Shown piece by piece: positions 1 through 64,000 of a stretch of 64,000 bases of DNA; the stretch's first letter is position 1; the number at the start of each line of letters is the position of its first letter. The translations under genes and the position numbers were made by a program. The notes below the pieces were generated by a model. That model did no database searches and was not told the DNA's origin. It saw only the letters and a list, made by a program, of their open reading frames with translations. Source of the DNA: an uncultured Pelagibacteraceae bacterium (GTDB taxonomy: Bacteria; Pseudomonadota; Alphaproteobacteria; Pelagibacterales; Pelagibacteraceae); NCBI GenBank assembly GCA_902583645.1, contig CACHWQ010000007.1, positions 1-64,000 of the forward strand. Direction: 5' to 3'.

Positions 1-332
1 TTGGATTAAGAAATACAAAAAATATTGATAAGTCTATTAAAGAAGCTTTTAGGGTTTTAAAACCAGGCGGAAAATTCTTATGCCTTGAATTTTCAAAAGT
101 TCAAAATGAAAATTTCAGAAAAATTTATAAAAAATATTCAAAATTGATACCTAAAATAGGAGATTTTATCGTAGGAGAGAAAGAGCCATATGAGTATTTA
201 GTTGAGAGCATAGATAAATTTATTAATCAAGAAGAATTGCTTTATTGTATGAATAAAAATAATTTTACGAATTGCAAATATAGAAATTTTAATGGAGGAA
301 TAGTCGCAATACATTCTGGTTGGAAAGTTTAA
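1..332 (+). CDS. ubiE: UbiE, ubiquinone biosynthesis C-methyltransferase (3' end only)
   Basis: The reading frame is open from base 3 to the stop at 330-332. It encodes the last ~109 residues of a class I SAM methyltransferase. Visible are GLRN, the VLKPGG motif and LEFSKV, followed by the C-terminal segment ending in IAIHSGWKV-like residues, all characteristic of UbiE/COQ5. The enzyme C-methylates the benzoquinol ring in ubiquinone synthesis. The N-terminal SAM-binding half lies outside the window. The stop overlaps the start of ubiB (TAATG), so the two are probably translationally coupled, and the partnership with ubiB supports the call. Confidence 0.9.
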   Translation, partial: GLRNTKNIDKSIKEAFRVLKPGGKFLCLEFSKVQNENFRKIYKKYSKLIPKIGDFIVGEKEPYEYLVESIDKFINQEELLYCMNKNNFTNCKYRNFNGGIVAIHSGWKV

Positions 333-1900
333 TGTTAAAAAAAATTTTTATTTTATTCAGAATTGCACGAAGATTAGCTGTATCTGATGCTGTAGAAATT
401 ATTTCAAGAATACATCAGCCACCTCTTATTATTAAGATTTTTTTAAATATTCTTTCCTTTTCGTTTTATAAAAAAAATAATAATTTGGATAATAAATCTG
501 ATGAAGACAAATTATGTGAGTCAATCCAGGGTATGGGAACGACTTTTATAAAATTAGGTCAGTTTTTAGCCACTAGGCCAGATATAATTGGAGAGGAGGT
601 TTCAAAAAAACTAGAGAAACTTCAAGATAGATTGCCTCCATTTACTATGCAGAAAGCTAAAAACATCTTAAAAGAGAGTTTAGGCCTAGACAACTTCAAT
701 TCTATTTTAAATCTTAGTGAACCAGTCGCTGCAGCATCTATAGCGCAAGTTCACAAAGCGCAAATTAACGAAGATGGAATTATAAAAGATGTTGCAATTA
801 AAATACTTAGACCTGAAATCAAAAAAGTTTTTAATGAAGAGATAGATGCATTGATGCTTCTAGCATATATAATTCAGAGCACAGTAACAAAAACAAAAAG
901 ACTAAAATTAGTAGAGATAGTTTTTCTCTTAAAAGAAATTACTAATCATGAGATGGATTTAAGATTTGAGGCAGCTGCTGCTAACGAATTCGCCGAAAAT
1001 ACAGAAAATGACTCGGGTTTTTTTGTTCCTAAAATTTACTGGAATTATACTAGTGAAAAAGTTTTAACGTTAGATTGGGTTGATGGCGTTTCCATAAGAG
1101 AAAAAGATTTAATAAATGAAAGAAATATAGATACAAAAAATATAGCCTCTAATATTATTCAACATTTTTTAAGACACGCAGTAAGAGATGGTTTTTTTCA
1201 TGCAGATATGCACCAAGGCAATTTATTTATAAATGCAAGCGGACAGATCGTACCAATTGATTTTGGTATAATGGGAAGAATTGATAAACTTAATAGACGC
1301 TATCTCGCAGAAATTTTATTTGGTTTTATTCAAAGAGATTATAAAAAAGTTGCTGAAGTTCACTTGGTGGCAGGTCTGGTACCAAGTAATGTCAACGTTG
1401 ATGAACTCGCTCAAGCCTTAAGGTCAATAGGTGAGCCAATTTTTGGTCAATCCGTTAAAGATATTTCAGGGGGAAGGTTGCTTAAGCAATTATTTGATAT
1501 TACTGAGAAATTTAATATGCAAACCCAGCCGCAGCTTCTTTTATTACAAAAAACAATGGTGGTTGTTGAGGGTGTTGCAAGAAAACTTAATCCCGAAACT
1601 AATATTTGGGAAACTTCAAAACCAGTTTTAGAAAAATGGCTTAGAGAGACTAAGGATCCAATAAATAATTTTACAGAAACTTTAAAAGATTCTGCTGAGG
1701 TTTTGAGAAAACTTCCAGAATTACCTCAAATGATGGAAAAAGCTAATCAAGCACTATCGTTCTTAGCAAGTGGTCAAATCCCTCAAAATTCAAATTCTTA
1801 CTCAGCAATGAAAAATAAAGAAATCGAAATGAAATCCTTTAGAAATCAAAGTATTATTGGTTTATTACTGCTTGTATTTATAGGTTTCATGGTATTTTAA
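332..1900 (+). CDS. ubiB: UbiB, ABC1/ADCK-family protein of ubiquinone synthesis
   Basis: A 522-residue member of the ABC1 atypical kinase family, needed for ubiquinone biosynthesis and thought to act as an ATPase helping lipid intermediates reach the membrane-associated enzymes. The family signature KLGQFLATRPD occurs near residue 75. The ATP-binding segment (AAASIAQVHKA, then VAIKILRP) and the HADMHQGNL / PIDFGIMG catalytic region follow, and a C-terminal hydrophobic anchor (IIGLLLLVFIGFMVF) ends the protein. I chose the ATG at 332, which overlaps the ubiE stop, over an in-frame TTG at 320. The length is normal for the family. Confidence 0.93.
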   Translation: MLKKIFILFRIARRLAVSDAVEIISRIHQPPLIIKIFLNILSFSFYKKNNNLDNKSDEDKLCESIQGMGTTFIKLGQFLATRPDIIGEEVSKKLEKLQDRLPPFTMQKAKNILKESLGLDNFNSILNLSEPVAAASIAQVHKAQINEDGIIKDVAIKILRPEIKKVFNEEIDALMLLAYIIQSTVTKTKRLKLVEIVFLLKEITNHEMDLRFEAAAANEFAENTENDSGFFVPKIYWNYTSEKVLTLDWVDGVSIREKDLINERNIDTKNIASNIIQHFLRHAVRDGFFHADMHQGNLFINASGQIVPIDFGIMGRIDKLNRRYLAEILFGFIQRDYKKVAEVHLVAGLVPSNVNVDELAQALRSIGEPIFGQSVKDISGGRLLKQLFDITEKFNMQTQPQLLLLQKTMVVVEGVARKLNPETNIWETSKPVLEKWLRETKDPINNFTETLKDSAEVLRKLPELPQMMEKANQALSFLASGQIPQNSNSYSAMKNKEIEMKSFRNQSIIGLLLLVFIGFMVF

Positions 1901-1907
1901 TCTGAGA

Positions 1908-3107
1908 ATGAGTGAATTAAAAAATAAAAAAATATTATTAGTTATCACTGGAGGAATTGCAGCTTATAAAGCTTTAGAATTAATTAGACTTCTAAAGAAA
2001 AAAGGAAATCTAATTAAAACAATTCTATCTAAGAATGCTACTAAGTTTGTAACTCCTCTTTCAGTTACCTCGCTATCTCAAGAAAAGGTTTATTCGGATT
2101 TATTTGATACAAGTACTGAGGCTGAAATGGATCATATTTCGTTATCTAGATGGGCGGATATAATATTAATTGCACCTGCAACAGCAAATACAATATCAAA
2201 AATTTCAAATGCCAGTGCAGATGACTTGGCATCAACTGTATTGCTGGCTGCTGATAAAGAATTTTTTATTGCTCCAGCTATGAATGTAAGAATGTGGGAA
2301 AACAAATCCAATAAAAACAACGTAAATATTTTAAAAAATATGGGTCATGAGTTTATAGGTCCAGATATCGGCGATATGGCGTGTGGGGAATATGGTGAAG
2401 GCAAAATGACAGAACCATTGGAAATAGTTAACTATTTAGAGACAAAATTTAATGAATTGAAAAAAAACAACGGTCTAAAGGCGCTTGTTACTGCTGGTCC
2501 TACTAAAGAATTTATTGATCCAGTGCGATATATTACGAACAAATCAAGTGGAAAACAGGGGTATGAGATAGCAAATTCGCTGAGAAGAAGTGGATTTAAC
2601 ACGACGCTTATATCTGGACCAACACAACTTGATCCAATTAAAGGTGTTAAGACAATCAATATTAATTCAGCAAAAGAAATGTTTGATGCTGTAATTCAAA
2701 ATCTACCTGTGGATGTAGCAATTTTTTCTGCAGCTGTTGGAGATTTTAAGGTCAAAAACGTATCTGAAACTAAAATTAAAAATAAAGAAAATTATAATCT
2801 AAATTTAGAAAAAAATGTTGACATGTTAAAACATGTTTCTAACCATAATTCCTTAAGACCTAAATTAGTTATAGGTTTTTCAGCTGAGACAAATGATATA
2901 ATCAAAAATTCGATAAAAAAAATGGATGAGAAAAATTGCGATTGGATGATAGCAAATGATGTTTCAAATCAAGAGATAGGTTTTGACTCAGACTTCAATG
3001 AAGTAAACATTTTGTATAAAAATGGAAAAATTGAAAAAATTTCCAAAGATAAAAAATCTGGAATTGCTAACAAAATTGTAAAAAAAATTGTTTCAAATCT
3101 CGAGTAA
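1908..3107 (+). CDS. coaBC: CoaBC, phosphopantothenoylcysteine synthetase/decarboxylase
   Basis: A bifunctional 399-residue coenzyme A enzyme: CoaB ligates cysteine to 4'-phosphopantothenate, and the FMN-dependent CoaC decarboxylates the product. The CoaC half has the N-terminal GGIAAYKA motif, the PAMN motif (PAMNVRMW) and the catalytic-flap cysteine (GDMACGEYGEG). The CoaB half begins near residue 190 with LVTAGPTKEFIDPVRYITN and SSGKQG, which bind the nucleotide. It starts 7 bases after ubiB and is followed by dut after 3 bases, the usual alphaproteobacterial order. coaE, the last CoA step, is also in this window at its right end. Confidence 0.95.
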   Translation: MSELKNKKILLVITGGIAAYKALELIRLLKKKGNLIKTILSKNATKFVTPLSVTSLSQEKVYSDLFDTSTEAEMDHISLSRWADIILIAPATANTISKISNASADDLASTVLLAADKEFFIAPAMNVRMWENKSNKNNVNILKNMGHEFIGPDIGDMACGEYGEGKMTEPLEIVNYLETKFNELKKNNGLKALVTAGPTKEFIDPVRYITNKSSGKQGYEIANSLRRSGFNTTLISGPTQLDPIKGVKTININSAKEMFDAVIQNLPVDVAIFSAAVGDFKVKNVSETKIKNKENYNLNLEKNVDMLKHVSNHNSLRPKLVIGFSAETNDIIKNSIKKMDEKNCDWMIANDVSNQEIGFDSDFNEVNILYKNGKIEKISKDKKSGIANKIVKKIVSNLE

Positions 3108-3110
3108 ACA

Positions 3111-3548
3111 ATGGTTAAAGTTCTAGTTAAAAGACTTGATCCAAGAGTAAAATTGCCAAAATACAAAACTAGTGGTTCATCTGGAATGGATTTAATGGCA
3201 TTTATTGATAGTTCTATTAAAATCAAACCTGGCTCATCAGCTTTAATTCCAACTGGAATATCAATTGCATTTCCTGAAGAATTTGAAGTTCAAATAAGAC
3301 CAAGGTCTGGATTAGCAGCAAAACAAAGTATAGGAGTTCTAAATACTCCAGGAACAATTGATAGTGATTATCGAGGTGAGCTAAAAGTTATAATATTTAA
3401 TCATGGAAAAAATGAATTTATAGTAAATTGTGATGATAGAATAGCACAAATAGTTCTTACGCCTATTTTAAAAATTGAATTTGAAGAGGTAAGTGAACTT
3501 CCTAAGACTATTAGAGGAACTGGAGGTTTTGGCTCCACAGGTAAATGA
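3111..3548 (+). CDS. dut: Dut, dUTP diphosphatase
   Basis: A trimeric dUTPase of 145 residues, which hydrolyses dUTP to dUMP and keeps uracil out of DNA while feeding dTMP synthesis. All five motifs are visible: SSGMDLMAF, RPRSGLAAK, GTIDSDYRGE (with the catalytic Asp and Tyr), RIAQIVLTP and the C-terminal P-loop-like RGTGGFGSTG. The length is typical. The last codons overlap the next gene by 4 bases (ATGA), indicating coupled translation. Confidence 0.96.
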   Translation: MVKVLVKRLDPRVKLPKYKTSGSSGMDLMAFIDSSIKIKPGSSALIPTGISIAFPEEFEVQIRPRSGLAAKQSIGVLNTPGTIDSDYRGELKVIIFNHGKNEFIVNCDDRIAQIVLTPILKIEFEEVSELPKTIRGTGGFGSTGK

Positions 3549-4303
3549 GGAAAAATCTTTCCACAAGACAAATTGAAAAATATTCAAGACAAATAGTTTT
3601 GAAAAATGTTGGTGTCATTGGTCAAAAAAAAATACTTAATTCAAGCGTCTTAGTCATTGGTGCTGGTGGTCTTGGATGTCCAGTCATTGATTATTTATCG
3701 AGAGCTGGGGTTGGAAGAATAGGTATAATTGATTATGATAAAGTAGATGCTTCAAATATCCACCGACAATCTATTTATACATATAAGGATATAGGAAAAT
3801 ATAAAGTTGAAGTATTAAAAAAAAAATTAAAGGATATTAATCCTGACGTAAAAACTAAAATTTTTAAGAGTAAAATAACAAACAAAAATGCAAACAAAAT
3901 ATTAAAACAATTTGATATTATTGTAGATGGATCTGACAATTTTAAAACTAAGTTTTTATTAAATCAATTTGCACTTAAATTAAAAAAAACTTTCATCGTT
4001 GGGGCTATAAGTAGGTATGATGGGCATGTATTTTCTTTTGACTTTAAAAGAAATAATGAAGCATGTTTAAAATGTTTCTATCAATCTGAAATTAATGAAG
4101 AGGTTTTGAATTGTGAGACAGATGGAATTTTAGGGCCAGTGGCAGGTATAGTGGGTAACATGCAGGCAAATGAAGTTCTAAAAAATATATTAAATTTAAA
4201 AAATGAATTAAAAGATAAAATTTTAATAATTGATTTATTAAATCTAACCTTCAGACAGACCAAGTTTTCAAAAAAAAAGAATTGTATATGTGGAGAAAGG
4301 TAG
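3545..4303 (+). CDS. MoeB/ThiF/HesA-family adenylyltransferase (E1-like)
   Basis: An E1-like enzyme (252 residues) that adenylates the C-terminal glycine of a ubiquitin-like sulfur-carrier protein (MoaD, ThiS or similar). Visible are the nucleotide-binding VIGAGGLGCPV, the Arg/Asn-containing NIHRQSIY, a likely active-site cysteine in LNCETDGILGP, and two zinc pairs (CLKC near residue 178 and the C-terminal CICG). There is no rhodanese domain. Sequence alone does not separate MoeB from ThiF. A thiE-like gene lies elsewhere in the window, so a thiamine role is possible but unproven. Confidence 0.85.
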   Translation: MRKNLSTRQIEKYSRQIVLKNVGVIGQKKILNSSVLVIGAGGLGCPVIDYLSRAGVGRIGIIDYDKVDASNIHRQSIYTYKDIGKYKVEVLKKKLKDINPDVKTKIFKSKITNKNANKILKQFDIIVDGSDNFKTKFLLNQFALKLKKTFIVGAISRYDGHVFSFDFKRNNEACLKCFYQSEINEEVLNCETDGILGPVAGIVGNMQANEVLKNILNLKNELKDKILIIDLLNLTFRQTKFSKKKNCICGER

Positions 4304-4728
4304 TTTTTTTAATTTTTATTTCGTTTTGTACAAATGCTTTTGGTAACGAAAGTTATTTTCTTATGCTTAAAAACTCCAAAGTAAATGTCAGAATAGGCCC
4401 AGGCTTAGATTATCCAATTAAATTTATTTATAGGAAAAAATATTTACCTGTGAAAGTAATAGATAAAAAAGAGAATTTTAGAAAAGTAATTGATCACAAA
4501 AAAAATAGTGGATGGATACATATATCTCAATTAAAAAAAGTAAACTCAATAATAGTTTTATCAGATAGAATTCTCTTTAAAAAACCTACTCTAAATTCAA
4601 AGCCTATTGCAAATATTAAAAGTGGTAGATTGTTTTTTTTAGAAAAATGTAAAAATGATTGGTGCGAAGTTAAAAGTCAAAATTATATAGGGTGGATTAA
4701 TACAGAAGATGTATGGGGTAAAAATTAA
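4288..4728 (+). CDS. Exported SH3-domain (SH3b) protein
   Basis: A protein of about 146 residues with an N-terminal signal peptide (WRKVVFLIFISFCTNAFG, then NES). Two bacterial SH3-like repeats follow: VNVRIGPGLDYPI ... SGWIHISQL, then the second half ending WCEVKSQNYIGWINTEDVWG. Such proteins are periplasmic and are thought to bind peptidoglycan or associated proteins. I chose the ATG at 4288; a TTG two codons earlier is also possible. The start lies within the 3' end of the E1-like gene (16-base overlap), so the two are co-translated. The exact role is unknown. Confidence 0.8.
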   Translation: MWRKVVFLIFISFCTNAFGNESYFLMLKNSKVNVRIGPGLDYPIKFIYRKKYLPVKVIDKKENFRKVIDHKKNSGWIHISQLKKVNSIIVLSDRILFKKPTLNSKPIANIKSGRLFFLEKCKNDWCEVKSQNYIGWINTEDVWGKN

Positions 4729-4977
4729 TTATTTTTTTTTCCCCAATTTGCTTGTCCAAATTTTATCTAGCAAAAAATACCATACTGCATTAGCTAAAGG
4801 CTCAACTATTGCATCAGTTAATGCAATCATGAACGAAACGTCTGCTATTAACATTAAAACTGTAATAGCAATTACAAAATGTCCTATAGTATAGATTAAT
4901 GTTCTTAATAATGAGCCTTTGTTACTATCATAAAATGATTTACTAGTTTGAAATATTCCACGAGTTAGCTCAGTCAT
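4729..4977 (-). CDS. DUF2061-like small membrane protein
   Basis: 82 residues with two hydrophobic segments (LIYTIGHFVIAITVLMLIADV and a second around IALTDAIVEPLANAVWYFLLDKIW). The arrangement, SLLRT before the first segment and a W-Y-x-L-x-x-x-I-W ending after the second, resembles the DUF2061 family of small predicted membrane proteins. Function is unknown. It starts 14 bases downstream of katG on the same strand and could be read through from it. It is convergent with the SH3 gene, and their ends abut. Confidence 0.7.
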   Translation of the reverse strand: MTELTRGIFQTSKSFYDSNKGSLLRTLIYTIGHFVIAITVLMLIADVSFMIALTDAIVEPLANAVWYFLLDKIWTSKLGKKK

Positions 4978-4991
4978 ACAATGATTATAGC

Positions 4992-7214
<2,223 letters not shown>

Positions 7215-7243
7215 TTAATGAGTTTGATAAATATGTCAATATA

Positions 7244-7258
7244 TTAGAATAATTCTAA
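7244..7258. promoter_or_regulatory. Irr/ICE-like operator upstream of katG
   Basis: A perfect 6-3-6 palindrome, TTAGAA-TAA-TTCTAA, sits 38-53 bases upstream of the katG start and just upstream of a TTGACA -35 element. It resembles the iron control element (ICE) recognised by alphaproteobacterial Irr proteins, and an irr homologue is the neighbouring gene. Binding itself is inference. Confidence 0.6.
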
Positions 7259-7317
7259 AGTGTTTTTTTGTCCTACTTTGTAATATAAGTAATATAGAAG
7301 GTGTATAATAATAGTTA

Positions 7318-7731
7318 CTATTTATTCGAGACTTTTACCAAAACCTCTATTGATTTAATCTTTTTTCCAGGGAGGTTTTTTCTTAATTTTATTTCCTCTA
7401 CATCTTTATCGTGAAAATCAATGAGCTCCTTGGTAGTTTCGTTATAAAAATGATGGTGATTTGTTACATTCGTATCAAAATATGTTTTATCGGAATTTAA
7501 TGAAATTTCCTTTATGTAACCTTTGTTCTTAAGTGCGTTAATCGTATTATAAATTGTAGCTTGAGATATTTTAATATCTAATTTTTTTTTTAAAATTTTT
7601 CGAAGATCTTCAATTGTAAAATGAAAAGTCTCTTTTCTATCAAATAGGACTTCACACATTTTCAATCTTTGCTTAGTAGGTCTTAAGCCAACAGATCTTA
7701 ATTTTTCCTCAAAATAAGTATTATTATTCAT
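7318..7731 (-). CDS. irr: Irr, Fur-superfamily iron/heme-responsive regulator
   Basis: A 137-residue Fur-superfamily repressor. The N-terminal winged helix starts with LRSVGLRPTKQRLK and contains the recognition-helix segment ISQATIYNTINALKNKGYI. The dimerisation part has TYFDTNVTNHHHFYNE, the HHH-containing signature of Irr rather than Fur or Zur. In Rhizobiales Irr responds to heme status and controls heme and iron genes, and it can be inactivated by peroxide. It is divergent from fabA across 77 bases, the same arrangement as in rhizobia, which strongly supports orthology. katG lies downstream on the same strand, with a candidate Irr site between them. Confidence 0.88.
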   Translation of the reverse strand: MNNNTYFEEKLRSVGLRPTKQRLKMCEVLFDRKETFHFTIEDLRKILKKKLDIKISQATIYNTINALKNKGYIKEISLNSDKTYFDTNVTNHHHFYNETTKELIDFHDKDVEEIKLRKNLPGKKIKSIEVLVKVSNK

Positions 7732-7808
7732 TATTTTGCCTAATTTATCATTTCAAATCTGATTGTATATTGTAAATTATCTAAATACAGTATTAAAGAG
7801 CAAATTTT

Positions 7809-8312
7809 ATGGAAAAAAAATCAGCATATAATTACAATGATTTAATAAAGTGTGGTAATGGCGAGCTTTTTGGACCCGGAAATGCAAAACTTCCTTTGCC
7901 ACCGATGCTGATGTTTGACAGAATTACAGAAATTGGAGAAAATAAAGGTGCTTTTAAAAAAGGTATTTTGAGAGCAGAACTGGACATTAAAGATGAACTA
8001 TGGTTTTTTGATTGTCATTTTAAGGAAGATCCGGTTATGCCCGGATGTTTAGGACTTGATGCAATGTGGCAACTAGTTGGATTTTATTTAGGATGGCTTG
8101 GAAACCCTGGAAGAGGTAGAGCTTTAGGGGTTAGTGCAGTAAAATTTACAGGTGAAGTGTTAAAAAATGTAAAAATTGCAACTTATGAAATTGATATGAA
8201 GAGAATTTTAGTTAAAGAGGGTACAACAGTAGGTTTAGCAAATGGAATTCTTAAAGCAGATGATAAAAAAATATATTCTGCTGAAAATTTAAAAGTGGGA
8301 TTGTTTAAATAA
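7809..8312 (+). CDS. fabA: FabA, 3-hydroxydecanoyl-ACP dehydratase/isomerase
   Basis: A 167-residue hot-dog-fold enzyme that dehydrates 3-hydroxydecanoyl-ACP and isomerises trans-2- to cis-3-decenoyl-ACP, starting anaerobic-type unsaturated fatty acid synthesis. The catalytic His is in [13 protein letters not shown] and the catalytic Asp in [16 protein letters not shown], as in E. coli FabA. The start follows a 77-base divergent promoter region shared with irr. The stop abuts the fabB ATG (TAATG overlap). Confidence 0.96.
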
Positions 8313-9523
8313 TGAAAAGGGTAGTTGTAACTGGAATTGGTGTAGTTTCTTGTTTGGGCAATAATCAAGAAGAAGTTTATAATTCACTAATTAATTCAAA
8401 ATCAGGTATTACTTTTTCTGAAGAGTATAAAGAATTTAATCTTAAAAGTCATGTTCATGGGCTACCGAATATTAAATTAGAAGATCATGTAGATAGAAAA
8501 GTTATTAGATTTATGGGTAAGGGCTCAGCTTATAATTACATAGCTATGAATGAAGCTGTTAAAGACTCTGGTTTGGAAGAAAAAGATGTAAGTAATATCA
8601 ATACAGGAATGGTAATGGGATCTGGAGGACCTTCTATTGAAAATGTAATTTTAGCTGCAGATAAGACTAGAGAGAAAAATCCAAAAAAAATGGGACCGTT
8701 CGTAGTACCAAGAACTATGGCAAGTACAGCATCCGCAACACTAGCTGTACCATTTAAAATTAAAGGTGTAAATTATACGATAAGTTCTGCATGCGCTACA
8801 AGTGGACACTGTATCGGTAATGCAATGGAACTAATTCAATTAGGAAAACAGAATGTTATATTTGCGGGTGGAAGTGATGAAGTTCACTTTGCAATGACAG
8901 CAATGTTTGATGCGATGACCGCTTTATCATCTAAATATAATGATACACCAGATAAAGCATCAAGACCTTATGACAAAACAAGAGATGGATTTGTTATTTC
9001 AGGTGGTGGTGGTGTTTTGGTTCTTGAAGAATACGAACATGCAAAAGCAAGAGGTGCAAAAATTTATGCAGAATTAACTGGCTATGGCGCAACATCTGAT
9101 GGTTACGATATGGTTGCTCCATCTGGAGAAGGTGCAGTTAGATGTATGCAAATGGCTTTAAAAACAGCAAAAAATAAAATTGATTATATTAATACACACG
9201 GAACTTCTACACCTGTGGGTGATATAACCGAATTAAAAGCAGTAGGCGAGGTATTTAAAGACTACAAACCTAAAATAAGCTCAACTAAATCATTATCTGG
9301 GCATTCTTTAGGTGCTACTTCAGTTCACGAAGCTGTTTACAGTTTAATAATGATGAAAAACAATTTCATATCAGCCTCCGCAAATATTGTTGATATGGAT
9401 GACGAGGCTAAGAAATATCCAATTGTTACAAAAGTAGAAAAAGATGTTTCCTTAAATTCTATAATGTCCAATAGTTTTGGTTTTGGTGGAACAAATGCAA
9501 CTTTAGTTTTCGAGAAAGTATAA
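8312..9523 (+). CDS. fabB: FabB, beta-ketoacyl-ACP synthase I
   Basis: A 403-residue condensing enzyme that elongates cis-3-decenoyl-ACP and other acyl-ACPs with malonyl-ACP. The catalytic triad is Cys in [12 protein letters not shown], His in [11 protein letters not shown] and His in [14 protein letters not shown]. The thiolase fold ends with the glycine-rich [12 protein letters not shown]. It is cotranscribed with fabA (start and stop codons overlap) and followed by fabI after 2 bases, giving a compact unsaturated fatty acid operon. Confidence 0.96.
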
Positions 9524-9525
9524 CA

Positions 9526-10311
9526 ATGAGTTTAATGAAGGGCAAAAAAGGATTGATCATGGGCGTTGCCAATGAGAGATCTATTGCTTGGGGAATATCA
9601 CAAAAATTAGCAGAAGCTGGAGCGGAATTAGCTTTTACATATTTAGGAGATGCTCTAAAAAAAAGAGTAGTTCCATTGGCAGAAAAACTAAATTCAAATG
9701 TAACTTTTAGCTGCGATGTTGAAAAGAAAGAAGAAGTTGTAAAACTATTTGAGGATGTAAAATCAAAATGGGGTGAGATTGACTTTATAGTACATGCTAT
9801 AGCATTTTCAGATAAATCTGAGTTATCAGGAGAATATCTAAATACGACAAGAGAAAACTTTTTAAGAAGTATGTTAATTTCATGTTTTTCATTTACAGAA
9901 GTTGCAAAAGAAGCCTCAAAAATAATGAAGCAGGGTGGAAGTATGATTACTCTAAGTTATGAGGCAAATAAAGCTATACCAAATTACAATGTAATGGGTG
10001 TATGTAAGGCAGCTTTAGAGTCAAGTGTAAAATATCTTGCAAGAGATCTTGGATCTAAAGGAGTAAGAGTAAACGCTATAAGCGCAGGTCCAATTAAAAC
10101 TTTGGCAGCATCTGCAATCGGTGATGCGAAATTTTTATATAAGTGGAATGCCGACCACTCTTTTTTAAAAAGGAATGTAGATAATCTCGATGTTGGAAAT
10201 TCAGCTTTATATTTGTTAAGCGATATGGCTGGAGGTGTTACAGGTGAAATTCATTACGTAGATGCTGGATATAACAAAGTCGGCATGCCTGACCCAAAAA
10301 ATATAACATAA
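9526..10311 (+). CDS. fabI: FabI, enoyl-ACP reductase
   Basis: A 261-residue short-chain dehydrogenase-type enoyl-ACP reductase using NAD(P)H for the last step of each fatty acid elongation cycle. Visible are the FabI-type nucleotide-binding start GLIMGVANERSIAWGI, the Tyr-(x6)-Lys catalytic pair in PNYNVMGVCKAAL, and the substrate-loop region ISAGPIKTLAASAIGD. It is the third gene of fabA-fabB-fabI and the length is normal. Confidence 0.96.
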   Translation: MSLMKGKKGLIMGVANERSIAWGISQKLAEAGAELAFTYLGDALKKRVVPLAEKLNSNVTFSCDVEKKEEVVKLFEDVKSKWGEIDFIVHAIAFSDKSELSGEYLNTTRENFLRSMLISCFSFTEVAKEASKIMKQGGSMITLSYEANKAIPNYNVMGVCKAALESSVKYLARDLGSKGVRVNAISAGPIKTLAASAIGDAKFLYKWNADHSFLKRNVDNLDVGNSALYLLSDMAGGVTGEIHYVDAGYNKVGMPDPKNIT

Positions 10312-10314
10312 TCA

Positions 10315-10467
10315 ATGTTAATTCTGATTTGGTTTGTTGTTTGTATTATATTTTACATAGTCCAAATGGTACTTGGCGACTCCGGACATGCGCTCGAAGT
10401 ATTTGCTGTAGTAAGTGCTGTTGCTATTTTCTTAATAAGTAAAGTTAAACACAAAATAAATAAGTAG
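10315..10467 (+). CDS. Small membrane protein, 50 aa, unknown
   Basis: A short ORF begins 3 bases after the fabI stop (ATG at 10315) and ends at TAG 10465-10467. It encodes two hydrophobic stretches, LILIWFVVCIIFYIVQMVL and VFAVVSAVAIFLISKV, joined by a GDSGHALE loop and ending in a Lys-rich tail. Position and composition suggest a real two-pass inner-membrane protein read through from the fab operon. I do not recognise the family. Confidence 0.5.
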   Translation: MLILIWFVVCIIFYIVQMVLGDSGHALEVFAVVSAVAIFLISKVKHKINK

Positions 10468-10507
10468 GGGTGTTTTGTTGCCAGGTGTCCCAAGTTTCAT
10501 TAGATAG

Positions 10508-10732
10508 TTAGCAACAACCGCAGCTTTTCTTTTCTTTTTTTATTGATGAAGTATCAGATTTGATTTCTTCTAATTCTTTCTTTTGTTTTTCAAGAGCTTG
10601 TTTCTCTTTTAAAATTTTATCTTCAAAATATGTATAAAGTGAAGCGAAGCCTAACTTGGTTGCTTTTTTTTCCTCATAGCCTCTTCGGCCTTTTAAGTTT
10701 TCAATTATTTTAATTATTTCTTGATTCTGCAT
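10508..10732 (-). CDS. Small coiled-coil protein with C-terminal CGCC, unknown
   Basis: 74 residues. The first ~35 contain GRRGYEEKKATKLGFASLYTY, then a charged coiled-coil-like helix (KILKEKQALEKQKKELEEI), then a Ser/Lys linker and the terminal SCGCC. The cysteine cluster could bind metal or form a thiol switch. It lies 8 bases downstream of pnp on the same strand, so it is probably the last gene of the nusA-pnp transcript. No family is recognised and the function is unknown. Confidence 0.65.
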   Translation of the reverse strand: MQNQEIIKIIENLKGRRGYEEKKATKLGFASLYTYFEDKILKEKQALEKQKKELEEIKSDTSSIKKEKKSCGCC

Positions 10733-10740
10733 ATTTTACT

Positions 10741-12813
10741 TTATATCGATGCTTGTTTAATTGAAAGTTTTACTTTTCCTCTATCAAAACCGATTACTTT
10801 AACTTTAACTTCATCGCCTTCTTTTACAACATCTGTTACTTTGGCAACTCTTTTATCAGCAAGTTCAGAAATGTGAACAAGTCCGTCTTGTTTGCCTAAG
10901 AAGTTAACAAATGCACCAAACTCCATAATTTTCATAACTTTACCGTTATAAATTTTGTTTAATTCAGCTTTCGCAGTTAAGTCTTTAATCATTTGCATAG
11001 CTTTGTTTCTAGAGTCTTCGTCTGGAGCTGCAACTGTTACAACGCCTTCGTCATTAACGTCAACTTTTGCTCCTGATTTTTCAACAATCTCTCTTATTGT
11101 TGCTCCACCTTTACCAATCACTGTTGCAATATCTTTTTTATCAACAGTAATTTTTTCCATCTTAGGTGTATGTTTTCCAACATTGTCTCTTGATTTAGCT
11201 AAAGCTTTATTCATCTCCCCAAGAATATGAATTCTTCCATCTTTTGCTTGTTTTAAAGCCTGTTCCATTATTTCAAATGTTATTCCTGTAATTTTAATAT
11301 CCATTTGAAGAGAAGTGATACCGTCTTTAGTTCCAGCAACTTTAAAATCCATATCACCTAAATGATCTTCATCTCCAAGAATATCTGATAGAACACTAAA
11401 ATCGTCACCTTCTTTGATTAATCCCATTGCAATACCTGCTACTGGCTCTTTTATTGGAACTCCCGCATCCATTAGTGCTAGAGATGAACCACAAACAGTT
11501 GCCATCGAAGAAGATCCATTAGACTCGGTTATTTCAGATACAATTCTAAATGTATAAGGAAAACTTTCTTTTGATGGCAATGAGGAATTTATTGCCCTCC
11601 AAGCAAGTTTACCATGACCAATTTCTCTTCTACCAGTTCCAATTCTTCCAGTTTCTCCAACCGAAAATGGTGGAAAATTATAGTGAAGCATAAATCTCTG
11701 CCTTTGAAGGCCATCTAAACTTTCAATTCTTTGTTCATCATCTGAAGTTCCGAGCGTTGTAGTAACAATTGCTTGTGTTTCTCCTCTTGTAAAAAGAGCA
11801 GAACCATGAACTCTAGGTAGTATACCTACTTCGCACATTATTGGTCTCACGTCTGCAAGTCCTCTTCCATCAATTCTATTTTTATTTTTAAGAATATCTG
11901 TTCTTACAATTCTTTTTTCTAAGTTTTTAAGCTCATGATTTACATCTAATTCAGTATAATTTTCATCCCCTTCATAAAGTTTTTTAGCTCTTTCAGTAAT
12001 GTCGGAAATTTGATTTGATCTATCCTGTTTATCTCTTGTAGAAAAAGCCTTATTTAGATCTTTAGTAAATTCTTTCTCCAACTTCTTCTTAACTTCTGAT
12101 AAATCTTTTTTCTCTACAACCCAATCTGGTTTTCTACATTCCTTAGCTAGTTCCTCTATCATTTTTATTATAGGGACGAAATTTTCATGACCAAATTTTA
12201 CTGCATTTAACATTTCTTCCTCTGATAATCCATTTGCTTCAGACTCAACCATTAGAACTGCATCTTTAGTTCCCGCAACAACTAAATCCAATTTAGATTT
12301 TTCTAATTCTACTTTTGATGGATTTAATATATATTTGCCATCTATAAAGCCAACTCTTGAAGCTCCTACAGGACCTAAAAATGGCATTCCTGAAATTGCT
12401 AATGCTGCTGATGACGCAATAATTGACAAAATATCTGCTTCATTTTCTTTATCATAAGAAATTACGGTTGGTAACAATTGTACCTCATTTTTAAATTCAT
12501 TTGGAAACAATGGTCTTATAGGTCTATCAATTAATCGGGAAATTAAAGTTTCACTTTCCGTGGGCCTTGCCTCTCTTTTGAAATACCCCCCAGGTATCTT
12601 TCCTGCTGCATAATATTTTTCCTGATAATTTACTGATAATGGAAAGTAATCAACTTCTGGATTTACTTTTTTAGCTCCAACAACAGTAGCTAATACAACG
12701 GTCTCACCGCACGTGGCTATAACGGCTCCATCAGCTTGACGAGCTATTTTTCCTGTCTCTAATTTAATTTTTTTTCCTGCTATCTCAATTTCTTTTTTAA
12801 ACTCTTTAAACAT
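10741..12813 (-). CDS. pnp: Pnp, polynucleotide phosphorylase
   Basis: A 690-residue 3'-5' phosphorolytic exoribonuclease of the RNA degradosome. Domain order: RNase PH domain 1 (residues ~10-140), an all-alpha linker, RNase PH domain 2 (~320-540, with the GERSAMA-like core), a KH domain with [11 protein letters not shown] near residue 565, and an S1 domain ([15 protein letters not shown]) near the C-terminus. It follows rpsO by 3 bases on the minus strand, the near-universal rpsO-pnp order. Its length is normal for an alphaproteobacterium, perhaps slightly trimmed at the C-terminus. Confidence 0.97.
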
Positions 12814-12816
12814 TTT

Positions 12817-13065
12817 TTACTTTCTTAAGTTAAGTTTACTTATAACATTTTTGTATGAATCTAATTTATTTCTTTTTAGATAATCTAATAATTTTTTCCT
12901 TCTATTAACTGCTTTTAATAAGCCAACAGATGAATGTTTGTCTTTTTTATATAAATTCATATGCTTGGATAAATTTTCTATCTTTTCTGTTAATAACGCT
13001 ATTTGAACTTCTGAGGACCCAGTATCTTTTTCGTTAATTGCTACATCCTTTACTTTTTTACTCAT
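12817..13065 (-). CDS. rpsO: Ribosomal protein uS15
   Basis: An 82-residue small-subunit protein that binds 16S rRNA helices 20-22 early in assembly. The core signature DTGSSEVQIALLTEKIENLSKHM and the basic LLKAVNRRKKLLDYLKR segment are both clear. It is slightly shorter than the usual 89 residues, missing a little at the C-terminus. The start overlaps the end of rbfA. truB, which usually sits between rbfA and rpsO, is absent. Confidence 0.96.
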   Translation of the reverse strand: MSKKVKDVAINEKDTGSSEVQIALLTEKIENLSKHMNLYKKDKHSSVGLLKAVNRRKKLLDYLKRNKLDSYKNVISKLNLRK

Positions 13066-13444
13066 ATTTTTCCTGACTGTTAGTTTTTTTAATTAAATTT
13101 TCTATTTTTTCTGCATAGTCGAAGGATTCATCTTTTACAAAAAATATTTTTGGAAGAAATTTTGTTGAAATTTTTTTCGATAGAACTTTTCTAACTATGA
13201 AAGAGAATTCCTTAAGAATATCTATTATTTCATCAGAGTTTTTGCCTCCTAGTGGAAGAACAAAAGCTTTGGCAGATTTTAAATCCGGACTCATTCTTAC
13301 CTCGGTCACTGTTATGCTGCTAGTCTCGATATTAGGTATCTTAGCTTCTCCTCTCATAAATATAGTGCCCAAAGCTTGTTTTATCATTTCGCCTACTCTT
13401 AATTGTCTTTGAGTAAGAGTTCTACTGTTTTTTTTCGTTCTCAT
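13058..13444 (-). CDS. rbfA: RbfA, 30S ribosome-binding factor
   Basis: A 128-residue cold-shock/assembly factor acting on the 5' helix of 16S rRNA. The KH-type fold shows the family pattern RQLRVGEMIKQALGTI near the N-terminus, then ITVTEVRMSPDLKSAKAFV and the C-terminal PKIFFVKDESFDYAEKIENLI. The start overlaps the infB stop (ATGA), and the 3' end overlaps the rpsO start by 8 bases, so infB, rbfA and rpsO are translationally linked. Confidence 0.95.
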   Translation of the reverse strand: MRTKKNSRTLTQRQLRVGEMIKQALGTIFMRGEAKIPNIETSSITVTEVRMSPDLKSAKAFVLPLGGKNSDEIIDILKEFSFIVRKVLSKKISTKFLPKIFFVKDESFDYAEKIENLIKKTNSQEKYE

Positions 13445-15651
13445 ATAGTTCTTTCAGTGATTTTAGAGTTAAATACCTCAATTATATCTTTTTTTTGAAA
13501 ATCATTAAAATCTTTGAGAGTTATACCGCACTCTAACCCTGCAGCGACTTGTTTTGCCTGATTTTTTTCTCTAAAAATACTATTTATTTTTCCATTGTAA
13601 ATTATCGCACCATCTCTAATTAATCTAGCATTTGAGTCGTTTAAAATTTCTCCATCTAATACTTTTGATCCAGCAACTTTACCAACTTTAGATACCTTAA
13701 ATATTTCAAGGATTTCTGCGGAGCCAATCACTTGTTCTTCAACGTCTGGCGATAACAAACCAGACATCTTTTTTTTAATAAAGTCTAACACCTCATAAAT
13801 TATATTATAAGAAGAGATGGATATTTTTTCTTGTTCAGCTAGTTTTTTTGCTTCTTTAGTAGGCTTAACGTTAAAAGCAATTAACAAAGCTTTTGAAGCT
13901 TTGGCTAAAGTAACATCTGTTTCTGTAACCATCCCGATATCAGACAAAATTATTTTTGGTTTTATTTCATCATGTTTTATTTGGATAATTGCATTTTTAA
14001 TAGCTTCAGATGATCCGTGCACATCTGATTTAATTATTATATTTAATTCTTCAGAAATTTTATCTTTAAATGCTGATTCTTGTGTGGCGAAATTTAAAGG
14101 ATTTTTCCCGATTTTTGATTCCTGGATTCTAACATCACATAACGACTTTGCTTCTTTTTCATTATCCAAAACAAGAAAATCATCTCCTGATTTTGATGCT
14201 CCATTAATACCCAAAACCTCTATTGGCGATGCTGGTGAAGCTTCGTCAATATTTTTTCCAATATCATTTATTATTGCTCTCACTTTTCCCCATTTTAATC
14301 CACTTACAAAATAGTCTCCTTTTTTTAAAGTTCCACTTGTAACAATTATGTTTGCTATTGGACCTCTTCCTATATCGATTTTAGACTCAAGAACAATTCC
14401 ATTTGCTTTTGTATCATAATCTGTTTTTAGATCTAAAAGTTCAGATTGAAGAATAATTGATTCAACAAGTTTTGTGAGATTATGTTTTGTTTTAGTTGAA
14501 ATTTCTACCATTAACGTATCTCCAGATAGCTCCTCAGCTATAAGCTCATATTCTAAAAGTTGATTTTTTATTTTTTGTGGATCAGCATCAGGGAGATCAC
14601 ATTTATTTATTGCTACAACAATCGGTACTTTTGCAGCTTTTGCGTGTTTGATAGACTCGATAGTTTGTGGCTTTACACCATCGTCTGCTGCAACTACTAA
14701 AACCACAATATCAGTGAGTTTTGATCCTCTAGCTCTCATTTCAGTGAATGCTGCATGTCCAGGCGTATCTATAAAAGTAATTTTATTTGAATTATGTTCG
14801 ATTTGATATGCGCCAATATGTTGAGTAATGCCTCCAAACTCACCAGAAACGACATTTGCTTTTCTTAAAACATCAAGCACTGAAGTTTTACCATGATCTA
14901 CATGACCCATAACTGTTACAATAGGTGGTCTACTTTTAAGGTTTTCAGACTTTAAATTTTTTATTTTTTTTATTATTTCCTCAGCTTTTTGCTCCTTTAT
15001 TGGATTATGTCCAAATTCCTTAACTAAATACTCAGCAGTATCAGAATCTATAGAATGATTTATTGTGGCTGTTACTCCCATTCCTAAAAGGTGTTTAATA
15101 ATACTGCCTGATTGCTCAGCCATTCTATTAGCTAACTCCCTAATAGTAATCACTTCTGTAATTTTAACATCTCTTTTTATTGGCTTTAATCTTTCTATAA
15201 ATTCCTCTTTTTGACTTTCTCTATTTTCTTTTTTTTTAGCTCTTTTTAATGAAGCCAAACTTCTAGCTCTGCCTTCATCTTCCCCACTTAACGCCCTGGA
15301 AACCGTAAGTTTAAGCTCTCTTCTTTTAGAACCAATTTTTCCTTTAATTTCCTTCTTTTCAGGATCAGCTTTTAATCTTTTTGTTGCTCTTTGTTCAGCA
15401 AGCTTTCTCTTTTCATAATCATTTGTTGTTGAGCTTTGTTTTTCAGTATTTAGTGGCTTAAATTTAGTACTAAAGTTTTTTTTTGGATATTGATCTGATC
15501 TATTTGAACTAAAAGGTTTTTTATTGGAAAATTTATTTTTTCTTTTTTCGATTACAACAGAATTTGTGCCTTGAGTTTTGGCTCTTTCAATATTGGTTAT
15601 AGATCTTTTTAAATTTCCTGACAGTTTCAATTTGGTTTTTTTCTTTTCCAT
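13441..15651 (-). CDS. infB: InfB, translation initiation factor IF-2
   Basis: A 736-residue GTPase that brings fMet-tRNA to the 30S subunit. A basic, low-complexity N-terminus (~170 residues) precedes the IF2_N domain ([20 protein letters not shown]). The G domain has G1 [10 protein letters not shown]2 [11 protein letters not shown]3 DTPGHAAF and G4 NKCD. Domains II, III and C2 follow, with a C-terminal KKGDIIE-like end. It is shorter than E. coli IF-2 because of the reduced N-terminus. It follows nusA by 10 bases. The ylxR gene that often lies between them is missing. Confidence 0.96.
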
Positions 15652-15661
15652 AAATCATCTT

Positions 15662-17215
15662 TCAATCTTTAAAAACTTTTTCTCTTGCAGACATAATTAA
15701 ATCATCAGCCTCTTTTTTTGATAAAGCAAAGTCTTCCAAATAACCTCTAATTTTTACCCTTTCTCCCTTCACAATATCATAGCTACCTGTTAATTCATCA
15801 GAGGCTAAATCAGCAAAGTCATTAAGAGTAAGTATTTTTTGCTCTCCGAGCGTAACCAGCATTCCGGGTGTTAATCCCTCATGATTAATTAAATTATTTT
15901 CTAAACCGAGTTCTTTTATTTTTTTAGATATTTCCTCTTGATCTTTCTTATAATACTCATTTGCTCTATCTAAAAGTTCCTTAGCTGTGTCCTCTTCTAT
16001 ACCCTCAATTTTTACCAAGTTTTCTACTGAAGAGTCTTTCAAGTCATCTATTGATGAAAAACCTTCTGCAACTAAAAGTTGGCCAAGAGTTTCATCCAGT
16101 TCTAAATTTTTTACAAAATTTTCAGTTTTCTCCTTAAATTCAGCTTGTCTTCTTTCAGAATCTTCTTGGTCAGTCATTATATTAATTTCGTAATTCATTA
16201 ATTTTGTAGCAAGTCTAACATTCTGACCTCTTCTTCCAATGGCTTTACTTAAATTTTCTTCAGTTAATATTACATCGAGTTTTTTATTGTTATTATCAAC
16301 ATTTACTCTTTGAACTTCTGCAGGCGATAATGCATTAGAAACAATAACAGCTGGATCTTCAGACCAATTAACAATATCAATTTTTTCACCTTGAAGTTCG
16401 TTTACAACCGCTTGAACTCTGCTTCCTCTCATCCCAACACACGCTCCAACCGGGTCTAATGAATTATCAATTGCTTTTACACATATTTTAGCTCTACTTC
16501 CGGGGTCTCTGGCGGAAGAAATAATTTCTATTAAGCCATCATATATTTCTGGAACTTCTTGAATAAAAAGCTTTTCCATAAACTTTGGATGTGCTCTAGA
16601 TAAAAAAATTTGTTGTCCTCTAGGCTCTCTTCTTACATCGCTACAATAAGCTTTCACACGATCTCCTGCTTTAATATTTTCTCGTGGGATCATTTCGTTT
16701 TTTTGGATTATTGCCTCTGTTCTCCCTAAATCAACAATTACGTTTCCAAATTCAAGTCTTTTTACAATTCCACTTAATATAGTATCTTTTTTATCTATAA
16801 AATCGTTAAACTGTCTTTCTCTCTCAGCTTCTCTAACATTAAAACTAATTACTTGTTTTGCAGTTTGTGCTGCGATTCGACCAAAATCAAAAGATGGCAA
16901 AGGTTGAAGTATTGAGTCTCCAATTTTTTTCTCTTTGTTTTCATCGCTCAATTTCAATGCATCATTTAAGCTTATTTCTGTATTTAAATTTTCTGGCTTT
17001 TCAGATATCACTAATTTTCTAAATATTCCGATATCTCCATTTTCTCTGTTTATTTGAACTTCTATTTCATTTTCATATCCAAATTTTGATTTGGCTGCTT
17101 TTGCTATACCGGTTTCCATTGAATTTATTATTAATTCTTTATCAATAGATTTTTCCAAAGCTACTGATTCTGCTATTCTTATTAATTCTAGTTTATCAGC
17201 TCTACGATTTAGCAT
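15662..17215 (-). CDS. nusA: NusA, transcription termination/antitermination factor
   Basis: A 517-residue RNA polymerase-binding factor affecting pausing, termination and antitermination. Domain order: N-terminal domain (ADKLELIRIAESVALEKSI), S1 (ILSGIVKRLEFGNVIVDLG), KH1 and KH2 (RVQAVVNELQGEKIDIV; KAIGRRGQNVRLAT), and two acidic helix-hairpin-helix repeats at the C-terminus. I chose the ATG at 17215, which has an SD-like GGAAGG at 17221-17226. The upstream in-frame extension runs through a terminator hairpin and is not NusA-like. rimP, normally upstream, is absent. Confidence 0.95.
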   Translation of the reverse strand: MLNRRADKLELIRIAESVALEKSIDKELIINSMETGIAKAAKSKFGYENEIEVQINRENGDIGIFRKLVISEKPENLNTEISLNDALKLSDENKEKKIGDSILQPLPSFDFGRIAAQTAKQVISFNVREAERERQFNDFIDKKDTILSGIVKRLEFGNVIVDLGRTEAIIQKNEMIPRENIKAGDRVKAYCSDVRREPRGQQIFLSRAHPKFMEKLFIQEVPEIYDGLIEIISSARDPGSRAKICVKAIDNSLDPVGACVGMRGSRVQAVVNELQGEKIDIVNWSEDPAVIVSNALSPAEVQRVNVDNNNKKLDVILTEENLSKAIGRRGQNVRLATKLMNYEINIMTDQEDSERRQAEFKEKTENFVKNLELDETLGQLLVAEGFSSIDDLKDSSVENLVKIEGIEEDTAKELLDRANEYYKKDQEEISKKIKELGLENNLINHEGLTPGMLVTLGEQKILTLNDFADLASDELTGSYDIVKGERVKIRGYLEDFALSKKEADDLIMSAREKVFKD

Positions 17216-17226
17216 TTTTTCCTTCC

Positions 17227-17253
17227 AAAAAAAAATGGGCCGAAGCCCATTTT
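17227..17253 (-). terminator. UUCG-capped intrinsic terminator between metK and nusA
   Basis: On the minus strand, AAAATGGGC and GCCCATTTT form a perfect 9-bp stem closed by a C(UUCG)G tetraloop, followed by a run of nine T. It ends directly before the nusA SD, so it either terminates lnt-metK transcripts or attenuates nusA. Confidence 0.85.
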
Positions 17254-17275
17254 GATATTTCAATAATGTTAGTTG

Positions 17276-17303
17276 AATATAGGTATTTTTATTAATTTTT
17301 CAA
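17276..17303 (-). promoter_or_regulatory. Candidate nusA promoter
   Basis: On the minus strand TTGAAA (17298-17303) and TATATT (17276-17281) are separated by 16 bases, just after the metK stop. If used, transcription would start near 17269, upstream of the terminator hairpin. The same hexamer pair and spacing occurs upstream of rho. Confidence 0.4.
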
Positions 17304-17309
17304 CTTTAT

Positions 17310-18473
17310 TTACTTCTGAAAAACTGATGCTTTATCAGTTTTTTCCCAAGAAAATGATCCATCAGTGCCTGGGTCCCTACCAAAATGTCCATAGGCAGCT
17401 GATTTTTCATATATTGGTTTATTTAATCCTAACATTTCTCTAATTCCTCTTGGGCTTAGATCAAAATTTTCTTTTATAAGTTTCTCAACATGAAGATTTT
17501 TTTCCTCATCATTACTGAATAAGTCCACATAAATAGATAAAGGTTTTGATACTCCTATTGCATAAGCTAATTGTATCAAACATTTGTCCGCAATTTTTGA
17601 TGCCACAATATTTTTCGCTAAATATCTAGATGCATATGCTGCAGACCTATCAACTTTAGTTGGATCTTTACCTGAAAAAGCTCCACCACCATGAGGTGCT
17701 GCTCCACCGTATGTATCTACAATTATTTTTCTTCCAGTTAAACCACTGTCTCCATCTGGTCCACCAATTACAAAATTTCCAGTGGGGTTAATATATATTT
17801 CATTTTCATCAAGATCCCCAAGTAAGTTTTTTGGAATAGATTTTTCAATATAAGGCATACATAGTTTTTTTACTTGAGCTAAGTTCACATCTTTTGAATG
17901 CTGTGTAGAAATCACAACTGATTTTACAGCTTTTGGTACACCATCTTTATATTCTATAGTAATTTGACTTTTCGAGTCTGGTTCTATCCCTTTAAGGTTT
18001 CCAGATTTTCTATCTTCAGCCATAAGTCTTAAAATTCTATGTGAAAAATGAATTGGGGCTGGCATAAGTACATCAGTCTCGTTACATGCATAGCCGAACA
18101 TTATTCCTTGATCTCCAGCACCTTCATCTTTATTTCCAGAAGAGTCAACACCCATAGCTATATCAGCTGATTGAGAGTGTAAATGACACTCAATTTTGGT
18201 TGCGTCCTTATAAGTAAAACCTTCCTGGTCATAACCGATGTCTTTAATACAATCTCTTACTTTAGAGATTAATTCATCTTTTTTAATATCAGGTCCTCTA
18301 GTTTCTCCTGCTAAAACGACTTTGTTTGTGGTTGTCAATGTTTCGCATGCTACCCTTGCTTGGGGCTCCATGCCTAAATAGGTATCTACAACCATATCTG
18401 AAATTCTATCGCAAACTTTATCTGGGTGACCTTCTGATACAGATTCACTAGTGAACAAATAATCTTTTTTCAT
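17310..18473 (-). CDS. metK: MetK, S-adenosylmethionine synthetase
   Basis: A 387-residue enzyme making S-adenosylmethionine from ATP and methionine. Visible are the N-terminal [17 protein letters not shown], the [16 protein letters not shown] hexapeptide region, the P-loop-like [19 protein letters not shown], and the C-terminal GHFGRD. It starts 1 base after the lnt stop, so it is in the lnt operon. The HTH regulator and trmB that often flank metK in alphas are missing. No SAM riboswitch can fit upstream because there is no leader. Confidence 0.97.
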
Positions 18474-18474
18474 T

Positions 18475-20016
18475 TTATTTTATCTCCCTATTTGTTTTTA
18501 AAAAAAAAATTAAGCTAATATAAATAGTGATAAAATAAAAGAACATATTATTCCCATATTTAGAAAAAAAAGTTTTTTTAGGGTTTTTTATTTGATTAAT
18601 TTCAATTACTCCCTCATAAGTTGACTCTGATATTTCAGAAATTTGTCCATAAGGATTAATTAAAGCTGATGTTCCATTATTGGTTGATCTAATGATACTT
18701 TTACCCTCCTCAATAGCTCGAAAAATAGAATGCGAAAAATGTTGATGTGGTCCAATTGATTTTCCAAACCACCCATCCTCTGAAATATTTATAATCAAAT
18801 CATAATTGTTATTCTTTGAAAGTTTTCCTGAATATATAATTTCATAGCAAATTAAAGGCAGAAAGCTGATATCAAATTCATAGTTTTGTAAATTAATTAC
18901 ATCTCTTTTTTCTCCAGACGAGTATGAATTGTAAAAATTTGTAATAGTTTTCATGCCTAAATTTTTTAAAAATATTTCAAAAGGTATAAATTCACCAAAT
19001 GGAACTAAATTATTTTTGTTATAAAATGCTATTAGATCTAAATTATTATTTACTACAGCTAATGAGTTGAAAGTTTTTTCATCAACAGAATTGTTAATGC
19101 CAAATATAATTATATGTTTTTTGCTAAATTTTTCTTTAAAAATATTTCGGTATTTTTTTAAATTTTTCAATTCCGTGTCATTAAATACACCCTCTGGCCA
19201 TACAAATATCGTTTTAACCTCATTATTTGGTTTACTTAATTTAATTAAACTTTGAAGAATTTCTTCCTCATTTTCAGTATAGTAAAACCTTTCAATTCCA
19301 ATTTTTGGAGAAATAATTTTAATTATAAAGTTATTTTCTTTTAGAGAAGTATCTTTTGACCTTTCAAGCTTTAGTTGACCAAACGCAACTCCGGAAATTA
19401 ATAATAATCCACAAGAAACTACAAAATACATATCGTATTTACTTTTTTTTAAATAAAAAAGTGAAGGTAAAATAAATAATGTGAGACAAAGCAAATTAAA
19501 ACTATATGTACCTATTAAAGAAAGTATTTGTAACAATGGTAAAAATTCTGAAAAAGAAAATGATATTAAATTCCAAGGAAAGCCTGATAAAACATTTCCT
19601 CTCATAAATTCCAGAATTGAAAATAAAGCAGAAAAAGTTAGTACTAAAGAGATATTGCTAAATTTTCTAAAATAATAGAAAAAGTATGTAGCTAAACCAT
19701 AAAATATTCCAAGAAATAATGGAATTGATAAAAAAGCGATTGGGATTAATAACTTGAAAGTTTGGTCAAAAGTTAGAGATATGACGATCCAATACAAACT
19801 GGATATAAAATAACCAAAGCCAAATATCCAACCATTTAAAAAATAATCTATTTTAGTTAATGTAAGTTTTTGTTTTATAAAAAAAATAAATAAAGCTGAA
19901 AATGTAAAAAAATTTATCCAAAAGAAGGCGTACGGTGGAAGACTAAAGGAGCTCAATATCCCAAGAGAAAAGATATATACATAAGATAATAATTTTTTTT
20001 TAAAAATTTTTTTCAA
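18475..20016 (-). CDS. lnt: Lnt, apolipoprotein N-acyltransferase
   Basis: A 513-residue inner-membrane enzyme adding the third acyl chain to lipoproteins. About six hydrophobic segments cover the first ~200 residues and one closes the C-terminus. The nitrilase-like domain has the catalytic Glu in VWPEGVFND, Lys in the NNLVPFGEF region and Cys in LPLICYEII. The start is a TTG that overlaps the ybeY stop (TTGA). No ATG lies early enough to keep the first membrane segment. Several lipoproteins in this window are likely substrates. Confidence 0.93.
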
Positions 20017-20468
20017 ATCTTATTTTTTACCAGATTGTAAAGTTTTTTTTCTTCTTTTTGCATTTTATTAAAATCTTTATTTTTCTTATGGTCAAATCCC
20101 ATTAAATGCAAAAAACCATGAATAAAAATTTTTGCAACTTTTTTTTTAAATTCAGCTAAATTTATTGTTTTAGGTTTATTCATAAATTCATAACTTATTA
20201 TAATATCCCCTAAATAAAAAAATTTATTATCTATTTTTCTTTTAATTGGAAAAGATAAAACATCTGTAGGTTTGTTTTTTCTTCTAAAGATTTTATTTAA
20301 TTTTTTAATTCTTAAGTTGTTTGATAGCAGGACTGTTATTATTGTTTTTTTATTTTTTAAGATATACCTATTTGGTAAATTTTTTAATATTCTATTAAAT
20401 AATTGAGAGATGTTTCTTGTTTTTTTTTTCCAAACTGCGTTATCAAAGATAACTTCAGCTTTAATCAT
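20013..20468 (-). CDS. ybeY: YbeY, 16S rRNA-processing endoribonuclease
   Basis: A 151-residue metalloprotein acting in 16S rRNA 3' maturation and ribosome quality control. The metal-binding signature H-G-F-L-H-L-x-G-F-D-H is present (HGFLHLMGFDH) near residue 115, and NKPTDVLSFP in the middle is the other conserved block. It overlaps phoH by 8 bases and lnt by 4. The corC/hlyC gene often found between ybeY and lnt is absent. Confidence 0.95.
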   Translation of the reverse strand: MIKAEVIFDNAVWKKKTRNISQLFNRILKNLPNRYILKNKKTIITVLLSNNLRIKKLNKIFRRKNKPTDVLSFPIKRKIDNKFFYLGDIIISYEFMNKPKTINLAEFKKKVAKIFIHGFLHLMGFDHKKNKDFNKMQKEEKKLYNLVKNKI

Positions 20469-21462
20469 CTTTTTTATCTGAATAGGCTTTTACAATTTTT
20501 GAGACAAGTGGATGTCTTACAACATCAGTATGGTCAAAATCAATAACTGAAATTTCATCTAAATGACCTATAAGCTTTTTAGATCTATTTAGGCCTGATA
20601 ATGATTTATTAGGTAAATCAATTTGTGAAGGATCACCATTTACAACTATTTTTGAATTTTCACCAATTCTTGTTAAAAACATTTTGATTTGTGTATCTGT
20701 TGCATTTTGAGCTTCATCTAAAATTGCAAAAGAATTTTTTAATGTCCTTCCTCGCATAAAAGCAAGTGGCGCAATTTCAATATCTCCAATTTCTATTTTT
20801 TTTTGAATTTTTTCAAAGTCCAACAAATCGTATAAAGAATCGTAAAGTGGTCTAAGATAAGGATCAACTTTTTCTCTCATGTCTCCAGGCAAAAAACCAA
20901 GTCTCTCACCGGCTTCCACGGCTGGTCTAGATAAAATTATTCTCTCAATTTTTTTTTCCAAGAGCATGGTTAATGCCACAGCAACAGCTAAAAAAGTTTT
21001 TCCTGTTCCTGCGGGGCCAGTAGAAATTATTACTTCGCTCTCTTTAATAGCTCTAACATAATTTTTTTGCTTTTCAGATCTAGGAATGACTGATTTTTTT
21101 GGCGTCTTAATTATATATTCAATTTTTTGACCCGCATTTGTATTTTCGTTAATCATAAACTTATTTATTGAAGATAATATATCTTTTCTCTCTATCGTTC
21201 CATTATTTATAAATTGATCAGAAAGAAACATAATCGCATTTTTAACAATTTCATTATTTTTTTGGTCGCTTTTGATAATTATAGAGTTACCTCTAAAATA
21301 TAGACTTGTGCCGGTAAGTTTCTCAAGTTCTTTTAAATTTTCATTAAATTCACCAACAACACCCATTAGTAAATCATTATCTTGGAATATCACACTTAAG
21401 CTATCATTGTCAGAATAAACTAAATTTATTTTACTTTTTAAATTTGGTTTTATTCTTCTCAA
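20461..21462 (-). CDS. ybeZ: PhoH-like ATPase (YbeZ)
   Basis: A 333-residue PhoH-family ATPase, a partner of YbeY in RNA metabolism. The N-terminal ~100 residues form a KH-like segment (LTGTSLYFRGNSIIIK). The P-loop domain has Walker A STGPAGTGKTFLA near residue 147 and Walker B FAILDEAQNAT. The start is TTG, 2 bases after the miaB stop. No ATG start preserves the N-terminal domain, so I keep TTG. Confidence 0.93.
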   Translation of the reverse strand: MRRIKPNLKSKINLVYSDNDSLSVIFQDNDLLMGVVGEFNENLKELEKLTGTSLYFRGNSIIIKSDQKNNEIVKNAIMFLSDQFINNGTIERKDILSSINKFMINENTNAGQKIEYIIKTPKKSVIPRSEKQKNYVRAIKESEVIISTGPAGTGKTFLAVAVALTMLLEKKIERIILSRPAVEAGERLGFLPGDMREKVDPYLRPLYDSLYDLLDFEKIQKKIEIGDIEIAPLAFMRGRTLKNSFAILDEAQNATDTQIKMFLTRIGENSKIVVNGDPSQIDLPNKSLSGLNRSKKLIGHLDEISVIDFDHTDVVRHPLVSKIVKAYSDKKDD

Positions 21463-21464
21463 TT

Positions 21465-22805
21465 TTATGCTGCCTTAAATTTATTTTTTTTACTCAGTTC
21501 ACCAAATAAGGTGTTTTGGTTAGTTTCTGTAACTCTAACTTGAACAATTTTTCCAATTAAATTCTTATTACCTTCGAAAATTACTGAATTCATATACTCA
21601 TTTCTTCCAAACAATTTATTTTGTCTTTTAATTTCATTTTCTACCAGAACATCTATATATTTATTTTCAAAAGATTTATTTTTTGATTTTTGATATCCAA
21701 ATAACTTTTCCTGAATTATTTTAAGTCTTTGTTTAGAAATGTCATCATCTATTATTTTAAGTTTTGATGCTTTTGTACCTGGTCTTGCACTAAAAATGAA
21801 AGAGTAGGAATTTATGAATTTAACCGTATCTATCAATCTAATTGTATTTTCAAAATCTTCAGTCTCTTCTCCAGGATACCCAACGATAAAATCGCTTGAA
21901 AATTCAATTTTATCATTAATTTCTCTTAAATAGTTAAATATAGAAATATATTCTTGAACTTTATGTTTTCTGTTCATTAATTTTAAAATTTTATCAGAAC
22001 CTGATTGGATAGGTAAGTGAACAAATGGCATAAGCTTTTTAGAATTTTTGTAACAATCCAATAAATCTTTGGTCATATCTCTTGGATGGGAGGTTGTATA
22101 ACGTATCCTTTCAATACCGTTGATTTTTTCAAGAGACATAATTAAATCTGAGAGTCTGAGTTCTTTATTGGCTACTTTATAATTGTATGCATTTACGTTT
22201 TGTCCTAATAAAATAATTTCTTTAGATCCGTTTTGTACTAATAGGTTTGCCTCATCTATAATTTGATTAAAAGGTCTAGAATATTCAGGTCCCCTTGTGT
22301 ACGGCACAACACAAAAATGGCAAAATTTATCACAACCTTCTTGAATTGTTAGGAATGACGAAACTTTACTTCTTTTATTTTGAATTTTACTTAAGTAATT
22401 AAATTTTTCTGAAGTGTCAAAATCTGTAATTTCATTTTTCAATTTATTTTTTTCAAACTGCAGAATAGTTTCATTAAGCTTGTGATATGATTGTGGTCCA
22501 ATAATCAAATCAATGTAGGGTTCTCTTTTTAACATCTCGGTATTTTCAGCCTGAGCAACACATCCAGCTATAATTACTAATGGTTTATTTTTATTTAGAA
22601 ATACTTCTCTGACCCTTCCAATTTCATGATAAACTTTTTCTTTAGCTTTATCCCTTATATGACACGTATTTAAGACAAAACAGTCTGCTGAATCCAAATT
22701 TTCTGATTTTTCATAACCAATGATTTTAAGTGCATCAATTATTTTATCCGAATCGTAAACATTCATTTGACAACCGAAAGTTTTAACAAATACTTTTTTT
22801 GACAT
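21465..22805 (-). CDS. miaB: MiaB, tRNA-2-methylthio-N6-dimethylallyladenosine synthase
   Basis: A 446-residue radical-SAM methylthiotransferase modifying A37 of tRNAs that read UNN codons. The N-terminal UPF0004 domain has TFGCQMNVYDSD, CHIRDKA and the third Cys in GCVAQAE, which bind one iron-sulfur cluster. The radical-SAM CDKFCHFCVVPYTRG binds the second, and a TRAM domain closes the C-terminus. The start overlaps the last base of the fur stop (TAATG). Confidence 0.97.
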   Translation of the reverse strand: MSKKVFVKTFGCQMNVYDSDKIIDALKIIGYEKSENLDSADCFVLNTCHIRDKAKEKVYHEIGRVREVFLNKNKPLVIIAGCVAQAENTEMLKREPYIDLIIGPQSYHKLNETILQFEKNKLKNEITDFDTSEKFNYLSKIQNKRSKVSSFLTIQEGCDKFCHFCVVPYTRGPEYSRPFNQIIDEANLLVQNGSKEIILLGQNVNAYNYKVANKELRLSDLIMSLEKINGIERIRYTTSHPRDMTKDLLDCYKNSKKLMPFVHLPIQSGSDKILKLMNRKHKVQEYISIFNYLREINDKIEFSSDFIVGYPGEETEDFENTIRLIDTVKFINSYSFIFSARPGTKASKLKIIDDDISKQRLKIIQEKLFGYQKSKNKSFENKYIDVLVENEIKRQNKLFGRNEYMNSVIFEGNKNLIGKIVQVRVTETNQNTLFGELSKKNKFKAA

Positions 22806-23236
22806 TAATTATTTTTTTTTTTGAAGCCGTATAACTCTAGTTTATGATCTACTAGTTCATAACCATATTTTTCTGCTACCTTTTTTTGTAGATTTTCAAT
22901 TTCATTATCAACAAATTCTATTATCTCACCTGTTTTAATATCTATCAAATGATCATGATGACTCTCTCTTAATTCTTCATACCTAGCTTTTCCACCCTTA
23001 AAATCATGTTTTGTTAAAATTCCAGCTTCCTCAAAAAGCTTTACAGTTCTATATACAGTAGCAATACTGATTTTAGGATCAATTTTAAGAACACGTTTGT
23101 AAAGTTCATCCACGTCTGGATGATCGGACTCTCCATAATTTTTTTTTGACTCTGAAAGAACTCTAGCAATAGTTTTTCTTTGATCGGTAAGTTTTACTCC
23201 TCTGGCTAAACATTTTTGTTCAATAGTATCTGACAT
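22805..23236 (-). CDS. fur: Fur/Mur-family metal-responsive regulator
   Basis: A 143-residue Fur-superfamily repressor. The DNA-binding helix region reads ISIATVYRTVKLFEEAGIL, and the metal site includes ESHHDHLIDIKTGEIIEF. The C-terminal CxxC pair seen in many Fur proteins is absent, as in the manganese-responsive Mur proteins of alphas, so iron versus manganese specificity cannot be told from sequence. It follows tsaB by 9 bases and is coupled to miaB. It is the second Fur-superfamily regulator in the window, with Irr at 7318. Confidence 0.9.
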   Translation of the reverse strand: MSDTIEQKCLARGVKLTDQRKTIARVLSESKKNYGESDHPDVDELYKRVLKIDPKISIATVYRTVKLFEEAGILTKHDFKGGKARYEELRESHHDHLIDIKTGEIIEFVDNEIENLQKKVAEKYGYELVDHKLELYGFKKKNN

Positions 23237-23245
23237 AGATTTATT

Positions 23246-23656
23246 TTAACTTAAATAAATGGGTTTAATCAAATTTTTTTTAATATTAAATTTATTACAT
23301 AAATTAGGCAATTCTCCTAGATTTTTTATAGGAACTGGCTCTACTTCATTTTTTTTTTTGTCTTTAAAATCAAGATAACTATAAGAATAGTAATCAATTT
23401 TCTTTGATAAATGTATGGCTTTAACAATTGATAAGGAATTTCTAATACCAGCGTAACTACCTGGGCCTCTGTTGACATAAATTCTTTTAATTTTATCTAA
23501 ATTAATTTTGTATTTAAGCAAGAATTTATTAATTAAAATTATCAATTTATCATAATTCTTTTTACTATTAATGTAAGTGCCTGTATAAATATTTTTATTT
23601 AAAATGAGGCCTAATAAAATTTTTTCGTTTGTAGCATCTATTATTAATATTTTCAT
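23246..23656 (-). CDS. tsaB: TsaB-like t6A synthesis protein, unusually short
   Basis: A 136-residue protein with the N-terminal ASKHA lobe of TsaB: MKILIIDATNEKILLGL, then YVNRGPGSYAGIRNSLSIVKA, which matches the VGRGPGSFTGVR signature. TsaB partners TsaD in adding the threonylcarbamoyl group to A37 of ANN-decoding tRNAs. Usual TsaB proteins have 200-230 residues. Here the middle of the second lobe is gone, while a C-terminal KPIYLS end resembling the normal PLYLR terminus remains. No frameshift remnant follows, since fur begins 9 bases later. rimI, usually next, is missing. Confidence 0.8.
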   Translation of the reverse strand: MKILIIDATNEKILLGLILNKNIYTGTYINSKKNYDKLIILINKFLLKYKINLDKIKRIYVNRGPGSYAGIRNSLSIVKAIHLSKKIDYYSYSYLDFKDKKKNEVEPVPIKNLGELPNLCNKFNIKKNLIKPIYLS

Positions 23657-24662
23657 AATATCTCTTTTTCTTACTCTTAGTGTAAAATGTGAGGAAAATA
23701 AAATTAAATCTTTTGCAAATGATAAAGGTATTCTTTCAATTATGTATCACAGATTTAACGAAAATAAATATCCATCAACTAATATAAATATGGAAATTTT
23801 TAAAAAACACATGGAGATAATAATGAATAAAAAATATAATTTTTTAAATCCAGAAGATTTCGATAAAAATTTCTCTAAAGTCAAAAAAAATAAAAAAATA
23901 CTAATTACTATTGATGATGGGTTTTCATCTTTTTATGAACATGCTTGGCCATATTTAAAAGAGAAAAAAATTCCATTTATTTTATTTATTTCTACTGAAG
24001 CAGTTGGAAAAAATGGATATATGAGTTGGGAGCAAATAAAAGAGGTAGAAAAAAAAAGTTTTGCATTTATAGGTAATCATTCCCATTCACATGAATATTT
24101 ATTAGAATTTGACATAGATAAATTTAAAAATGATATATTAAAATCCATAGAGATTTTTAAAAATAATTTAGGATATAATCCAATTTATTTTTCATATCCA
24201 TTTGGCGAATTTAGCCTCGAGCAAACTTTTTTTATAAAAAAACATTTTAAGTATGGTTTTGGTCAACATTCTGGTGTTATAGATGTAAATAAAAATCCAT
24301 ATGAACTTCCAAGATTTCCAATTAATGAAAAATATGGAGATTTAAAAAGATTTGCATTTAATATAGATCTATTACCTTTGGAATATAAAAAAGTAAAACC
24401 TGAAGATAAGTATATTATAGATAATAATCCTCCTAATCTAGAAATTGAATTTTTCAATGATCAAAAGAATTTAAAAAATATTAATTGTTTTTCAGATGAA
24501 GGTTCTGGGTGGAAAGAAACAAATATTAAATTTAGTAGAAATAAATTATTAGTAAAATTCTCTGATAAATTTAATTTCAGAAGAGGAAGAATAAACTGCT
24601 CTCTAAATGATGTTGATGGTTGGAGATGGTTTGGTTTACAATTTTCTGTAAAACTAAATTAA
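23604..24662 (+). CDS. Exported polysaccharide deacetylase (NodB-homology)
   Basis: 352 residues with an N-terminal signal or anchor (KIFSFVASIINIFIISLFLTL), then a carbohydrate esterase family 4 domain: ILSIMYHRF, the Asp-Asp motif TIDDGFSSF, the metal-binding HSHSH motif in IGNHSHSHEYL, and YFSYPFGEF. A ~90-residue C-terminal beta-rich extension follows. The likely substrate is an N-acetylated glycan, perhaps peptidoglycan or a capsule. The ATG at 23604 lies inside the 5' end of tsaB on the other strand (53-base overlap). It is kept because it gives a complete signal sequence. The 3' end overlaps the Bax-like gene by 4 bases. Confidence 0.85.
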   Translation: MRPNKIFSFVASIINIFIISLFLTLSVKCEENKIKSFANDKGILSIMYHRFNENKYPSTNINMEIFKKHMEIIMNKKYNFLNPEDFDKNFSKVKKNKKILITIDDGFSSFYEHAWPYLKEKKIPFILFISTEAVGKNGYMSWEQIKEVEKKSFAFIGNHSHSHEYLLEFDIDKFKNDILKSIEIFKNNLGYNPIYFSYPFGEFSLEQTFFIKKHFKYGFGQHSGVIDVNKNPYELPRFPINEKYGDLKRFAFNIDLLPLEYKKVKPEDKYIIDNNPPNLEIEFFNDQKNLKNINCFSDEGSGWKETNIKFSRNKLLVKFSDKFNFRRGRINCSLNDVDGWRWFGLQFSVKLN

Positions 24663-25804
24663 ATAATATTTTTTAATTGAATACTGGATGGAAGTAATCT
24701 GGCTTTATCAAAATCTTGTAAGTCATTTTGTTTTATAATCTGTTTAATAATTTTTGTATATTCTTTACCTGTTGCCGCATATTTATCTAAATAGTCAGCT
24801 AAAAGTAAACTATCCAATTCCTCATCGCCATCTCTCATATTTGCCCTCGCAGATCTAAATTCCTTATAACTTCCGTGTGTGTTAAGATTTCTTTGATAAG
24901 CTCTTACTGAGGCCTTTAAAACTTTAAACTTCATAACCTTATGATTTGACTCTTTGGAATCTACTCCCGCTGGCTTTATGCCTTCCCCGGACCATGTCCA
25001 CTGCCCAAACAGAGCGTTTCCCTCAATTGCAAATCTTGATGTTCCCCATCCTGTTTCTTTTGCTGCTTGAGCTATTGCTAAAGAAACTGGAATTATGTCC
25101 ATTCGAACTTTTAAAGTCGATAAATCATTATTAACAACTCCATATTGTTTAAATTTAGATAATAACCATTTTTTTTCTTTATCTGAATTCATATTTTTAT
25201 TTAAAATGCTAAATAGTTTTTTACGATCAAGCCTTATACGATTATTTTCCTCTAATACTAATGGCAATATTATTTGAATAAATAAATTCTTTTTTTTTTT
25301 AGTATTTTCAATTTTTTTTATCTCCGTTGGCAGAAGTGAAATTCTGATTGGTTTTACAATTTTATTTTCTCTTACTTTTTCTAAATTATATTTAGTATCT
25401 TTAAAAAGTTGATTAATTGTCTCTGCACTTAATCTTACTGTATCTGTTGGTAATTCATCAATTGAAAATATATCTTCGAATAAGTTTTTTACATTAAGAC
25501 CAACATCAACATTTTTTTGTTGAATACTTTTACCATCTAAAACCTTTTGGAAATTGACATTTGAATTATTATCAACTGTTGACTTGCCAACCTTTATATC
25601 ATCTTTAATATTAACTGATAGGGGAATTAGGCTAAAAATTAAAATTAAACCAAAACTACTGATCACAGTTAGATAAAAACTTTTTAAATCATTTGAGAAA
25701 AAAGTGTTACTTTTCTTTTTTACAACAAATCCTTTTTCAATTAATATCTTTTTTAAATTCGATAAATTTATTTTCTTTTTTTTAATTTTCTGAAATTTAA
25801 TCAT
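24659..25804 (-). CDS. Bax-like glucosaminidase-domain protein
   Basis: 381 residues: a basic N-terminus, one membrane segment (FYLTVISSFGLILIFSLIPL, residues ~47-66), a variable periplasmic stretch, then a glucosaminidase (GH73-like/Bax) domain from residue ~240 with AQAAKETGWGTSRFAIEGNALFGQW and the downstream YQRNLNTHGSYKEFR. Such proteins cleave or bind peptidoglycan glycans. The first Glu in AKETGWGTS is the likely catalytic acid. The start lies 8 bases inside the nfu 3' end, so the two are coupled. It is convergent with the deacetylase. Confidence 0.85.
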   Translation of the reverse strand: MIKFQKIKKKKINLSNLKKILIEKGFVVKKKSNTFFSNDLKSFYLTVISSFGLILIFSLIPLSVNIKDDIKVGKSTVDNNSNVNFQKVLDGKSIQQKNVDVGLNVKNLFEDIFSIDELPTDTVRLSAETINQLFKDTKYNLEKVRENKIVKPIRISLLPTEIKKIENTKKKKNLFIQIILPLVLEENNRIRLDRKKLFSILNKNMNSDKEKKWLLSKFKQYGVVNNDLSTLKVRMDIIPVSLAIAQAAKETGWGTSRFAIEGNALFGQWTWSGEGIKPAGVDSKESNHKVMKFKVLKASVRAYQRNLNTHGSYKEFRSARANMRDGDEELDSLLLADYLDKYAATGKEYTKIIKQIIKQNDLQDFDKARLLPSSIQLKNII

Positions 25805-26348
25805 TTGCGACTGCCTCTACTTGCTTTATGTCTGGTATATAATGCTTTAGAAGGTTTTGTACACCTTGCTTTAAAGTAATTGTAGCACTAGGGCATCCTG
25901 AACAACTTCCTTGAAGTTTTACTTTAACTATGCCATCTTTATAGTCTAAAAATTTTATATCACCACCATCATTTGCAACTGCAGGCTTAACCTTTGTTTC
26001 AAGGACATATATAATTTTCTTTTCAATATCTTCATAATTATCTTTACTTTGATTACTTGAATTTTTATGAATTATTAATTCGTTTCCTTCATCAAAAAAT
26101 TCATTAATTAAAGAAATCACAATATGCTTTATATCTTCCCAATCTACATTTTCCTTTTTATTAACAGATAAAAAATCTGAACCTAAGAATACGCTTTCAA
26201 CTCCATCAATGGATAAAATGTTTCTTAATAAAGGGCTTTCATTTTTTTCTTTGTTTGTAAATTCCATTGGGTCAGCGCTTGAAATTTTTTTACCAGGTAA
26301 AAATTTTAATGAATTAGGATTTGGTGTTTTTTGAGTTTGAATAAACAT
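25797..26348 (-). CDS. Nfu-type iron-sulfur cluster carrier (NifU C-terminal domain)
   Basis: 183 residues in two domains: the Nfu N-terminal domain (MFIQTQKTPNPNSLKFLPG) and a NifU-like C-terminal domain (VKPAVANDGGDIKFLDYKDG, then GSCSGCPSATITLKQGVQ) whose CxxC binds a transferable [4Fe-4S] cluster. It acts as a late carrier delivering clusters to apoproteins such as MiaB. It sits between trpS and the Bax-like gene. In other alphas, nfu, tsaB and fur are near neighbours, here split by the deacetylase/Bax pair. Confidence 0.93.
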   Translation of the reverse strand: MFIQTQKTPNPNSLKFLPGKKISSADPMEFTNKEKNESPLLRNILSIDGVESVFLGSDFLSVNKKENVDWEDIKHIVISLINEFFDEGNELIIHKNSSNQSKDNYEDIEKKIIYVLETKVKPAVANDGGDIKFLDYKDGIVKVKLQGSCSGCPSATITLKQGVQNLLKHYIPDIKQVEAVAND

Positions 26349-26394
26349 AGTAAGTATATATATAATTATAATTCTCTAAATTTGAAGTGTTTTT

Positions 26395-27396
26395 TTAAAA
26401 ACCTATTATATTTTTAATATCATTAACCTTTTTTTTGGCAATTGCTTCTGCTTTTTCAGATCCATCTAGTAATATTTGATCAATAAATTTTTCATCATTT
26501 AATAATTTATTTGTTTCATTGGAAATTGGATAAATTTTTTCAACTAAAGCTTCTGCTAATTTATTTTTAAATTCTGAGAAATTTTTTCCTTTAAATTCTT
26601 CTATCGTCAAGTCCAAAGCCTGATTTTGAATGCTCGAAAAAATTCCATAAAGATTTTTTAATTCAGGCCTGTTGTTTATATCTTTGTCATTTTCAGGCAA
26701 TTTTGCACTATCAGTTTTTGCCTTTTTTATTTTACTTACTATCAAATCCTTATCATCAGTCATATTAATTCGACTTTGATCGGAAGGATCAGATTTGCTC
26801 ATTTTTTTTGTTCCATCTTTCAGGCTCATAATTCTTGAAAAATCTTTTTGTATTAAAGGTTCTGGAGAAGTTAAGAAATTTTTACAATCAAAATCTAAGT
26901 TAAATTTTTGAGCTATATCTCTAGTAAGTTCCAAATGTTGTTTTTGATCCTCCCCAACAGGCACATGCGTAGCATCATATAAAAGAATATCTGACGCCAT
27001 AAGTATTGGATAAATGTAAAGACCTACACTAGCCTTCTCTTTATCCTTACCAGCTTTTTCTTTGAATTGCGTCATTCTATTTAACCAACCCATTCTTGCA
27101 ACGCATCCTAATAACCAAGCTCCTTCAGAGTGTGAAGGTACCATCGATTGATTAAATATAATGCTTTCTTTTGGATTTAATCCGCTAGCTACAAATGTTG
27201 CTGTTGTTTCTCTAATATTTTTTTTTAAGATTTTAGGATCTTGTTTAACAGTTATAGCGTGCAGGTCTACGACACAATATATACAATTATTTTGCTTATC
27301 TTTCTGTAAACTTACAAAATTTTTTATAGCTCCTAAATAATTTCCTAGGTGCAAGTTACCGGTTGGTTGTACCCCAGAAAAGATTTTTTTTGACAT
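26395..27396 (-). CDS. trpS: TrpS, tryptophanyl-tRNA synthetase
   Basis: A 333-residue class I aminoacyl-tRNA synthetase charging tRNA-Trp. The HIGH-like motif is in [14 protein letters not shown] near the N-terminus, the KMSKS motif in [12 protein letters not shown], and [16 protein letters not shown] is the conserved central helix. It follows murJ by 5 bases on the same strand, the normal alphaproteobacterial murJ-trpS pair. Confidence 0.97.
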
Positions 27397-27401
27397 CTCA
27401 A

Positions 27402-28931
27402 TTAGTACTTTAAATTAATATCGGAAATTTTGAAAGCTTTTGTCAAGATTGATATCAAGATATAAATAATAAAAGTCACAGTAACGAGCAATAATATTGT
27501 AAGAAGTTTATATTCACTTTCATAGTCTAGTAGATGCCCTAAATGTTGAATTAGTTGGTAAAATAGAAAAGAAGTTATTAGTGAAGAAAACAAAATTTTA
27601 GAAATTGCAACAATTAAACCTTTGTTAAAAAAGAAGTATTTCCTCTGAGTTAAGTATACAAATAGCATCAAAGCATTAAACCAGGAAGAAATGGTTGTAG
27701 CTATAGGAATAATTATAAATCCTAAATCTCTAAAAAAATATAAACTTATAAAAATATTAATTACCACAGAGTAAATTGAAATGATAAATGGTGTTTTTGT
27801 ATTGTGCCTTGCAAAAATATAACTTGAGAAAACTTTAATTAGTGCAAAAGCAGGAAGACCTATGGCAAAGAAAAATAAAGCATCTGCTGAATTTTTTACA
27901 CTTAAATAATTAAAAGAGCCGTAACCAAAAAGTGCAGAAGTAATTTGCTCTGAGGAAACTAAAAGTGCAAATGTTGCTGGCAAACTTAAAAATAAACTTA
28001 ATTCAAGTGACTTATTTTGAATAAAGTTTATTTTTTTTATATTTTTTTGTTCTACATACTTACTTAAATTTGGTAATAACACTGTACCAATTGCAATACC
28101 TGAAATTGCTAAATTAATTTGGTATATCCTATCAGCATAATAGAGGTATGAAACAGCGCTCGCTTGGAACGACGCAATTATTGTGCCCACTAAAATATTT
28201 ATTTGAGTCACTCCAGAAGAAAAGATACTTGGAACTAGTTTTTTAAAAAAAAATTTTAATTTTTTATTTAAAGTTATTTTCAAGGAAAATTTTGGCTTAA
28301 AATATTTTTTTGTAAAAAAAACTAAAAAAATTAACTGTATTAACCCTGCAGCAGTAACAGCATAAGATAAATAAAAAACTAGCCTATCATTTAAATAATT
28401 GGCAAAAAAAAGCGTTAGAATTAATAAAACGTTTAAAATAATTGGTGCTGCAGATGCAATAGCAAATTTATTATAAGAATTCAAAATTGCACCAAAAAAC
28501 GAGGACAGGCTTACAAATAAAAGAAATGGTAAAGTAATTCTAGTTAGATCAATTGTCATTTCTAGTTTTTCAGAACTTTCTACAAAACCTGGTGCAATCA
28601 GAAAAACAAATAATGGCATAAAGATTTCAATAATTAAGATAAGAAACAAAAGAGTAAGAAATAGAAAATTAAAAATATTATTTGCAAAAGTCTCCGCACT
28701 TTTTTTTCCTTTATCTAACTCAGAGATATAGCTTGGGACGAAAGCAGAATTAAAAGTGCCCTCTGAAAAAAGTCTTCTGAATGTGTTTGGTATTCTAAAT
28801 GCAACAAAAAATGCATCTGCTATTGGTCCAGATCCTAAGTATATTGCGATTAAAACGTCTCTAAGATATCCGAGTATTCTACTTATTAGAAGAAAGAAGC
28901 TATATGTGCTTGTTGACTTAATTAGATTCAT
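27402..28931 (-). CDS. murJ: MurJ, lipid II flippase
   Basis: A 509-residue polytopic membrane protein of the MVF/MOP superfamily with about 13-14 hydrophobic segments, which flips lipid II to the periplasm for peptidoglycan synthesis. The N-terminal signature is [20 protein letters not shown], then [21 protein letters not shown]. It is the first gene of murJ-trpS, separated from the divergent malic enzyme gene by only 53 bases. Peptidoglycan-related genes in the window also include the Bax-like, LpoA-like and L,D-transpeptidase-like proteins. Confidence 0.95.
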
Positions 28932-28984
28932 AAATCATATTAGTCTTATAAATTAGTTCCTTTAGTATATCTATTTAATAAATT

Positions 28985-31273
28985 ATGAAAAAAAAGAAAA
29001 TTGAACATTACTCAGATAAAGAGGCTCTCGATTTTCACTATAATAAAAAATCTGGCAAGATTGAGATTATATCGTCAAAACCAATGACAACTAAAAGAGA
29101 TCTTGCTCTGGCATATTCTCCGGGAGTGGCAGCTCCGGTCAAGGCAATATCGAAAAATCCAGAAGCTGCTTATGACTACACGAGCAAGGGAAATTTGGTA
29201 GCTGTTATAAGTAATGGCTCAGCAATTTTAGGAATGGGTAATCTTGGTGCGCTTGCCTCTAAACCTGTCATGGAGGGAAAAGCAGTTTTATTTAAACGTT
29301 TCGCAGATATAAATTCTATTGATATAGAAATAGACTCATCTAATCCTGAAGAGATTATAAAAAGTATTAAAAGCATATCTGGAAGTTTTGGTGGTATAAA
29401 TTTAGAGGATATAGCAGCACCAGATTGCTTCATTATAGAAGAGAAGTTAAAAAAAATTTTAGATATTCCAGTTTTTCATGACGACCAACATGGAACAGCA
29501 ATAATAACAACTGCAGCACTTATAAATGCTTTAGATATTTCAAAAAAATCAATTAAAAAGATAAAAGTTGTTGTAAATGGCGCAGGCGCCTCTGCTATTG
29601 CCTGTACAAATTTATTGAAGAAAACTGGCGTTACTTCAAAAAATATTATCATGCTAGATAGCAAAGGTGTTATTTACAAAGGAAGAGATAATCTGAATGA
29701 ATGGAAAATTTCTCACGCGATTGATACAAAAAAAAGAACACTAGCAGATGCAATAGTAGGCGCAGATGTTTTTTTAGGGCTATCTTCTAAAAGTATATTA
29801 TCAAAAGAAATGGTAAGCAAAATGTCAAAAAATCCAATAATATTCGCATGTGCAAATCCTGACCCTGAAATAACTCCTGAAGAGGTAGAAGCGGTTAGAA
29901 AAGATGCAATTATTGCAACTGGAAGGTCTGATTATCCGAACCAAGTAAATAACTTAATCGGCTTTCCTTATATATTTAGGGGAGCTCTGGATGTTAGAGC
30001 AAAAACGATTAATGAAGAAATGAAAATAGCAGCAGCAAATGCTATTGCCTCATTAGCTAGAGAAAGAGTTCCCGATGAGGTAGTTGCTGCGATGGGAGGG
30101 GATAGGCCCTCTTACGGAAAAGATTACATAATACCATCAACATTTGATCCAAGATTGATTAGTGTAATACCTTTAGCGGTAGCTAAAGCTGCCATGAAGA
30201 CTGGTGTAGCGAGAAAAAAGATTGAAAATTTTGAAAATTATTCAGAACAACTAAAACAAAGATTGGACCCATCAGTTACTATTATGCAAGGGATAAATAA
30301 TCAAATTAAAAAAAATCAAAAAAAAGTAGTTTTTGCTGACGGAGAAGATGAAGAAACTTTAAAAGCTGCGATAGCTTTTAAGAAAGGTGGATTAGGGATA
30401 CCAATAATTGTTGCCAAAGAAGAAATTATAAAAAAAAAATTAAAAGATATTGGATACAGTGAAAATCTTGACATTGAGATCATCAATTCGAAAAATAAAA
30501 TGTTAAGAGAGAAGTATGTAAAATTTTTATTTGAGAAACTTCATAGAAAAGAAGGACTTCTTGAGAGAGATTGCGATAAATTGATAAGAAATGATAGAGT
30601 TGTATGGTCATCTTGTATGGTCGAGTGTGGAGATGCAGACGCAATGGTTACAGGTAATACAAGAAGATATTCATCGTCACTCAAAAAAGTTATAAAAGTA
30701 GTTGATGCAAGACCAGGTGAGATTATGTTTGGACTAAATATGATCGTTAATAAAGGTAAAACTGTATTTATTGCTGATACTACAGTTCATGAATATCCGA
30801 CATCAAAACAAATGGCAGAGATCGCGATATCTGCAGCAAGAGTAGTTAGATTATTTGGATTTGATCCTAAAATAGCTTTTTTATCTCACTCAACATTTGG
30901 ACAGCCAATCACAAGTAGAACTAAGCATATAAGAGATGCTGTGGATATATTAAAATCAATGAAGGTTGATTTTAAATTTGATGGGGATATGCAGCCTGAT
31001 GTAGCTTTAAGTGAGGAATATAGGGATTTATACCCTTTTTCAGAAATAGTTGGGAAAGCAAATGTCTTGGTGATGCCTGGTCAACATAGTGCTGCAATAG
31101 CCTACAAAATTATGAAAACACTTGGAGGAGCAAAAGTTATTGGTCCTCTGCTTATCGGACTTGGAAGAGCAATTGAGATTGTTCCTTTAAGATCCTCAAC
31201 ATCTGAAATACTAAATCTTGCTTCAGTAGCAGCTTATTCCGCTGGAGTAATAAATTATGGAAAAGCAAATTAA
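28985..31273 (+). CDS. maeB: MaeB, malic enzyme with phosphotransacetylase-like domain
   Basis: A 762-residue enzyme oxidatively decarboxylating malate to pyruvate, probably with NADP. The malic domain (residues ~1-430) includes DLALAYSPGVAAP, HDDQHGTAIITTAAL and the nucleotide-binding VVVNGAGASAIAC. The C-terminal third (residues ~440-760) resembles phosphotransacetylase (KKVVFADGEDEETLKAA; PGQHSAAIAYKIMK) and is regulatory in homologues. This two-domain form is typical of proteobacterial MaeB. It is divergent from murJ across 53 bases, which must hold both promoters. Confidence 0.95.
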   Translation: MKKKKIEHYSDKEALDFHYNKKSGKIEIISSKPMTTKRDLALAYSPGVAAPVKAISKNPEAAYDYTSKGNLVAVISNGSAILGMGNLGALASKPVMEGKAVLFKRFADINSIDIEIDSSNPEEIIKSIKSISGSFGGINLEDIAAPDCFIIEEKLKKILDIPVFHDDQHGTAIITTAALINALDISKKSIKKIKVVVNGAGASAIACTNLLKKTGVTSKNIIMLDSKGVIYKGRDNLNEWKISHAIDTKKRTLADAIVGADVFLGLSSKSILSKEMVSKMSKNPIIFACANPDPEITPEEVEAVRKDAIIATGRSDYPNQVNNLIGFPYIFRGALDVRAKTINEEMKIAAANAIASLARERVPDEVVAAMGGDRPSYGKDYIIPSTFDPRLISVIPLAVAKAAMKTGVARKKIENFENYSEQLKQRLDPSVTIMQGINNQIKKNQKKVVFADGEDEETLKAAIAFKKGGLGIPIIVAKEEIIKKKLKDIGYSENLDIEIINSKNKMLREKYVKFLFEKLHRKEGLLERDCDKLIRNDRVVWSSCMVECGDADAMVTGNTRRYSSSLKKVIKVVDARPGEIMFGLNMIVNKGKTVFIADTTVHEYPTSKQMAEIAISAARVVRLFGFDPKIAFLSHSTFGQPITSRTKHIRDAVDILKSMKVDFKFDGDMQPDVALSEEYRDLYPFSEIVGKANVLVMPGQHSAAIAYKIMKTLGGAKVIGPLLIGLGRAIEIVPLRSSTSEILNLASVAAYSAGVINYGKAN

Positions 31274-31279
31274 TTTTTA

Positions 31280-31573
31280 ATGCTTACCGAAATCCTGCTG
31301 CTATTAATTTTATATTTTATTTTTCTCTGGTCGAAAGCTTGGATAAAATATTTTAATAATATGGATAAGAGGTTTGGAAATTCTATATGGAGATGGAGTT
31401 ATGATTATCCAGTCAAAGGGAAAAGAGATATTTCAATTCTTGATGATAAAGATTTTGTTTTACTTAGAAGAAAAAGAAATAGAGCAGTAACAATTATGTA
31501 CTCGATTGTTTTTTTAAGCTTCATAATTTTGATGTCTTTTGTGAGTCAAATTTTATTATTAATTTTAACCTAG
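31280..31573 (+). CDS. Two-pass membrane protein, unknown
   Basis: 97 residues with an N-terminal hydrophobic helix (LTEILLLLILYFIFLW), a polar middle containing WRWSYDYPVKGKRDISI and RRKRNRA, and a second hydrophobic segment at the C-terminus (SIVFLSFIILMSFVSQILLLI). No family is recognised. It starts 6 bases after maeB and is probably cotranscribed. The stop overlaps the convergent BON-lipoprotein stop within CTAG at 31570-31573. Confidence 0.65.
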   Translation: MLTEILLLLILYFIFLWSKAWIKYFNNMDKRFGNSIWRWSYDYPVKGKRDISILDDKDFVLLRRKRNRAVTIMYSIVFLSFIILMSFVSQILLLILT

Positions 31574-32163
31574 TCTTTTTGAATTCTTAAATCTTCCACT
31601 AACAAAATACTTGCTATTACTCTATCAACATCAGCTATTGCTTTGCCCTCTTTAATTACCTCTTTCTGCTCATTTTTAGAATGAGCAATACCATAAATAT
31701 AGATTTTTTTTTTATAGGTATCTATATTGTAATTAGTTGATTTAATTTTTTTATTTAAAACTAAAGCTGTTCTAAGCTGAGAAGTAATTAAAATGTCGAC
31801 TGCTGACTGTTTAAAATTAAATTGTTCTTTAATAATTAAATTATTTCTTACTGATCTTACGCCTTTAGTTTCCCATGCCATTTTAGTAATTTTTAATTTT
31901 TCTTCTGGATCATCAACTTTCCCAGCAATAAATATTCTTCCATCTAAAACCTTCGTGTTAATTGATAAAAGATATTTTTTGTCTTCAAGTACTAGCCTCG
32001 CGGTCAAATTTTTTTGCATTAAATTGTCGTCTATCTGGGTTCCTAAGGATCTTGGATCAATTGCTACACTTACTCCAGTACCAAACAACCCCTGGGAAGA
32101 AGTTCCAACACATCCACTTAATATAAATAAAAATAATAAGAATAATATATATTTATTTTTCAT
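31570..32163 (-). CDS. DolP/YraP-like dual BON-domain outer-membrane lipoprotein
   Basis: 197 residues with a lipoprotein signal (LFLLFILSGC, acylation Cys at about residue 18) and two BON domains (DDNLMQKNLTARLVLEDKKYL ... then DILITSQLRTALVLNKKIKS ...). DolP (YraP) in E. coli is an outer-membrane lipoprotein maintaining envelope integrity. The call is supported by context: rsmI (yraL) is directly upstream on the same strand and an LpoA-like (yraM) gene is divergent, as in the E. coli yra cluster. The start overlaps the rsmI 3' end by 11 bases. Confidence 0.85.
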   Translation of the reverse strand: MKNKYILFLLFLFILSGCVGTSSQGLFGTGVSVAIDPRSLGTQIDDNLMQKNLTARLVLEDKKYLLSINTKVLDGRIFIAGKVDDPEEKLKITKMAWETKGVRSVRNNLIIKEQFNFKQSAVDILITSQLRTALVLNKKIKSTNYNIDTYKKKIYIYGIAHSKNEQKEVIKEGKAIADVDRVIASILLVEDLRIQKD

Positions 32164-33016
32164 TTTTTATCTGAAGACAATAATTATAAATTTCTTTCTT
32201 TGATATATCTTTATGTTTTTTTATTTCTGTTACAACATCTTTGATACTTAATTTTTTCATTAATTTTCTTATAATTGATTTGTCTTTTTCAGATAATTTA
32301 TTATTTGATTCGCTTTCAAGTTTTTCAGAAAGGACCAGTGTGATTTCTCCACGAAGATCAGTATTAAAATCATCTATTTCAGAAACATTTAACCTAAAAT
32401 GTTGTTCATACATTTTAGTTAATTCTTTACAAATTAATATTTTTCTATCAAAAAAAAAATTTTTTAAATGAACGGATGCTTTCCTAAATTTTTTTGCAGA
32501 TATGAAGAAAACTATAGTTAAATTAATTTTTGATAGTAGACCTATATCTTTTTTTATATCTTTTGTCTTTTCAGGAAAAAAACCATAAAAAATAAATTTA
32601 TCTGAAAAACCACTAATAGACACTGCTGAAGTCACTGAAGATGGTCCTGGAATTGAAAAAATATTTATTTTTTTATTTATACACTCGTTGATAAGAATAG
32701 ACCCTGGATCTGAAATACACGGTGTTCCAGCATCTGAAATTATTGATACTATTTTTTGATTATTGAATAATTTGATTATTTTGGTAAGGCTCTTTTTTTC
32801 ATTAAACTTATGATAAGCAAAAAGTTCTTTATCTTTTATACTGTATTTTTCCAAAATTTTTTTCGAAACCCTAGTGTCCTCACATAGAATAAGATCAGAA
32901 AGTTTTAGAATTTCTATAGCATTTAAAGTAATATCCATCAAATTACCTATTGGGGTAGAAACCACATATAAACCACTTTTAAAGTTTATAAGTTTTTTTT
33001 GATCTAATGGAATCAT
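32153..33016 (-). CDS. rsmI: RsmI, 16S rRNA ribose 2'-O-methyltransferase (C1402)
   Basis: A 287-residue tetrapyrrole-methylase-fold SAM enzyme methylating the 2'-OH of C1402 in 16S rRNA. Motifs: GLYVVSTPIGNLMDITLNA, LCEDTRVSKKIL, SDAGTPCISDPG and the IPGPSSVTSAVSISG block. It is divergent from the LpoA-like gene by 31 bases, and the BON lipoprotein gene is downstream and overlapping. Confidence 0.96.
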   Translation of the reverse strand: MIPLDQKKLINFKSGLYVVSTPIGNLMDITLNAIEILKLSDLILCEDTRVSKKILEKYSIKDKELFAYHKFNEKKSLTKIIKLFNNQKIVSIISDAGTPCISDPGSILINECINKKINIFSIPGPSSVTSAVSISGFSDKFIFYGFFPEKTKDIKKDIGLLSKINLTIVFFISAKKFRKASVHLKNFFFDRKILICKELTKMYEQHFRLNVSEIDDFNTDLRGEITLVLSEKLESESNNKLSEKDKSIIRKLMKKLSIKDVVTEIKKHKDISKKEIYNYCLQIKNEK

Positions 33017-33047
33017 CTATAAATATAATTATAATATAGATTAATAA

Positions 33048-34196
33048 ATGAAAGCAGATATTAAATTTTTTTTAGTGATAATTTTTTTAGTAATTTCCAC
33101 TAAAATTGCAAATGCAAACAGTGAAATAAAAATCGGGCTATTAGCTCCTTTTTCTGGTGAATTCAAAAATGTAGGCGACTCAGTTTTTGGATCTGCAAGA
33201 ATAGCCTTAAACAAGATAAATAATAAAAACATAAGTATTTTTCCAAGAGATACAAAAGGTAAAAATTTAGAAACACTTAAGCAGGTAGAGGAGCTATATA
33301 TTGAAGGTGTTAGAATTTTTATAGGTCCTGTATTTAACAAAAATTTAAAAGGTCTTGAAAAATTTAAGGATGCCTATTTTTTATCTTTAACAAATAAAAT
33401 TTTGAATAATCCAAAGAATGTTATTAGTGCGGGTATTAATGCTAGATCACAGTTTAATGCGATTAAAAAATATCAAAAAATAAATGAATTAGAAAAAACT
33501 TTAATTTTAATACCCAAAAAAGATTATAAAAAAGAAATTGAGCAAGCGATAAAAGAAACTAAGTTCAAAGCAAAACAAGTTTTTTACTATGATACAGAGC
33601 CTACTAAATTAACAAAACAAATAGAAAAAATTACAAGATATCAAATTAGAAAACAAAATTTAGAAGATGAAATTAAACGTTTAGAAAATTCAAATGAAGA
33701 TAATAAAGAAAAAAAATTAGAAAATTTAAGTAAAAAGGATACGCTTGGAAAGATTGGTTATGATTCTGTTGTAATTGCAGATTTTGATGAAAGTTTAAAA
33801 AGTGTTACAACTTCTCTACTATATACTGACATTACTCCAAAAAAAATTGACTTTATTTCTCTCAATCAGTGGTTTGATGAAACTTTATTTAAAGAGACTG
33901 CATCACAACCAATTAGTTTTCCTTCAATAAATAAAGAAAATTTTGATCAATTTAAAAAAAACTTCAAAGAATTTTATAATTACGATCCAAATCAATTATC
34001 ACTAATAACGTACGACTTAGTTGGCTTGGTTTACTATTTACTCGCACAAAACAATTTTGAAATAAGTGATAATATTTTTAAAAAAGAAAATAGATTTAAA
34101 GGTATGTCTGGAATATTTGAAATTAAGAATAAAAAAATAAATCATGAATTAAATTTTTATAGTGTTAATGACGGAAACTTTATAAGAATTTTTTGA
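33048..34196 (+). CDS. LpoA-like penicillin-binding-protein activator (periplasmic-binding fold)
   Basis: 382 residues with an N-terminal signal peptide ending ...TKIANA and no lipobox. The mature part starts SEIKIGLLAPFSGEFKNVGDSVFGSARIAL, the type I periplasmic-binding fold used by LpoA (YraM) and branched-chain amino acid receptors. Placement beside rsmI and the DolP-like gene favours the LpoA relative, which activates peptidoglycan synthases. A coiled-coil-like insertion (LEDEIKRLENSNEDNKEKKL) interrupts the second half. The 3' end overlaps rdgB by 17 bases on the other strand. A transport role is less likely because no ABC genes are nearby. Confidence 0.75.
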   Translation: MKADIKFFLVIIFLVISTKIANANSEIKIGLLAPFSGEFKNVGDSVFGSARIALNKINNKNISIFPRDTKGKNLETLKQVEELYIEGVRIFIGPVFNKNLKGLEKFKDAYFLSLTNKILNNPKNVISAGINARSQFNAIKKYQKINELEKTLILIPKKDYKKEIEQAIKETKFKAKQVFYYDTEPTKLTKQIEKITRYQIRKQNLEDEIKRLENSNEDNKEKKLENLSKKDTLGKIGYDSVVIADFDESLKSVTTSLLYTDITPKKIDFISLNQWFDETLFKETASQPISFPSINKENFDQFKKNFKEFYNYDPNQLSLITYDLVGLVYYLLAQNNFEISDNIFKKENRFKGMSGIFEIKNKKINHELNFYSVNDGNFIRIF

Positions 34197-34782
34197 GCTT
34201 TCTGAATGCTCGAGCCCTATGATCAATCTTAAACTTATTTTTTAATTTCATTTGTCCGAATGTTATTTTTTTTCCGTTTGGAATAAAAATCGGGTCATAG
34301 CCAAAACCGTTTTTTCCAATTTTTTTATTTGAAATTTTTCCCTCAATTTTACCAATTGAATGTTTTTTTTTTATATTTGGACCATAAATAGTTAGTGCAC
34401 AAATGAATCTTGCTTTTATTTTTTTTTTTCTCCAATTTTTATCAACTTTGTTAAGTTCTTTAAAAACTTTATTTATTGCCAAATTAAAATTATTTTTTTT
34501 TCCACTCCATCTTGCAGAAAATATTCCAGGTTTATTATTTAAAATATCTATTTCCAATCCAGAGTCATCAGCTAAACAATTTTTACCTGTTTTTTTTGAG
34601 AAATATTTCGATTTTAAGTATGAATTTTGTAAAAAATTCTTACCCGTTTCCTTTGGGCTTTTAAGTTTGTAATCAATTATTGATTTTACATGAATATATT
34701 TTGGTAATAACTCCCTTATTTCGCGCACTTTTCCTGGATTATTTGAACCTATTAGTATGTTTTTTATTTTTTTAGTTTTCAT
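34180..34782 (-). CDS. rdgB: RdgB, XTP/dITP pyrophosphatase
   Basis: A 200-residue HAM1-family house-cleaning enzyme that hydrolyses XTP, dITP and ITP. Motifs: IGSNNPGKVREIRELL at the N-terminus, LADDSGLEIDILNNKPGIFSARW in the middle, and FGYDPIFIP followed by DHRARAFRKL at the end. It is divergent from grpE across 36 bases and convergent with the LpoA-like gene. In many alphas rdgB also lies near hrcA-grpE, so the context fits. Confidence 0.95.
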   Translation of the reverse strand: MKTKKIKNILIGSNNPGKVREIRELLPKYIHVKSIIDYKLKSPKETGKNFLQNSYLKSKYFSKKTGKNCLADDSGLEIDILNNKPGIFSARWSGKKNNFNLAINKVFKELNKVDKNWRKKKIKARFICALTIYGPNIKKKHSIGKIEGKISNKKIGKNGFGYDPIFIPNGKKITFGQMKLKNKFKIDHRARAFRKLKKFL

Positions 34783-34810
34783 CTAGAAATTATTAATTTT
34801 CTTACCATAT
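34783..34810 (+). promoter_or_regulatory. Possible heat-shock promoter of grpE
   Basis: CTAGAA at 34783-34788 and CCATAT at 34805-34810 loosely match the RpoH consensus. The predicted transcript would begin only a few bases before the grpE ATG. One mismatch in the -35 core makes this tentative. Confidence 0.3.
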
Positions 34811-34818
34811 AACATTGT

Positions 34819-35424
34819 ATGGACAAAAAAAATAGCGATGAAAATTCAAAATTAGAGGATAAAGATATAAAAGATAATCCAAAAAAAGAAGTTAAAAAAG
34901 AAGAGCTATCTCCTGAGGAAAAAATAAAAGAACTAGAAGATAAAGTAGCGAGAACGTATGCTGAAATGGAAAATCAAAGAAGAAGATATGAAAAAGAAAA
35001 AGAAGATGCATTTGAATATGGTGGTTTTGCTTTTGCAAGAGAAACACTTAATTTACTAGATAATTTAGACAGATCTAGAATTTCTCTAGAAAATGATGAG
35101 AATTTGAAAAATTCAGATTCAATTAAAAAGATACTTGAGCATTTGGATATAATAAAAAAGGACATGATTTCAATATTCAAAAAAAATAACATCAAACATA
35201 TAGAAACTTTAAATAAAAAATTAGATCCTAACTTTCATCAAGCTATGATGGAGGTGGAGGACGATGCTAAGGAACCTGGAACTATAGTTCAGGAAATACA
35301 ATCAGGATATATGATGAAAGACAGGCTTTTACGACCAGCTTTGGTTGCAGTATCAAAAAAATTAAATAAATCCGAAAAAAAAGACGAAATACCTGAAAAT
35401 GAGGAGAAAAATAATGAAAAATGA
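34819..35424 (+). CDS. grpE: GrpE, nucleotide exchange factor for DnaK
   Basis: A 201-residue DnaK cochaperone. A charged N-terminal region leads into a long coiled coil (LEDKVARTYAEMENQRRRYEKE), and the C-terminal beta-wing carries the family signature (FHQAMMEVEDDAKEPGTIVQEIQSGYMMKDRLLRPALV, read in pieces). It is followed 53 bases later by dnaK. hrcA, which often precedes grpE in alphas, is not present, and no CIRCE inverted repeat is seen. Confidence 0.95.
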   Translation: MDKKNSDENSKLEDKDIKDNPKKEVKKEELSPEEKIKELEDKVARTYAEMENQRRRYEKEKEDAFEYGGFAFARETLNLLDNLDRSRISLENDENLKNSDSIKKILEHLDIIKKDMISIFKKNNIKHIETLNKKLDPNFHQAMMEVEDDAKEPGTIVQEIQSGYMMKDRLLRPALVAVSKKLNKSEKKDEIPENEEKNNEK

Positions 35425-35435
35425 GCAAAAACTAG

Positions 35436-35463
35436 CTTGTAGTCAACAAATTAGCACTTATAT
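35436..35463 (+). promoter_or_regulatory. RpoH-type (sigma-32) promoter of dnaK
   Basis: CTTG at 35436-35439, a 17-base spacer, then CTTATAT at 35457-35463 matches the alphaproteobacterial heat-shock promoter pattern CTTG-N17/18-CYTATNT. Initiation would fall around 35470, leaving a leader of about 8 bases before the dnaK ATG. Confidence 0.6.
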
Positions 35464-35477
35464 GAAGTTTAACTGAT

Positions 35478-37400
35478 ATGAGCAAAGTAATAGGAATAGA
35501 CTTAGGAACAACGAATTCTTGCGTAGCTATAATGGATGGAACGCAAGCAAAGGTTTTAGAAAATGCAGAAGGTGCAAGAACTACTCCTTCTGTTGTAGCT
35601 TTTACTGACGGTGATGAAAAACTAATTGGCCAACCAGCTAAGAGACAAGCAGTTACAAATCCAGAAAACACAATATTTGCAGTAAAAAGATTAATCGGAA
35701 GAAATTTTAACGATGCTACAGTTAAGAAAGATATTGAAACTGCCCCTTTTAAGATAATAAATTCTGAAAAAGGAGATGCATGGATAGAAGCTAAGGGTCA
35801 AAAATATTCTCCATCTCAAATTTCAGCTTTTGTTCTTCAGAAAATGAAAGAGACTGCTGAAAAGTATTTAGGTCAACAAGTTTCTAAAGCTGTGATAACA
35901 GTACCAGCTTATTTTAATGATGCACAAAGACAAGCAACAAAAGATGCTGGAAAAATCGCAGGCTTGGAAGTTTTAAGAATTATAAATGAACCAACTGCTG
36001 CATCGCTAGCTTATGGATTAGACAAAAAGGCCAGCAAAAAAATTGCAGTTTATGATCTGGGTGGTGGTACTTTTGATGTTTCAATTTTAGAATTAGGTGA
36101 CGGTGTGTTCGAAGTTAAATCTACGAATGGTGATACTTTTTTAGGTGGAGAAGACTTTGATAATGCGATTGTTGAATATCTATTAAACGAATTTAAAAAA
36201 GAAAACGGAATTGATTTAAAATCTGATAAATTAGCCTTACAAAGATTAAAAGAAGCTTCTGAAAAAGCAAAAATAGAACTCTCTTCAGCTACACAAACAG
36301 AAATAAATCTTCCATTTATTACTGCAGACAAAACAGGTCCAAAACATATAAATTTAAAAATGACAAGAGCAAAGCTAGAAGCTTTGGTTGAGGAGTTAAT
36401 TTCAAGAACTATTCCGCCTTGTCAGACAGCCTTGAAAGATGCTGGCTTATCAGCAGGTGAAATAGACGAAATTGTTTTGGTGGGTGGTATGACAAGGATG
36501 CCAAAAGTAATTCAGGAAGTTAAAAACTTTTTTGGTAAAGATCCAAATAAATCTGTTAATCCAGACGAAGTAGTAGCAATGGGGGCTGCAATACAAGCAG
36601 GTGTTTTACAGGGTGATGTAAAAGATGTTCTTTTGCTTGATGTAACTCCACTTTCACTTGGAATTGAAACACTAGGTGGGGTTTCAACAAAACTAATTGA
36701 TAAAAATACAACTATACCAACAAAGAAAAGTCAGGTTTTTTCTACAGCTGAAGATAATCAACCTGCTGTATCGATCAGAGTTCTTCAGGGCGAAAGAGAA
36801 ATGGCAGCTGACAACAAAGTTTTAGGAAACTTTGAGTTGGTTGGTATTGCTCCTGCTCCAAGAGGTGTCCCACAAATAGAAGTTGCGTTTGATATAGATG
36901 CAAATGGAATTGTAAACGTTTCAGCTAAAGATAAAGGTACTGGAAAAGAACAAAAAATCCAGATTCAAGCATCCGGAGGTTTGAGCGAAGATGAGATTAA
37001 TAAAATGGTTAAAGAAGCTGAAGCTAATAAAGAAGCTGATAAGAAAAAAAGAGAGTCAGTGGATGCAAGAAATCAAGCGGATACACTTTTACATTCAACA
37101 GAAAAAAATTTGAAAGAACACGGATCAAAAGTTTCAGAAGCAGATAAAAAATCGATTGAGACAGCATCAGCAAATCTTAGAAATGCGCTTAAGGGAACTG
37201 ACGTAGAAGATATTAAAAAGAAAACACAAGATTTAGTTCAGTCTTCAATGAAGTTAGGTGAAGCAATTTACAAATCCCAACAAAGTGCTAAACCTGGAGA
37301 TGCACCAAAAAATAAAAAAGAAGAAGGAAAAAAAGACGATAACGTTGTTGATGCAGACTTTGAAGAAGTAAAAGACGAGAATAAAGAGAAAAGTGCCTAA
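35478..37400 (+). CDS. dnaK: DnaK, Hsp70 chaperone
   Basis: A 640-residue Hsp70. The ATPase domain has [33 protein letters not shown] and [11 protein letters not shown]. The linker [16 protein letters not shown] leads into the substrate-binding domain and helical lid, and the acidic tail ends [11 protein letters not shown] before a Lys-rich end. DnaK works with GrpE and DnaJ encoded on either side. An RpoH-like promoter precedes it and no clear SD is visible, so translation may start on a nearly leaderless message. Confidence 0.98.
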
Positions 37401-37427
37401 ATAACAACAGATTGTCTCTAAATTGTT

Positions 37428-38552
37428 ATGGCAAAAAGAGATTATTATGATGTTTTAGGTGTTAACAAGAGCGCAACTCCTGAACAGATTAAATCCGCCT
37501 ACAGAAAGTTAGCCGTAAAGTATCATCCTGATAAAAACAAAGGAGATAAAGCTTCTGAAGATAAATTTAAAGAGGCCTCTGAGGCTTATCACGTTCTATC
37601 AAATGCAGAAAGAAAACAAAATTACGATAATTTTGGACATGCCGCTTTTGAAAATGGCGGAGGGGGAAGAGGAGGATTTAGTAATTTTGATTTTTCAAGC
37701 CATTTTTCTGATATTTTTGAAGACTTTTTTGGTGAAGGATTTGGTGGAGGCAGAAGATCTAGAAGATCAAACAATAGAGGTTCTGATCTAAGATATGATT
37801 TATCTATTACGCTTGAAGAAGCTTATTCTGGAAAAAAACAAGACATAAAATTTTCTTCATCCGAAAAATGCGATACGTGCAAAGGAAGTGGTTCTAAACC
37901 AGGACATAACGTGGGTTCCTGTTCAATGTGCGGAGGTCATGGTCAAGTAAGATCAAGCCAAGGATTTTTTACTGTCCAACAAACATGTCCACAATGCTCA
38001 GGATCGGGAGAAGAAATTACTAATCCTTGCTCTAGTTGTGGAGGACAAGGTAAAAAACAATCATCTAAGAGATTATCTGTAACAATTCCAAAAGGTGTTG
38101 ATGATGGAACTAGAATAAGATTATCAGGTAAAGGTGAAGCTGGAACAAAAGGAGGAGGGAATGGAGATTTATACCTATTTATAAATGTTTATTCACATGA
38201 ATTGTTCAAAAGATCTGATGAAAACTTATTCTTCGAGTGCCCAATATCAATCGCAGATGCTGCTTTAGGTACGTCTATAGAAATACCAACAATTGATGGA
38301 GGAAAAGCAAAAATTAAAATACCCGCAGGAACGCAAAGTGGTAAACAATTTAGATTAAGAAGCAAGGGTATGCCTTTTATGAGAGGAAGTGGAACAGGAG
38401 ATCTTTATATTCAAGTAAATACTGAAGTTCCAATATCTTTAAATAAAGAACAGAAAGAATTATTAGAAAAATTCAGGGAAATAGAAAACGAAAAATCAAA
38501 TCCAAGTATCAAAAAATTCTTTCAAAAAGCTAAAAGTTTCTGGAAAAATTAA
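37428..38552 (+). CDS. dnaJ: DnaJ, Hsp40 cochaperone
   Basis: A 374-residue type I Hsp40. The J domain carries YHPDKNKG (HPD motif), a Gly/Phe-rich region follows (FENGGGGRGGFSNFDF), then four zinc-binding repeats (CDTCKGSG, CSMCGGHG, CPQCSGSG, CSSCGGQG) and the C-terminal substrate-binding domains. It delivers clients to DnaK and stimulates ATP hydrolysis. It begins 27 bases after dnaK in the same operon. Confidence 0.98.
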   Translation: MAKRDYYDVLGVNKSATPEQIKSAYRKLAVKYHPDKNKGDKASEDKFKEASEAYHVLSNAERKQNYDNFGHAAFENGGGGRGGFSNFDFSSHFSDIFEDFFGEGFGGGRRSRRSNNRGSDLRYDLSITLEEAYSGKKQDIKFSSSEKCDTCKGSGSKPGHNVGSCSMCGGHGQVRSSQGFFTVQQTCPQCSGSGEEITNPCSSCGGQGKKQSSKRLSVTIPKGVDDGTRIRLSGKGEAGTKGGGNGDLYLFINVYSHELFKRSDENLFFECPISIADAALGTSIEIPTIDGGKAKIKIPAGTQSGKQFRLRSKGMPFMRGSGTGDLYIQVNTEVPISLNKEQKELLEKFREIENEKSNPSIKKFFQKAKSFWKN

Positions 38553-38582
38553 TCTCATTAAAGCATAATAGATCTTAATATT

Positions 38583-39431
38583 ATGTTTTATCTATCTACA
38601 AAATCAAAAATTTATATTGCCTATATTTTAAGCAAAATTTTGATTTTTTTTTTAGGTGACAAAAAAAGAGTTATACTCAGAAATGAGATTAAATATGAGA
38701 TTGATCTAAATCAAGCAATTGATTTGGGGATCTTTTTAGGGATCAAAAATGAAAAAAAACTTTATAAGATTAAAAGTTTTTTAAGTTTCAACAAAAAACA
38801 TGTTTTGGTCGATATAGGTTCAAACGTTGGTTCAGTAACGTTGCCTTTGGCTAGGTTGTTTCATTTATCAAATGTAGTTTCCATAGAGCCTACAATTTTT
38901 GCTTTTTTAAAATTAAAAAAAAACTTAAAACTTAATCCAGATTTAGAAAAAAGAGTTAAATTATTTAATATTTTTATATCCGATAAAAGAAAAAAAGTTA
39001 ATTTTGTCCACTCATCATGGGGCCTAAAAACAAAAGAAAAAAAGCACAAAGTTCACCTCGGAACTCTAAAAAAAACATCAAACAAAACACGATCACTTTC
39101 TCAACTTCTAAATAAAATCGGAAAAAAAATAGATTTCATTAAAATTGATGTAGATGGTTATGAAATCGATGTACTTAAAAGTGGAAAAAAAATAATAAAT
39201 AAATATAAACCATTAATTTATTTTGAATTTGCACCTTATCTTTATAAAGAATTTGGCTATTCGCCAGAAATTCTCATAGATTTTATTAAAAAAGAATTAA
39301 ATTACAAGTTTTTAAATGAAAATTTTGATGAAGTTAAAAATATTTATGAAATAGGAAATAAATTAGATGATAGATCAGTAAATTTTTTTTTAGTCCATAA
39401 AACAAATATATCTAAATTTAAAAATTTATAA
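38583..39431 (+). CDS. FkbM-family SAM-dependent methyltransferase
   Basis: 282 residues with a class I methyltransferase fold: SAM-binding LVDIGSNVGSVTLPLARLF near residue 78, the acidic VVSIEPTIFAFLKLK strand, and the FkbM-type FIKIDVDGYEIDVLKSG near residue 180. The family methylates sugars, lipids or natural products. The substrate here is unknown. It lies between dnaJ and dapB, where other alphas often carry a phospholipid methyltransferase (pmtA), but it is not homologous to PmtA. It is probably cotranscribed with its neighbours on both sides. Confidence 0.85.
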   Translation: MFYLSTKSKIYIAYILSKILIFFLGDKKRVILRNEIKYEIDLNQAIDLGIFLGIKNEKKLYKIKSFLSFNKKHVLVDIGSNVGSVTLPLARLFHLSNVVSIEPTIFAFLKLKKNLKLNPDLEKRVKLFNIFISDKRKKVNFVHSSWGLKTKEKKHKVHLGTLKKTSNKTRSLSQLLNKIGKKIDFIKIDVDGYEIDVLKSGKKIINKYKPLIYFEFAPYLYKEFGYSPEILIDFIKKELNYKFLNENFDEVKNIYEIGNKLDDRSVNFFLVHKTNISKFKNL

Positions 39432-39433
39432 TT

Positions 39434-39601
39434 ATGAATTTGGAACAAATAATGCCTGCAATAGCAATGATATTAGTATTAGTATTGGTGCTTCCTGGAT
39501 TTTTATCTTCCAATTCAAATTTAAGAACTTTTTTAAAAAACATATCTATTTGGGCTGTAATTGTTTTAGTTGTTATGGTATTTCTATACTTCTTTTATTA
39601 A
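39434..39601 (+). CDS. Small two-pass membrane protein, 55 aa
   Basis: A short ORF filling the gap between the FkbM gene and dapB: ATG at 39434, 2 bases after the previous stop, and TAA at 39599-39601 directly abutting the dapB ATG. It has two hydrophobic segments (AIAMILVLVLVLPGFL and ISIWAVIVLVVMVFLYFFY) separated by SSNSNLRTFLKN. Tight packing on both sides and the clean membrane pattern support a real gene. The function is unknown. Confidence 0.65.
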   Translation: MNLEQIMPAIAMILVLVLVLPGFLSSNSNLRTFLKNISIWAVIVLVVMVFLYFFY

Positions 39602-40378
39602 ATGAAAAAAATAAATTTAGCTATAACTGGTTGCTTGGGGCGCATGGGCAGACAAATCATTAAGTCGGCAAGATCTGATAAAAATTTCAAGATTGTAACC
39701 CTTACAGAAAATAGGGTTATTAAAAATAACATAAATGGGATTAAGCCTTGCTTAAATACAATTGAAGCTTTTAAAAAAGCAAATTTGATAATAGATTTTA
39801 GTGTACCAAAATGTACCTTCGAAATTCTTAAAATTTCAAACAAACTTAGAAAGAAAGTGGTTATTGGAACAACAGGATTTTCAAAAAAAGAAGAAAATTT
39901 AATAAAAAAATACTCACGAAAAATACCTATTCTTAAAGCAGGAAATATGAGCTTAGGTATTAATCTGTTAATGTTCTTAACAGAAATTGCATCAAAATCG
40001 TTAGGTGATAGATTTTTAAGTAAGGTTTTTGAGATACATCATAAACATAAAAAAGATCATCCGTCAGGAACAGCATTAATGCTTGGCAGAGGTATAGCTA
40101 CAGGTAAAAATAAGGAATTTTATAAGTTAATGGGTAAAAAATATTTAAATAAGAAATCTTTCCCTTATGGAAAAAAAATTAACTTTAATTCTCTTAGAAA
40201 GGGAGAAATTATAGGTGAACATGAAGTTGCTTTTTCAAGTGGAAAAGAAATAATTACGTTAAACCATGAGGCATTTGATAGAGCACTTTACTCTGAAGGA
40301 GCTTTGGCTGCAGCTAAGTGGTTGAATAATAAAAAACCCGGTCTTTACTCTATGAGAGATGTCTTGAATTTTAGTTGA
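39602..40378 (+). CDS. dapB: DapB, 4-hydroxy-tetrahydrodipicolinate reductase
   Basis: A 258-residue NAD(P)H-dependent reductase of the lysine/diaminopimelate pathway, feeding peptidoglycan. The nucleotide-binding start is ITGCLGRMGRQIIKSA, the catalytic block is EIHHKHKKDHPSGTALMLGR, and the GEIIGEHEVAFSSGKE segment follows. It begins immediately after the 55-aa gene stop, and its TGA overlaps the nth ATG (TGATG). Confidence 0.96.
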   Translation: MKKINLAITGCLGRMGRQIIKSARSDKNFKIVTLTENRVIKNNINGIKPCLNTIEAFKKANLIIDFSVPKCTFEILKISNKLRKKVVIGTTGFSKKEENLIKKYSRKIPILKAGNMSLGINLLMFLTEIASKSLGDRFLSKVFEIHHKHKKDHPSGTALMLGRGIATGKNKEFYKLMGKKYLNKKSFPYGKKINFNSLRKGEIIGEHEVAFSSGKEIITLNHEAFDRALYSEGALAAAKWLNNKKPGLYSMRDVLNFS

Positions 40379-41031
40379 TGAAAGAGAAAGATCGAGCGAA
40401 AATAATTATAAAGATTTTAAATAAAATATATCCAAAAATCTCTGTACCATTAAAAAGTAGAAATGTTTTTACCTTACTAATATCTGTTTTACTATCAGCT
40501 CAGTGTACTGATGTTAATGTTAATAATGTTACAAAAAATATTTATCCTAATTACTATAGGCCTAACCATTTTTTAAATTTAGGTAGAAAAAAAATTGAAA
40601 AACTAATTAAGAAGATAGGTATATTTAGAATTAAATCTAAAAGTATTTATAATCTATCAAAAATATTAGTTAAAAAATATAAGGGTAATGTGCCTAGAAC
40701 TTTTGAAGAATTAGAGGAGTTACCTGGAGTTGGACACAAAACTGCAAGTGTAGTCATGTCTCAAGGTTTCGGATATCCTGCTTTTCCAGTCGATACACAT
40801 ATTCACCGACTAGCTCAAAGGTGGGGTTTAACAAATGGAAAAAGTGTTGTTCAAACAGAGAAAGATTTAAAAAAATTATTTCCAAAGAAATATTGGAATA
40901 AATTACATCTACAAATAATTTATTATGGCAGAGATTACTGTAAAGCTCGAGAATGTTACGGAATAACTTGTAAAATTTGTACCAGTTGTTATCCTAATAG
41001 AAAAAAACCAATTCAAACAAAGAAAGCTTGA
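40378..41031 (+). CDS. nth: Nth, endonuclease III-type DNA glycosylase
   Basis: A 217-residue base-excision repair glycosylase/AP lyase for oxidised pyrimidines. The helix-hairpin-helix LEELPGVGHKTASVVM with the catalytic Lys, and the catalytic Asp in FPVDTHIHRLAQR, are clear. The C-terminal iron-sulfur region has five cysteines (YCKARECYGITCKICTSC) with spacing unlike the standard C-x6-C-x2-C-x5-C. I chose the ATG at 40378 overlapping the dapB stop; a TTG three bases earlier is unlikely. Confidence 0.94.
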   Translation: MKEKDRAKIIIKILNKIYPKISVPLKSRNVFTLLISVLLSAQCTDVNVNNVTKNIYPNYYRPNHFLNLGRKKIEKLIKKIGIFRIKSKSIYNLSKILVKKYKGNVPRTFEELEELPGVGHKTASVVMSQGFGYPAFPVDTHIHRLAQRWGLTNGKSVVQTEKDLKKLFPKKYWNKLHLQIIYYGRDYCKARECYGITCKICTSCYPNRKKPIQTKKA

Positions 41032-41032
41032 T

Positions 41033-41962
41033 ATGAAAATTCTAGGTATAGGAAATGCAATTGTTGATGTTATTTGCAAAGTAGAGGATGATTTTTTAAG
41101 TAAAAATAATTTAACTAAAAGTACAATGAAATTAATTTTTGATGACAAAGAATTCAAAAGTTTACTTTCTAGTCTTAAAATAGAAAAGACTGTATCAGGT
41201 GGATCAGTTGCTAATTCTATAGTTGGTTTGTCTCAATTGGGTGATGAAGTAGGCTTTATTGGTAAGGTTTCCGACGATGTTCTCGGTAGTAAATATGAAG
41301 AAGGGCTAAAGCAAGAAAATGTTAAGTACTTTTATTCAAAAAAAAAAGAAGATCTGCCAACTGGAACTTGCTTGATATTAGTAACTCCTGACTCTGAAAG
41401 AACGATGTGCACTTTTTTAGGTACCGCAGGTAAAATAAATGAAAACGATGTCAGTACAGACGCAATTAAACAAAGCGAAATTATTCTTTTAGAAGGATAT
41501 CTATGGGATGAAGGTGAACCTAAAAAAGCATTTGATAAAGCTATCCAAAATGCAAATAAGGTTGCAATGTCTTTGTCTGATCAGTTCTGTGTTGATAGAC
41601 ATAAATCTCATTTTCTGAACTTAGTAAAAACTAAATTGGATATTACTTTTGCTAATGAGCAAGAAATAATGTCATTAATAGATGCTAAATCTTTCGATGA
41701 AGTTATTAATTTCTCAAAATCTCTTGGTAAAATAATTGTTTTAACAAGAGGAGAGAAAGGAGCTGTCGCAATTAATAAAGATGAAGTTGTTGAGTGTGGA
41801 ATAAAACAAGGTCTTAAACTTGTTGATTTAACAGGTGCTGGGGATCTTTTTGCAGCAGGATTTTTGCACGGTCATGTGAATAACATGTCATTAAAAGAAA
41901 GCTTGGATAAAGGCACTGAAATGTCGTCAAAAGTAATCCAACAAATTGGGGCGAGACTTTAA
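41033..41962 (+). CDS. PfkB-family kinase (adenosine/ribokinase type)
   Basis: 309 residues with the PfkB fold: an N-terminal GIGNAIVDVICKVED, the GGSVANSIVGLSQLG substrate-binding block, and the C-terminal LVDLTGAGDLFAAGFLHG with the GAGD catalytic Asp. Close alphaproteobacterial relatives are usually annotated as adenosine kinase, but substrate cannot be fixed from sequence (adenosine, ribose, fructose and others are possible). It starts 1 base after the nth stop, and is convergent with the arfA-like gene 10 bases away. Confidence 0.88.
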   Translation: MKILGIGNAIVDVICKVEDDFLSKNNLTKSTMKLIFDDKEFKSLLSSLKIEKTVSGGSVANSIVGLSQLGDEVGFIGKVSDDVLGSKYEEGLKQENVKYFYSKKKEDLPTGTCLILVTPDSERTMCTFLGTAGKINENDVSTDAIKQSEIILLEGYLWDEGEPKKAFDKAIQNANKVAMSLSDQFCVDRHKSHFLNLVKTKLDITFANEQEIMSLIDAKSFDEVINFSKSLGKIIVLTRGEKGAVAINKDEVVECGIKQGLKLVDLTGAGDLFAAGFLHGHVNNMSLKESLDKGTEMSSKVIQQIGARL

Positions 41963-41972
41963 AATATTTTAA

Positions 41973-42080
41973 TTATTTTTTTTTTCTTTTAAAACTTCCC
42001 TTCCCTTTTTTTGGCTTAATAACTCTTGTTTTATATTTAGGTGTCATCAAGTCTTTTGCGATAGAATTTTTTTTTTTCAT
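41973..42080 (-). CDS. arfA: ArfA-like alternative ribosome-rescue factor, 35 aa
   Basis: A 36-codon ORF (ATG at 42078-42080, TAA at 41973-41975). Residues 5-35 align without gaps to the functional part of E. coli ArfA: NSIAKDLMTPKYKTRV corresponds to NAIEALLHDPLFRQRV, and KPKKGKGSFKRKKK to KNKKGKGSYMRKGK. ArfA recruits RF2 to ribosomes stalled without a stop codon, and its KGKGS tail enters the empty mRNA channel. This version is near the minimum functional length and ends at a genomic stop codon. The start overlaps the stop of the upstream regulator gene (ATGA), so translation is probably coupled. Confidence 0.8.
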   Translation of the reverse strand: MKKKNSIAKDLMTPKYKTRVIKPKKGKGSFKRKKK

Positions 42081-42658
42081 TGTATGAAGTAACCCTTTTT
42101 ATCACTTTTTATAAAGGCATCATCATTAAAAAAAATTTTGAACTTTTTTCGTAATCTGTAAATGTGAGTTTCTACCGTATGGGTTTCTAGATCTTCTGAA
42201 TAACCCCAAACTTCTTTCTGTAAAATATTGATATTTATGGGTTGTTTTTGTTTTTTTAAAAATAGTATTATGTGTGTTTCTCTCTCGGTTAATTTAAGAT
42301 TTTGACCCTTAGATGATATTACCTTGGAATTGATATTTAATTTATAATTACTGATAGTTATATTCGATTGATAATCATACTGTTGCATTAAAAGATTTGT
42401 ATGTATTTTTTCAATTAGTCTTAAAAAATTTAAGGGATACTTTTCAATAGTTATTATTTGATTATCATTTATTAAATCGTTATTTATTTTTTCTTGAGCT
42501 ACTACAATAAAACTTTTTATACCTCTGTTTTTTTGGTCTTCTATTAAAGATTTTTCATCTTGAAATTTTAATAAATCAAAGTTTAAAAAGTTTTTAATCT
42601 CAAAAATAATATTATATAAATCTTCTAAGTTTAAAATATAAACAGCTGATTTATTCAT
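42077..42658 (-). CDS. OmpR/PhoB-type winged-helix regulator with degenerate receiver
   Basis: 193 residues. The C-terminal ~95 form a trans_reg_C winged helix (LKLTERETHIILFLKKQ, then VWGYSEDLETHTVETHIYRLRKKF and the wing KSDKKGYFI). The N-terminal ~100 have the size and pattern of a receiver domain (AVYILNLEDLYNIIF...) but lack the phospho-acceptor Asp: the strand where it belongs reads FIVVAQE. It is therefore probably an orphan regulator not controlled by a standard kinase. It overlaps the arfA-like gene by 4 bases and is divergent from the L,D-transpeptidase-like gene by only 11 bases. Confidence 0.82.
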   Translation of the reverse strand: MNKSAVYILNLEDLYNIIFEIKNFLNFDLLKFQDEKSLIEDQKNRGIKSFIVVAQEKINNDLINDNQIITIEKYPLNFLRLIEKIHTNLLMQQYDYQSNITISNYKLNINSKVISSKGQNLKLTERETHIILFLKKQKQPININILQKEVWGYSEDLETHTVETHIYRLRKKFKIFFNDDAFIKSDKKGYFIQ

Positions 42659-42669
42659 TTTATTAATTT

Positions 42670-43161
42670 ATGATAATAAAGGTTAAAAATAAAGAGAGTT
42701 TAATTTTCGACGACTTTATTTTTCGTTGTGCAGTTGGAAAAAAAGGAATTTCTTCAAGAAAAAAAGAGGGTGATTTTTGTACTCCTAGAGGATCCTTTAA
42801 CTTAGGAACTGTTTATTATAGGTCAGATAGAGTAAGAAGTATTAAAACAAAACTTAAGTTAATAAAAATTAAAAAGAGTATGGGTTGGTGCGACGACCCA
42901 AATAGCAAAAAATATAATTCTCTGATAAAAATAAAAGATAAATTTAAACATGAAAAATTGTATAGGAAAGATAACAAATATGATATTTTTGTAGTAATAA
43001 GTTATAATTTAAAAAAACCAGTACCATTTAAGGGAAGTGCAATATTTTTACACTTAACTAAAAACTATAGAAGTACTGCTGGGTGTATAGCCTTAAATAA
43101 AAAAGACCTTTTAATATTACTAAGATTAATTAATAAAAAAACTAAAATAAGGATTTTTTAG
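42670..43161 (+). CDS. L,D-transpeptidase-like protein (YkuD fold, COG3786 type)
   Basis: 163 residues with the COG3786-type YkuD layout: KGISSRKKEGDFCTPRGSF, YYRSDR, GWCDDP, and the catalytic block FLHLTKNYRSTAGCIAL with His and the Cys in STAGC. YkuD enzymes form or edit 3-3 peptidoglycan crosslinks or attach proteins. No signal peptide is visible, which is common for this subfamily but leaves its location uncertain. The start is 11 bases from the divergent regulator start. It is convergent with yggS, with a 4-base overlap. Confidence 0.85.
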   Translation: MIIKVKNKESLIFDDFIFRCAVGKKGISSRKKEGDFCTPRGSFNLGTVYYRSDRVRSIKTKLKLIKIKKSMGWCDDPNSKKYNSLIKIKDKFKHEKLYRKDNKYDIFVVISYNLKKPVPFKGSAIFLHLTKNYRSTAGCIALNKKDLLILLRLINKKTKIRIF

Positions 43162-43799
43162 CTTCTAGCTCCAAAAATTTTTGAACCTATTCTAACGAAA
43201 GTTGCGGAGTTTTTTGCCGCTTCGATATAATCATTAGACATGCCCATACTTAATTCTTTTAAGTTTGTTTTTTCTTTTATTTTAACCATTTTTTTAAAAT
43301 AAATTTCAGTGTCATTTACAAAAGGTGGTATACACATCAAGCCGATTACATCTAAATTAAAATCTTCTATTTTTTTTTGAAAACTTTCAAATTCATTTAA
43401 TGAGATTCCATTTTTTTGATCTTCATCACCAATGTTAATTTGAATAAATACTTTAGGTTTAAAGTTTTTTTTAACTTGTTCGTTTGCTATTTTATCTGCA
43501 AGTTTGATGCTATCTAATGAATGAATAAAATCAAATAAAGGCAAACAAAATTTAACCTTATTAGTTTGCAACTTTCCTATTAGATGGAGCTTTAAAGAGC
43601 TATTTTTTTCTTTAACTTTTGTCCACTTTTCAGCAGCTTCTTGAACTTTATTCTCACCAAAATGAAGATGACCATGTTCAATTGCTGGCATAATATGATC
43701 AATTGAGAAGGTTTTAGATACAGCAATTATTTTTGTATTAGAATTTATTGCGATTAGTTCTTTATTGATTAAAATCAGATTATTTACAATATCATGCAT
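43158..43799 (-). CDS. YggS/PLPBP, pyridoxal-phosphate homeostasis protein
   Basis: A 213-residue single-domain alanine-racemase-like barrel that binds PLP and buffers it. The PLP lysine is in IIAVSKTFSID, with HFGENKVQEAAEKW and LHLIGKLQTNKVKF downstream and LSMGMSNDYIEA near the end, all as in YggS. The start is the ATG whose complement forms part of the start of thiE (ATGCAT at 43794-43799), so the pair is head to head with no spacer. Confidence 0.94.
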   Translation of the reverse strand: MHDIVNNLILINKELIAINSNTKIIAVSKTFSIDHIMPAIEHGHLHFGENKVQEAAEKWTKVKEKNSSLKLHLIGKLQTNKVKFCLPLFDFIHSLDSIKLADKIANEQVKKNFKPKVFIQINIGDEDQKNGISLNEFESFQKKIEDFNLDVIGLMCIPPFVNDTEIYFKKMVKIKEKTNLKELSMGMSNDYIEAAKNSATFVRIGSKIFGARS

Positions 43800-44345
43800 A
43801 CAAGTTTTAAAATTTATTATTTCATAGAAAAATTTAATTTAAAGGACTTATCAAAAATTAACAAATCAATAAATATAATATTTAGAAACTACAAAAAAAA
43901 TGATTTTAGTGATGACTTAATTAAGGTAAGAAATTTATGCAGAAAAAGAGGGCACAGTATCTATTTATCAAACAATATAAAACTAGCGTCAAAACTTAAG
44001 TTAGACGGGGTTTATTTACCATCCTTTAACAAAAGGCTTATTTACAAAAATTTGAATTTAAGAAAGGAATTTAAAATTATTGGTTCAGCTCATAATATTT
44101 CTGAAATTAAAATAAAAGAAATGCAAAATTGTGAAGAAATATTTATAAGCCCTATATTTGAGACATCAAAACATAGAAGCCATTTAGATATTTTGAAATT
44201 TAATTTGATAGCAAAAGAGACAAAAAATAAAATCGTAGCTCTTGGTGGTATAAATGATCAAAATTTGAAGAAAATTAATCTTACGAAATCTAGAGGTGTG
44301 GCTTCTATTTCTTGGATAAAAAAAAACGGCCTAAATAAAATTTAG
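43794..44345 (+). CDS. thiE: ThiE/TenI-like thiamine-phosphate synthase family protein
   Basis: 183 residues with a TIM-barrel pattern of the ThiE/TenI family. Visible are LKLDGVYLPSF (corresponding to ADGVHLGQ), IIGSAHNISEIKI, EIFISPIFETSKH (the SPIFxT block) and IVALGGINDQNLKKI (the phosphate-binding GGI). ThiE joins the thiazole and pyrimidine moieties. Some catalytic residues look altered, so TenI-like or divergent function is possible. A terminator hairpin overlaps its 3' end. The first codons form ATGCAT with the divergent yggS start. Confidence 0.72.
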   Translation: MHTSFKIYYFIEKFNLKDLSKINKSINIIFRNYKKNDFSDDLIKVRNLCRKRGHSIYLSNNIKLASKLKLDGVYLPSFNKRLIYKNLNLRKEFKIIGSAHNISEIKIKEMQNCEEIFISPIFETSKHRSHLDILKFNLIAKETKNKIVALGGINDQNLKKINLTKSRGVASISWIKKNGLNKI

Positions 44346-44353
44346 GCCGTTTT
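44323..44353. terminator. Bidirectional intrinsic terminator between thiE and the porin
   Basis: A perfect 13-bp stem (AAAACGGCCTAAA with TTTAGGCCGTTTT) around a 5-base TAAAA loop, with A-rich sequence on the left and T-rich sequence on the right. It can terminate both convergent genes. Its left arm is inside the end of thiE. Confidence 0.9.
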
Positions 44354-44375
44354 AAATTTTTAAGCTTCGAAATAA

Positions 44376-45455
44376 TTAGAACGCAAAATTAACTGCTAAT
44401 TCTGTTACTTCGTCAGAGTCTGCGTTAGCATCCCAACCTGGATTATCAGTCGATGTTTGATAACCTTTGATTGACATTGATCCCATTGTGTATGCAAACT
44501 GAATTGAATCAGATTCCATATCAACGTTTGCGATCGCAGCTGTAGCGTTGTCCTGAGCGTTGTATGTCTCAGTTAATTCACCGTAAGAAATTGATAAATT
44601 TTCATTTACGTTGAATGCAACAGACATCAATTCAGATTCAAAGAAACCACCAGCAGCAGCTACTGTTTTAGCAGTATTTGCTGTAGTTGCAGCAGCGTTG
44701 ATTCCATTATCTACACCAGCTTTTTGGTAACCGAATGATACTGGGCCAACTGTGTAGTTAGCAAACCAAGTTGCATTCATAGCATCTTCTCTTCTTGAAG
44801 CACCACTAACTGAACCATCACCAGTGTCATCTTTAACTTCTTCACCCATGATACCAGCAGATAGTCCTGCCATAGATACTTTAACACCTGCAGCCATACC
44901 TGAACCGTAATTAGCTGACTGAGCTGCTACTCCGCCTTCACCAGTTGCTGCATCACCAGCTTCTGGAGTGTATCCAAAAGTAAACGATGCTGAAGCACCA
45001 CCTAAATCAAATGATGGAGAAGCGTACAATACAGCGTTTCCGTCTGTAAATGAACCTACGCTATCTAAAGCTGTAGCTGTAGCCATACCGTCGTGGTTTT
45101 CCTCGTAAGCAAAAGGTGTTACAGCATCATAGCCGCCACCAACGCTTCCTAAACCATTACCGATAGTTATTGTTCCCATTCCACCCATAGTCAAAGCTAC
45201 GTTTGAAGATGAAAGAGCAGAGCTTTCTACTAAGATCATAGTTGTTGATACTGACCAACCATTATCTAATTCACCTGAACCAGAGAACGTAATGTCATGG
45301 TTAAAACCATAACCTTCGTCAGAATACGCACCTATTTGCTCAGATGAGAATGTATAACCAGCATCTCCTGATGCAGTTATTTCACCCGCATATGCTGAAC
45401 CTGCAACTAAAGATGTTCCTAAAGCTGTAAGTCCAATTTTTTTTAATGTATTCAT
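44376..45455 (-). CDS. Major outer-membrane porin
   Basis: 359 residues. The signal peptide NTLKKIGLTALGTSLVAGSA ends YAGEI, and the mature protein is made of alternating Gly/Ser/Ala-rich amphipathic beta strands ending in the outer-membrane signature ...ELAVNFAF with C-terminal Phe. This matches general diffusion porins of alphas. I chose the ATG at 45455 because a strong SD (AAAGGAG, 45464-45470) precedes it, and the 17-residue upstream extension would spoil the signal peptide. Base use is visibly richer in G and C than neighbouring genes, as expected for a highly expressed protein. Confidence 0.9.
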   Translation of the reverse strand: MNTLKKIGLTALGTSLVAGSAYAGEITASGDAGYTFSSEQIGAYSDEGYGFNHDITFSGSGELDNGWSVSTTMILVESSALSSSNVALTMGGMGTITIGNGLGSVGGGYDAVTPFAYEENHDGMATATALDSVGSFTDGNAVLYASPSFDLGGASASFTFGYTPEAGDAATGEGGVAAQSANYGSGMAAGVKVSMAGLSAGIMGEEVKDDTGDGSVSGASRREDAMNATWFANYTVGPVSFGYQKAGVDNGINAAATTANTAKTVAAAGGFFESELMSVAFNVNENLSISYGELTETYNAQDNATAAIANVDMESDSIQFAYTMGSMSIKGYQTSTDNPGWDANADSDEVTELAVNFAF

Positions 45456-45463
45456 AATAACTA

Positions 45464-45470
45464 CTCCTTT
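45464..45470 (-). promoter_or_regulatory. Strong ribosome binding site of the porin
   Basis: AAAGGAG on the minus strand lies 8 bases before the ATG at 45455. It is the clearest SD in the window and fixes the porin start. Confidence 0.75.
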
Positions 45471-45497
45471 GTTATAATTATTCATATGAATGATTGG

Positions 45498-45538
45498 TTT
45501 ATACAAAATATTGATCTAATTAGTCCCATTTTAGTCCC
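45498..45538 (-). promoter_or_regulatory. Porin promoter with tandem 11-bp activator-like repeats
   Basis: On the minus strand GGGACTAA occurs twice (45531-45538 and 45520-45527), 11 bases apart. The nearer copy covers the -35 position relative to a TATAAA -10 (45498-45503), and no TTGACA is present. Such phased direct repeats in place of a -35 are typical of OmpR/PhoB-type activators. Confidence 0.5.
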
Positions 45539-45555
45539 TTAAAACCTGATTAATT

Positions 45556-45578
45556 TGATATATGTTGCAAATATATCA
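45556..45578. repeat. Perfect palindrome upstream of the porin
   Basis: TGATATAT, a 7-base GTTGCAA spacer, then ATATATCA. It could be an operator or a simple AT-rich inverted repeat. It lies in the 244-base region between the porin and the DUF3576 gene, about 100 bases upstream of the porin start. Nothing else coding is seen in that gap. Confidence 0.4.
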
Positions 45579-45699
45579 CATATAAAAGCCATATTTAACA
45601 GTATTTTTAAATTAATAGTATCATTTTGGTGTTTTTTAATTGAATTAGAAGTTTTTGATGTGTTTTTTTCAATAATATCTTAAACAACAATATTAGAAA

Positions 45700-46248
45700 A
45701 TGAAAACCAATAAATATTTAATCAATTTTTTAATAATTTTATTGCTTGTTTTACAAGGTTGTAAAAATCCATTTCGATACACAGATGCGCGTGAAACACC
45801 TGTGAATGCAGATGAAAGAGTTCGAAAAAATATTGAAGAAGGTAGAGGAATGTCAATTTTAGGCGGTAAGAAGCAAGGAGGCGTGTTTGATTTTGCGTCT
45901 TCAAACGAATTATGGAGAGCCTCCATTGAAGTCTTAGATTTTGTAAGTTTTACAAACGCAAGTTATTCAGGAGGTATTTTAATAACTGATTGGTTTTCCG
46001 GAAATACTAATAACGAAGATAACAACTCTCAAAGAGAACTAAAAATAACTGTAAGATTTCTAAGTAATGAAATTAGAGCTGACGGAATAAAAATTGTTAT
46101 TCATGAAAAAGTATGCTCAGATCAAAGTAAAGTTAATTGCAATATTAACAAAATAGAGAGTAAAATTGGTAATGAAATTAAATTAGCAATTTTAAAAAAA
46201 GCAGCTATTTTGAAAAAAGAGTCTGAAACTAAATCAAAAAAAAAATAA
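45700..46248 (+). CDS. DUF3576 lipoprotein
   Basis: 182 residues with a lipoprotein signal (LINFLIILLLVLQGC, acylation Cys at residue 21). The mature protein has the DUF3576 pattern: VRKNIEEGRGMSIL, ELWRASIEVLDFVSF, and SGGILITDWFSG, followed by the strand-rich ELKITVRFLS. DUF3576 is found mainly in alphas, directly upstream of leuS, as here. Function is unknown. Its position before lptE suggests outer-membrane assembly, but that is inference. Confidence 0.87.
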   Translation: MKTNKYLINFLIILLLVLQGCKNPFRYTDARETPVNADERVRKNIEEGRGMSILGGKKQGGVFDFASSNELWRASIEVLDFVSFTNASYSGGILITDWFSGNTNNEDNNSQRELKITVRFLSNEIRADGIKIVIHEKVCSDQSKVNCNINKIESKIGNEIKLAILKKAAILKKESETKSKKK

Positions 46249-46272
46249 TTTCAGATCTTTCTAAAACTAGTT

Positions 46273-48828
46273 ATGGAAAGATATAATTTTAAAAAAGTAG
46301 AAAAAAAATGGCAAGATTTTTGGGTAAAAAATAAATCTTTCAAAGCAGAGGTAAATTCTAATCTAAAAAAGTTTTATTGCTTGGAAATGTTTCCATATCC
46401 ATCTGGCAAAATCCATATGGGCCATGTTAGAAACTACACAATTGGAGATGTATTATCTAGATACAAGTTGATGCAAGGATTTAACGTTTTACACCCAATG
46501 GGCTGGGATTCATTTGGTATGCCAGCCGAAAATGCCGCTCGCCAAAATAATTTACATCCAAAAGAATGGACTGAAAAAAATATTTCAGTGATGAAAAATC
46601 AATTAAAAAAATTAGGATTATCAATTGATTGGGACAGAGAAATATCTACTTGCAGTGAAGAATATTACAAACATCAACAATTATTCTTTATAGAATTATT
46701 CGAGAAAGGTTTAGTTTACCGTAAGCAAAATTATGTAAATTGGGATCCAGTAGATAAAACAGTTCTAGCAAATGAACAGGTAATTGATGGAAAAGGTTGG
46801 CGTTCAGGAGCTGTTGTTGAAAGGAAGAAGTTAAATCAGTGGTTTTTTAACATTTCAAAGTTTTCTGATGATCTCTTGGAAGGACTAGAAAAACTAGATG
46901 ATTGGCCAAGTAAAGTTAAAATCATGCAAAAAAATTGGATTGGAAAATCTTTTGGATGCGAGATAGATTTTAAAGTCCAAGGCAACTTACCTATAGACAA
47001 AATTAAGTGTTTTACAACTCGCCCTGATACTCTTTTTGGCTTCTCTTTTCTTGCTGTTTCGGTTGATCATCCAATATCAAAATTTTATGAAAACGATGAA
47101 AAATTTAAAAAATTCAAAGAGGAATGTTCTAAAACTGGGACAACAGAAGAATCTATTGCTCAGGGTGAAAAAATAGGGTTCAAAACTGAATTATTTGCAC
47201 TAAATCCATTAAACGAAAATGAAAAAGTGCCTGTTTATTTTGCAAACTTTGTTTTAATGGATTATGGATTTGGAGCTGTGTTTGGTTGTCCAGGACATGA
47301 TCAAAGAGATCTGGACTTCGCAATTAAATATAACCTCCCTATAAAAACTGTAGTAAAGCCAAATGATGAAAATGAGAGTTTTAGTGTAAAAAATGAAGCT
47401 TACACTGGATCAGGTGTGATAATAAACTCAAAATTTTTAAATGGATTAAAAGTTCCAGATCAATCAATAATAGAAACAATTAAAATTATTGAAGAAAAAA
47501 AATTAGGAAAAAAAACTATTAATTTTAGATTAAAAGATTGGGGTGTATCTCGTCAAAGATATTGGGGTTGTCCAATTCCTATGGTATATGATAGCGAAGG
47601 AAAAGTTCATCCTGTACCAAAAAATAAGCTTCCAATAAAGTTACCCGAAAAAATAAATCTCGAAGCAAAAGGCAATCCTCTTGATAATGAGAAAGATTGG
47701 AGAAAAATCATTATTGATGGAAAAACATATCGTAAGGAAACAGATACTCTTGATACTTTCGTTGACTCATCCTGGTATTTTTTAAGGTTTTGCTCACCAA
47801 ATTTTAATGATTATGGATTTGATATAAAGGCGATTAATTACTGGATGCCTGTTGATCAATATATTGGCGGTGTTGAACATGCAATACTTCACTTACTCTA
47901 CTCAAGGTTTTTTATGAGAGCGATAGATCATAAAAACAAAAATTTTACTTTAAAGGAGCCTTTTGAGAGTCTTTTCACCCAAGGTATGGTTTGTCATGAA
48001 ACGTATCAAGATGATGATAAAAATTGGTTAAGTCCTGATGAGGTAGAAACTAAAGATGGGAGAAATTTTTTTCTTAAAAATCATCCAAACAAAAAAGTGA
48101 AAGTAGGCCCGGCTGAATCAATGTCAAAATCAAAAAAAAATACTATAGATCCTGAAATTATGATTGAAAGTTTCGGTGCTGACGCAGTTCGTCTGTTTAT
48201 CCTATCAGATAGTCCGCCCGAAAAAGATGTACAATGGTCTGATCAGGGAATGGTTGCATCCTTTAAATTTATACAAAAGTTTTGGTTATTAAATCAAAAA
48301 ATTACTGAGAAAATTAATAATGCCAAAGATGAAATCAAAGAAAATGGTGATGAAGAACTAAACAAATTTACAAATCAACTTATTAATAAAATGAATAATA
48401 ATTTAGAAAAATTTAATTACAATGTGATAGTAGCAAATATGTATGAAACTTATAATTTTTTAAATAAAATCTTAGAAAAAAAATTTAGTAAGAGAATTCT
48501 AATTGACAATTATAGGAAAATATTGTCCCTAATGTCCCCTGTTATACCTCATGTAATTAACGAGTGTTTAGAAAATAATAAATTAGAGATTTCACAGAAG
48601 TGGCCATCCTTAGATAGAAAATATTTAGAAGAGAAAATTGTTTCCATAGTTGTCCAATTTGATGGTAAAAAAAGAGGCGTAATACAAGCAGAAAAAGAAG
48701 CAAGTGAAAAAACAGTTATGGAACTTGTTAGAAAAGAGGATAAGATTAGCAAAAATTTAGAAAACAAAAAAGTAAGTAAAATTTTCTTTGTAAAAAATAA
48801 ACTAATAAATATTGTTTTGAATGATTAA
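46273..48828 (+). CDS. leuS: LeuS, leucyl-tRNA synthetase
   Basis: An 851-residue class I synthetase for tRNA-Leu. The HIGH motif is in [18 protein letters not shown], the CP1 editing domain (residues ~220-420) contains the TTRPDTLFG block, and the KMSKS motif is [11 protein letters not shown] near residue 620. The C-terminal anticodon-binding and Leu-specific domains are complete. It is followed by lptE with an 8-base overlap. Confidence 0.98.
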
Positions 48829-49282
48829 AAAAATATTTGCATTAAATTTGTTATTAATTTTGGTTTATGGTTGTGGATTTGCTCCTATTTATTCAACGAA
48901 AAGTCAAACTTTTTCAATTGGAAATATTTCATTATCAGGTAACAAAAATATAAATAGAATATTTAGCAAAAGATTAAGAAATTTTACAAAAAATGTTTCA
49001 GCTGCTCAATCTTTTGATATTTCAATAATATCTAGCCAGCAAAAAAATATAACAGCTAAAAATAAAAAAGGGAACCCAACCCAGTTTTCCCTGAGGATTG
49101 AGGTTGATGTGACATTAGTTGATAACTTAAATCAAAAAAGACAAATAAAATTCGCAGAAAATAGTTCATATAAAAACAATGACAATAAATTTGATCTTAA
49201 GATTTATGAAAATAATTTAACTCAAAATATGTCTGAAAAAATTTTTTCAGATTTGATATTGTATATTAAAAACATAGACTGA
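48821..49282 (+). CDS. lptE: LptE, LPS-assembly lipoprotein
   Basis: A 153-residue lipoprotein with the signal [11 protein letters not shown] (Cys at residue 17) and GFAPIYS right after it, the usual start of mature alphaproteobacterial LptE. LptE plugs the LptD barrel that inserts lipopolysaccharide into the outer leaflet. Sequence similarity in this family is low, and the leuS-lptE-holA order is the strongest support. Confidence 0.87.
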
Positions 49283-49285
49283 TTA

Positions 49286-50278
49286 ATGATTTTAAAATCT
49301 TTTCAATTAAATAAATTACCCAGTTTTAAATCAAATTTTTTTTTATTTTATGGAGAAAATGAAGGATTAAAAGCTGAGGCTATTCAAGTAATAATTAACT
49401 CTGGATTTTCCAAAACAATTCAGAAATATGATGAAAGTGAAGTCCTAGGTAATTATGATAGTTTTATAAGTGAGTCGTTTAATAAATCTTTATTTGATGA
49501 TAAAAAAATAATTATAATTTCTAGGGCCTCTGATAAAATACTACCTATTATCGATGAAATGAAAATTAAAGACTTTAGTGACATTAAACTTATAATCAAT
49601 TGTGGTGTCCTAGAAAAAAAATCTAAATTAAGATCAATTTTTGAAAAAGAAAAAAGTTTAGTTTGTGTCCCCTTTTACAGTGATGATAATAAAACTTTAA
49701 CAAATCTTGCTAGTAATTTTTTTAATAAAAATAAAATTTCGGTATCTAGAGAGATTATTAATTTACTTGTTGAAAGAAGCAGAGGAGATAGAATTAATTT
49801 AAATAACGAATTGTCGAAAATTGAGTCGTATTTAAGTACAAATAAAGTAGTTACACATCATGAAATTTTAAAACTTACAAACTTAGCTGAAAATTACAGT
49901 TTTTCTGAACTTGCTGACTCTTGCTTAAGTAGAAATAAAAGAAAAACAATTAATATAATAAATGAAAACAATTACTCATCCGAGGATTGTATAGGTATAA
50001 TTAGAATATTTTTAATTAAAGCTAAAAGAATACTCCGTCTAAAAAAAATGAATGAAATTAATAATAATATGGAAAAAACTATTTCAGATTATAAACCTCC
50101 AATATTTTGGAAAGATAAAAATGTGGTTATTGAACAATTAAAATCTTGGAAGATAGATAATATTGAAAATTTCATTTACAAAACAAATGAACTGGAGTTA
50201 TCAATTAAAAAAAATACTAATCTATCTGTAAATATACTTAAAGATTTTATATTAAGTCAATTCGAGACTAGTAATTAG
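49286..50278 (+). CDS. holA: HolA, DNA polymerase III delta subunit
   Basis: A 330-residue clamp-loader subunit that opens the beta clamp. It has the AAA+-like start FFLFYGENEGLKAEAI, the middle SLFDDKKIIIISRASDK, and the helical domain with ENYSFSELADSCLSRNKRKT. The family is weakly conserved, and position after lptE confirms the call. The 3' end overlaps the convergent parB end by 11 bases. Confidence 0.9.
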   Translation: MILKSFQLNKLPSFKSNFFLFYGENEGLKAEAIQVIINSGFSKTIQKYDESEVLGNYDSFISESFNKSLFDDKKIIIISRASDKILPIIDEMKIKDFSDIKLIINCGVLEKKSKLRSIFEKEKSLVCVPFYSDDNKTLTNLASNFFNKNKISVSREIINLLVERSRGDRINLNNELSKIESYLSTNKVVTHHEILKLTNLAENYSFSELADSCLSRNKRKTINIINENNYSSEDCIGIIRIFLIKAKRILRLKKMNEINNNMEKTISDYKPPIFWKDKNVVIEQLKSWKIDNIENFIYKTNELELSIKKNTNLSVNILKDFILSQFETSN

Positions 50279-51116
50279 CTTTAATTATATAGATTAATTT
50301 ATTTAATTGATCGAGATCTTTGTAGTTAAAGGATATCGAACCAGAATTATTTTTTTTGTTTTTAATTGAAACTCTTATTCCTAATTTATTTATTAGTATA
50401 TTTTCAAGTTCTTTTAAATTTGAGTCTCTAGAAATTAGTTGCATTTTTTTTGGTTTTTTAAATAAATTTACTAAATTCTCTGCTTGTCTTACTGATAATT
50501 TTTTTTCAAAGATTTTTTTTGCTAGAAGATTTGCATTTTCCATACCCACTAATACTTTAGCATGACCCTGAGTAATTTTACCATTTTCAATCATACTAAT
50601 TACATCTTTTGGTAAAGATAATAATCTTAAACAATTTGCAATGTGTGCCCTGCTCTTCCCAATAAATTTACCAACTTTTTCTTGGTCATAACCAAACTCA
50701 TCCATTAGTCTTTTATAACCAGTTGCCTCTTCTACGGGGTTAAGATCGCTTCTTTGGACATTTTCTACAATTCCAAACTCCAGTGCTTTTATATCATCAG
50801 CCTCAATGATCACTGCCGGTATCTCATTTAATCCTGCATTTTGAGATGCGAGCCATCGTCTTTCACCAGCGACAATTTCATATTTACCAATAAATTCCTT
50901 CGATTTTCTTACGATTATGGGTTGCACAACTCCTCTTTCTCTAATTGAATTGCTCAGTTCTTCTAAACTTTCTTTATTAAATATTTTTCTTGGCTGAAAT
51001 CCTCCTCGGACAATTTCACTGATGGAAATTTTATTTTTTATTGAGGTGCTTTTAGTATCACCAATTAGTGAGGATAAACCCCGTCCTAAACCTTTTTTTT
51101 GTTTAAAAATACTCAA
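50268..51116 (-). CDS. parB: ParB, chromosome-partitioning protein
   Basis: A 282-residue CTPase and DNA clamp that loads at parS. The N-terminal GLGRGLSSLIGD box binds ParA. The ParB/Srx domain has QPRKIFNKESLEELSNSI, and GERRWLASQNAG is the CTP-binding motif. The helix-turn-helix region spans GKSRAHIANCLRLLSL, and the C-terminal dimer domain is short. The start is a TTG overlapping the parA stop (TTGA). A perfect parS site lies about 1.4 kb away in rsmG. Confidence 0.94.
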   Translation of the reverse strand: MSIFKQKKGLGRGLSSLIGDTKSTSIKNKISISEIVRGGFQPRKIFNKESLEELSNSIRERGVVQPIIVRKSKEFIGKYEIVAGERRWLASQNAGLNEIPAVIIEADDIKALEFGIVENVQRSDLNPVEEATGYKRLMDEFGYDQEKVGKFIGKSRAHIANCLRLLSLPKDVISMIENGKITQGHAKVLVGMENANLLAKKIFEKKLSVRQAENLVNLFKKPKKMQLISRDSNLKELENILINKLGIRVSIKNKKNNSGSISFNYKDLDQLNKLIYIIKANY

Positions 51117-51913
51117 GCGGCACTCTCCATAATTTTTTCTTGATTTAAAAATTCCTCTGTTAAGTTAAAATATGATTTACTCCCAGGACAAGTTTTATCA
51201 TATATTAGCACTGGTATTCCATGTGAAGGCGCTTCAGATAATCTTACATTTCTAGGGATAACGGTATTATATACTTTCTCTTTAAAATAATCCCTCGCTT
51301 CCTTCTCGACTTGACTTGAAAGTTTATTTCTTTTGTCATACATTGTTAAAATTATACCTCTAATAGATAAATCTGAATTTAGGCTTTCTTTAACTCTATC
51401 AATAGTTTTAACCAGTTGAGTTAGCCCTTCTAGTGCAAAGAATTCTGTTTGTAAGGGAACGATTAGTGAATTTGATGCGACTAGAGCCATTACGGTAAGC
51501 AGGCTTAATGATGGAGGGCAATCAATGAAAACATGTGTATAATTAGCACTATTTTCCTTGAAAAATATTGATAATTTATCTCTTAAAATAAAAGCTCTAC
51601 CATTGTCACCTGCAGTCTCTACTTCTAAACCAGATAGATCAACGTTTGAGGTAATGATGTCTAGGTTATTAATTTCAGTTTTCTGTATAATTTCTGAAAT
51701 ATTTTTTGACCCACTTAGAGCGTTATAAATATTTTTTTCTGATCCATCTGTATTGGAGTGACCTAGGCCAGTTGTTGCGTTTCCTTGTGGGTCAAGATCT
51801 ATTACCAATATTTTTTTTTCATTTTCGGCTAGTCCGGCAGCTAGATTAATAACTGTTGTTGTTTTTCCAACACCTCCCTTTTGATTGATTACAGAAATTA
51901 TCTTACTTTTCAT
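51113..51913 (-). CDS. parA: ParA, chromosome-partitioning ATPase
   Basis: A 266-residue deviant Walker-type ATPase that moves ParB-parS complexes. Walker A is NQKGGVGKTTTVINLAA, the A' motif is VLVIDLDPQGNATTGLG, and Walker B is VFIDCPPSLSLLT. The start overlaps rsmG by 11 bases. Together with parB it forms the segregation operon near the origin. Confidence 0.97.
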   Translation of the reverse strand: MKSKIISVINQKGGVGKTTTVINLAAGLAENEKKILVIDLDPQGNATTGLGHSNTDGSEKNIYNALSGSKNISEIIQKTEINNLDIITSNVDLSGLEVETAGDNGRAFILRDKLSIFFKENSANYTHVFIDCPPSLSLLTVMALVASNSLIVPLQTEFFALEGLTQLVKTIDRVKESLNSDLSIRGIILTMYDKRNKLSSQVEKEARDYFKEKVYNTVIPRNVRLSEAPSHGIPVLIYDKTCPGSKSYFNLTEEFLNQEKIMESAA

Positions 51914-52544
51914 TTTTTTTTAAATTACAAATTTTGATTATTTTTGACTCTGAACTTGTTATGCTTTTTTTTTCTTTAAAATCGAAACTCCAGTTAGTTA
52001 AAGCTTTCTCTATAATATCCCTTTTGTTTTTTCCTAGAAAAATTATTACACTTTTAAATTTTTTAAAATTTTTTTCCGCCAAATCTAAAACAATGGGCAA
52101 AGGCTTAAATGCTCTAGTAATTATTAAGTCTGTTTCTATATTTTTTTCCTTAAATATATCTTTTTGAAAAACCTCTGCATTCAGATTTAGTTTTTCTTTA
52201 ACTGAGGATAGGAATTCACATTTTCTAAAGCTCTTTTCGTAAAGATGAAATTTCATATTTGGTTTTTTGATCTTCATTATGATTGCAAGAACTATACCTG
52301 GAAGTCCTGAGCCTGATCCTACATCTGTGCAAATATCGTATTTTTCATCAATAAATTCAATGGTTTGCGCACAATCTACGATGTGCCTTTTTCGCATTTC
52401 TTTCTCTGTAGATTTGCTTATTAAGTTAACTTTGCTATTTTCTTTTTTCAATAACTCACAGTAAGCCTCAAACTGTGGAAATGTTTCACGTGAAACATTC
52501 AGAGGCTCAAGATTTTTATATTGTAAAATATTCGAATCAATCAA
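51903..52544 (-). CDS. rsmG: RsmG, 16S rRNA (guanine-527) N7-methyltransferase
   Basis: A 213-residue SAM methyltransferase methylating G527 of 16S rRNA. The GidB fold shows [16 protein letters not shown] near the N-terminus, the SAM-binding [15 protein letters not shown] and [16 protein letters not shown]. The start is a TTG that overlaps the mnmG stop. The codons for VSRET carry the parS palindrome (52482-52497), so this segment is under double constraint. Confidence 0.95.
52482..52497. promoter_or_regulatory. parS centromere site
   Basis: TGTTTCACGTGAAACA is a perfect 16-bp palindrome identical to the canonical bacterial parS. It lies inside rsmG, upstream of the parA-parB genes that encode its binding proteins, and about 8 kb from the putative origin. 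Confidence 0.95.
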
Positions 52545-54412
52545 GCTATATTCTTAATAGACTTTCTTTTGACGTGAGACAACAAAATATATACAGCTGC
52601 TGGAGTTATTCCGTCTATTCTTAAGGCTTGACCCATTGTTTTTGGTCGAATCTTCTTAAATTTAGACTTTACCTCGTTAGAAAGACCACTTAAACTGTCA
52701 TAGTTGACTGCTTCTGGTATTTTTAGATTTTCATCCTTCTTAAATGCTATTATATCGGCTTTTTGCTTTGTTAAATAACCCCTGTAATGTGCATTTATCT
52801 CCATTTGTTCGTCTATTTCGTTTGATTTGTAGGGTATTTGAGGCCAGATTTCCCTAATTTTGCACATTTTTACTCCTATTTGACTTAAAATTTGTTCAGC
52901 ATTTCTGCTTATGCCATCTTTTGCTATATTAACCCCATATTTAGCTACTTTTGAGGGCGAAATGCTTAAATTAATCATAAATTTGGCCAATTTGTTGAGT
53001 TCTTTAGACTTTTGATTGTATACATTCTTCCTGCAGTCCTGAACAAGGGCTATATCTATTCCCCGCTTGGTTAATCTTAGATCGGCATTATCTGCTCTAA
53101 GACTTAACCTATACTCAGCTCGTGAGGTAAACATCCTATATGGTTCAGCCACCCCTTTAGTAACGAGGTCATCTATCATAACACCTATATATGCCTCGGA
53201 TCTATCAAGAATAAATGGTTCTAAATTTTTAACTGAGAGCGCTGCGTTTACTCCTGCGATCAACCCTTGTGCAGCTGCCTCTTCATAGCCCGTAGTTCCG
53301 TTTATCTGTCCAGCAAGATAAAGGTTTTTTATTTTTTTTGTTTCTAGGGTTAGAAAAAGTTCACGTGGATCTACATAATCGTATTCGATTGCATACCCCG
53401 GACGCAATATTTTAACATTCTCTAAACCGTTGATATTACGACATATTTCTGCTTGAATTTCGGCTGGGAGGGAAGTTGATATACCATTTGGATAAATCGT
53501 ATTATCATTAAGCCCTTCCGGTTCAAGAAATATTTGGTGTCTTAATTTGTCAGAGAACTTAAAAATTTTATCCTCAATTGAAGGGCAGTACCTTGGCCCA
53601 ACACCCTTTATACTGCCAGAGTACATGGCACTAGATTTGATGTTCTTTGAAATGATCTTATGTACTTTCTGATTAGTATAAGTCATCCTGCATGAGACTT
53701 GTGGGTTATTATTTTTTTTTGTTAGAAAAGAAAAAAAGTAAGGATCAGCGTCCGCATGCTGCTCCTCCAAACTTTCGAAATTTATTGTCCTGCTATCCAA
53801 TCTTGGTGGTGTCCCTGTCTTAAGTCTTCCGATTACAAAATTATATTTTTCTAACTGTTCTGTTAAACCTGTTGTTGGCTTTTCATTAAATCTTCCTGCT
53901 GGAGTCTTCTCATTGCCTATATGTATCAAGCCATTTAAAAATGTCCCCGTTGTAAGTATAAGCTTGTTGCATGTAATCTTATGTCCCGAATGTGTAATAA
54001 TTCCTTTTACAACGTTTTTGACAAATATGAACTTAATTACGGGGTCTGAAAAAACGCTTAAATTACAATAGTTTAGCAGTTTTTCTTGCATATATTTTTT
54101 ATATAGTGATCTATCACTTTGTGTTCTTGGTCCTCTTACAGCAGGGCCTCTGCTTCTATTTAAAAGCCTAAACTGTATGCCTGATTTATCTGCTACCACT
54201 CCCATTAAGCCGTCTAAAGCATCAATCTCTCTAACCAAATGACCTTTGCCTAATCCGCCAATAGCTGGATTACACGACATTTCTCCTATAGTTTCTATTT
54301 TGTGAGTATATAAAGCAGTGTTAATACCAAGTCTTGCCGATGCTGCAGCGGCCTCACATCCGGCATGGCCTCCACCTATTACCACCACATCAAAAAATGC
54401 TTCTTTTGTCAT
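52541..54412 (-). CDS. mnmG: MnmG, tRNA uridine-34 5-carboxymethylaminomethyl modification enzyme
   Basis: A 623-residue FAD-binding protein that, with MnmE, installs the cmnm5 group on U34 of tRNAs reading two-fold degenerate codons. The dinucleotide-binding start is [45 protein letters not shown] and the C-terminal [16 protein letters not shown] are typical. It is followed by rsmG and preceded by mnmE, the common gidA-gidB order. Confidence 0.97.
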
Positions 54413-54436
54413 ATCAAAAATATAGTTATTTTTTTA

Positions 54437-55765
54437 TTATTTGCCAATACAGAAGTCATTGAAAATACTACCTAGTATCTCCTCTACATCCACCTTTCCT
54501 ACCAACATCCCAAGATGCCTTGTTGCTAATCTAATGTCTTCAGCTGCTTTGTCAAAATCGCTGTCTTTTTCTTTTTTACTAAACTCATCTAGATGTAATA
54601 TACATTGTTCGAGATGTTGTCTGTGCCTCTCACGAGATATTAGGGTGTCCTCAACACTAATAAATTTATTTGTTAAATTTTTTTTAATTCTGTCAATTAG
54701 CTCATCGATATTTGTTTCATCTTTAATGGAAATTAAAATAGGTTTATATTTATCGAGATCTTTGCCTTCTTTTTTACCAAGGTCAGATTTATTTATAACA
54801 AATATAGATTTTTCAACATTTAAGTCACTCAAAAAGCTTGTAAAATCAACACTTTTAGGCTCAAAAACCAATATATTTAAATCAGCGTCATCTGCTCTTT
54901 TGAGGGCTAATTTTATACCCTTTTTTTCTATTTCGTCTTTAGAATCTCTTATGCCTGCAGTGTCAGACATAATTACAGGAAACCCATCAATATTTAAATG
55001 AACTTCAATTATATCTCTTGTTGTCCCAGCTGTCTCAGAAACTATTGCGACTTCTCTCTTGGAAAAATAGTTTAGTAAACTAGATTTACCTGCATTAGTT
55101 GGTCCTAGTATAGCTATTTTAAAACCCTCTCTAATTCTTTCTCCAACTTTACTATCGTCTAATATCTTTTTTATTTCTGATTTAACTTTCTCAGAGTCTT
55201 TTTTTATATTATTTAATATATCGAAAGGAAGATCCTCATCAGGAAAATCTATTTTGGCCTCTAAATTTGATAATATTTTTAATAAAGTTTCTCGCCATGA
55301 ATTAAATTTATCAGAACTCTTTCCACTCATTATCTTTAATGCTTGCTTTCTTTGAATCTCGGTTTCTGCAGCGATTAGATCTCCAATACTCTCTGCTTTT
55401 ATTAGATTTATTTTTTCATTGTAGAAAGCTCTTTTAGTAAACTCACCTGGCTCTGCTATTTTACAGCCTTTTATTTTTGATAAATTCTCTAATATTGATT
55501 GTATCACAGCCCTACTACCGTGAGCATGAATTTCTGCCATATCCTCTCCTGTATAGCTATTTGGACCAGGAAACCATAATACAATGCATTCATCTATGAG
55601 TTCTTTCGACTTAAAATTTATAATTTTTCTCAAAGAGGCAACTCTTGGTTTTGGGAAAGATCCCATAGTAATAGATTGAAGCACTTCTTTTGTAATCTCA
55701 CCAGATATTCTTATTACAGCTACACCCGATAAGCCGGGTCCTGAGGATAGTGCATAAATTGTCAT
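54437..55765 (-). CDS. mnmE: MnmE, tRNA-modification GTPase
   Basis: A 442-residue GTPase partner of MnmG. The N-terminal tetrahydrofolate-binding domain includes SGPGLSGVAVIRISG and EDMAEIHAHGS. The G domain has AILGPTNAGKSSLLN (G1), the SETAGTTRDIIEV loop (G2) and MSDTAGIRDS (G3). The C-terminus ends with the catalytic FCIGK. Its length and motifs are normal. It is the first gene of mnmE-mnmG-rsmG-parA-parB. Confidence 0.97.
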   Translation of the reverse strand: MTIYALSSGPGLSGVAVIRISGEITKEVLQSITMGSFPKPRVASLRKIINFKSKELIDECIVLWFPGPNSYTGEDMAEIHAHGSRAVIQSILENLSKIKGCKIAEPGEFTKRAFYNEKINLIKAESIGDLIAAETEIQRKQALKIMSGKSSDKFNSWRETLLKILSNLEAKIDFPDEDLPFDILNNIKKDSEKVKSEIKKILDDSKVGERIREGFKIAILGPTNAGKSSLLNYFSKREVAIVSETAGTTRDIIEVHLNIDGFPVIMSDTAGIRDSKDEIEKKGIKLALKRADDADLNILVFEPKSVDFTSFLSDLNVEKSIFVINKSDLGKKEGKDLDKYKPILISIKDETNIDELIDRIKKNLTNKFISVEDTLISRERHRQHLEQCILHLDEFSKKEKDSDFDKAAEDIRLATRHLGMLVGKVDVEEILGSIFNDFCIGK

Positions 55766-55814
55766 AAATATATTATAACTTGAAATAAGTTAATGGATAT
55801 CGTTAAAATAAACT

Positions 55815-56642
55815 ATGATAATTTGGATTGCTTCGTACCCTAAAAGTGGAAATACATGGGTGAGATATTTTTTAAAATCTTACTTTGAACCAACAGATCA
55901 GAAATTAACTTTAAAAACAACAAAAGAAGATAATTTCTATAGTTTATATTTCCCTAATTTATCTTTGTTAAAAGAACTAAATGTAGAATATATGAGTTTT
56001 GTAAATATAGTAAAGAATTGGGTGCCCATGCAGGATTTTGTCAATTTAAATGGGAAAATTAATTATTTCAAAACACATAACGCGATGTGTACAATTAACA
56101 ATTATCCTTTTACAAACAAAGAGAACACATTAGGGGGAATTTATTTAGTAAGAGACCCAAGAGATGTTTTAATTTCATATTCAAATCATTTAGGACTGAA
56201 CCACAAAGAGACACTTGAACGGATGTTTGATTCCAATAACGGTGAATATCAAACAGGTGACAATTATAGTTCTGCTATAACCGGGACTTGGTCAGACCAC
56301 TATAATTCTTGGAAAACATATAATTCAAGAAAAATTTTGATAATAAAATATGAAGATTTAATATCAGATACGTTAAATACTTTTTCAAAAATTATAAACT
56401 ATTTATCAAAAATCACAGAAATAAAATTTGATAAAGACAAAATAAAATATTCTATAAAAAAAACTAGCTTTGAAAGCTTAAGTCAACTCGAAAAAGAAGA
56501 GGGATTTGAAGAGAAAGGGAAGGGTAAATCTTTTTTTAGAAAGGGAAAGATTGGAAGTTGGAAAGATGAACTTAGTGAGGAATTGTCTAAAGAAATTGAA
56601 TTTAAGTTTAAGAAAGAGATGTCTGAGCTTAACTATATTTAG
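55815..56642 (+). CDS. Sulfotransferase-domain protein
   Basis: 275 residues with a PAPS-dependent sulfotransferase fold: the 5'-phosphosulfate loop IIWIASYPKSGNTWVRYFL at the N-terminus, the 3'-phosphate motif YLVRDPRDVLISYSNH near residue 117, and the C-terminal FFRKGKIGSWKDEL, matching the RKGxxGxWK PAPS-binding signature. The acceptor (lipid, sugar or other) is unknown. It lies between mnmE and rho, which are adjacent in many alphas, on the opposite strand, so it looks like an insertion. It is convergent with rho, with 2 bases between them. Confidence 0.83.
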   Translation: MIIWIASYPKSGNTWVRYFLKSYFEPTDQKLTLKTTKEDNFYSLYFPNLSLLKELNVEYMSFVNIVKNWVPMQDFVNLNGKINYFKTHNAMCTINNYPFTNKENTLGGIYLVRDPRDVLISYSNHLGLNHKETLERMFDSNNGEYQTGDNYSSAITGTWSDHYNSWKTYNSRKILIIKYEDLISDTLNTFSKIINYLSKITEIKFDKDKIKYSIKKTSFESLSQLEKEEGFEEKGKGKSFFRKGKIGSWKDELSEELSKEIEFKFKKEMSELNYI

Positions 56643-56644
56643 CT

Positions 56645-56770
56645 TTATCCAGGTTTATTCATTGAATTAAAGAAATCAGAATTACTTTTGGTATTTTTTA
56701 ATTTTGAATTTATAAACTCAATCGCATCCATTGAACCCATTGGGGCAATTATTCTTCTCAATACATTCAT
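56645..56770 (-). other. Displaced Rho C-terminal segment in the second frame
   Basis: On the minus strand, 41 codons from ATG at 56770 to TAA at 56645-56647 encode the typical Rho ending: [16 protein letters not shown], then SDFFNSMNKPG, like PMGEIDAMEFL ... DDFFEMMKRS in E. coli. It is not a separate gene. It belongs to rho and is offset by one base. Confidence 0.85.
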
Positions 56771-57917
56771 TTTTTTGAAGGTCAGTTTTATCAAATATAA
56801 GTTCCTCTCTTCGCGTACCAGATTTAGTAATATCAATTGCAGGGAATATTCTTTTTTCTGATATTTTTCTATCTAATATCGTCTCGCTATTTCCCGTTCC
56901 CTTAAATTCTTCAAAAATTACCTCGTCCATCCTGCTTCCAGTATCGATTAAAGCAGTTGCAATAATAGTTAAAGATCCACCTTCTTCTATATTTCTTGCT
57001 GCTCCAAAAAATCTTTTTGGTCTTTGTAATGCATTAGCATCAACCCCTCCAGTCAAAACTTTTCCTGAGCTTGGGACAACAGCGTTATATGCTCTTCCTA
57101 ATCTTGTTATTGAATCTAGTAGTATCACGACATCTTTTTTATGCTCTGTTAGTCTTTTAGCTTTTTCTATTACCATCTCAGCTACGGCAACGTGTCTTTG
57201 AGCAGGCTCATCAAATGTTGAACTTATAACTTCTCCCTTTACAGTTCTTTGCATATCGGTAACTTCCTCGGGTCTCTCATCAATTAATAGAACCATTAGA
57301 TAGCATTCCGGATGATTTGCGGTAATTGAATTTGCAATACTTTGTAAAATCATTGTCTTTCCAGCTTTCGGCGGAGAGATAATTAGGGATCTTTGGCCTT
57401 TTCCTATAGGACTGACAAGATCAATCAATCTTGGAGTTAAATCTGGTTTTTTTTCTGTCTTTGTGCTTTCAACCTCCATCACCAATTGTTTGTTCGGATA
57501 AAGTGGAGTTAAATTGTCAAATGCAATTTTATGTCTTGATTTTTCAGCGTCCTCAAAATTTATTTTGCTAACTTGAAGTAAAGCAAAATACCTTTCTCCA
57601 TCCCTTGGTGCTCTAACTGGTCCTTCAACTGTATCTCCTGTTCTCAAACCAAATCTTCTGATCTGGCTTGGGCTGATATAAATATCATCAGGACCAGGAA
57701 GATAATTAGATTCCATCGCTCTAAGAAAACCAAATCCATCTTGTAATAATTGAAGAACGCCACCACCCGTTATTTCCTCTCCTTTTTCAGCTAATTTTTT
57801 TAAAATAGAAAAAAGAATTTCTTGTTTTCTTAGTGTGCTCGCATTTTCTATACCAAGCTGTTCTGCTTGAGATATAAGGTTTTCAGATGTTTTAGTTTTA
57901 AGTTCTTGAATATTCAT
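56718..57917 (-). CDS. rho: Rho, transcription termination factor (frameshifted near the 3' end)
   Basis: The hexameric RNA helicase that terminates transcription. Clear domains: the N-terminal Rho_N helix bundle, RNA-binding [17 protein letters not shown] (primary site), Walker [13 protein letters not shown], Walker [17 protein letters not shown], and the R-loop region [12 protein letters not shown]. The in-frame ORF has 399 residues, but its last 17 are unrelated to Rho. The true C-terminus (41 residues from [15 protein letters not shown]) is in another frame, reached if one A is removed from the A7 run at 56770-56776. Corrected length would be 423, normal for Rho. Sequencing error, pseudogene or slippage are all possible. 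Confidence 0.93.
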
Positions 57918-57947
57918 AATGTGGGGGTTTTTTTGTTAGATAAGGTT

Positions 57948-57975
57948 AATATATATATAAATTATTTTTTTTCAA
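57948..57975 (-). promoter_or_regulatory. Candidate rho promoter
   Basis: TTGAAA (57970-57975) and TATATT (57948-57953) on the minus strand, spacer 16, upstream of rho. The same hexamers and spacing occur at nusA. Between the expected start and the ATG is a CCCCCAC tract instead of an SD. Confidence 0.4.
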
Positions 57976-57978
57976 TAC

Positions 57979-58413
57979 CTATAAGGGCTTAAAAACAACA
58001 ATAAATATGATTAATATTAATAATATTGTTGGAATTTCGTTAAATACTCTGAAAAATTTTGAAGAATATTTATTTTCATTTTTTTTAAAATTGTTCAAAC
58101 ATATACCTAAGAAGAAATGGTAAAAAGTTAAAATTATCACAAATACTATCTTTAGTATTAGCCATTTATTAGAAAGCTGATCAAAACCAATACTGGAAAT
58201 TAATAATAGCCCAAATATCCAAGAAAGCACCATCGCAGGCATCATAATGTAGTTATAAAGTTTAAATTCCATTGTTTTAAAAATTTCAGTAATTTTTTTT
58301 TCACTACCATTTTCTGAATGATACACAAAAATACGAGGCAGATATAATAGTCCTGCCATCCAGGAAATTACTGCAATTAAATGTAGGGATTTTAGAGTAA
58401 GATAAAAACTCAT
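57979..58413 (-). CDS. hemJ: HemJ, protoporphyrinogen IX oxidase
   Basis: A 144-residue four-helix membrane protein oxidising protoporphyrinogen to protoporphyrin IX in bacteria lacking HemG/HemY. HLIAVISWMAGLLYLPRIFVYH carries the conserved His, WxAGLLYLPRxFVYH pattern, and further helices contain KLYNYIMMPAMVLSWIFG. The start overlaps the hemH stop (ATGA). The order hemE-hemH-hemJ fits the end of the heme pathway. Confidence 0.92.
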   Translation of the reverse strand: MSFYLTLKSLHLIAVISWMAGLLYLPRIFVYHSENGSEKKITEIFKTMEFKLYNYIMMPAMVLSWIFGLLLISSIGFDQLSNKWLILKIVFVIILTFYHFFLGICLNNFKKNENKYSSKFFRVFNEIPTILLILIIFIVVFKPL

Positions 58414-59408
58414 TTTTTTACGATATATCTCTCAACCATATAGCTCAAAAGTTTTATATGGTCTTCATTATCATTCAAACATGGAACTACATCAAAATTA
58501 TTCCCTCCAGAACTTAAGAAACTATCTTTACCCTGAATAGCTATTTCTTCAAGAGTTTCAACACAGTCAGATGAAAAACCAGGACAAATAACTAATACAT
58601 TTTTTTTTCCAGAGAGGGGTAGTTTTTCTAGTGTTTTATCAGTATATGGTTGTAGCCATTCCTGAGGACCAAATCTTGATTGAAAAGTGGTTTCAATTGG
58701 AATTTTGTTAAATTTTTCCTTAATCAGTCTTGTGGTTTTATGACAGTAACAATGGTATGGATCGCCTTTATCAAAATATTTTTTTGGAATGCCGTGATAT
58801 GAAGCAATAATTAAATCTGGGGCCCAATTTATTTCTATAATTTTTTTTTCAATACTATTTACTAAAGCCTGGATATATAATGGCTCAGACTCATAATGTG
58901 GAATAATTTGAAGACTTGGTTGCCACCTTGTTTTCATCAGAATTCTATATACTTCATCACATACGGTTGCGGTTGTTGCAGATGCGTACTGAGGATAAAG
59001 TGGAAGAACAATTAAATTCTCGCAACCATCATCTTGCATTTTTGTCATTACACTTTTGATACTAGGATTGCCATATCTCATTGCAAAATCTATTCTTAAA
59101 TTATCTCCGTTTATTTTTTGACTTAGTTTCAAAGCTTGTTTTTGTGTATAATATCTTAATGGAGACATGTTTTCTTTTTTCATCCAAATTTCTTTATAAG
59201 CTTTTGCTGTCTTTGAGGGTCTAAAGGTTAGTATGAAAAAATTAAGAATAACTTGCCAAAGAAAAGGGTTTACTTCAATTACTCTTCGATCAGATAAAAA
59301 TTCTTTTAAATATCTTCGAATATCAATCCAGTTCGTTGAATCTGGGGTCCCTAGATTAACTAGCAAAATACCAGTTTTACCAAAATTAATTTTTGGATGC
59401 TCTATCAT
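58410..59408 (-). CDS. hemH: HemH, ferrochelatase
   Basis: A 332-residue enzyme inserting Fe(II) into protoporphyrin IX. Visible are GILLVNLGTPDSTN at the N-terminus, the catalytic-His motif IIASYHGIPKKYF, GDPYHCYCHKTTRLIKE, and FSSDCVETLEEIAIQGKD near the C-terminus. It overlaps hemE by 23 bases and hemJ by 4, so the three are translated from one transcript. Confidence 0.96.
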   Translation of the reverse strand: MIEHPKINFGKTGILLVNLGTPDSTNWIDIRRYLKEFLSDRRVIEVNPFLWQVILNFFILTFRPSKTAKAYKEIWMKKENMSPLRYYTQKQALKLSQKINGDNLRIDFAMRYGNPSIKSVMTKMQDDGCENLIVLPLYPQYASATTATVCDEVYRILMKTRWQPSLQIIPHYESEPLYIQALVNSIEKKIIEINWAPDLIIASYHGIPKKYFDKGDPYHCYCHKTTRLIKEKFNKIPIETTFQSRFGPQEWLQPYTDKTLEKLPLSGKKNVLVICPGFSSDCVETLEEIAIQGKDSFLSSGGNNFDVVPCLNDNEDHIKLLSYMVERYIVKK

Positions 59409-60405
59409 TGAATTTTCTCACAATTTTAATTAAGTACTCTACCATACTTGGGTCAGTTTGAGGCAACACACCATGTCCCAAATTAAATATATAGGGGTGG
59501 TTTTTAAAAACATCCAAATAGTAATTAGTTGTTTTTTCTAGGTTTTTCTTATTTGTTAATAATACTTTTGGATCCATTCCGCCCTGAATTGGTATCTCAA
59601 TTTTTTTTAAAATCTTTCTAGGATCAACATTATAATCAATACTAATTACATCAGGATTTACAATTTGAGTATACTCGGGATAATTTTTTATATTTCTTGG
59701 GAAACAGATACATGGTGTGTTCAGTGACCTAGTTAATTTAACTAATTTTTTTGTTGGCTCGTACACAAAATCTTGAAGGTTTTTTTCCTTAACCAGGCCA
59801 GCCCAACTATCAAATATTTGGATTATATTAGCACCGCTTTTAATTTGTTTATAAATATGTAGTTGAATAAAATGATTTACATATCTAATCATATCAATAA
59901 TTAATGACCTATCTGATAATACTTTTCTTAGATTTTTCTTCGGGGATGACTTATTAAGCATATAAAGAAGGATAGTCCATGGTCCACCAACGAATCCTAT
60001 TAGGTCCTTTTTTTTGATTGTTTTATCTTTTTTAATCATGCCCATTGACTTGTATACAGGCTCAAGATTTTTTAAAAATTTTTTTTCAGGTTGATTTTTA
60101 ATATCATTTAAATTTATAGAGCCTAGTTGTGGTCCAAAATTCTTTTTAAAAACTACTTTCTGACCCAAGCCATATGGGACCATTAATATATCAGAAAAAA
60201 TTATGGCAGCATCCAGATCATATCTTTTAATTGGTTGTAAAGTTATTTGTTTAACTTTTTTTATGTCCAAACATAACTTTATAAAATCTAAATTTCTTTT
60301 TCTGATCTCCCTAAATTCTGGAAGGTATCTGCCTGCTTGTCTCATTAGCCAAATAGGTTTTAACGATTTATTTTTTTTACTTATAATTTCCTTTAAAAGA
60401 CCCAT
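59386..60405 (-). CDS. hemE: HemE, uroporphyrinogen decarboxylase
   Basis: A 339-residue enzyme converting uroporphyrinogen III to coproporphyrinogen III. The N-terminal signature PIWLMRQAGRYLPEFREIR and the catalytic-Asp segment DAAIIFSDILMVPYGLG are clear, as is FNLGHGVLPQTDP near the end. It is the first gene of the hemE-hemH-hemJ operon. Its 5' flank is the putative oriC, an arrangement known from Caulobacter and Rickettsia. Confidence 0.96.
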   Translation of the reverse strand: MGLLKEIISKKNKSLKPIWLMRQAGRYLPEFREIRKRNLDFIKLCLDIKKVKQITLQPIKRYDLDAAIIFSDILMVPYGLGQKVVFKKNFGPQLGSINLNDIKNQPEKKFLKNLEPVYKSMGMIKKDKTIKKKDLIGFVGGPWTILLYMLNKSSPKKNLRKVLSDRSLIIDMIRYVNHFIQLHIYKQIKSGANIIQIFDSWAGLVKEKNLQDFVYEPTKKLVKLTRSLNTPCICFPRNIKNYPEYTQIVNPDVISIDYNVDPRKILKKIEIPIQGGMDPKVLLTNKKNLEKTTNYYLDVFKNHPYIFNLGHGVLPQTDPSMVEYLIKIVRKFNDRASKN

Positions 60406-60688
60406 ATAAAATATATAATAATGTTTAATTTAGTAGTATTTAAGCTTGTTAATATTGGTGATAAGTTTTTATCAACATCTTTTAATTAATTTTTCCACAA
60501 CAAGTAATCTATATTATTCAATTAAATTAAAATAAAAATAGTTATTATTAGCTAGTTCCACAATGTTAATAATAGTTATACATGTGGTTAAAATTGTTGA
60601 TTAATTTGGTTTTTTTCAATGAAAGGACTTAAATATTCAATTTCACACAAAATAAGTTTATTATTAACTGTTAACTTACAAATTATAC
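60406..60688. other. Putative chromosomal replication origin (oriC)
   Basis: The longest gap in the window (283 bases) and extremely AT-rich. It carries DnaA-box-like 9-mers: TTTTCCACA (60491-60499), the near-match TTATCAACA (60469-60477), the inverted TTAACCACA (60583-60591) and TTTCACACA (60641-60649), plus an inverted pair TGATAA/TTATCA at 60459-60474 and an AT-rich stretch between. Flanking genes diverge from it (hemE leftward, ppsR rightward). Several alphas have oriC next to hemE, and parS/parAB and mnmEG lie nearby. No coding ORF of note is present. Confidence 0.7.
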
Positions 60689-61513
60689 ATGAGTAATATT
60701 TATCAGATTTACCTTATATCCGACTCCACTGGTGAAACCTTGGATAGAATTTTCCTAGCTTTAAAAGCACAGTTTAAATATTTTAATTACCAGACAAATC
60801 ATTTCTCATTCACAAGAACAGAAAACCAGATAAAAAAAATCCTAGAAAAAACTGGAAAGGGAAAAAAAGTAATAATTCTTTATACAATTGTTGATGATAA
60901 ACTTAGTGATTTCTTAGTAAATGAAAGCAAAAATCAAAACATTCCTTGTTTCGGGGTCTTGGGTGATTTGATACAAAGTTTTTCAAAGATACTCAATCAA
61001 GATGCTTTGCATGTGCCCAGTAGACAACATATTATGAATGATGATTATTATAAAAAAATAGATGCTATTCAATTTACAATGAACCATGACGACGGCAATT
61101 CATTACAAGATATACAAAAATCTGACATAATATTATTAGGAGTTAGTAGAACAAGCAAAACACCAACCTCTATCTACCTCGCCAACAAAGGATATAAAGT
61201 CTCGAATATACCGCTTGTTAATAAGGACTCAATTCCAGATGATATAAAAGAAAATAAAAAAAAAAAATGTATTATAGGTTTAATAGCAGAACCTAAAAGA
61301 TTAGCCGAAATTAGAAGAAATAGAATGAACAGTTTAAATGAGACAGGTAATAAAAAATACATTGATATTCAAAAAATTCAAAATGAGGTTGAAAACTCAA
61401 AAAAAACGTTTCAAAAATTTAAATGGCCAATAATAGATGTCAGCAGAAAGTCTGTTGAGGAAACAGCTGCATCAGTTATTAAAATTTATGAGATTAAAAA
61501 AAAAAATGCTTAA
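60689..61513 (+). CDS. ppsR: PpsR-type PEP synthase/PPDK regulatory protein (DUF299)
   Basis: A 274-residue bifunctional kinase/pyrophosphorylase of the DUF299 family that inactivates or reactivates phosphoenolpyruvate synthase or pyruvate phosphate dikinase using ADP and phosphate. The N-terminal IYLISDSTGETLDRI and the P-loop-like ILLGVSRTSKTPTSIYLANKGYKV are diagnostic. Which target enzyme it acts on cannot be told here. It is the first gene to the right of the putative origin, and its last 8 bases overlap maf. Confidence 0.93.
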   Translation: MSNIYQIYLISDSTGETLDRIFLALKAQFKYFNYQTNHFSFTRTENQIKKILEKTGKGKKVIILYTIVDDKLSDFLVNESKNQNIPCFGVLGDLIQSFSKILNQDALHVPSRQHIMNDDYYKKIDAIQFTMNHDDGNSLQDIQKSDIILLGVSRTSKTPTSIYLANKGYKVSNIPLVNKDSIPDDIKENKKKKCIIGLIAEPKRLAEIRRNRMNSLNETGNKKYIDIQKIQNEVENSKKTFQKFKWPIIDVSRKSVEETAASVIKIYEIKKKNA

Positions 61514-62084
61514 TTTAATTTTGGCCTCACAAAGCAAGGTAAGGAAATATATTTTAGAAAAGAACAGTATTTCATGTTCAGTACAGCCATCTAATGTAGA
61601 TGAAGACCCTGTAAAAAAAAGTCTTCTTAGTGAGGGAGCTACCCCTGAATTAATTTCTAAAAATTTGGCCGAATTAAAAGCAAATAAAGTTAGCCAAAAG
61701 AATAACAACAATCTAGTTTTGGGAGCTGACAGTGTGATTGATTTGGAAGGAAAGTTAATCTCAAAGCCAAACAACAGAAATGAAGCTTTAGAAATTCTAA
61801 AAAGTTTAAATGGAAAAAAACATTTTTTGATAAGTTCTGTTTGTATATCTAAAAACGGATCAATGATTTGGAATTATACTGATAAAGCCATTCTTACAAT
61901 GAAAAAAATGTCTGAAGAAAACTTAAAAGACTATTTATCTAAAATTTCTGATGAAGATTTATATGCATATAATGTTTATCAAATCGAGGGTGAGGGAAGG
62001 AAATTATTTTCAAAGATTGATGGAGATGAAGATACGGTTATGGGGTTGCCAATCAAAAAAATTAAAGAATATTTAATTACATGA
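61506..62084 (+). CDS. maf: Maf-family nucleotide pyrophosphatase
   Basis: 192 residues of the Maf/HAM1-like fold, hydrolysing modified or non-canonical NTPs. Motifs: LILASQSKVRKYIL at the N-terminus and VLGADSVIDLEGKLISKP near residue 74; YQIEGEGRKLFSKIDGDEDTVMGLP is the C-terminal block. I chose the ATG at 61506, where the Maf signature begins, over upstream in-frame starts that would run back inside ppsR. The ppsR-maf-aroE-coaE order is usual in alphas. Confidence 0.93.
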   Translation: MLNLILASQSKVRKYILEKNSISCSVQPSNVDEDPVKKSLLSEGATPELISKNLAELKANKVSQKNNNNLVLGADSVIDLEGKLISKPNNRNEALEILKSLNGKKHFLISSVCISKNGSMIWNYTDKAILTMKKMSEENLKDYLSKISDEDLYAYNVYQIEGEGRKLFSKIDGDEDTVMGLPIKKIKEYLIT

Positions 62085-62791
62085 AAAAGTTTTTAATCTC
62101 ATCGCTGATAATTGTTTTTTCTATATATTTTTTGGTAGAATTCATTGGAGATAGATTAATTAAGAATATACTACAAGAAAATATTTCCAGTACATTAAAT
62201 AGAGATGTATCAATTGAAAAATTAAATATTAATTACCTTAGTGGAGAAGCTAGGGCAAAAGACGTCAGTCTATTAAATAAAAAATTTGATGGATATTTAT
62301 TAAAAATTGATTCTATAGCGGTAGACCTAGATGCATTTTCAATTTTTTCTAATGATATTATCATTAACAGTGTTCTATTAGAAAATATAAAAGTTAATTA
62401 TTATTTCAATTTTTCTGAACAAATAATTTCTGATAATGTACGATCTTTGAAAAAAGATCTTGAAAATAAAAACTCATACTCTCAATCTAATAAATATTTC
62501 AATATAAAAAATTTAGATGCTAAAAATATTTCTTTATCTGCATTCTCGCTAAATCTAAATATTCAAAAAACTATAAAATTAAATGACATGAATTTTAATA
62601 ATATTGGGAATACAAGTAAAAGCAGGAACTATAAAGATATATTAAAAGATGTATTCGTTGACACAACTGAAGTTATAAAAGAAAAAATATTAAATGAAAA
62701 TTTTTTAGAAAGAATTGATAATTTTGATCCAAATCAATTAGAGGATAAAGTTGAAGACAAGTTAAAGAATAAACTTAAAAAATTATTTTAA
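62081..62791 (+). CDS. AsmA-like membrane-anchored protein, unknown
   Basis: 236 residues. One N-terminal membrane helix (LISSLIIVFSIYFLVEFIG), then a beta-rich region with VSIEKLNINYLSGEARAKDV and INSVLLENIKVNY. This pattern of repeated strands after an anchor resembles the start of AsmA/TamB-like or DUF748 proteins. The C-terminal ~60 residues are a charged helix ending KLKNKLKKLF. Role unknown, possibly envelope lipid transport. It is inserted between maf and aroE, overlapping maf by 4 bases and abutting aroE. Confidence 0.65.
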   Translation: MKKFLISSLIIVFSIYFLVEFIGDRLIKNILQENISSTLNRDVSIEKLNINYLSGEARAKDVSLLNKKFDGYLLKIDSIAVDLDAFSIFSNDIIINSVLLENIKVNYYFNFSEQIISDNVRSLKKDLENKNSYSQSNKYFNIKNLDAKNISLSAFSLNLNIQKTIKLNDMNFNNIGNTSKSRNYKDILKDVFVDTTEVIKEKILNENFLERIDNFDPNQLEDKVEDKLKNKLKKLF

Positions 62792-63588
62792 TGAAAAAAT
62801 ATTTAGTCATAGGGAATCCAATAGAACACTCTTTATCTCCAAAGCTCCATAATTACTGGATAAAACAAAATAATATAAATGCTTCTTATGAAAAAAAATT
62901 AATTTCAGAAAATGATATTGGAAATATTGTTTCAAAAATTAAATCTCAAGAAATCAATGGAATTAATGTAACAGTCCCATTTAAAAATAAAATTGTTCCT
63001 TTCGTTGATATTTTAACAAAGGAGGCAGATGAAACTAAATCTATTAATACTATTTACTATGAAAATGGGAAAATTATTGGACATAATACTGATATTGCTG
63101 GTTTTGAGCTAGGAATAAGATCATACGGATACGATATTGAAAAAAAAAATATTTTTATACTTGGAGCAGGTGGAGTTGTTCCATCCATAATTGTTGCTTT
63201 AAAAAAAATGAAAGCTTTGAATATATTTCTTTACAACAGAACTCTAGACAAAGCTGAAAATTTAAAAAATAAGTTTAATTACATTAAAATTATAGAAAAA
63301 AATGAAATTCCTGAGCATATTGACATGATAATAAATGCAACAAGTCTTGGAATTAATAAGGATGATAAAATTGATTTGGATTATCAAAAATTAGGATCAA
63401 ATAAGTTTTATTATGATATAATATATAATCCCTCACAAACAAATTTTTTGAAACAAGCCAAAATATTTGGAAATAATACTGAAAATGGAAAAATGATGTT
63501 CATTTATCAAGCACATCAGGCATTTTCTATTTGGCATAAAGTTTTTCCAAAAATTGATGAAAGAGTAATTGAATTATTAGATAAATGA
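62791..63588 (+). CDS. aroE: AroE, shikimate 5-dehydrogenase
   Basis: A 265-residue NADP enzyme reducing 3-dehydroshikimate to shikimate. The substrate loop is GNPIEHSLSPKLHNYWI, the catalytic Lys lies in NVTVPFKNKIVPFVD, and the nucleotide-binding site is FILGAGGVVPSIIVAL. The C-terminal MFIYQAHQAFSIWH is also typical. It overlaps coaE by 4 bases (ATGA). Confidence 0.96.
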   Translation: MKKYLVIGNPIEHSLSPKLHNYWIKQNNINASYEKKLISENDIGNIVSKIKSQEINGINVTVPFKNKIVPFVDILTKEADETKSINTIYYENGKIIGHNTDIAGFELGIRSYGYDIEKKNIFILGAGGVVPSIIVALKKMKALNIFLYNRTLDKAENLKNKFNYIKIIEKNEIPEHIDMIINATSLGINKDDKIDLDYQKLGSNKFYYDIIYNPSQTNFLKQAKIFGNNTENGKMMFIYQAHQAFSIWHKVFPKIDERVIELLDK

Positions 63589-64000
63589 AAAGAATTGCTA
63601 TAGTTGGTGAAATTGGATCCGGAAAAACTTTTGCTGCAAAACTATTTGCTCTTCCAACATTTAATGCAGATAATGAAGTTAATAAAATATATAATAAAAG
63701 TAGAGTTACATATAAGAAATTAAGAAAAAAACTTCCAAAATTTATTTATTCATTTCCAATAAAGAAAAATGAATTATCTAATGCAGTGAATAAAAATGCG
63801 AAAAACTTAAAAATTATAACAAAAATTGTACACCCCCTTGTAAGACAGAGGATGAATATTTTTTTAAGAAAAAATAAAAAAAAGGGAGGTGTTATTTTGG
63901 ATATCCCTTTATATTTTGAAAATAAAATTAATAAAAATGACGATATTATAATATTTATAGAATCTCCGAAAAAAAAAATAAATAAAGCTCTTAAAAAAAG
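63585..64000 (+). CDS. coaE: CoaE, dephospho-CoA kinase (5' part, cut by window end)
   Basis: The first ~138 residues of the last CoA-synthesis enzyme, which phosphorylates dephospho-CoA. The P-loop is IVGEIGSGKTFAAKLF at the N-terminus, followed by NADNEVNKIYN, HPLVRQRMNIF and VILDIPLYFENKI, the usual CoaE blocks. It continues beyond base 64000. The ATG at 63585 overlaps the aroE stop. Confidence 0.92.
   Translation, partial: MKRIAIVGEIGSGKTFAAKLFALPTFNADNEVNKIYNKSRVTYKKLRKKLPKFIYSFPIKKNELSNAVNKNAKNLKIITKIVHPLVRQRMNIFLRKNKKKGGVILDIPLYFENKINKNDDIIIFIESPKKKINKALKK

Follow-up and report, generated by a model that had tools for sequence, protein, structure and literature searches.

A conserved terminator hairpin in front of nusA in SAR11 bacteria, probably a form of the rimP-leader attenuator

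Leader attenuators of the nusA operon

Naville and Gautheret (2010) described the rimP-leader, a terminator whose stem contains a conserved GGGc...gCCC motif and is followed by a U-stretch; it has no antiterminator, precedes rimP-nusA-infB and lies 4–130 nt from the first gene (PMC2965389). NusA, or possibly RimP, was suggested as its effector (PMC2965389). In B. subtilis, nusA is controlled through termination in the leader, which NusA stimulates and which limits transcription into the operon (reviewed in PMC12288461), and NusA of E. coli controls the operon that encodes it (PMC6511841). RNA-seq of the S. agalactiae rimP-nusA-infB operon revealed transcripts that end 31 nt past the start, with short and long transcripts arising from one start, and feedback by NusA was proposed (PMC4448216).

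The study of Pelagibacter RNAs by Meyer et al. (2009) makes no mention of nusA or metK, and no prior report of a nusA leader in SAR11 was found in the open literature. An earlier note on a stretch of SAR11 DNA (64,000 nucleotides, hereafter the window) described a UUCG hairpin and a T9 tract adjoining the nusA Shine–Dalgarno (SD) sequence, and suggested negative feedback by NusA. The note overlooked two points: such leaders form a known family, and rimP is missing from the lineage.

Anatomy of the SAR11 nusA leader

The identities of the lnt-metK and nusA-infB-rbfA-rpsO-pnp genes in the window were confirmed with NCBIfam. The leader and its surroundings comprise the following features, in the order of transcription.

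17310..18473, minus strand: metK, the upstream gene, its stop codon 56 nt 5′ of the hairpin
17298..17303, minus strand: −35 box (TTGAAA) of the leader promoter; among the 129 distinct genus leaders with a recognised −10 box, 124 show TTGAAA/TTGAAT or TTGAT- at the corresponding spacing
17276..17281, minus strand: −10 box TATATT; TATATT in 127/130 and TATAAT in 2/130 distinct leaders, nearly always 25–28 nt 5′ of TGGGC (127 leaders; nearer in two)
17227..17269, minus strand: predicted terminated leader RNA of ~43 nt, from the putative start (the A in ACATT, 7 nt 3′ of the −10 box) to the end of T9
17232..17253, minus strand: terminator hairpin AAAATGGGC-TTCG-GCCCATTTT; TGGGC-N4-GCCCA in 150/150 genus nusA loci
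17227..17235, minus strand: T9 tract; T9 in 125/130 and T10 in 5/130 distinct leaders
17221..17226, minus strand: SD sequence GGAAGG, adjoining the T-tract; GGAG, AGGA or GGAA after the T-tract in 89/130 leaders
15662..17215, minus strand: nusA, first gene 3′ of the leader (TIGR01953, 380 bits)
10741..15651, minus strand: infB-rbfA-rpsO-pnp, downstream, tightly packed or overlapping and nearly gapless, with no ylxR or truB between

The hairpin (AAAATGGGC-UUCG-GCCCATTTT in the RNA, 17253–17232 on the minus strand) has a 9-bp stem with four G-C pairs, and the T9 tract (17235–17227, minus strand) ends 11 nt 5′ of the nusA ATG, adjoining GGAAGG. The sequence bears out the earlier description, except that four T's of the T9 tract belong to the 3′ base of the stem as well and are counted twice in '9-bp stem + T9'. 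From the metK stop at 17310, the minus strand reads TTGAAA, 16 nt, TATATT, ACATTATTG..., hairpin, T9, GGAAGG and the ATG at 17215; from promoter to hairpin it reads TTGAAA-16-TATATT...AACATTATTGAAATATCAAAATGGGCTTCGGCCCATTTTTTTTTGGAAGGAAAAAATG. The promoter (17303–17276, minus strand) is sigma-70-like and scores 10/12. Promoter-like sites are no more numerous in total than expected by chance (76 found versus 87 expected); the one in the nusA leader is conserved. The motif ACATTnTTGAA is also conserved among genus leaders and, together with the promoter position, provides the basis for the putative start.

The candidate promoter that had been proposed at 17276–17303 is conserved and always 5′ of the hairpin. 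The sequence also agrees with the claim that no promoter fits between the T-tract and the ATG. The further claim, that every nusA transcript crosses the terminator, goes a little too far in its 'every', the start sites being putative. Within the operon (10741–17215), the usual slots of ylxR, between nusA and infB, and of truB, between rbfA and rpsO, are empty.

Comparison with known leaders

The SAR11 element resembles the rimP-leader attenuator in its GGGC/GCCC stem, found at all loci of the genus and of other genera, in the T9 or T10 tract straight after the stem, in its position 11 nt before the first operon gene (nusA), inside the 4–130 nt range, and in having neither an antiterminator nor a larger conserved structure. 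Unlike the rimP-leader, it precedes nusA in a rimP-less lineage and is very short (~43 nt), and in a second SAR11 family the stem, GTGGG-N5-CCCAC, keeps GGG/CCC without the c-g closing pair. The B. subtilis leader likewise contains an intrinsic terminator, but rimP (ylxS) comes first there, the leader is ~180 nt long (PMC2965389) and NusA dependence has been shown. The start-proximal terminator of S. agalactiae shares its layout with the ~43-nt SAR11 leader; S. agalactiae has rimP, and the evidence there is RNA-seq, whereas here it is comparative.

Rfam model RF01770, a 102-nt model of the gammaproteobacterial rimP leader, represents the same operon and the same leader position. It scores 16.0 bits on the window against a gathering score of 47, so that the element goes unrecognised, and this counts against assignment to the rimP leaders. 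Across the order, 0/97 Pelagibacterales genomes exceeded the cut-off, and the only matches were sub-threshold, away from nusA and uninformative. Membership in the rimP-leader kind rests on the published motif description, the position and the operon, as the Rfam model misses the SAR11 element. No Rfam family matched the window at its gathering score, and searches at E-values up to 10 returned only sub-threshold matches. One of these, to the Burkholderia sRNA Bp1_162 (plus strand, 17228–17288; 27.3 bits versus a threshold of 50), rests on the TGGGC..GCCCA of the nusA hairpin read antisense.

Conservation across Pelagibacterales

The exact pattern ATGGGC-N4-GCCCATTTTTTT occurs in 162/201 genomes of the genus and in 27/29 near-complete ones, with one copy per genome; in G171, the ATGGGC pattern matches a single site on both strands. 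Of the two near-complete misses, G136 differs by an outer-stem A-to-G change alone (GTGGGC, locus L114), and nusA was not found in G078. A dispersed repeat was rejected, with GGGC-N4-GCCC at just two places in the genome.

All 150 collected nusA loci of the genus carry TGGGC-N4-GCCCA followed by T9 or T10. The automatic filter passed 149 of them and missed L192 only for its GTG nusA start; it demanded TGGGC/GCCCA, yet this cost no nusA locus. Thirty of the 150 loci were fetched through the hairpin pattern itself and are hence not independent; the rest were retrieved through the NusA protein. The relatives that carry names are uncultured Pelagibacteraceae and Candidatus Pelagibacter ubique SCGC AAA795-E22, which places the window in SAR11. 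Among 130 distinct leaders, TGGGC/GCCCA is invariant, the loop takes 26 different tetranucleotides, unpaired positions beside the hairpin change to all bases, and the spacing between T-tract and ATG varies from 9 to 16.

Other Pelagibacteraceae genera keep GGGC/GCCC and T9, with an interrupted outer stem at two loci (L123 and L127). In the second Pelagibacterales family, trmB rather than metK lies upstream of nusA, and a conserved promoter (CTTGATTTAT...GTGTATAGA) and the hairpin CAAAAGTGGG-N5-CCCACTTTTTTTTT still stand before nusA. The upstream gene differs and the hairpin stays; therefore, the hairpin belongs to nusA. When the stems are set in the GGG/CCC register, pair −2 is A-U in the genus (G-U in four), whereas the second family and the rimP leaders both have G-C there, the two sides of the pair having changed. 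The compensatory stem changes sought in the earlier note are accordingly absent inside the genus, with its invariant core, but appear between families. As judged by sequence comparison, the nusA leader hairpin is conserved order-wide and is neither a chance nor a local feature. The refuting condition set in the earlier note, a hairpin missing from relatives, therefore does not hold.

Loss of rimP and leaders in other alphaproteobacteria

RimP was not detected in Pelagibacterales: its N-domain (PF02576) was found in 0/61 genomes and its C-domain (PF17384) in 0/98, in searches whose controls worked. RimP is present in 170/192 alphaproteobacterial genomes. Upstream of rimP in other alphaproteobacteria, GTGGG..CCC[A/G]C followed by T's occurs at 19/30 loci. 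The SAR11 hairpin may share descent with these leaders, given the match in motif and operon position at those 19 loci; it is too short for phylogeny. Among rimP-less alphaproteobacteria, G424 (GGTGGGTTATCCCACC + T8) and G315 (GGTGGGTTATCCCGCC + T9) carry a terminator before nusA, and less similar ones precede nusA in G347, G402 and G439. The hairpin is absent from 11/30 rimP loci and from 8/13 other rimP-less alphaproteobacterial nusA loci, which speaks against the rimP-leader reading. The NusA tree is poorly resolved, and the number of rimP losses is not countable from it. At the nusA loci of G424 and G315 (L165 and L168), trmB is followed by GGTGGGTTATCCC[A/G]CC + T8–T9 and then nusA, an arrangement that resembles the second SAR11 family.

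Strength of the hairpin

The nusA leader terminator is the best of six terminator-like sites in 18 kb, with by far the top combination of stem and T-tract; shuffled sequences yield 6.2 such sites, and the number by itself is no proof. The fold of the 121-nt leader has a z-score of −2.8. The hairpin alone has a predicted folding energy of −11.7 kcal/mol; two ordinary 3′ terminators from the genus are more stable (−15 to −16 kcal/mol). It dominates the ensemble both in RNA from its own promoter and in read-through RNA, with a median pair probability of 0.99, and folding of nusA leader RNAs revealed no antiterminator and no competing or ligand-sensing structure. According to these folding models, a competing RNA fold is therefore improbable, and modulation is likely to be by a protein.

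A wider sample, comprising the window and 400 kb of genome G012, contains 14 hairpins with T7 or more in 464 kb. At three G012 loci, L086 (10894), L090 (16726) and L102 (17490; minus), a terminator is followed within ~10–30 nt by a −10-like box (TATAAT, TATAGA and TATAAA, respectively) and an ATG. This layout suggests leaderless or near-leaderless transcripts in a compact genome. Elsewhere in the window, a strong terminator with a 12-bp stem and T9 (44317–44351, minus strand) follows a porin-like ORF and faces a plus-strand gene; its stem shows compensated changes in relatives.

Proposed mechanism and alternatives

The SAR11 nusA leader is probably a form of the rimP-leader attenuator that now fronts nusA after the loss of rimP, in an operon that would be under NusA feedback. 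Support for this reading comes from the anatomy, the order-wide conservation, pairing at the RNA level, kinship with rimP leaders in motif and position, and the absence of RimP. As RimP is undetected in Pelagibacterales and the leader is kept on nusA, RimP is excluded as effector there and NusA feedback is favoured. The feedback suggested in the earlier note is a supported reading, being also the published explanation for matching rimP-leader attenuators (PMC2965389).

The start site, termination and its efficiency, and NusA as effector are the predicted parts of the mechanism. Polymerase would initiate at the conserved promoter (~17269) or come through from metK and, after ~43 nt had been transcribed, reach the UGGGC/GCCCA hairpin and U9. 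Some polymerases would terminate there, and the remainder would read through into nusA-infB-rbfA-rpsO-pnp. NusA, bound to RNA polymerase and the nascent hairpin, would increase the terminated fraction and thereby govern how much NusA is made and how strongly the operon is expressed, with no antiterminator RNA structure involved. More tentatively, the invariant UGGGC/GCCCA could be a sequence-specific recognition element for NusA, and the 43-nt leader a minimal terminator that senses NusA and has survived the loss of rimP; this extension is rather doubtful.

A tract of nine U's usually suffices for efficient intrinsic termination. The hairpin might thus terminate well without NusA, leaving little to regulate, and might instead be a fixed attenuator that, without feedback, sets a constant, lowered expression of the nusA operon and shields the operon against transcription arriving from metK. 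The lack of any antiterminator or ligand-sensing structure is consistent with such an element. A passive terminator needs no invariant stem, and the stem sequences of porin 3′ terminators vary freely among relatives, although this control is qualitative only, the porin being fast-evolving. In addition, NusA feedback on the nusA operon has been reported elsewhere (PMC12288461, PMC6511841), and a fixed attenuator appears unlikely.

It is very improbable that the hairpin simply ends the metK or trmB transcript as an ordinary 3′ terminator, with a nusA start overlapping it. The element does sit between two same-strand genes, and closely placed terminators are found elsewhere in the genus. The sampled terminators, however, lie mostly 19–30 nt 3′ of their gene, as opposed to 56 nt past the metK stop, a distance explained by the conserved promoter in between. 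The hairpin also persists under a changed upstream gene, and there is no −10 box between the T-tract and the nusA ATG, in contrast with L086, L090 and L102.

The dyad is perfect and does not vary except at its centre, and it has no or almost no second copy in the genome; these features would also suit a DNA operator, in which TGGGC-N4-GCCCA is bound by a repressor just 3′ of the start site. The pattern of substitution points instead to RNA: the outer four A-T pairs show 12 substitutions among the 130 distinct leaders, all A-to-G and each keeping a G-U pair. Moreover, the one-sided T-tract is held at 9–10, and in alphaproteobacterial relatives the pairing partner of U is either A or G. An operator thus has very little to recommend it. 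An upstream ORF opened by the in-stem ATG, its translation coupled to nusA, can be dismissed almost entirely: ATGGGC does not vary within the genus, and in the window it begins a short frame, but some loops hold in-frame stops (TAAG in G004, TGAG in G145), the frame relative to nusA is not conserved and the second family has GTGGG.

Significance

In 2010 the rimP leader was ranked as the most ubiquitous attenuator, and the choice between RimP and NusA as its effector was left undecided (PMC2965389). Here, a whole order carries the leader on nusA with RimP undetectable, which excludes RimP there and makes NusA the leading candidate effector. The Rfam rimP-leader model misses at least the SAR11 lineage. 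If the invariant stem is indeed a NusA recognition element, the RimP-less SAR11 bacteria would constitute a natural experiment that identifies NusA as the ancestral effector of this widespread leader. For SAR11, the commonest bacteria in the ocean, with few known regulators, the nusA leader provides a clear candidate for a feedback circuit controlling core transcription and translation genes.
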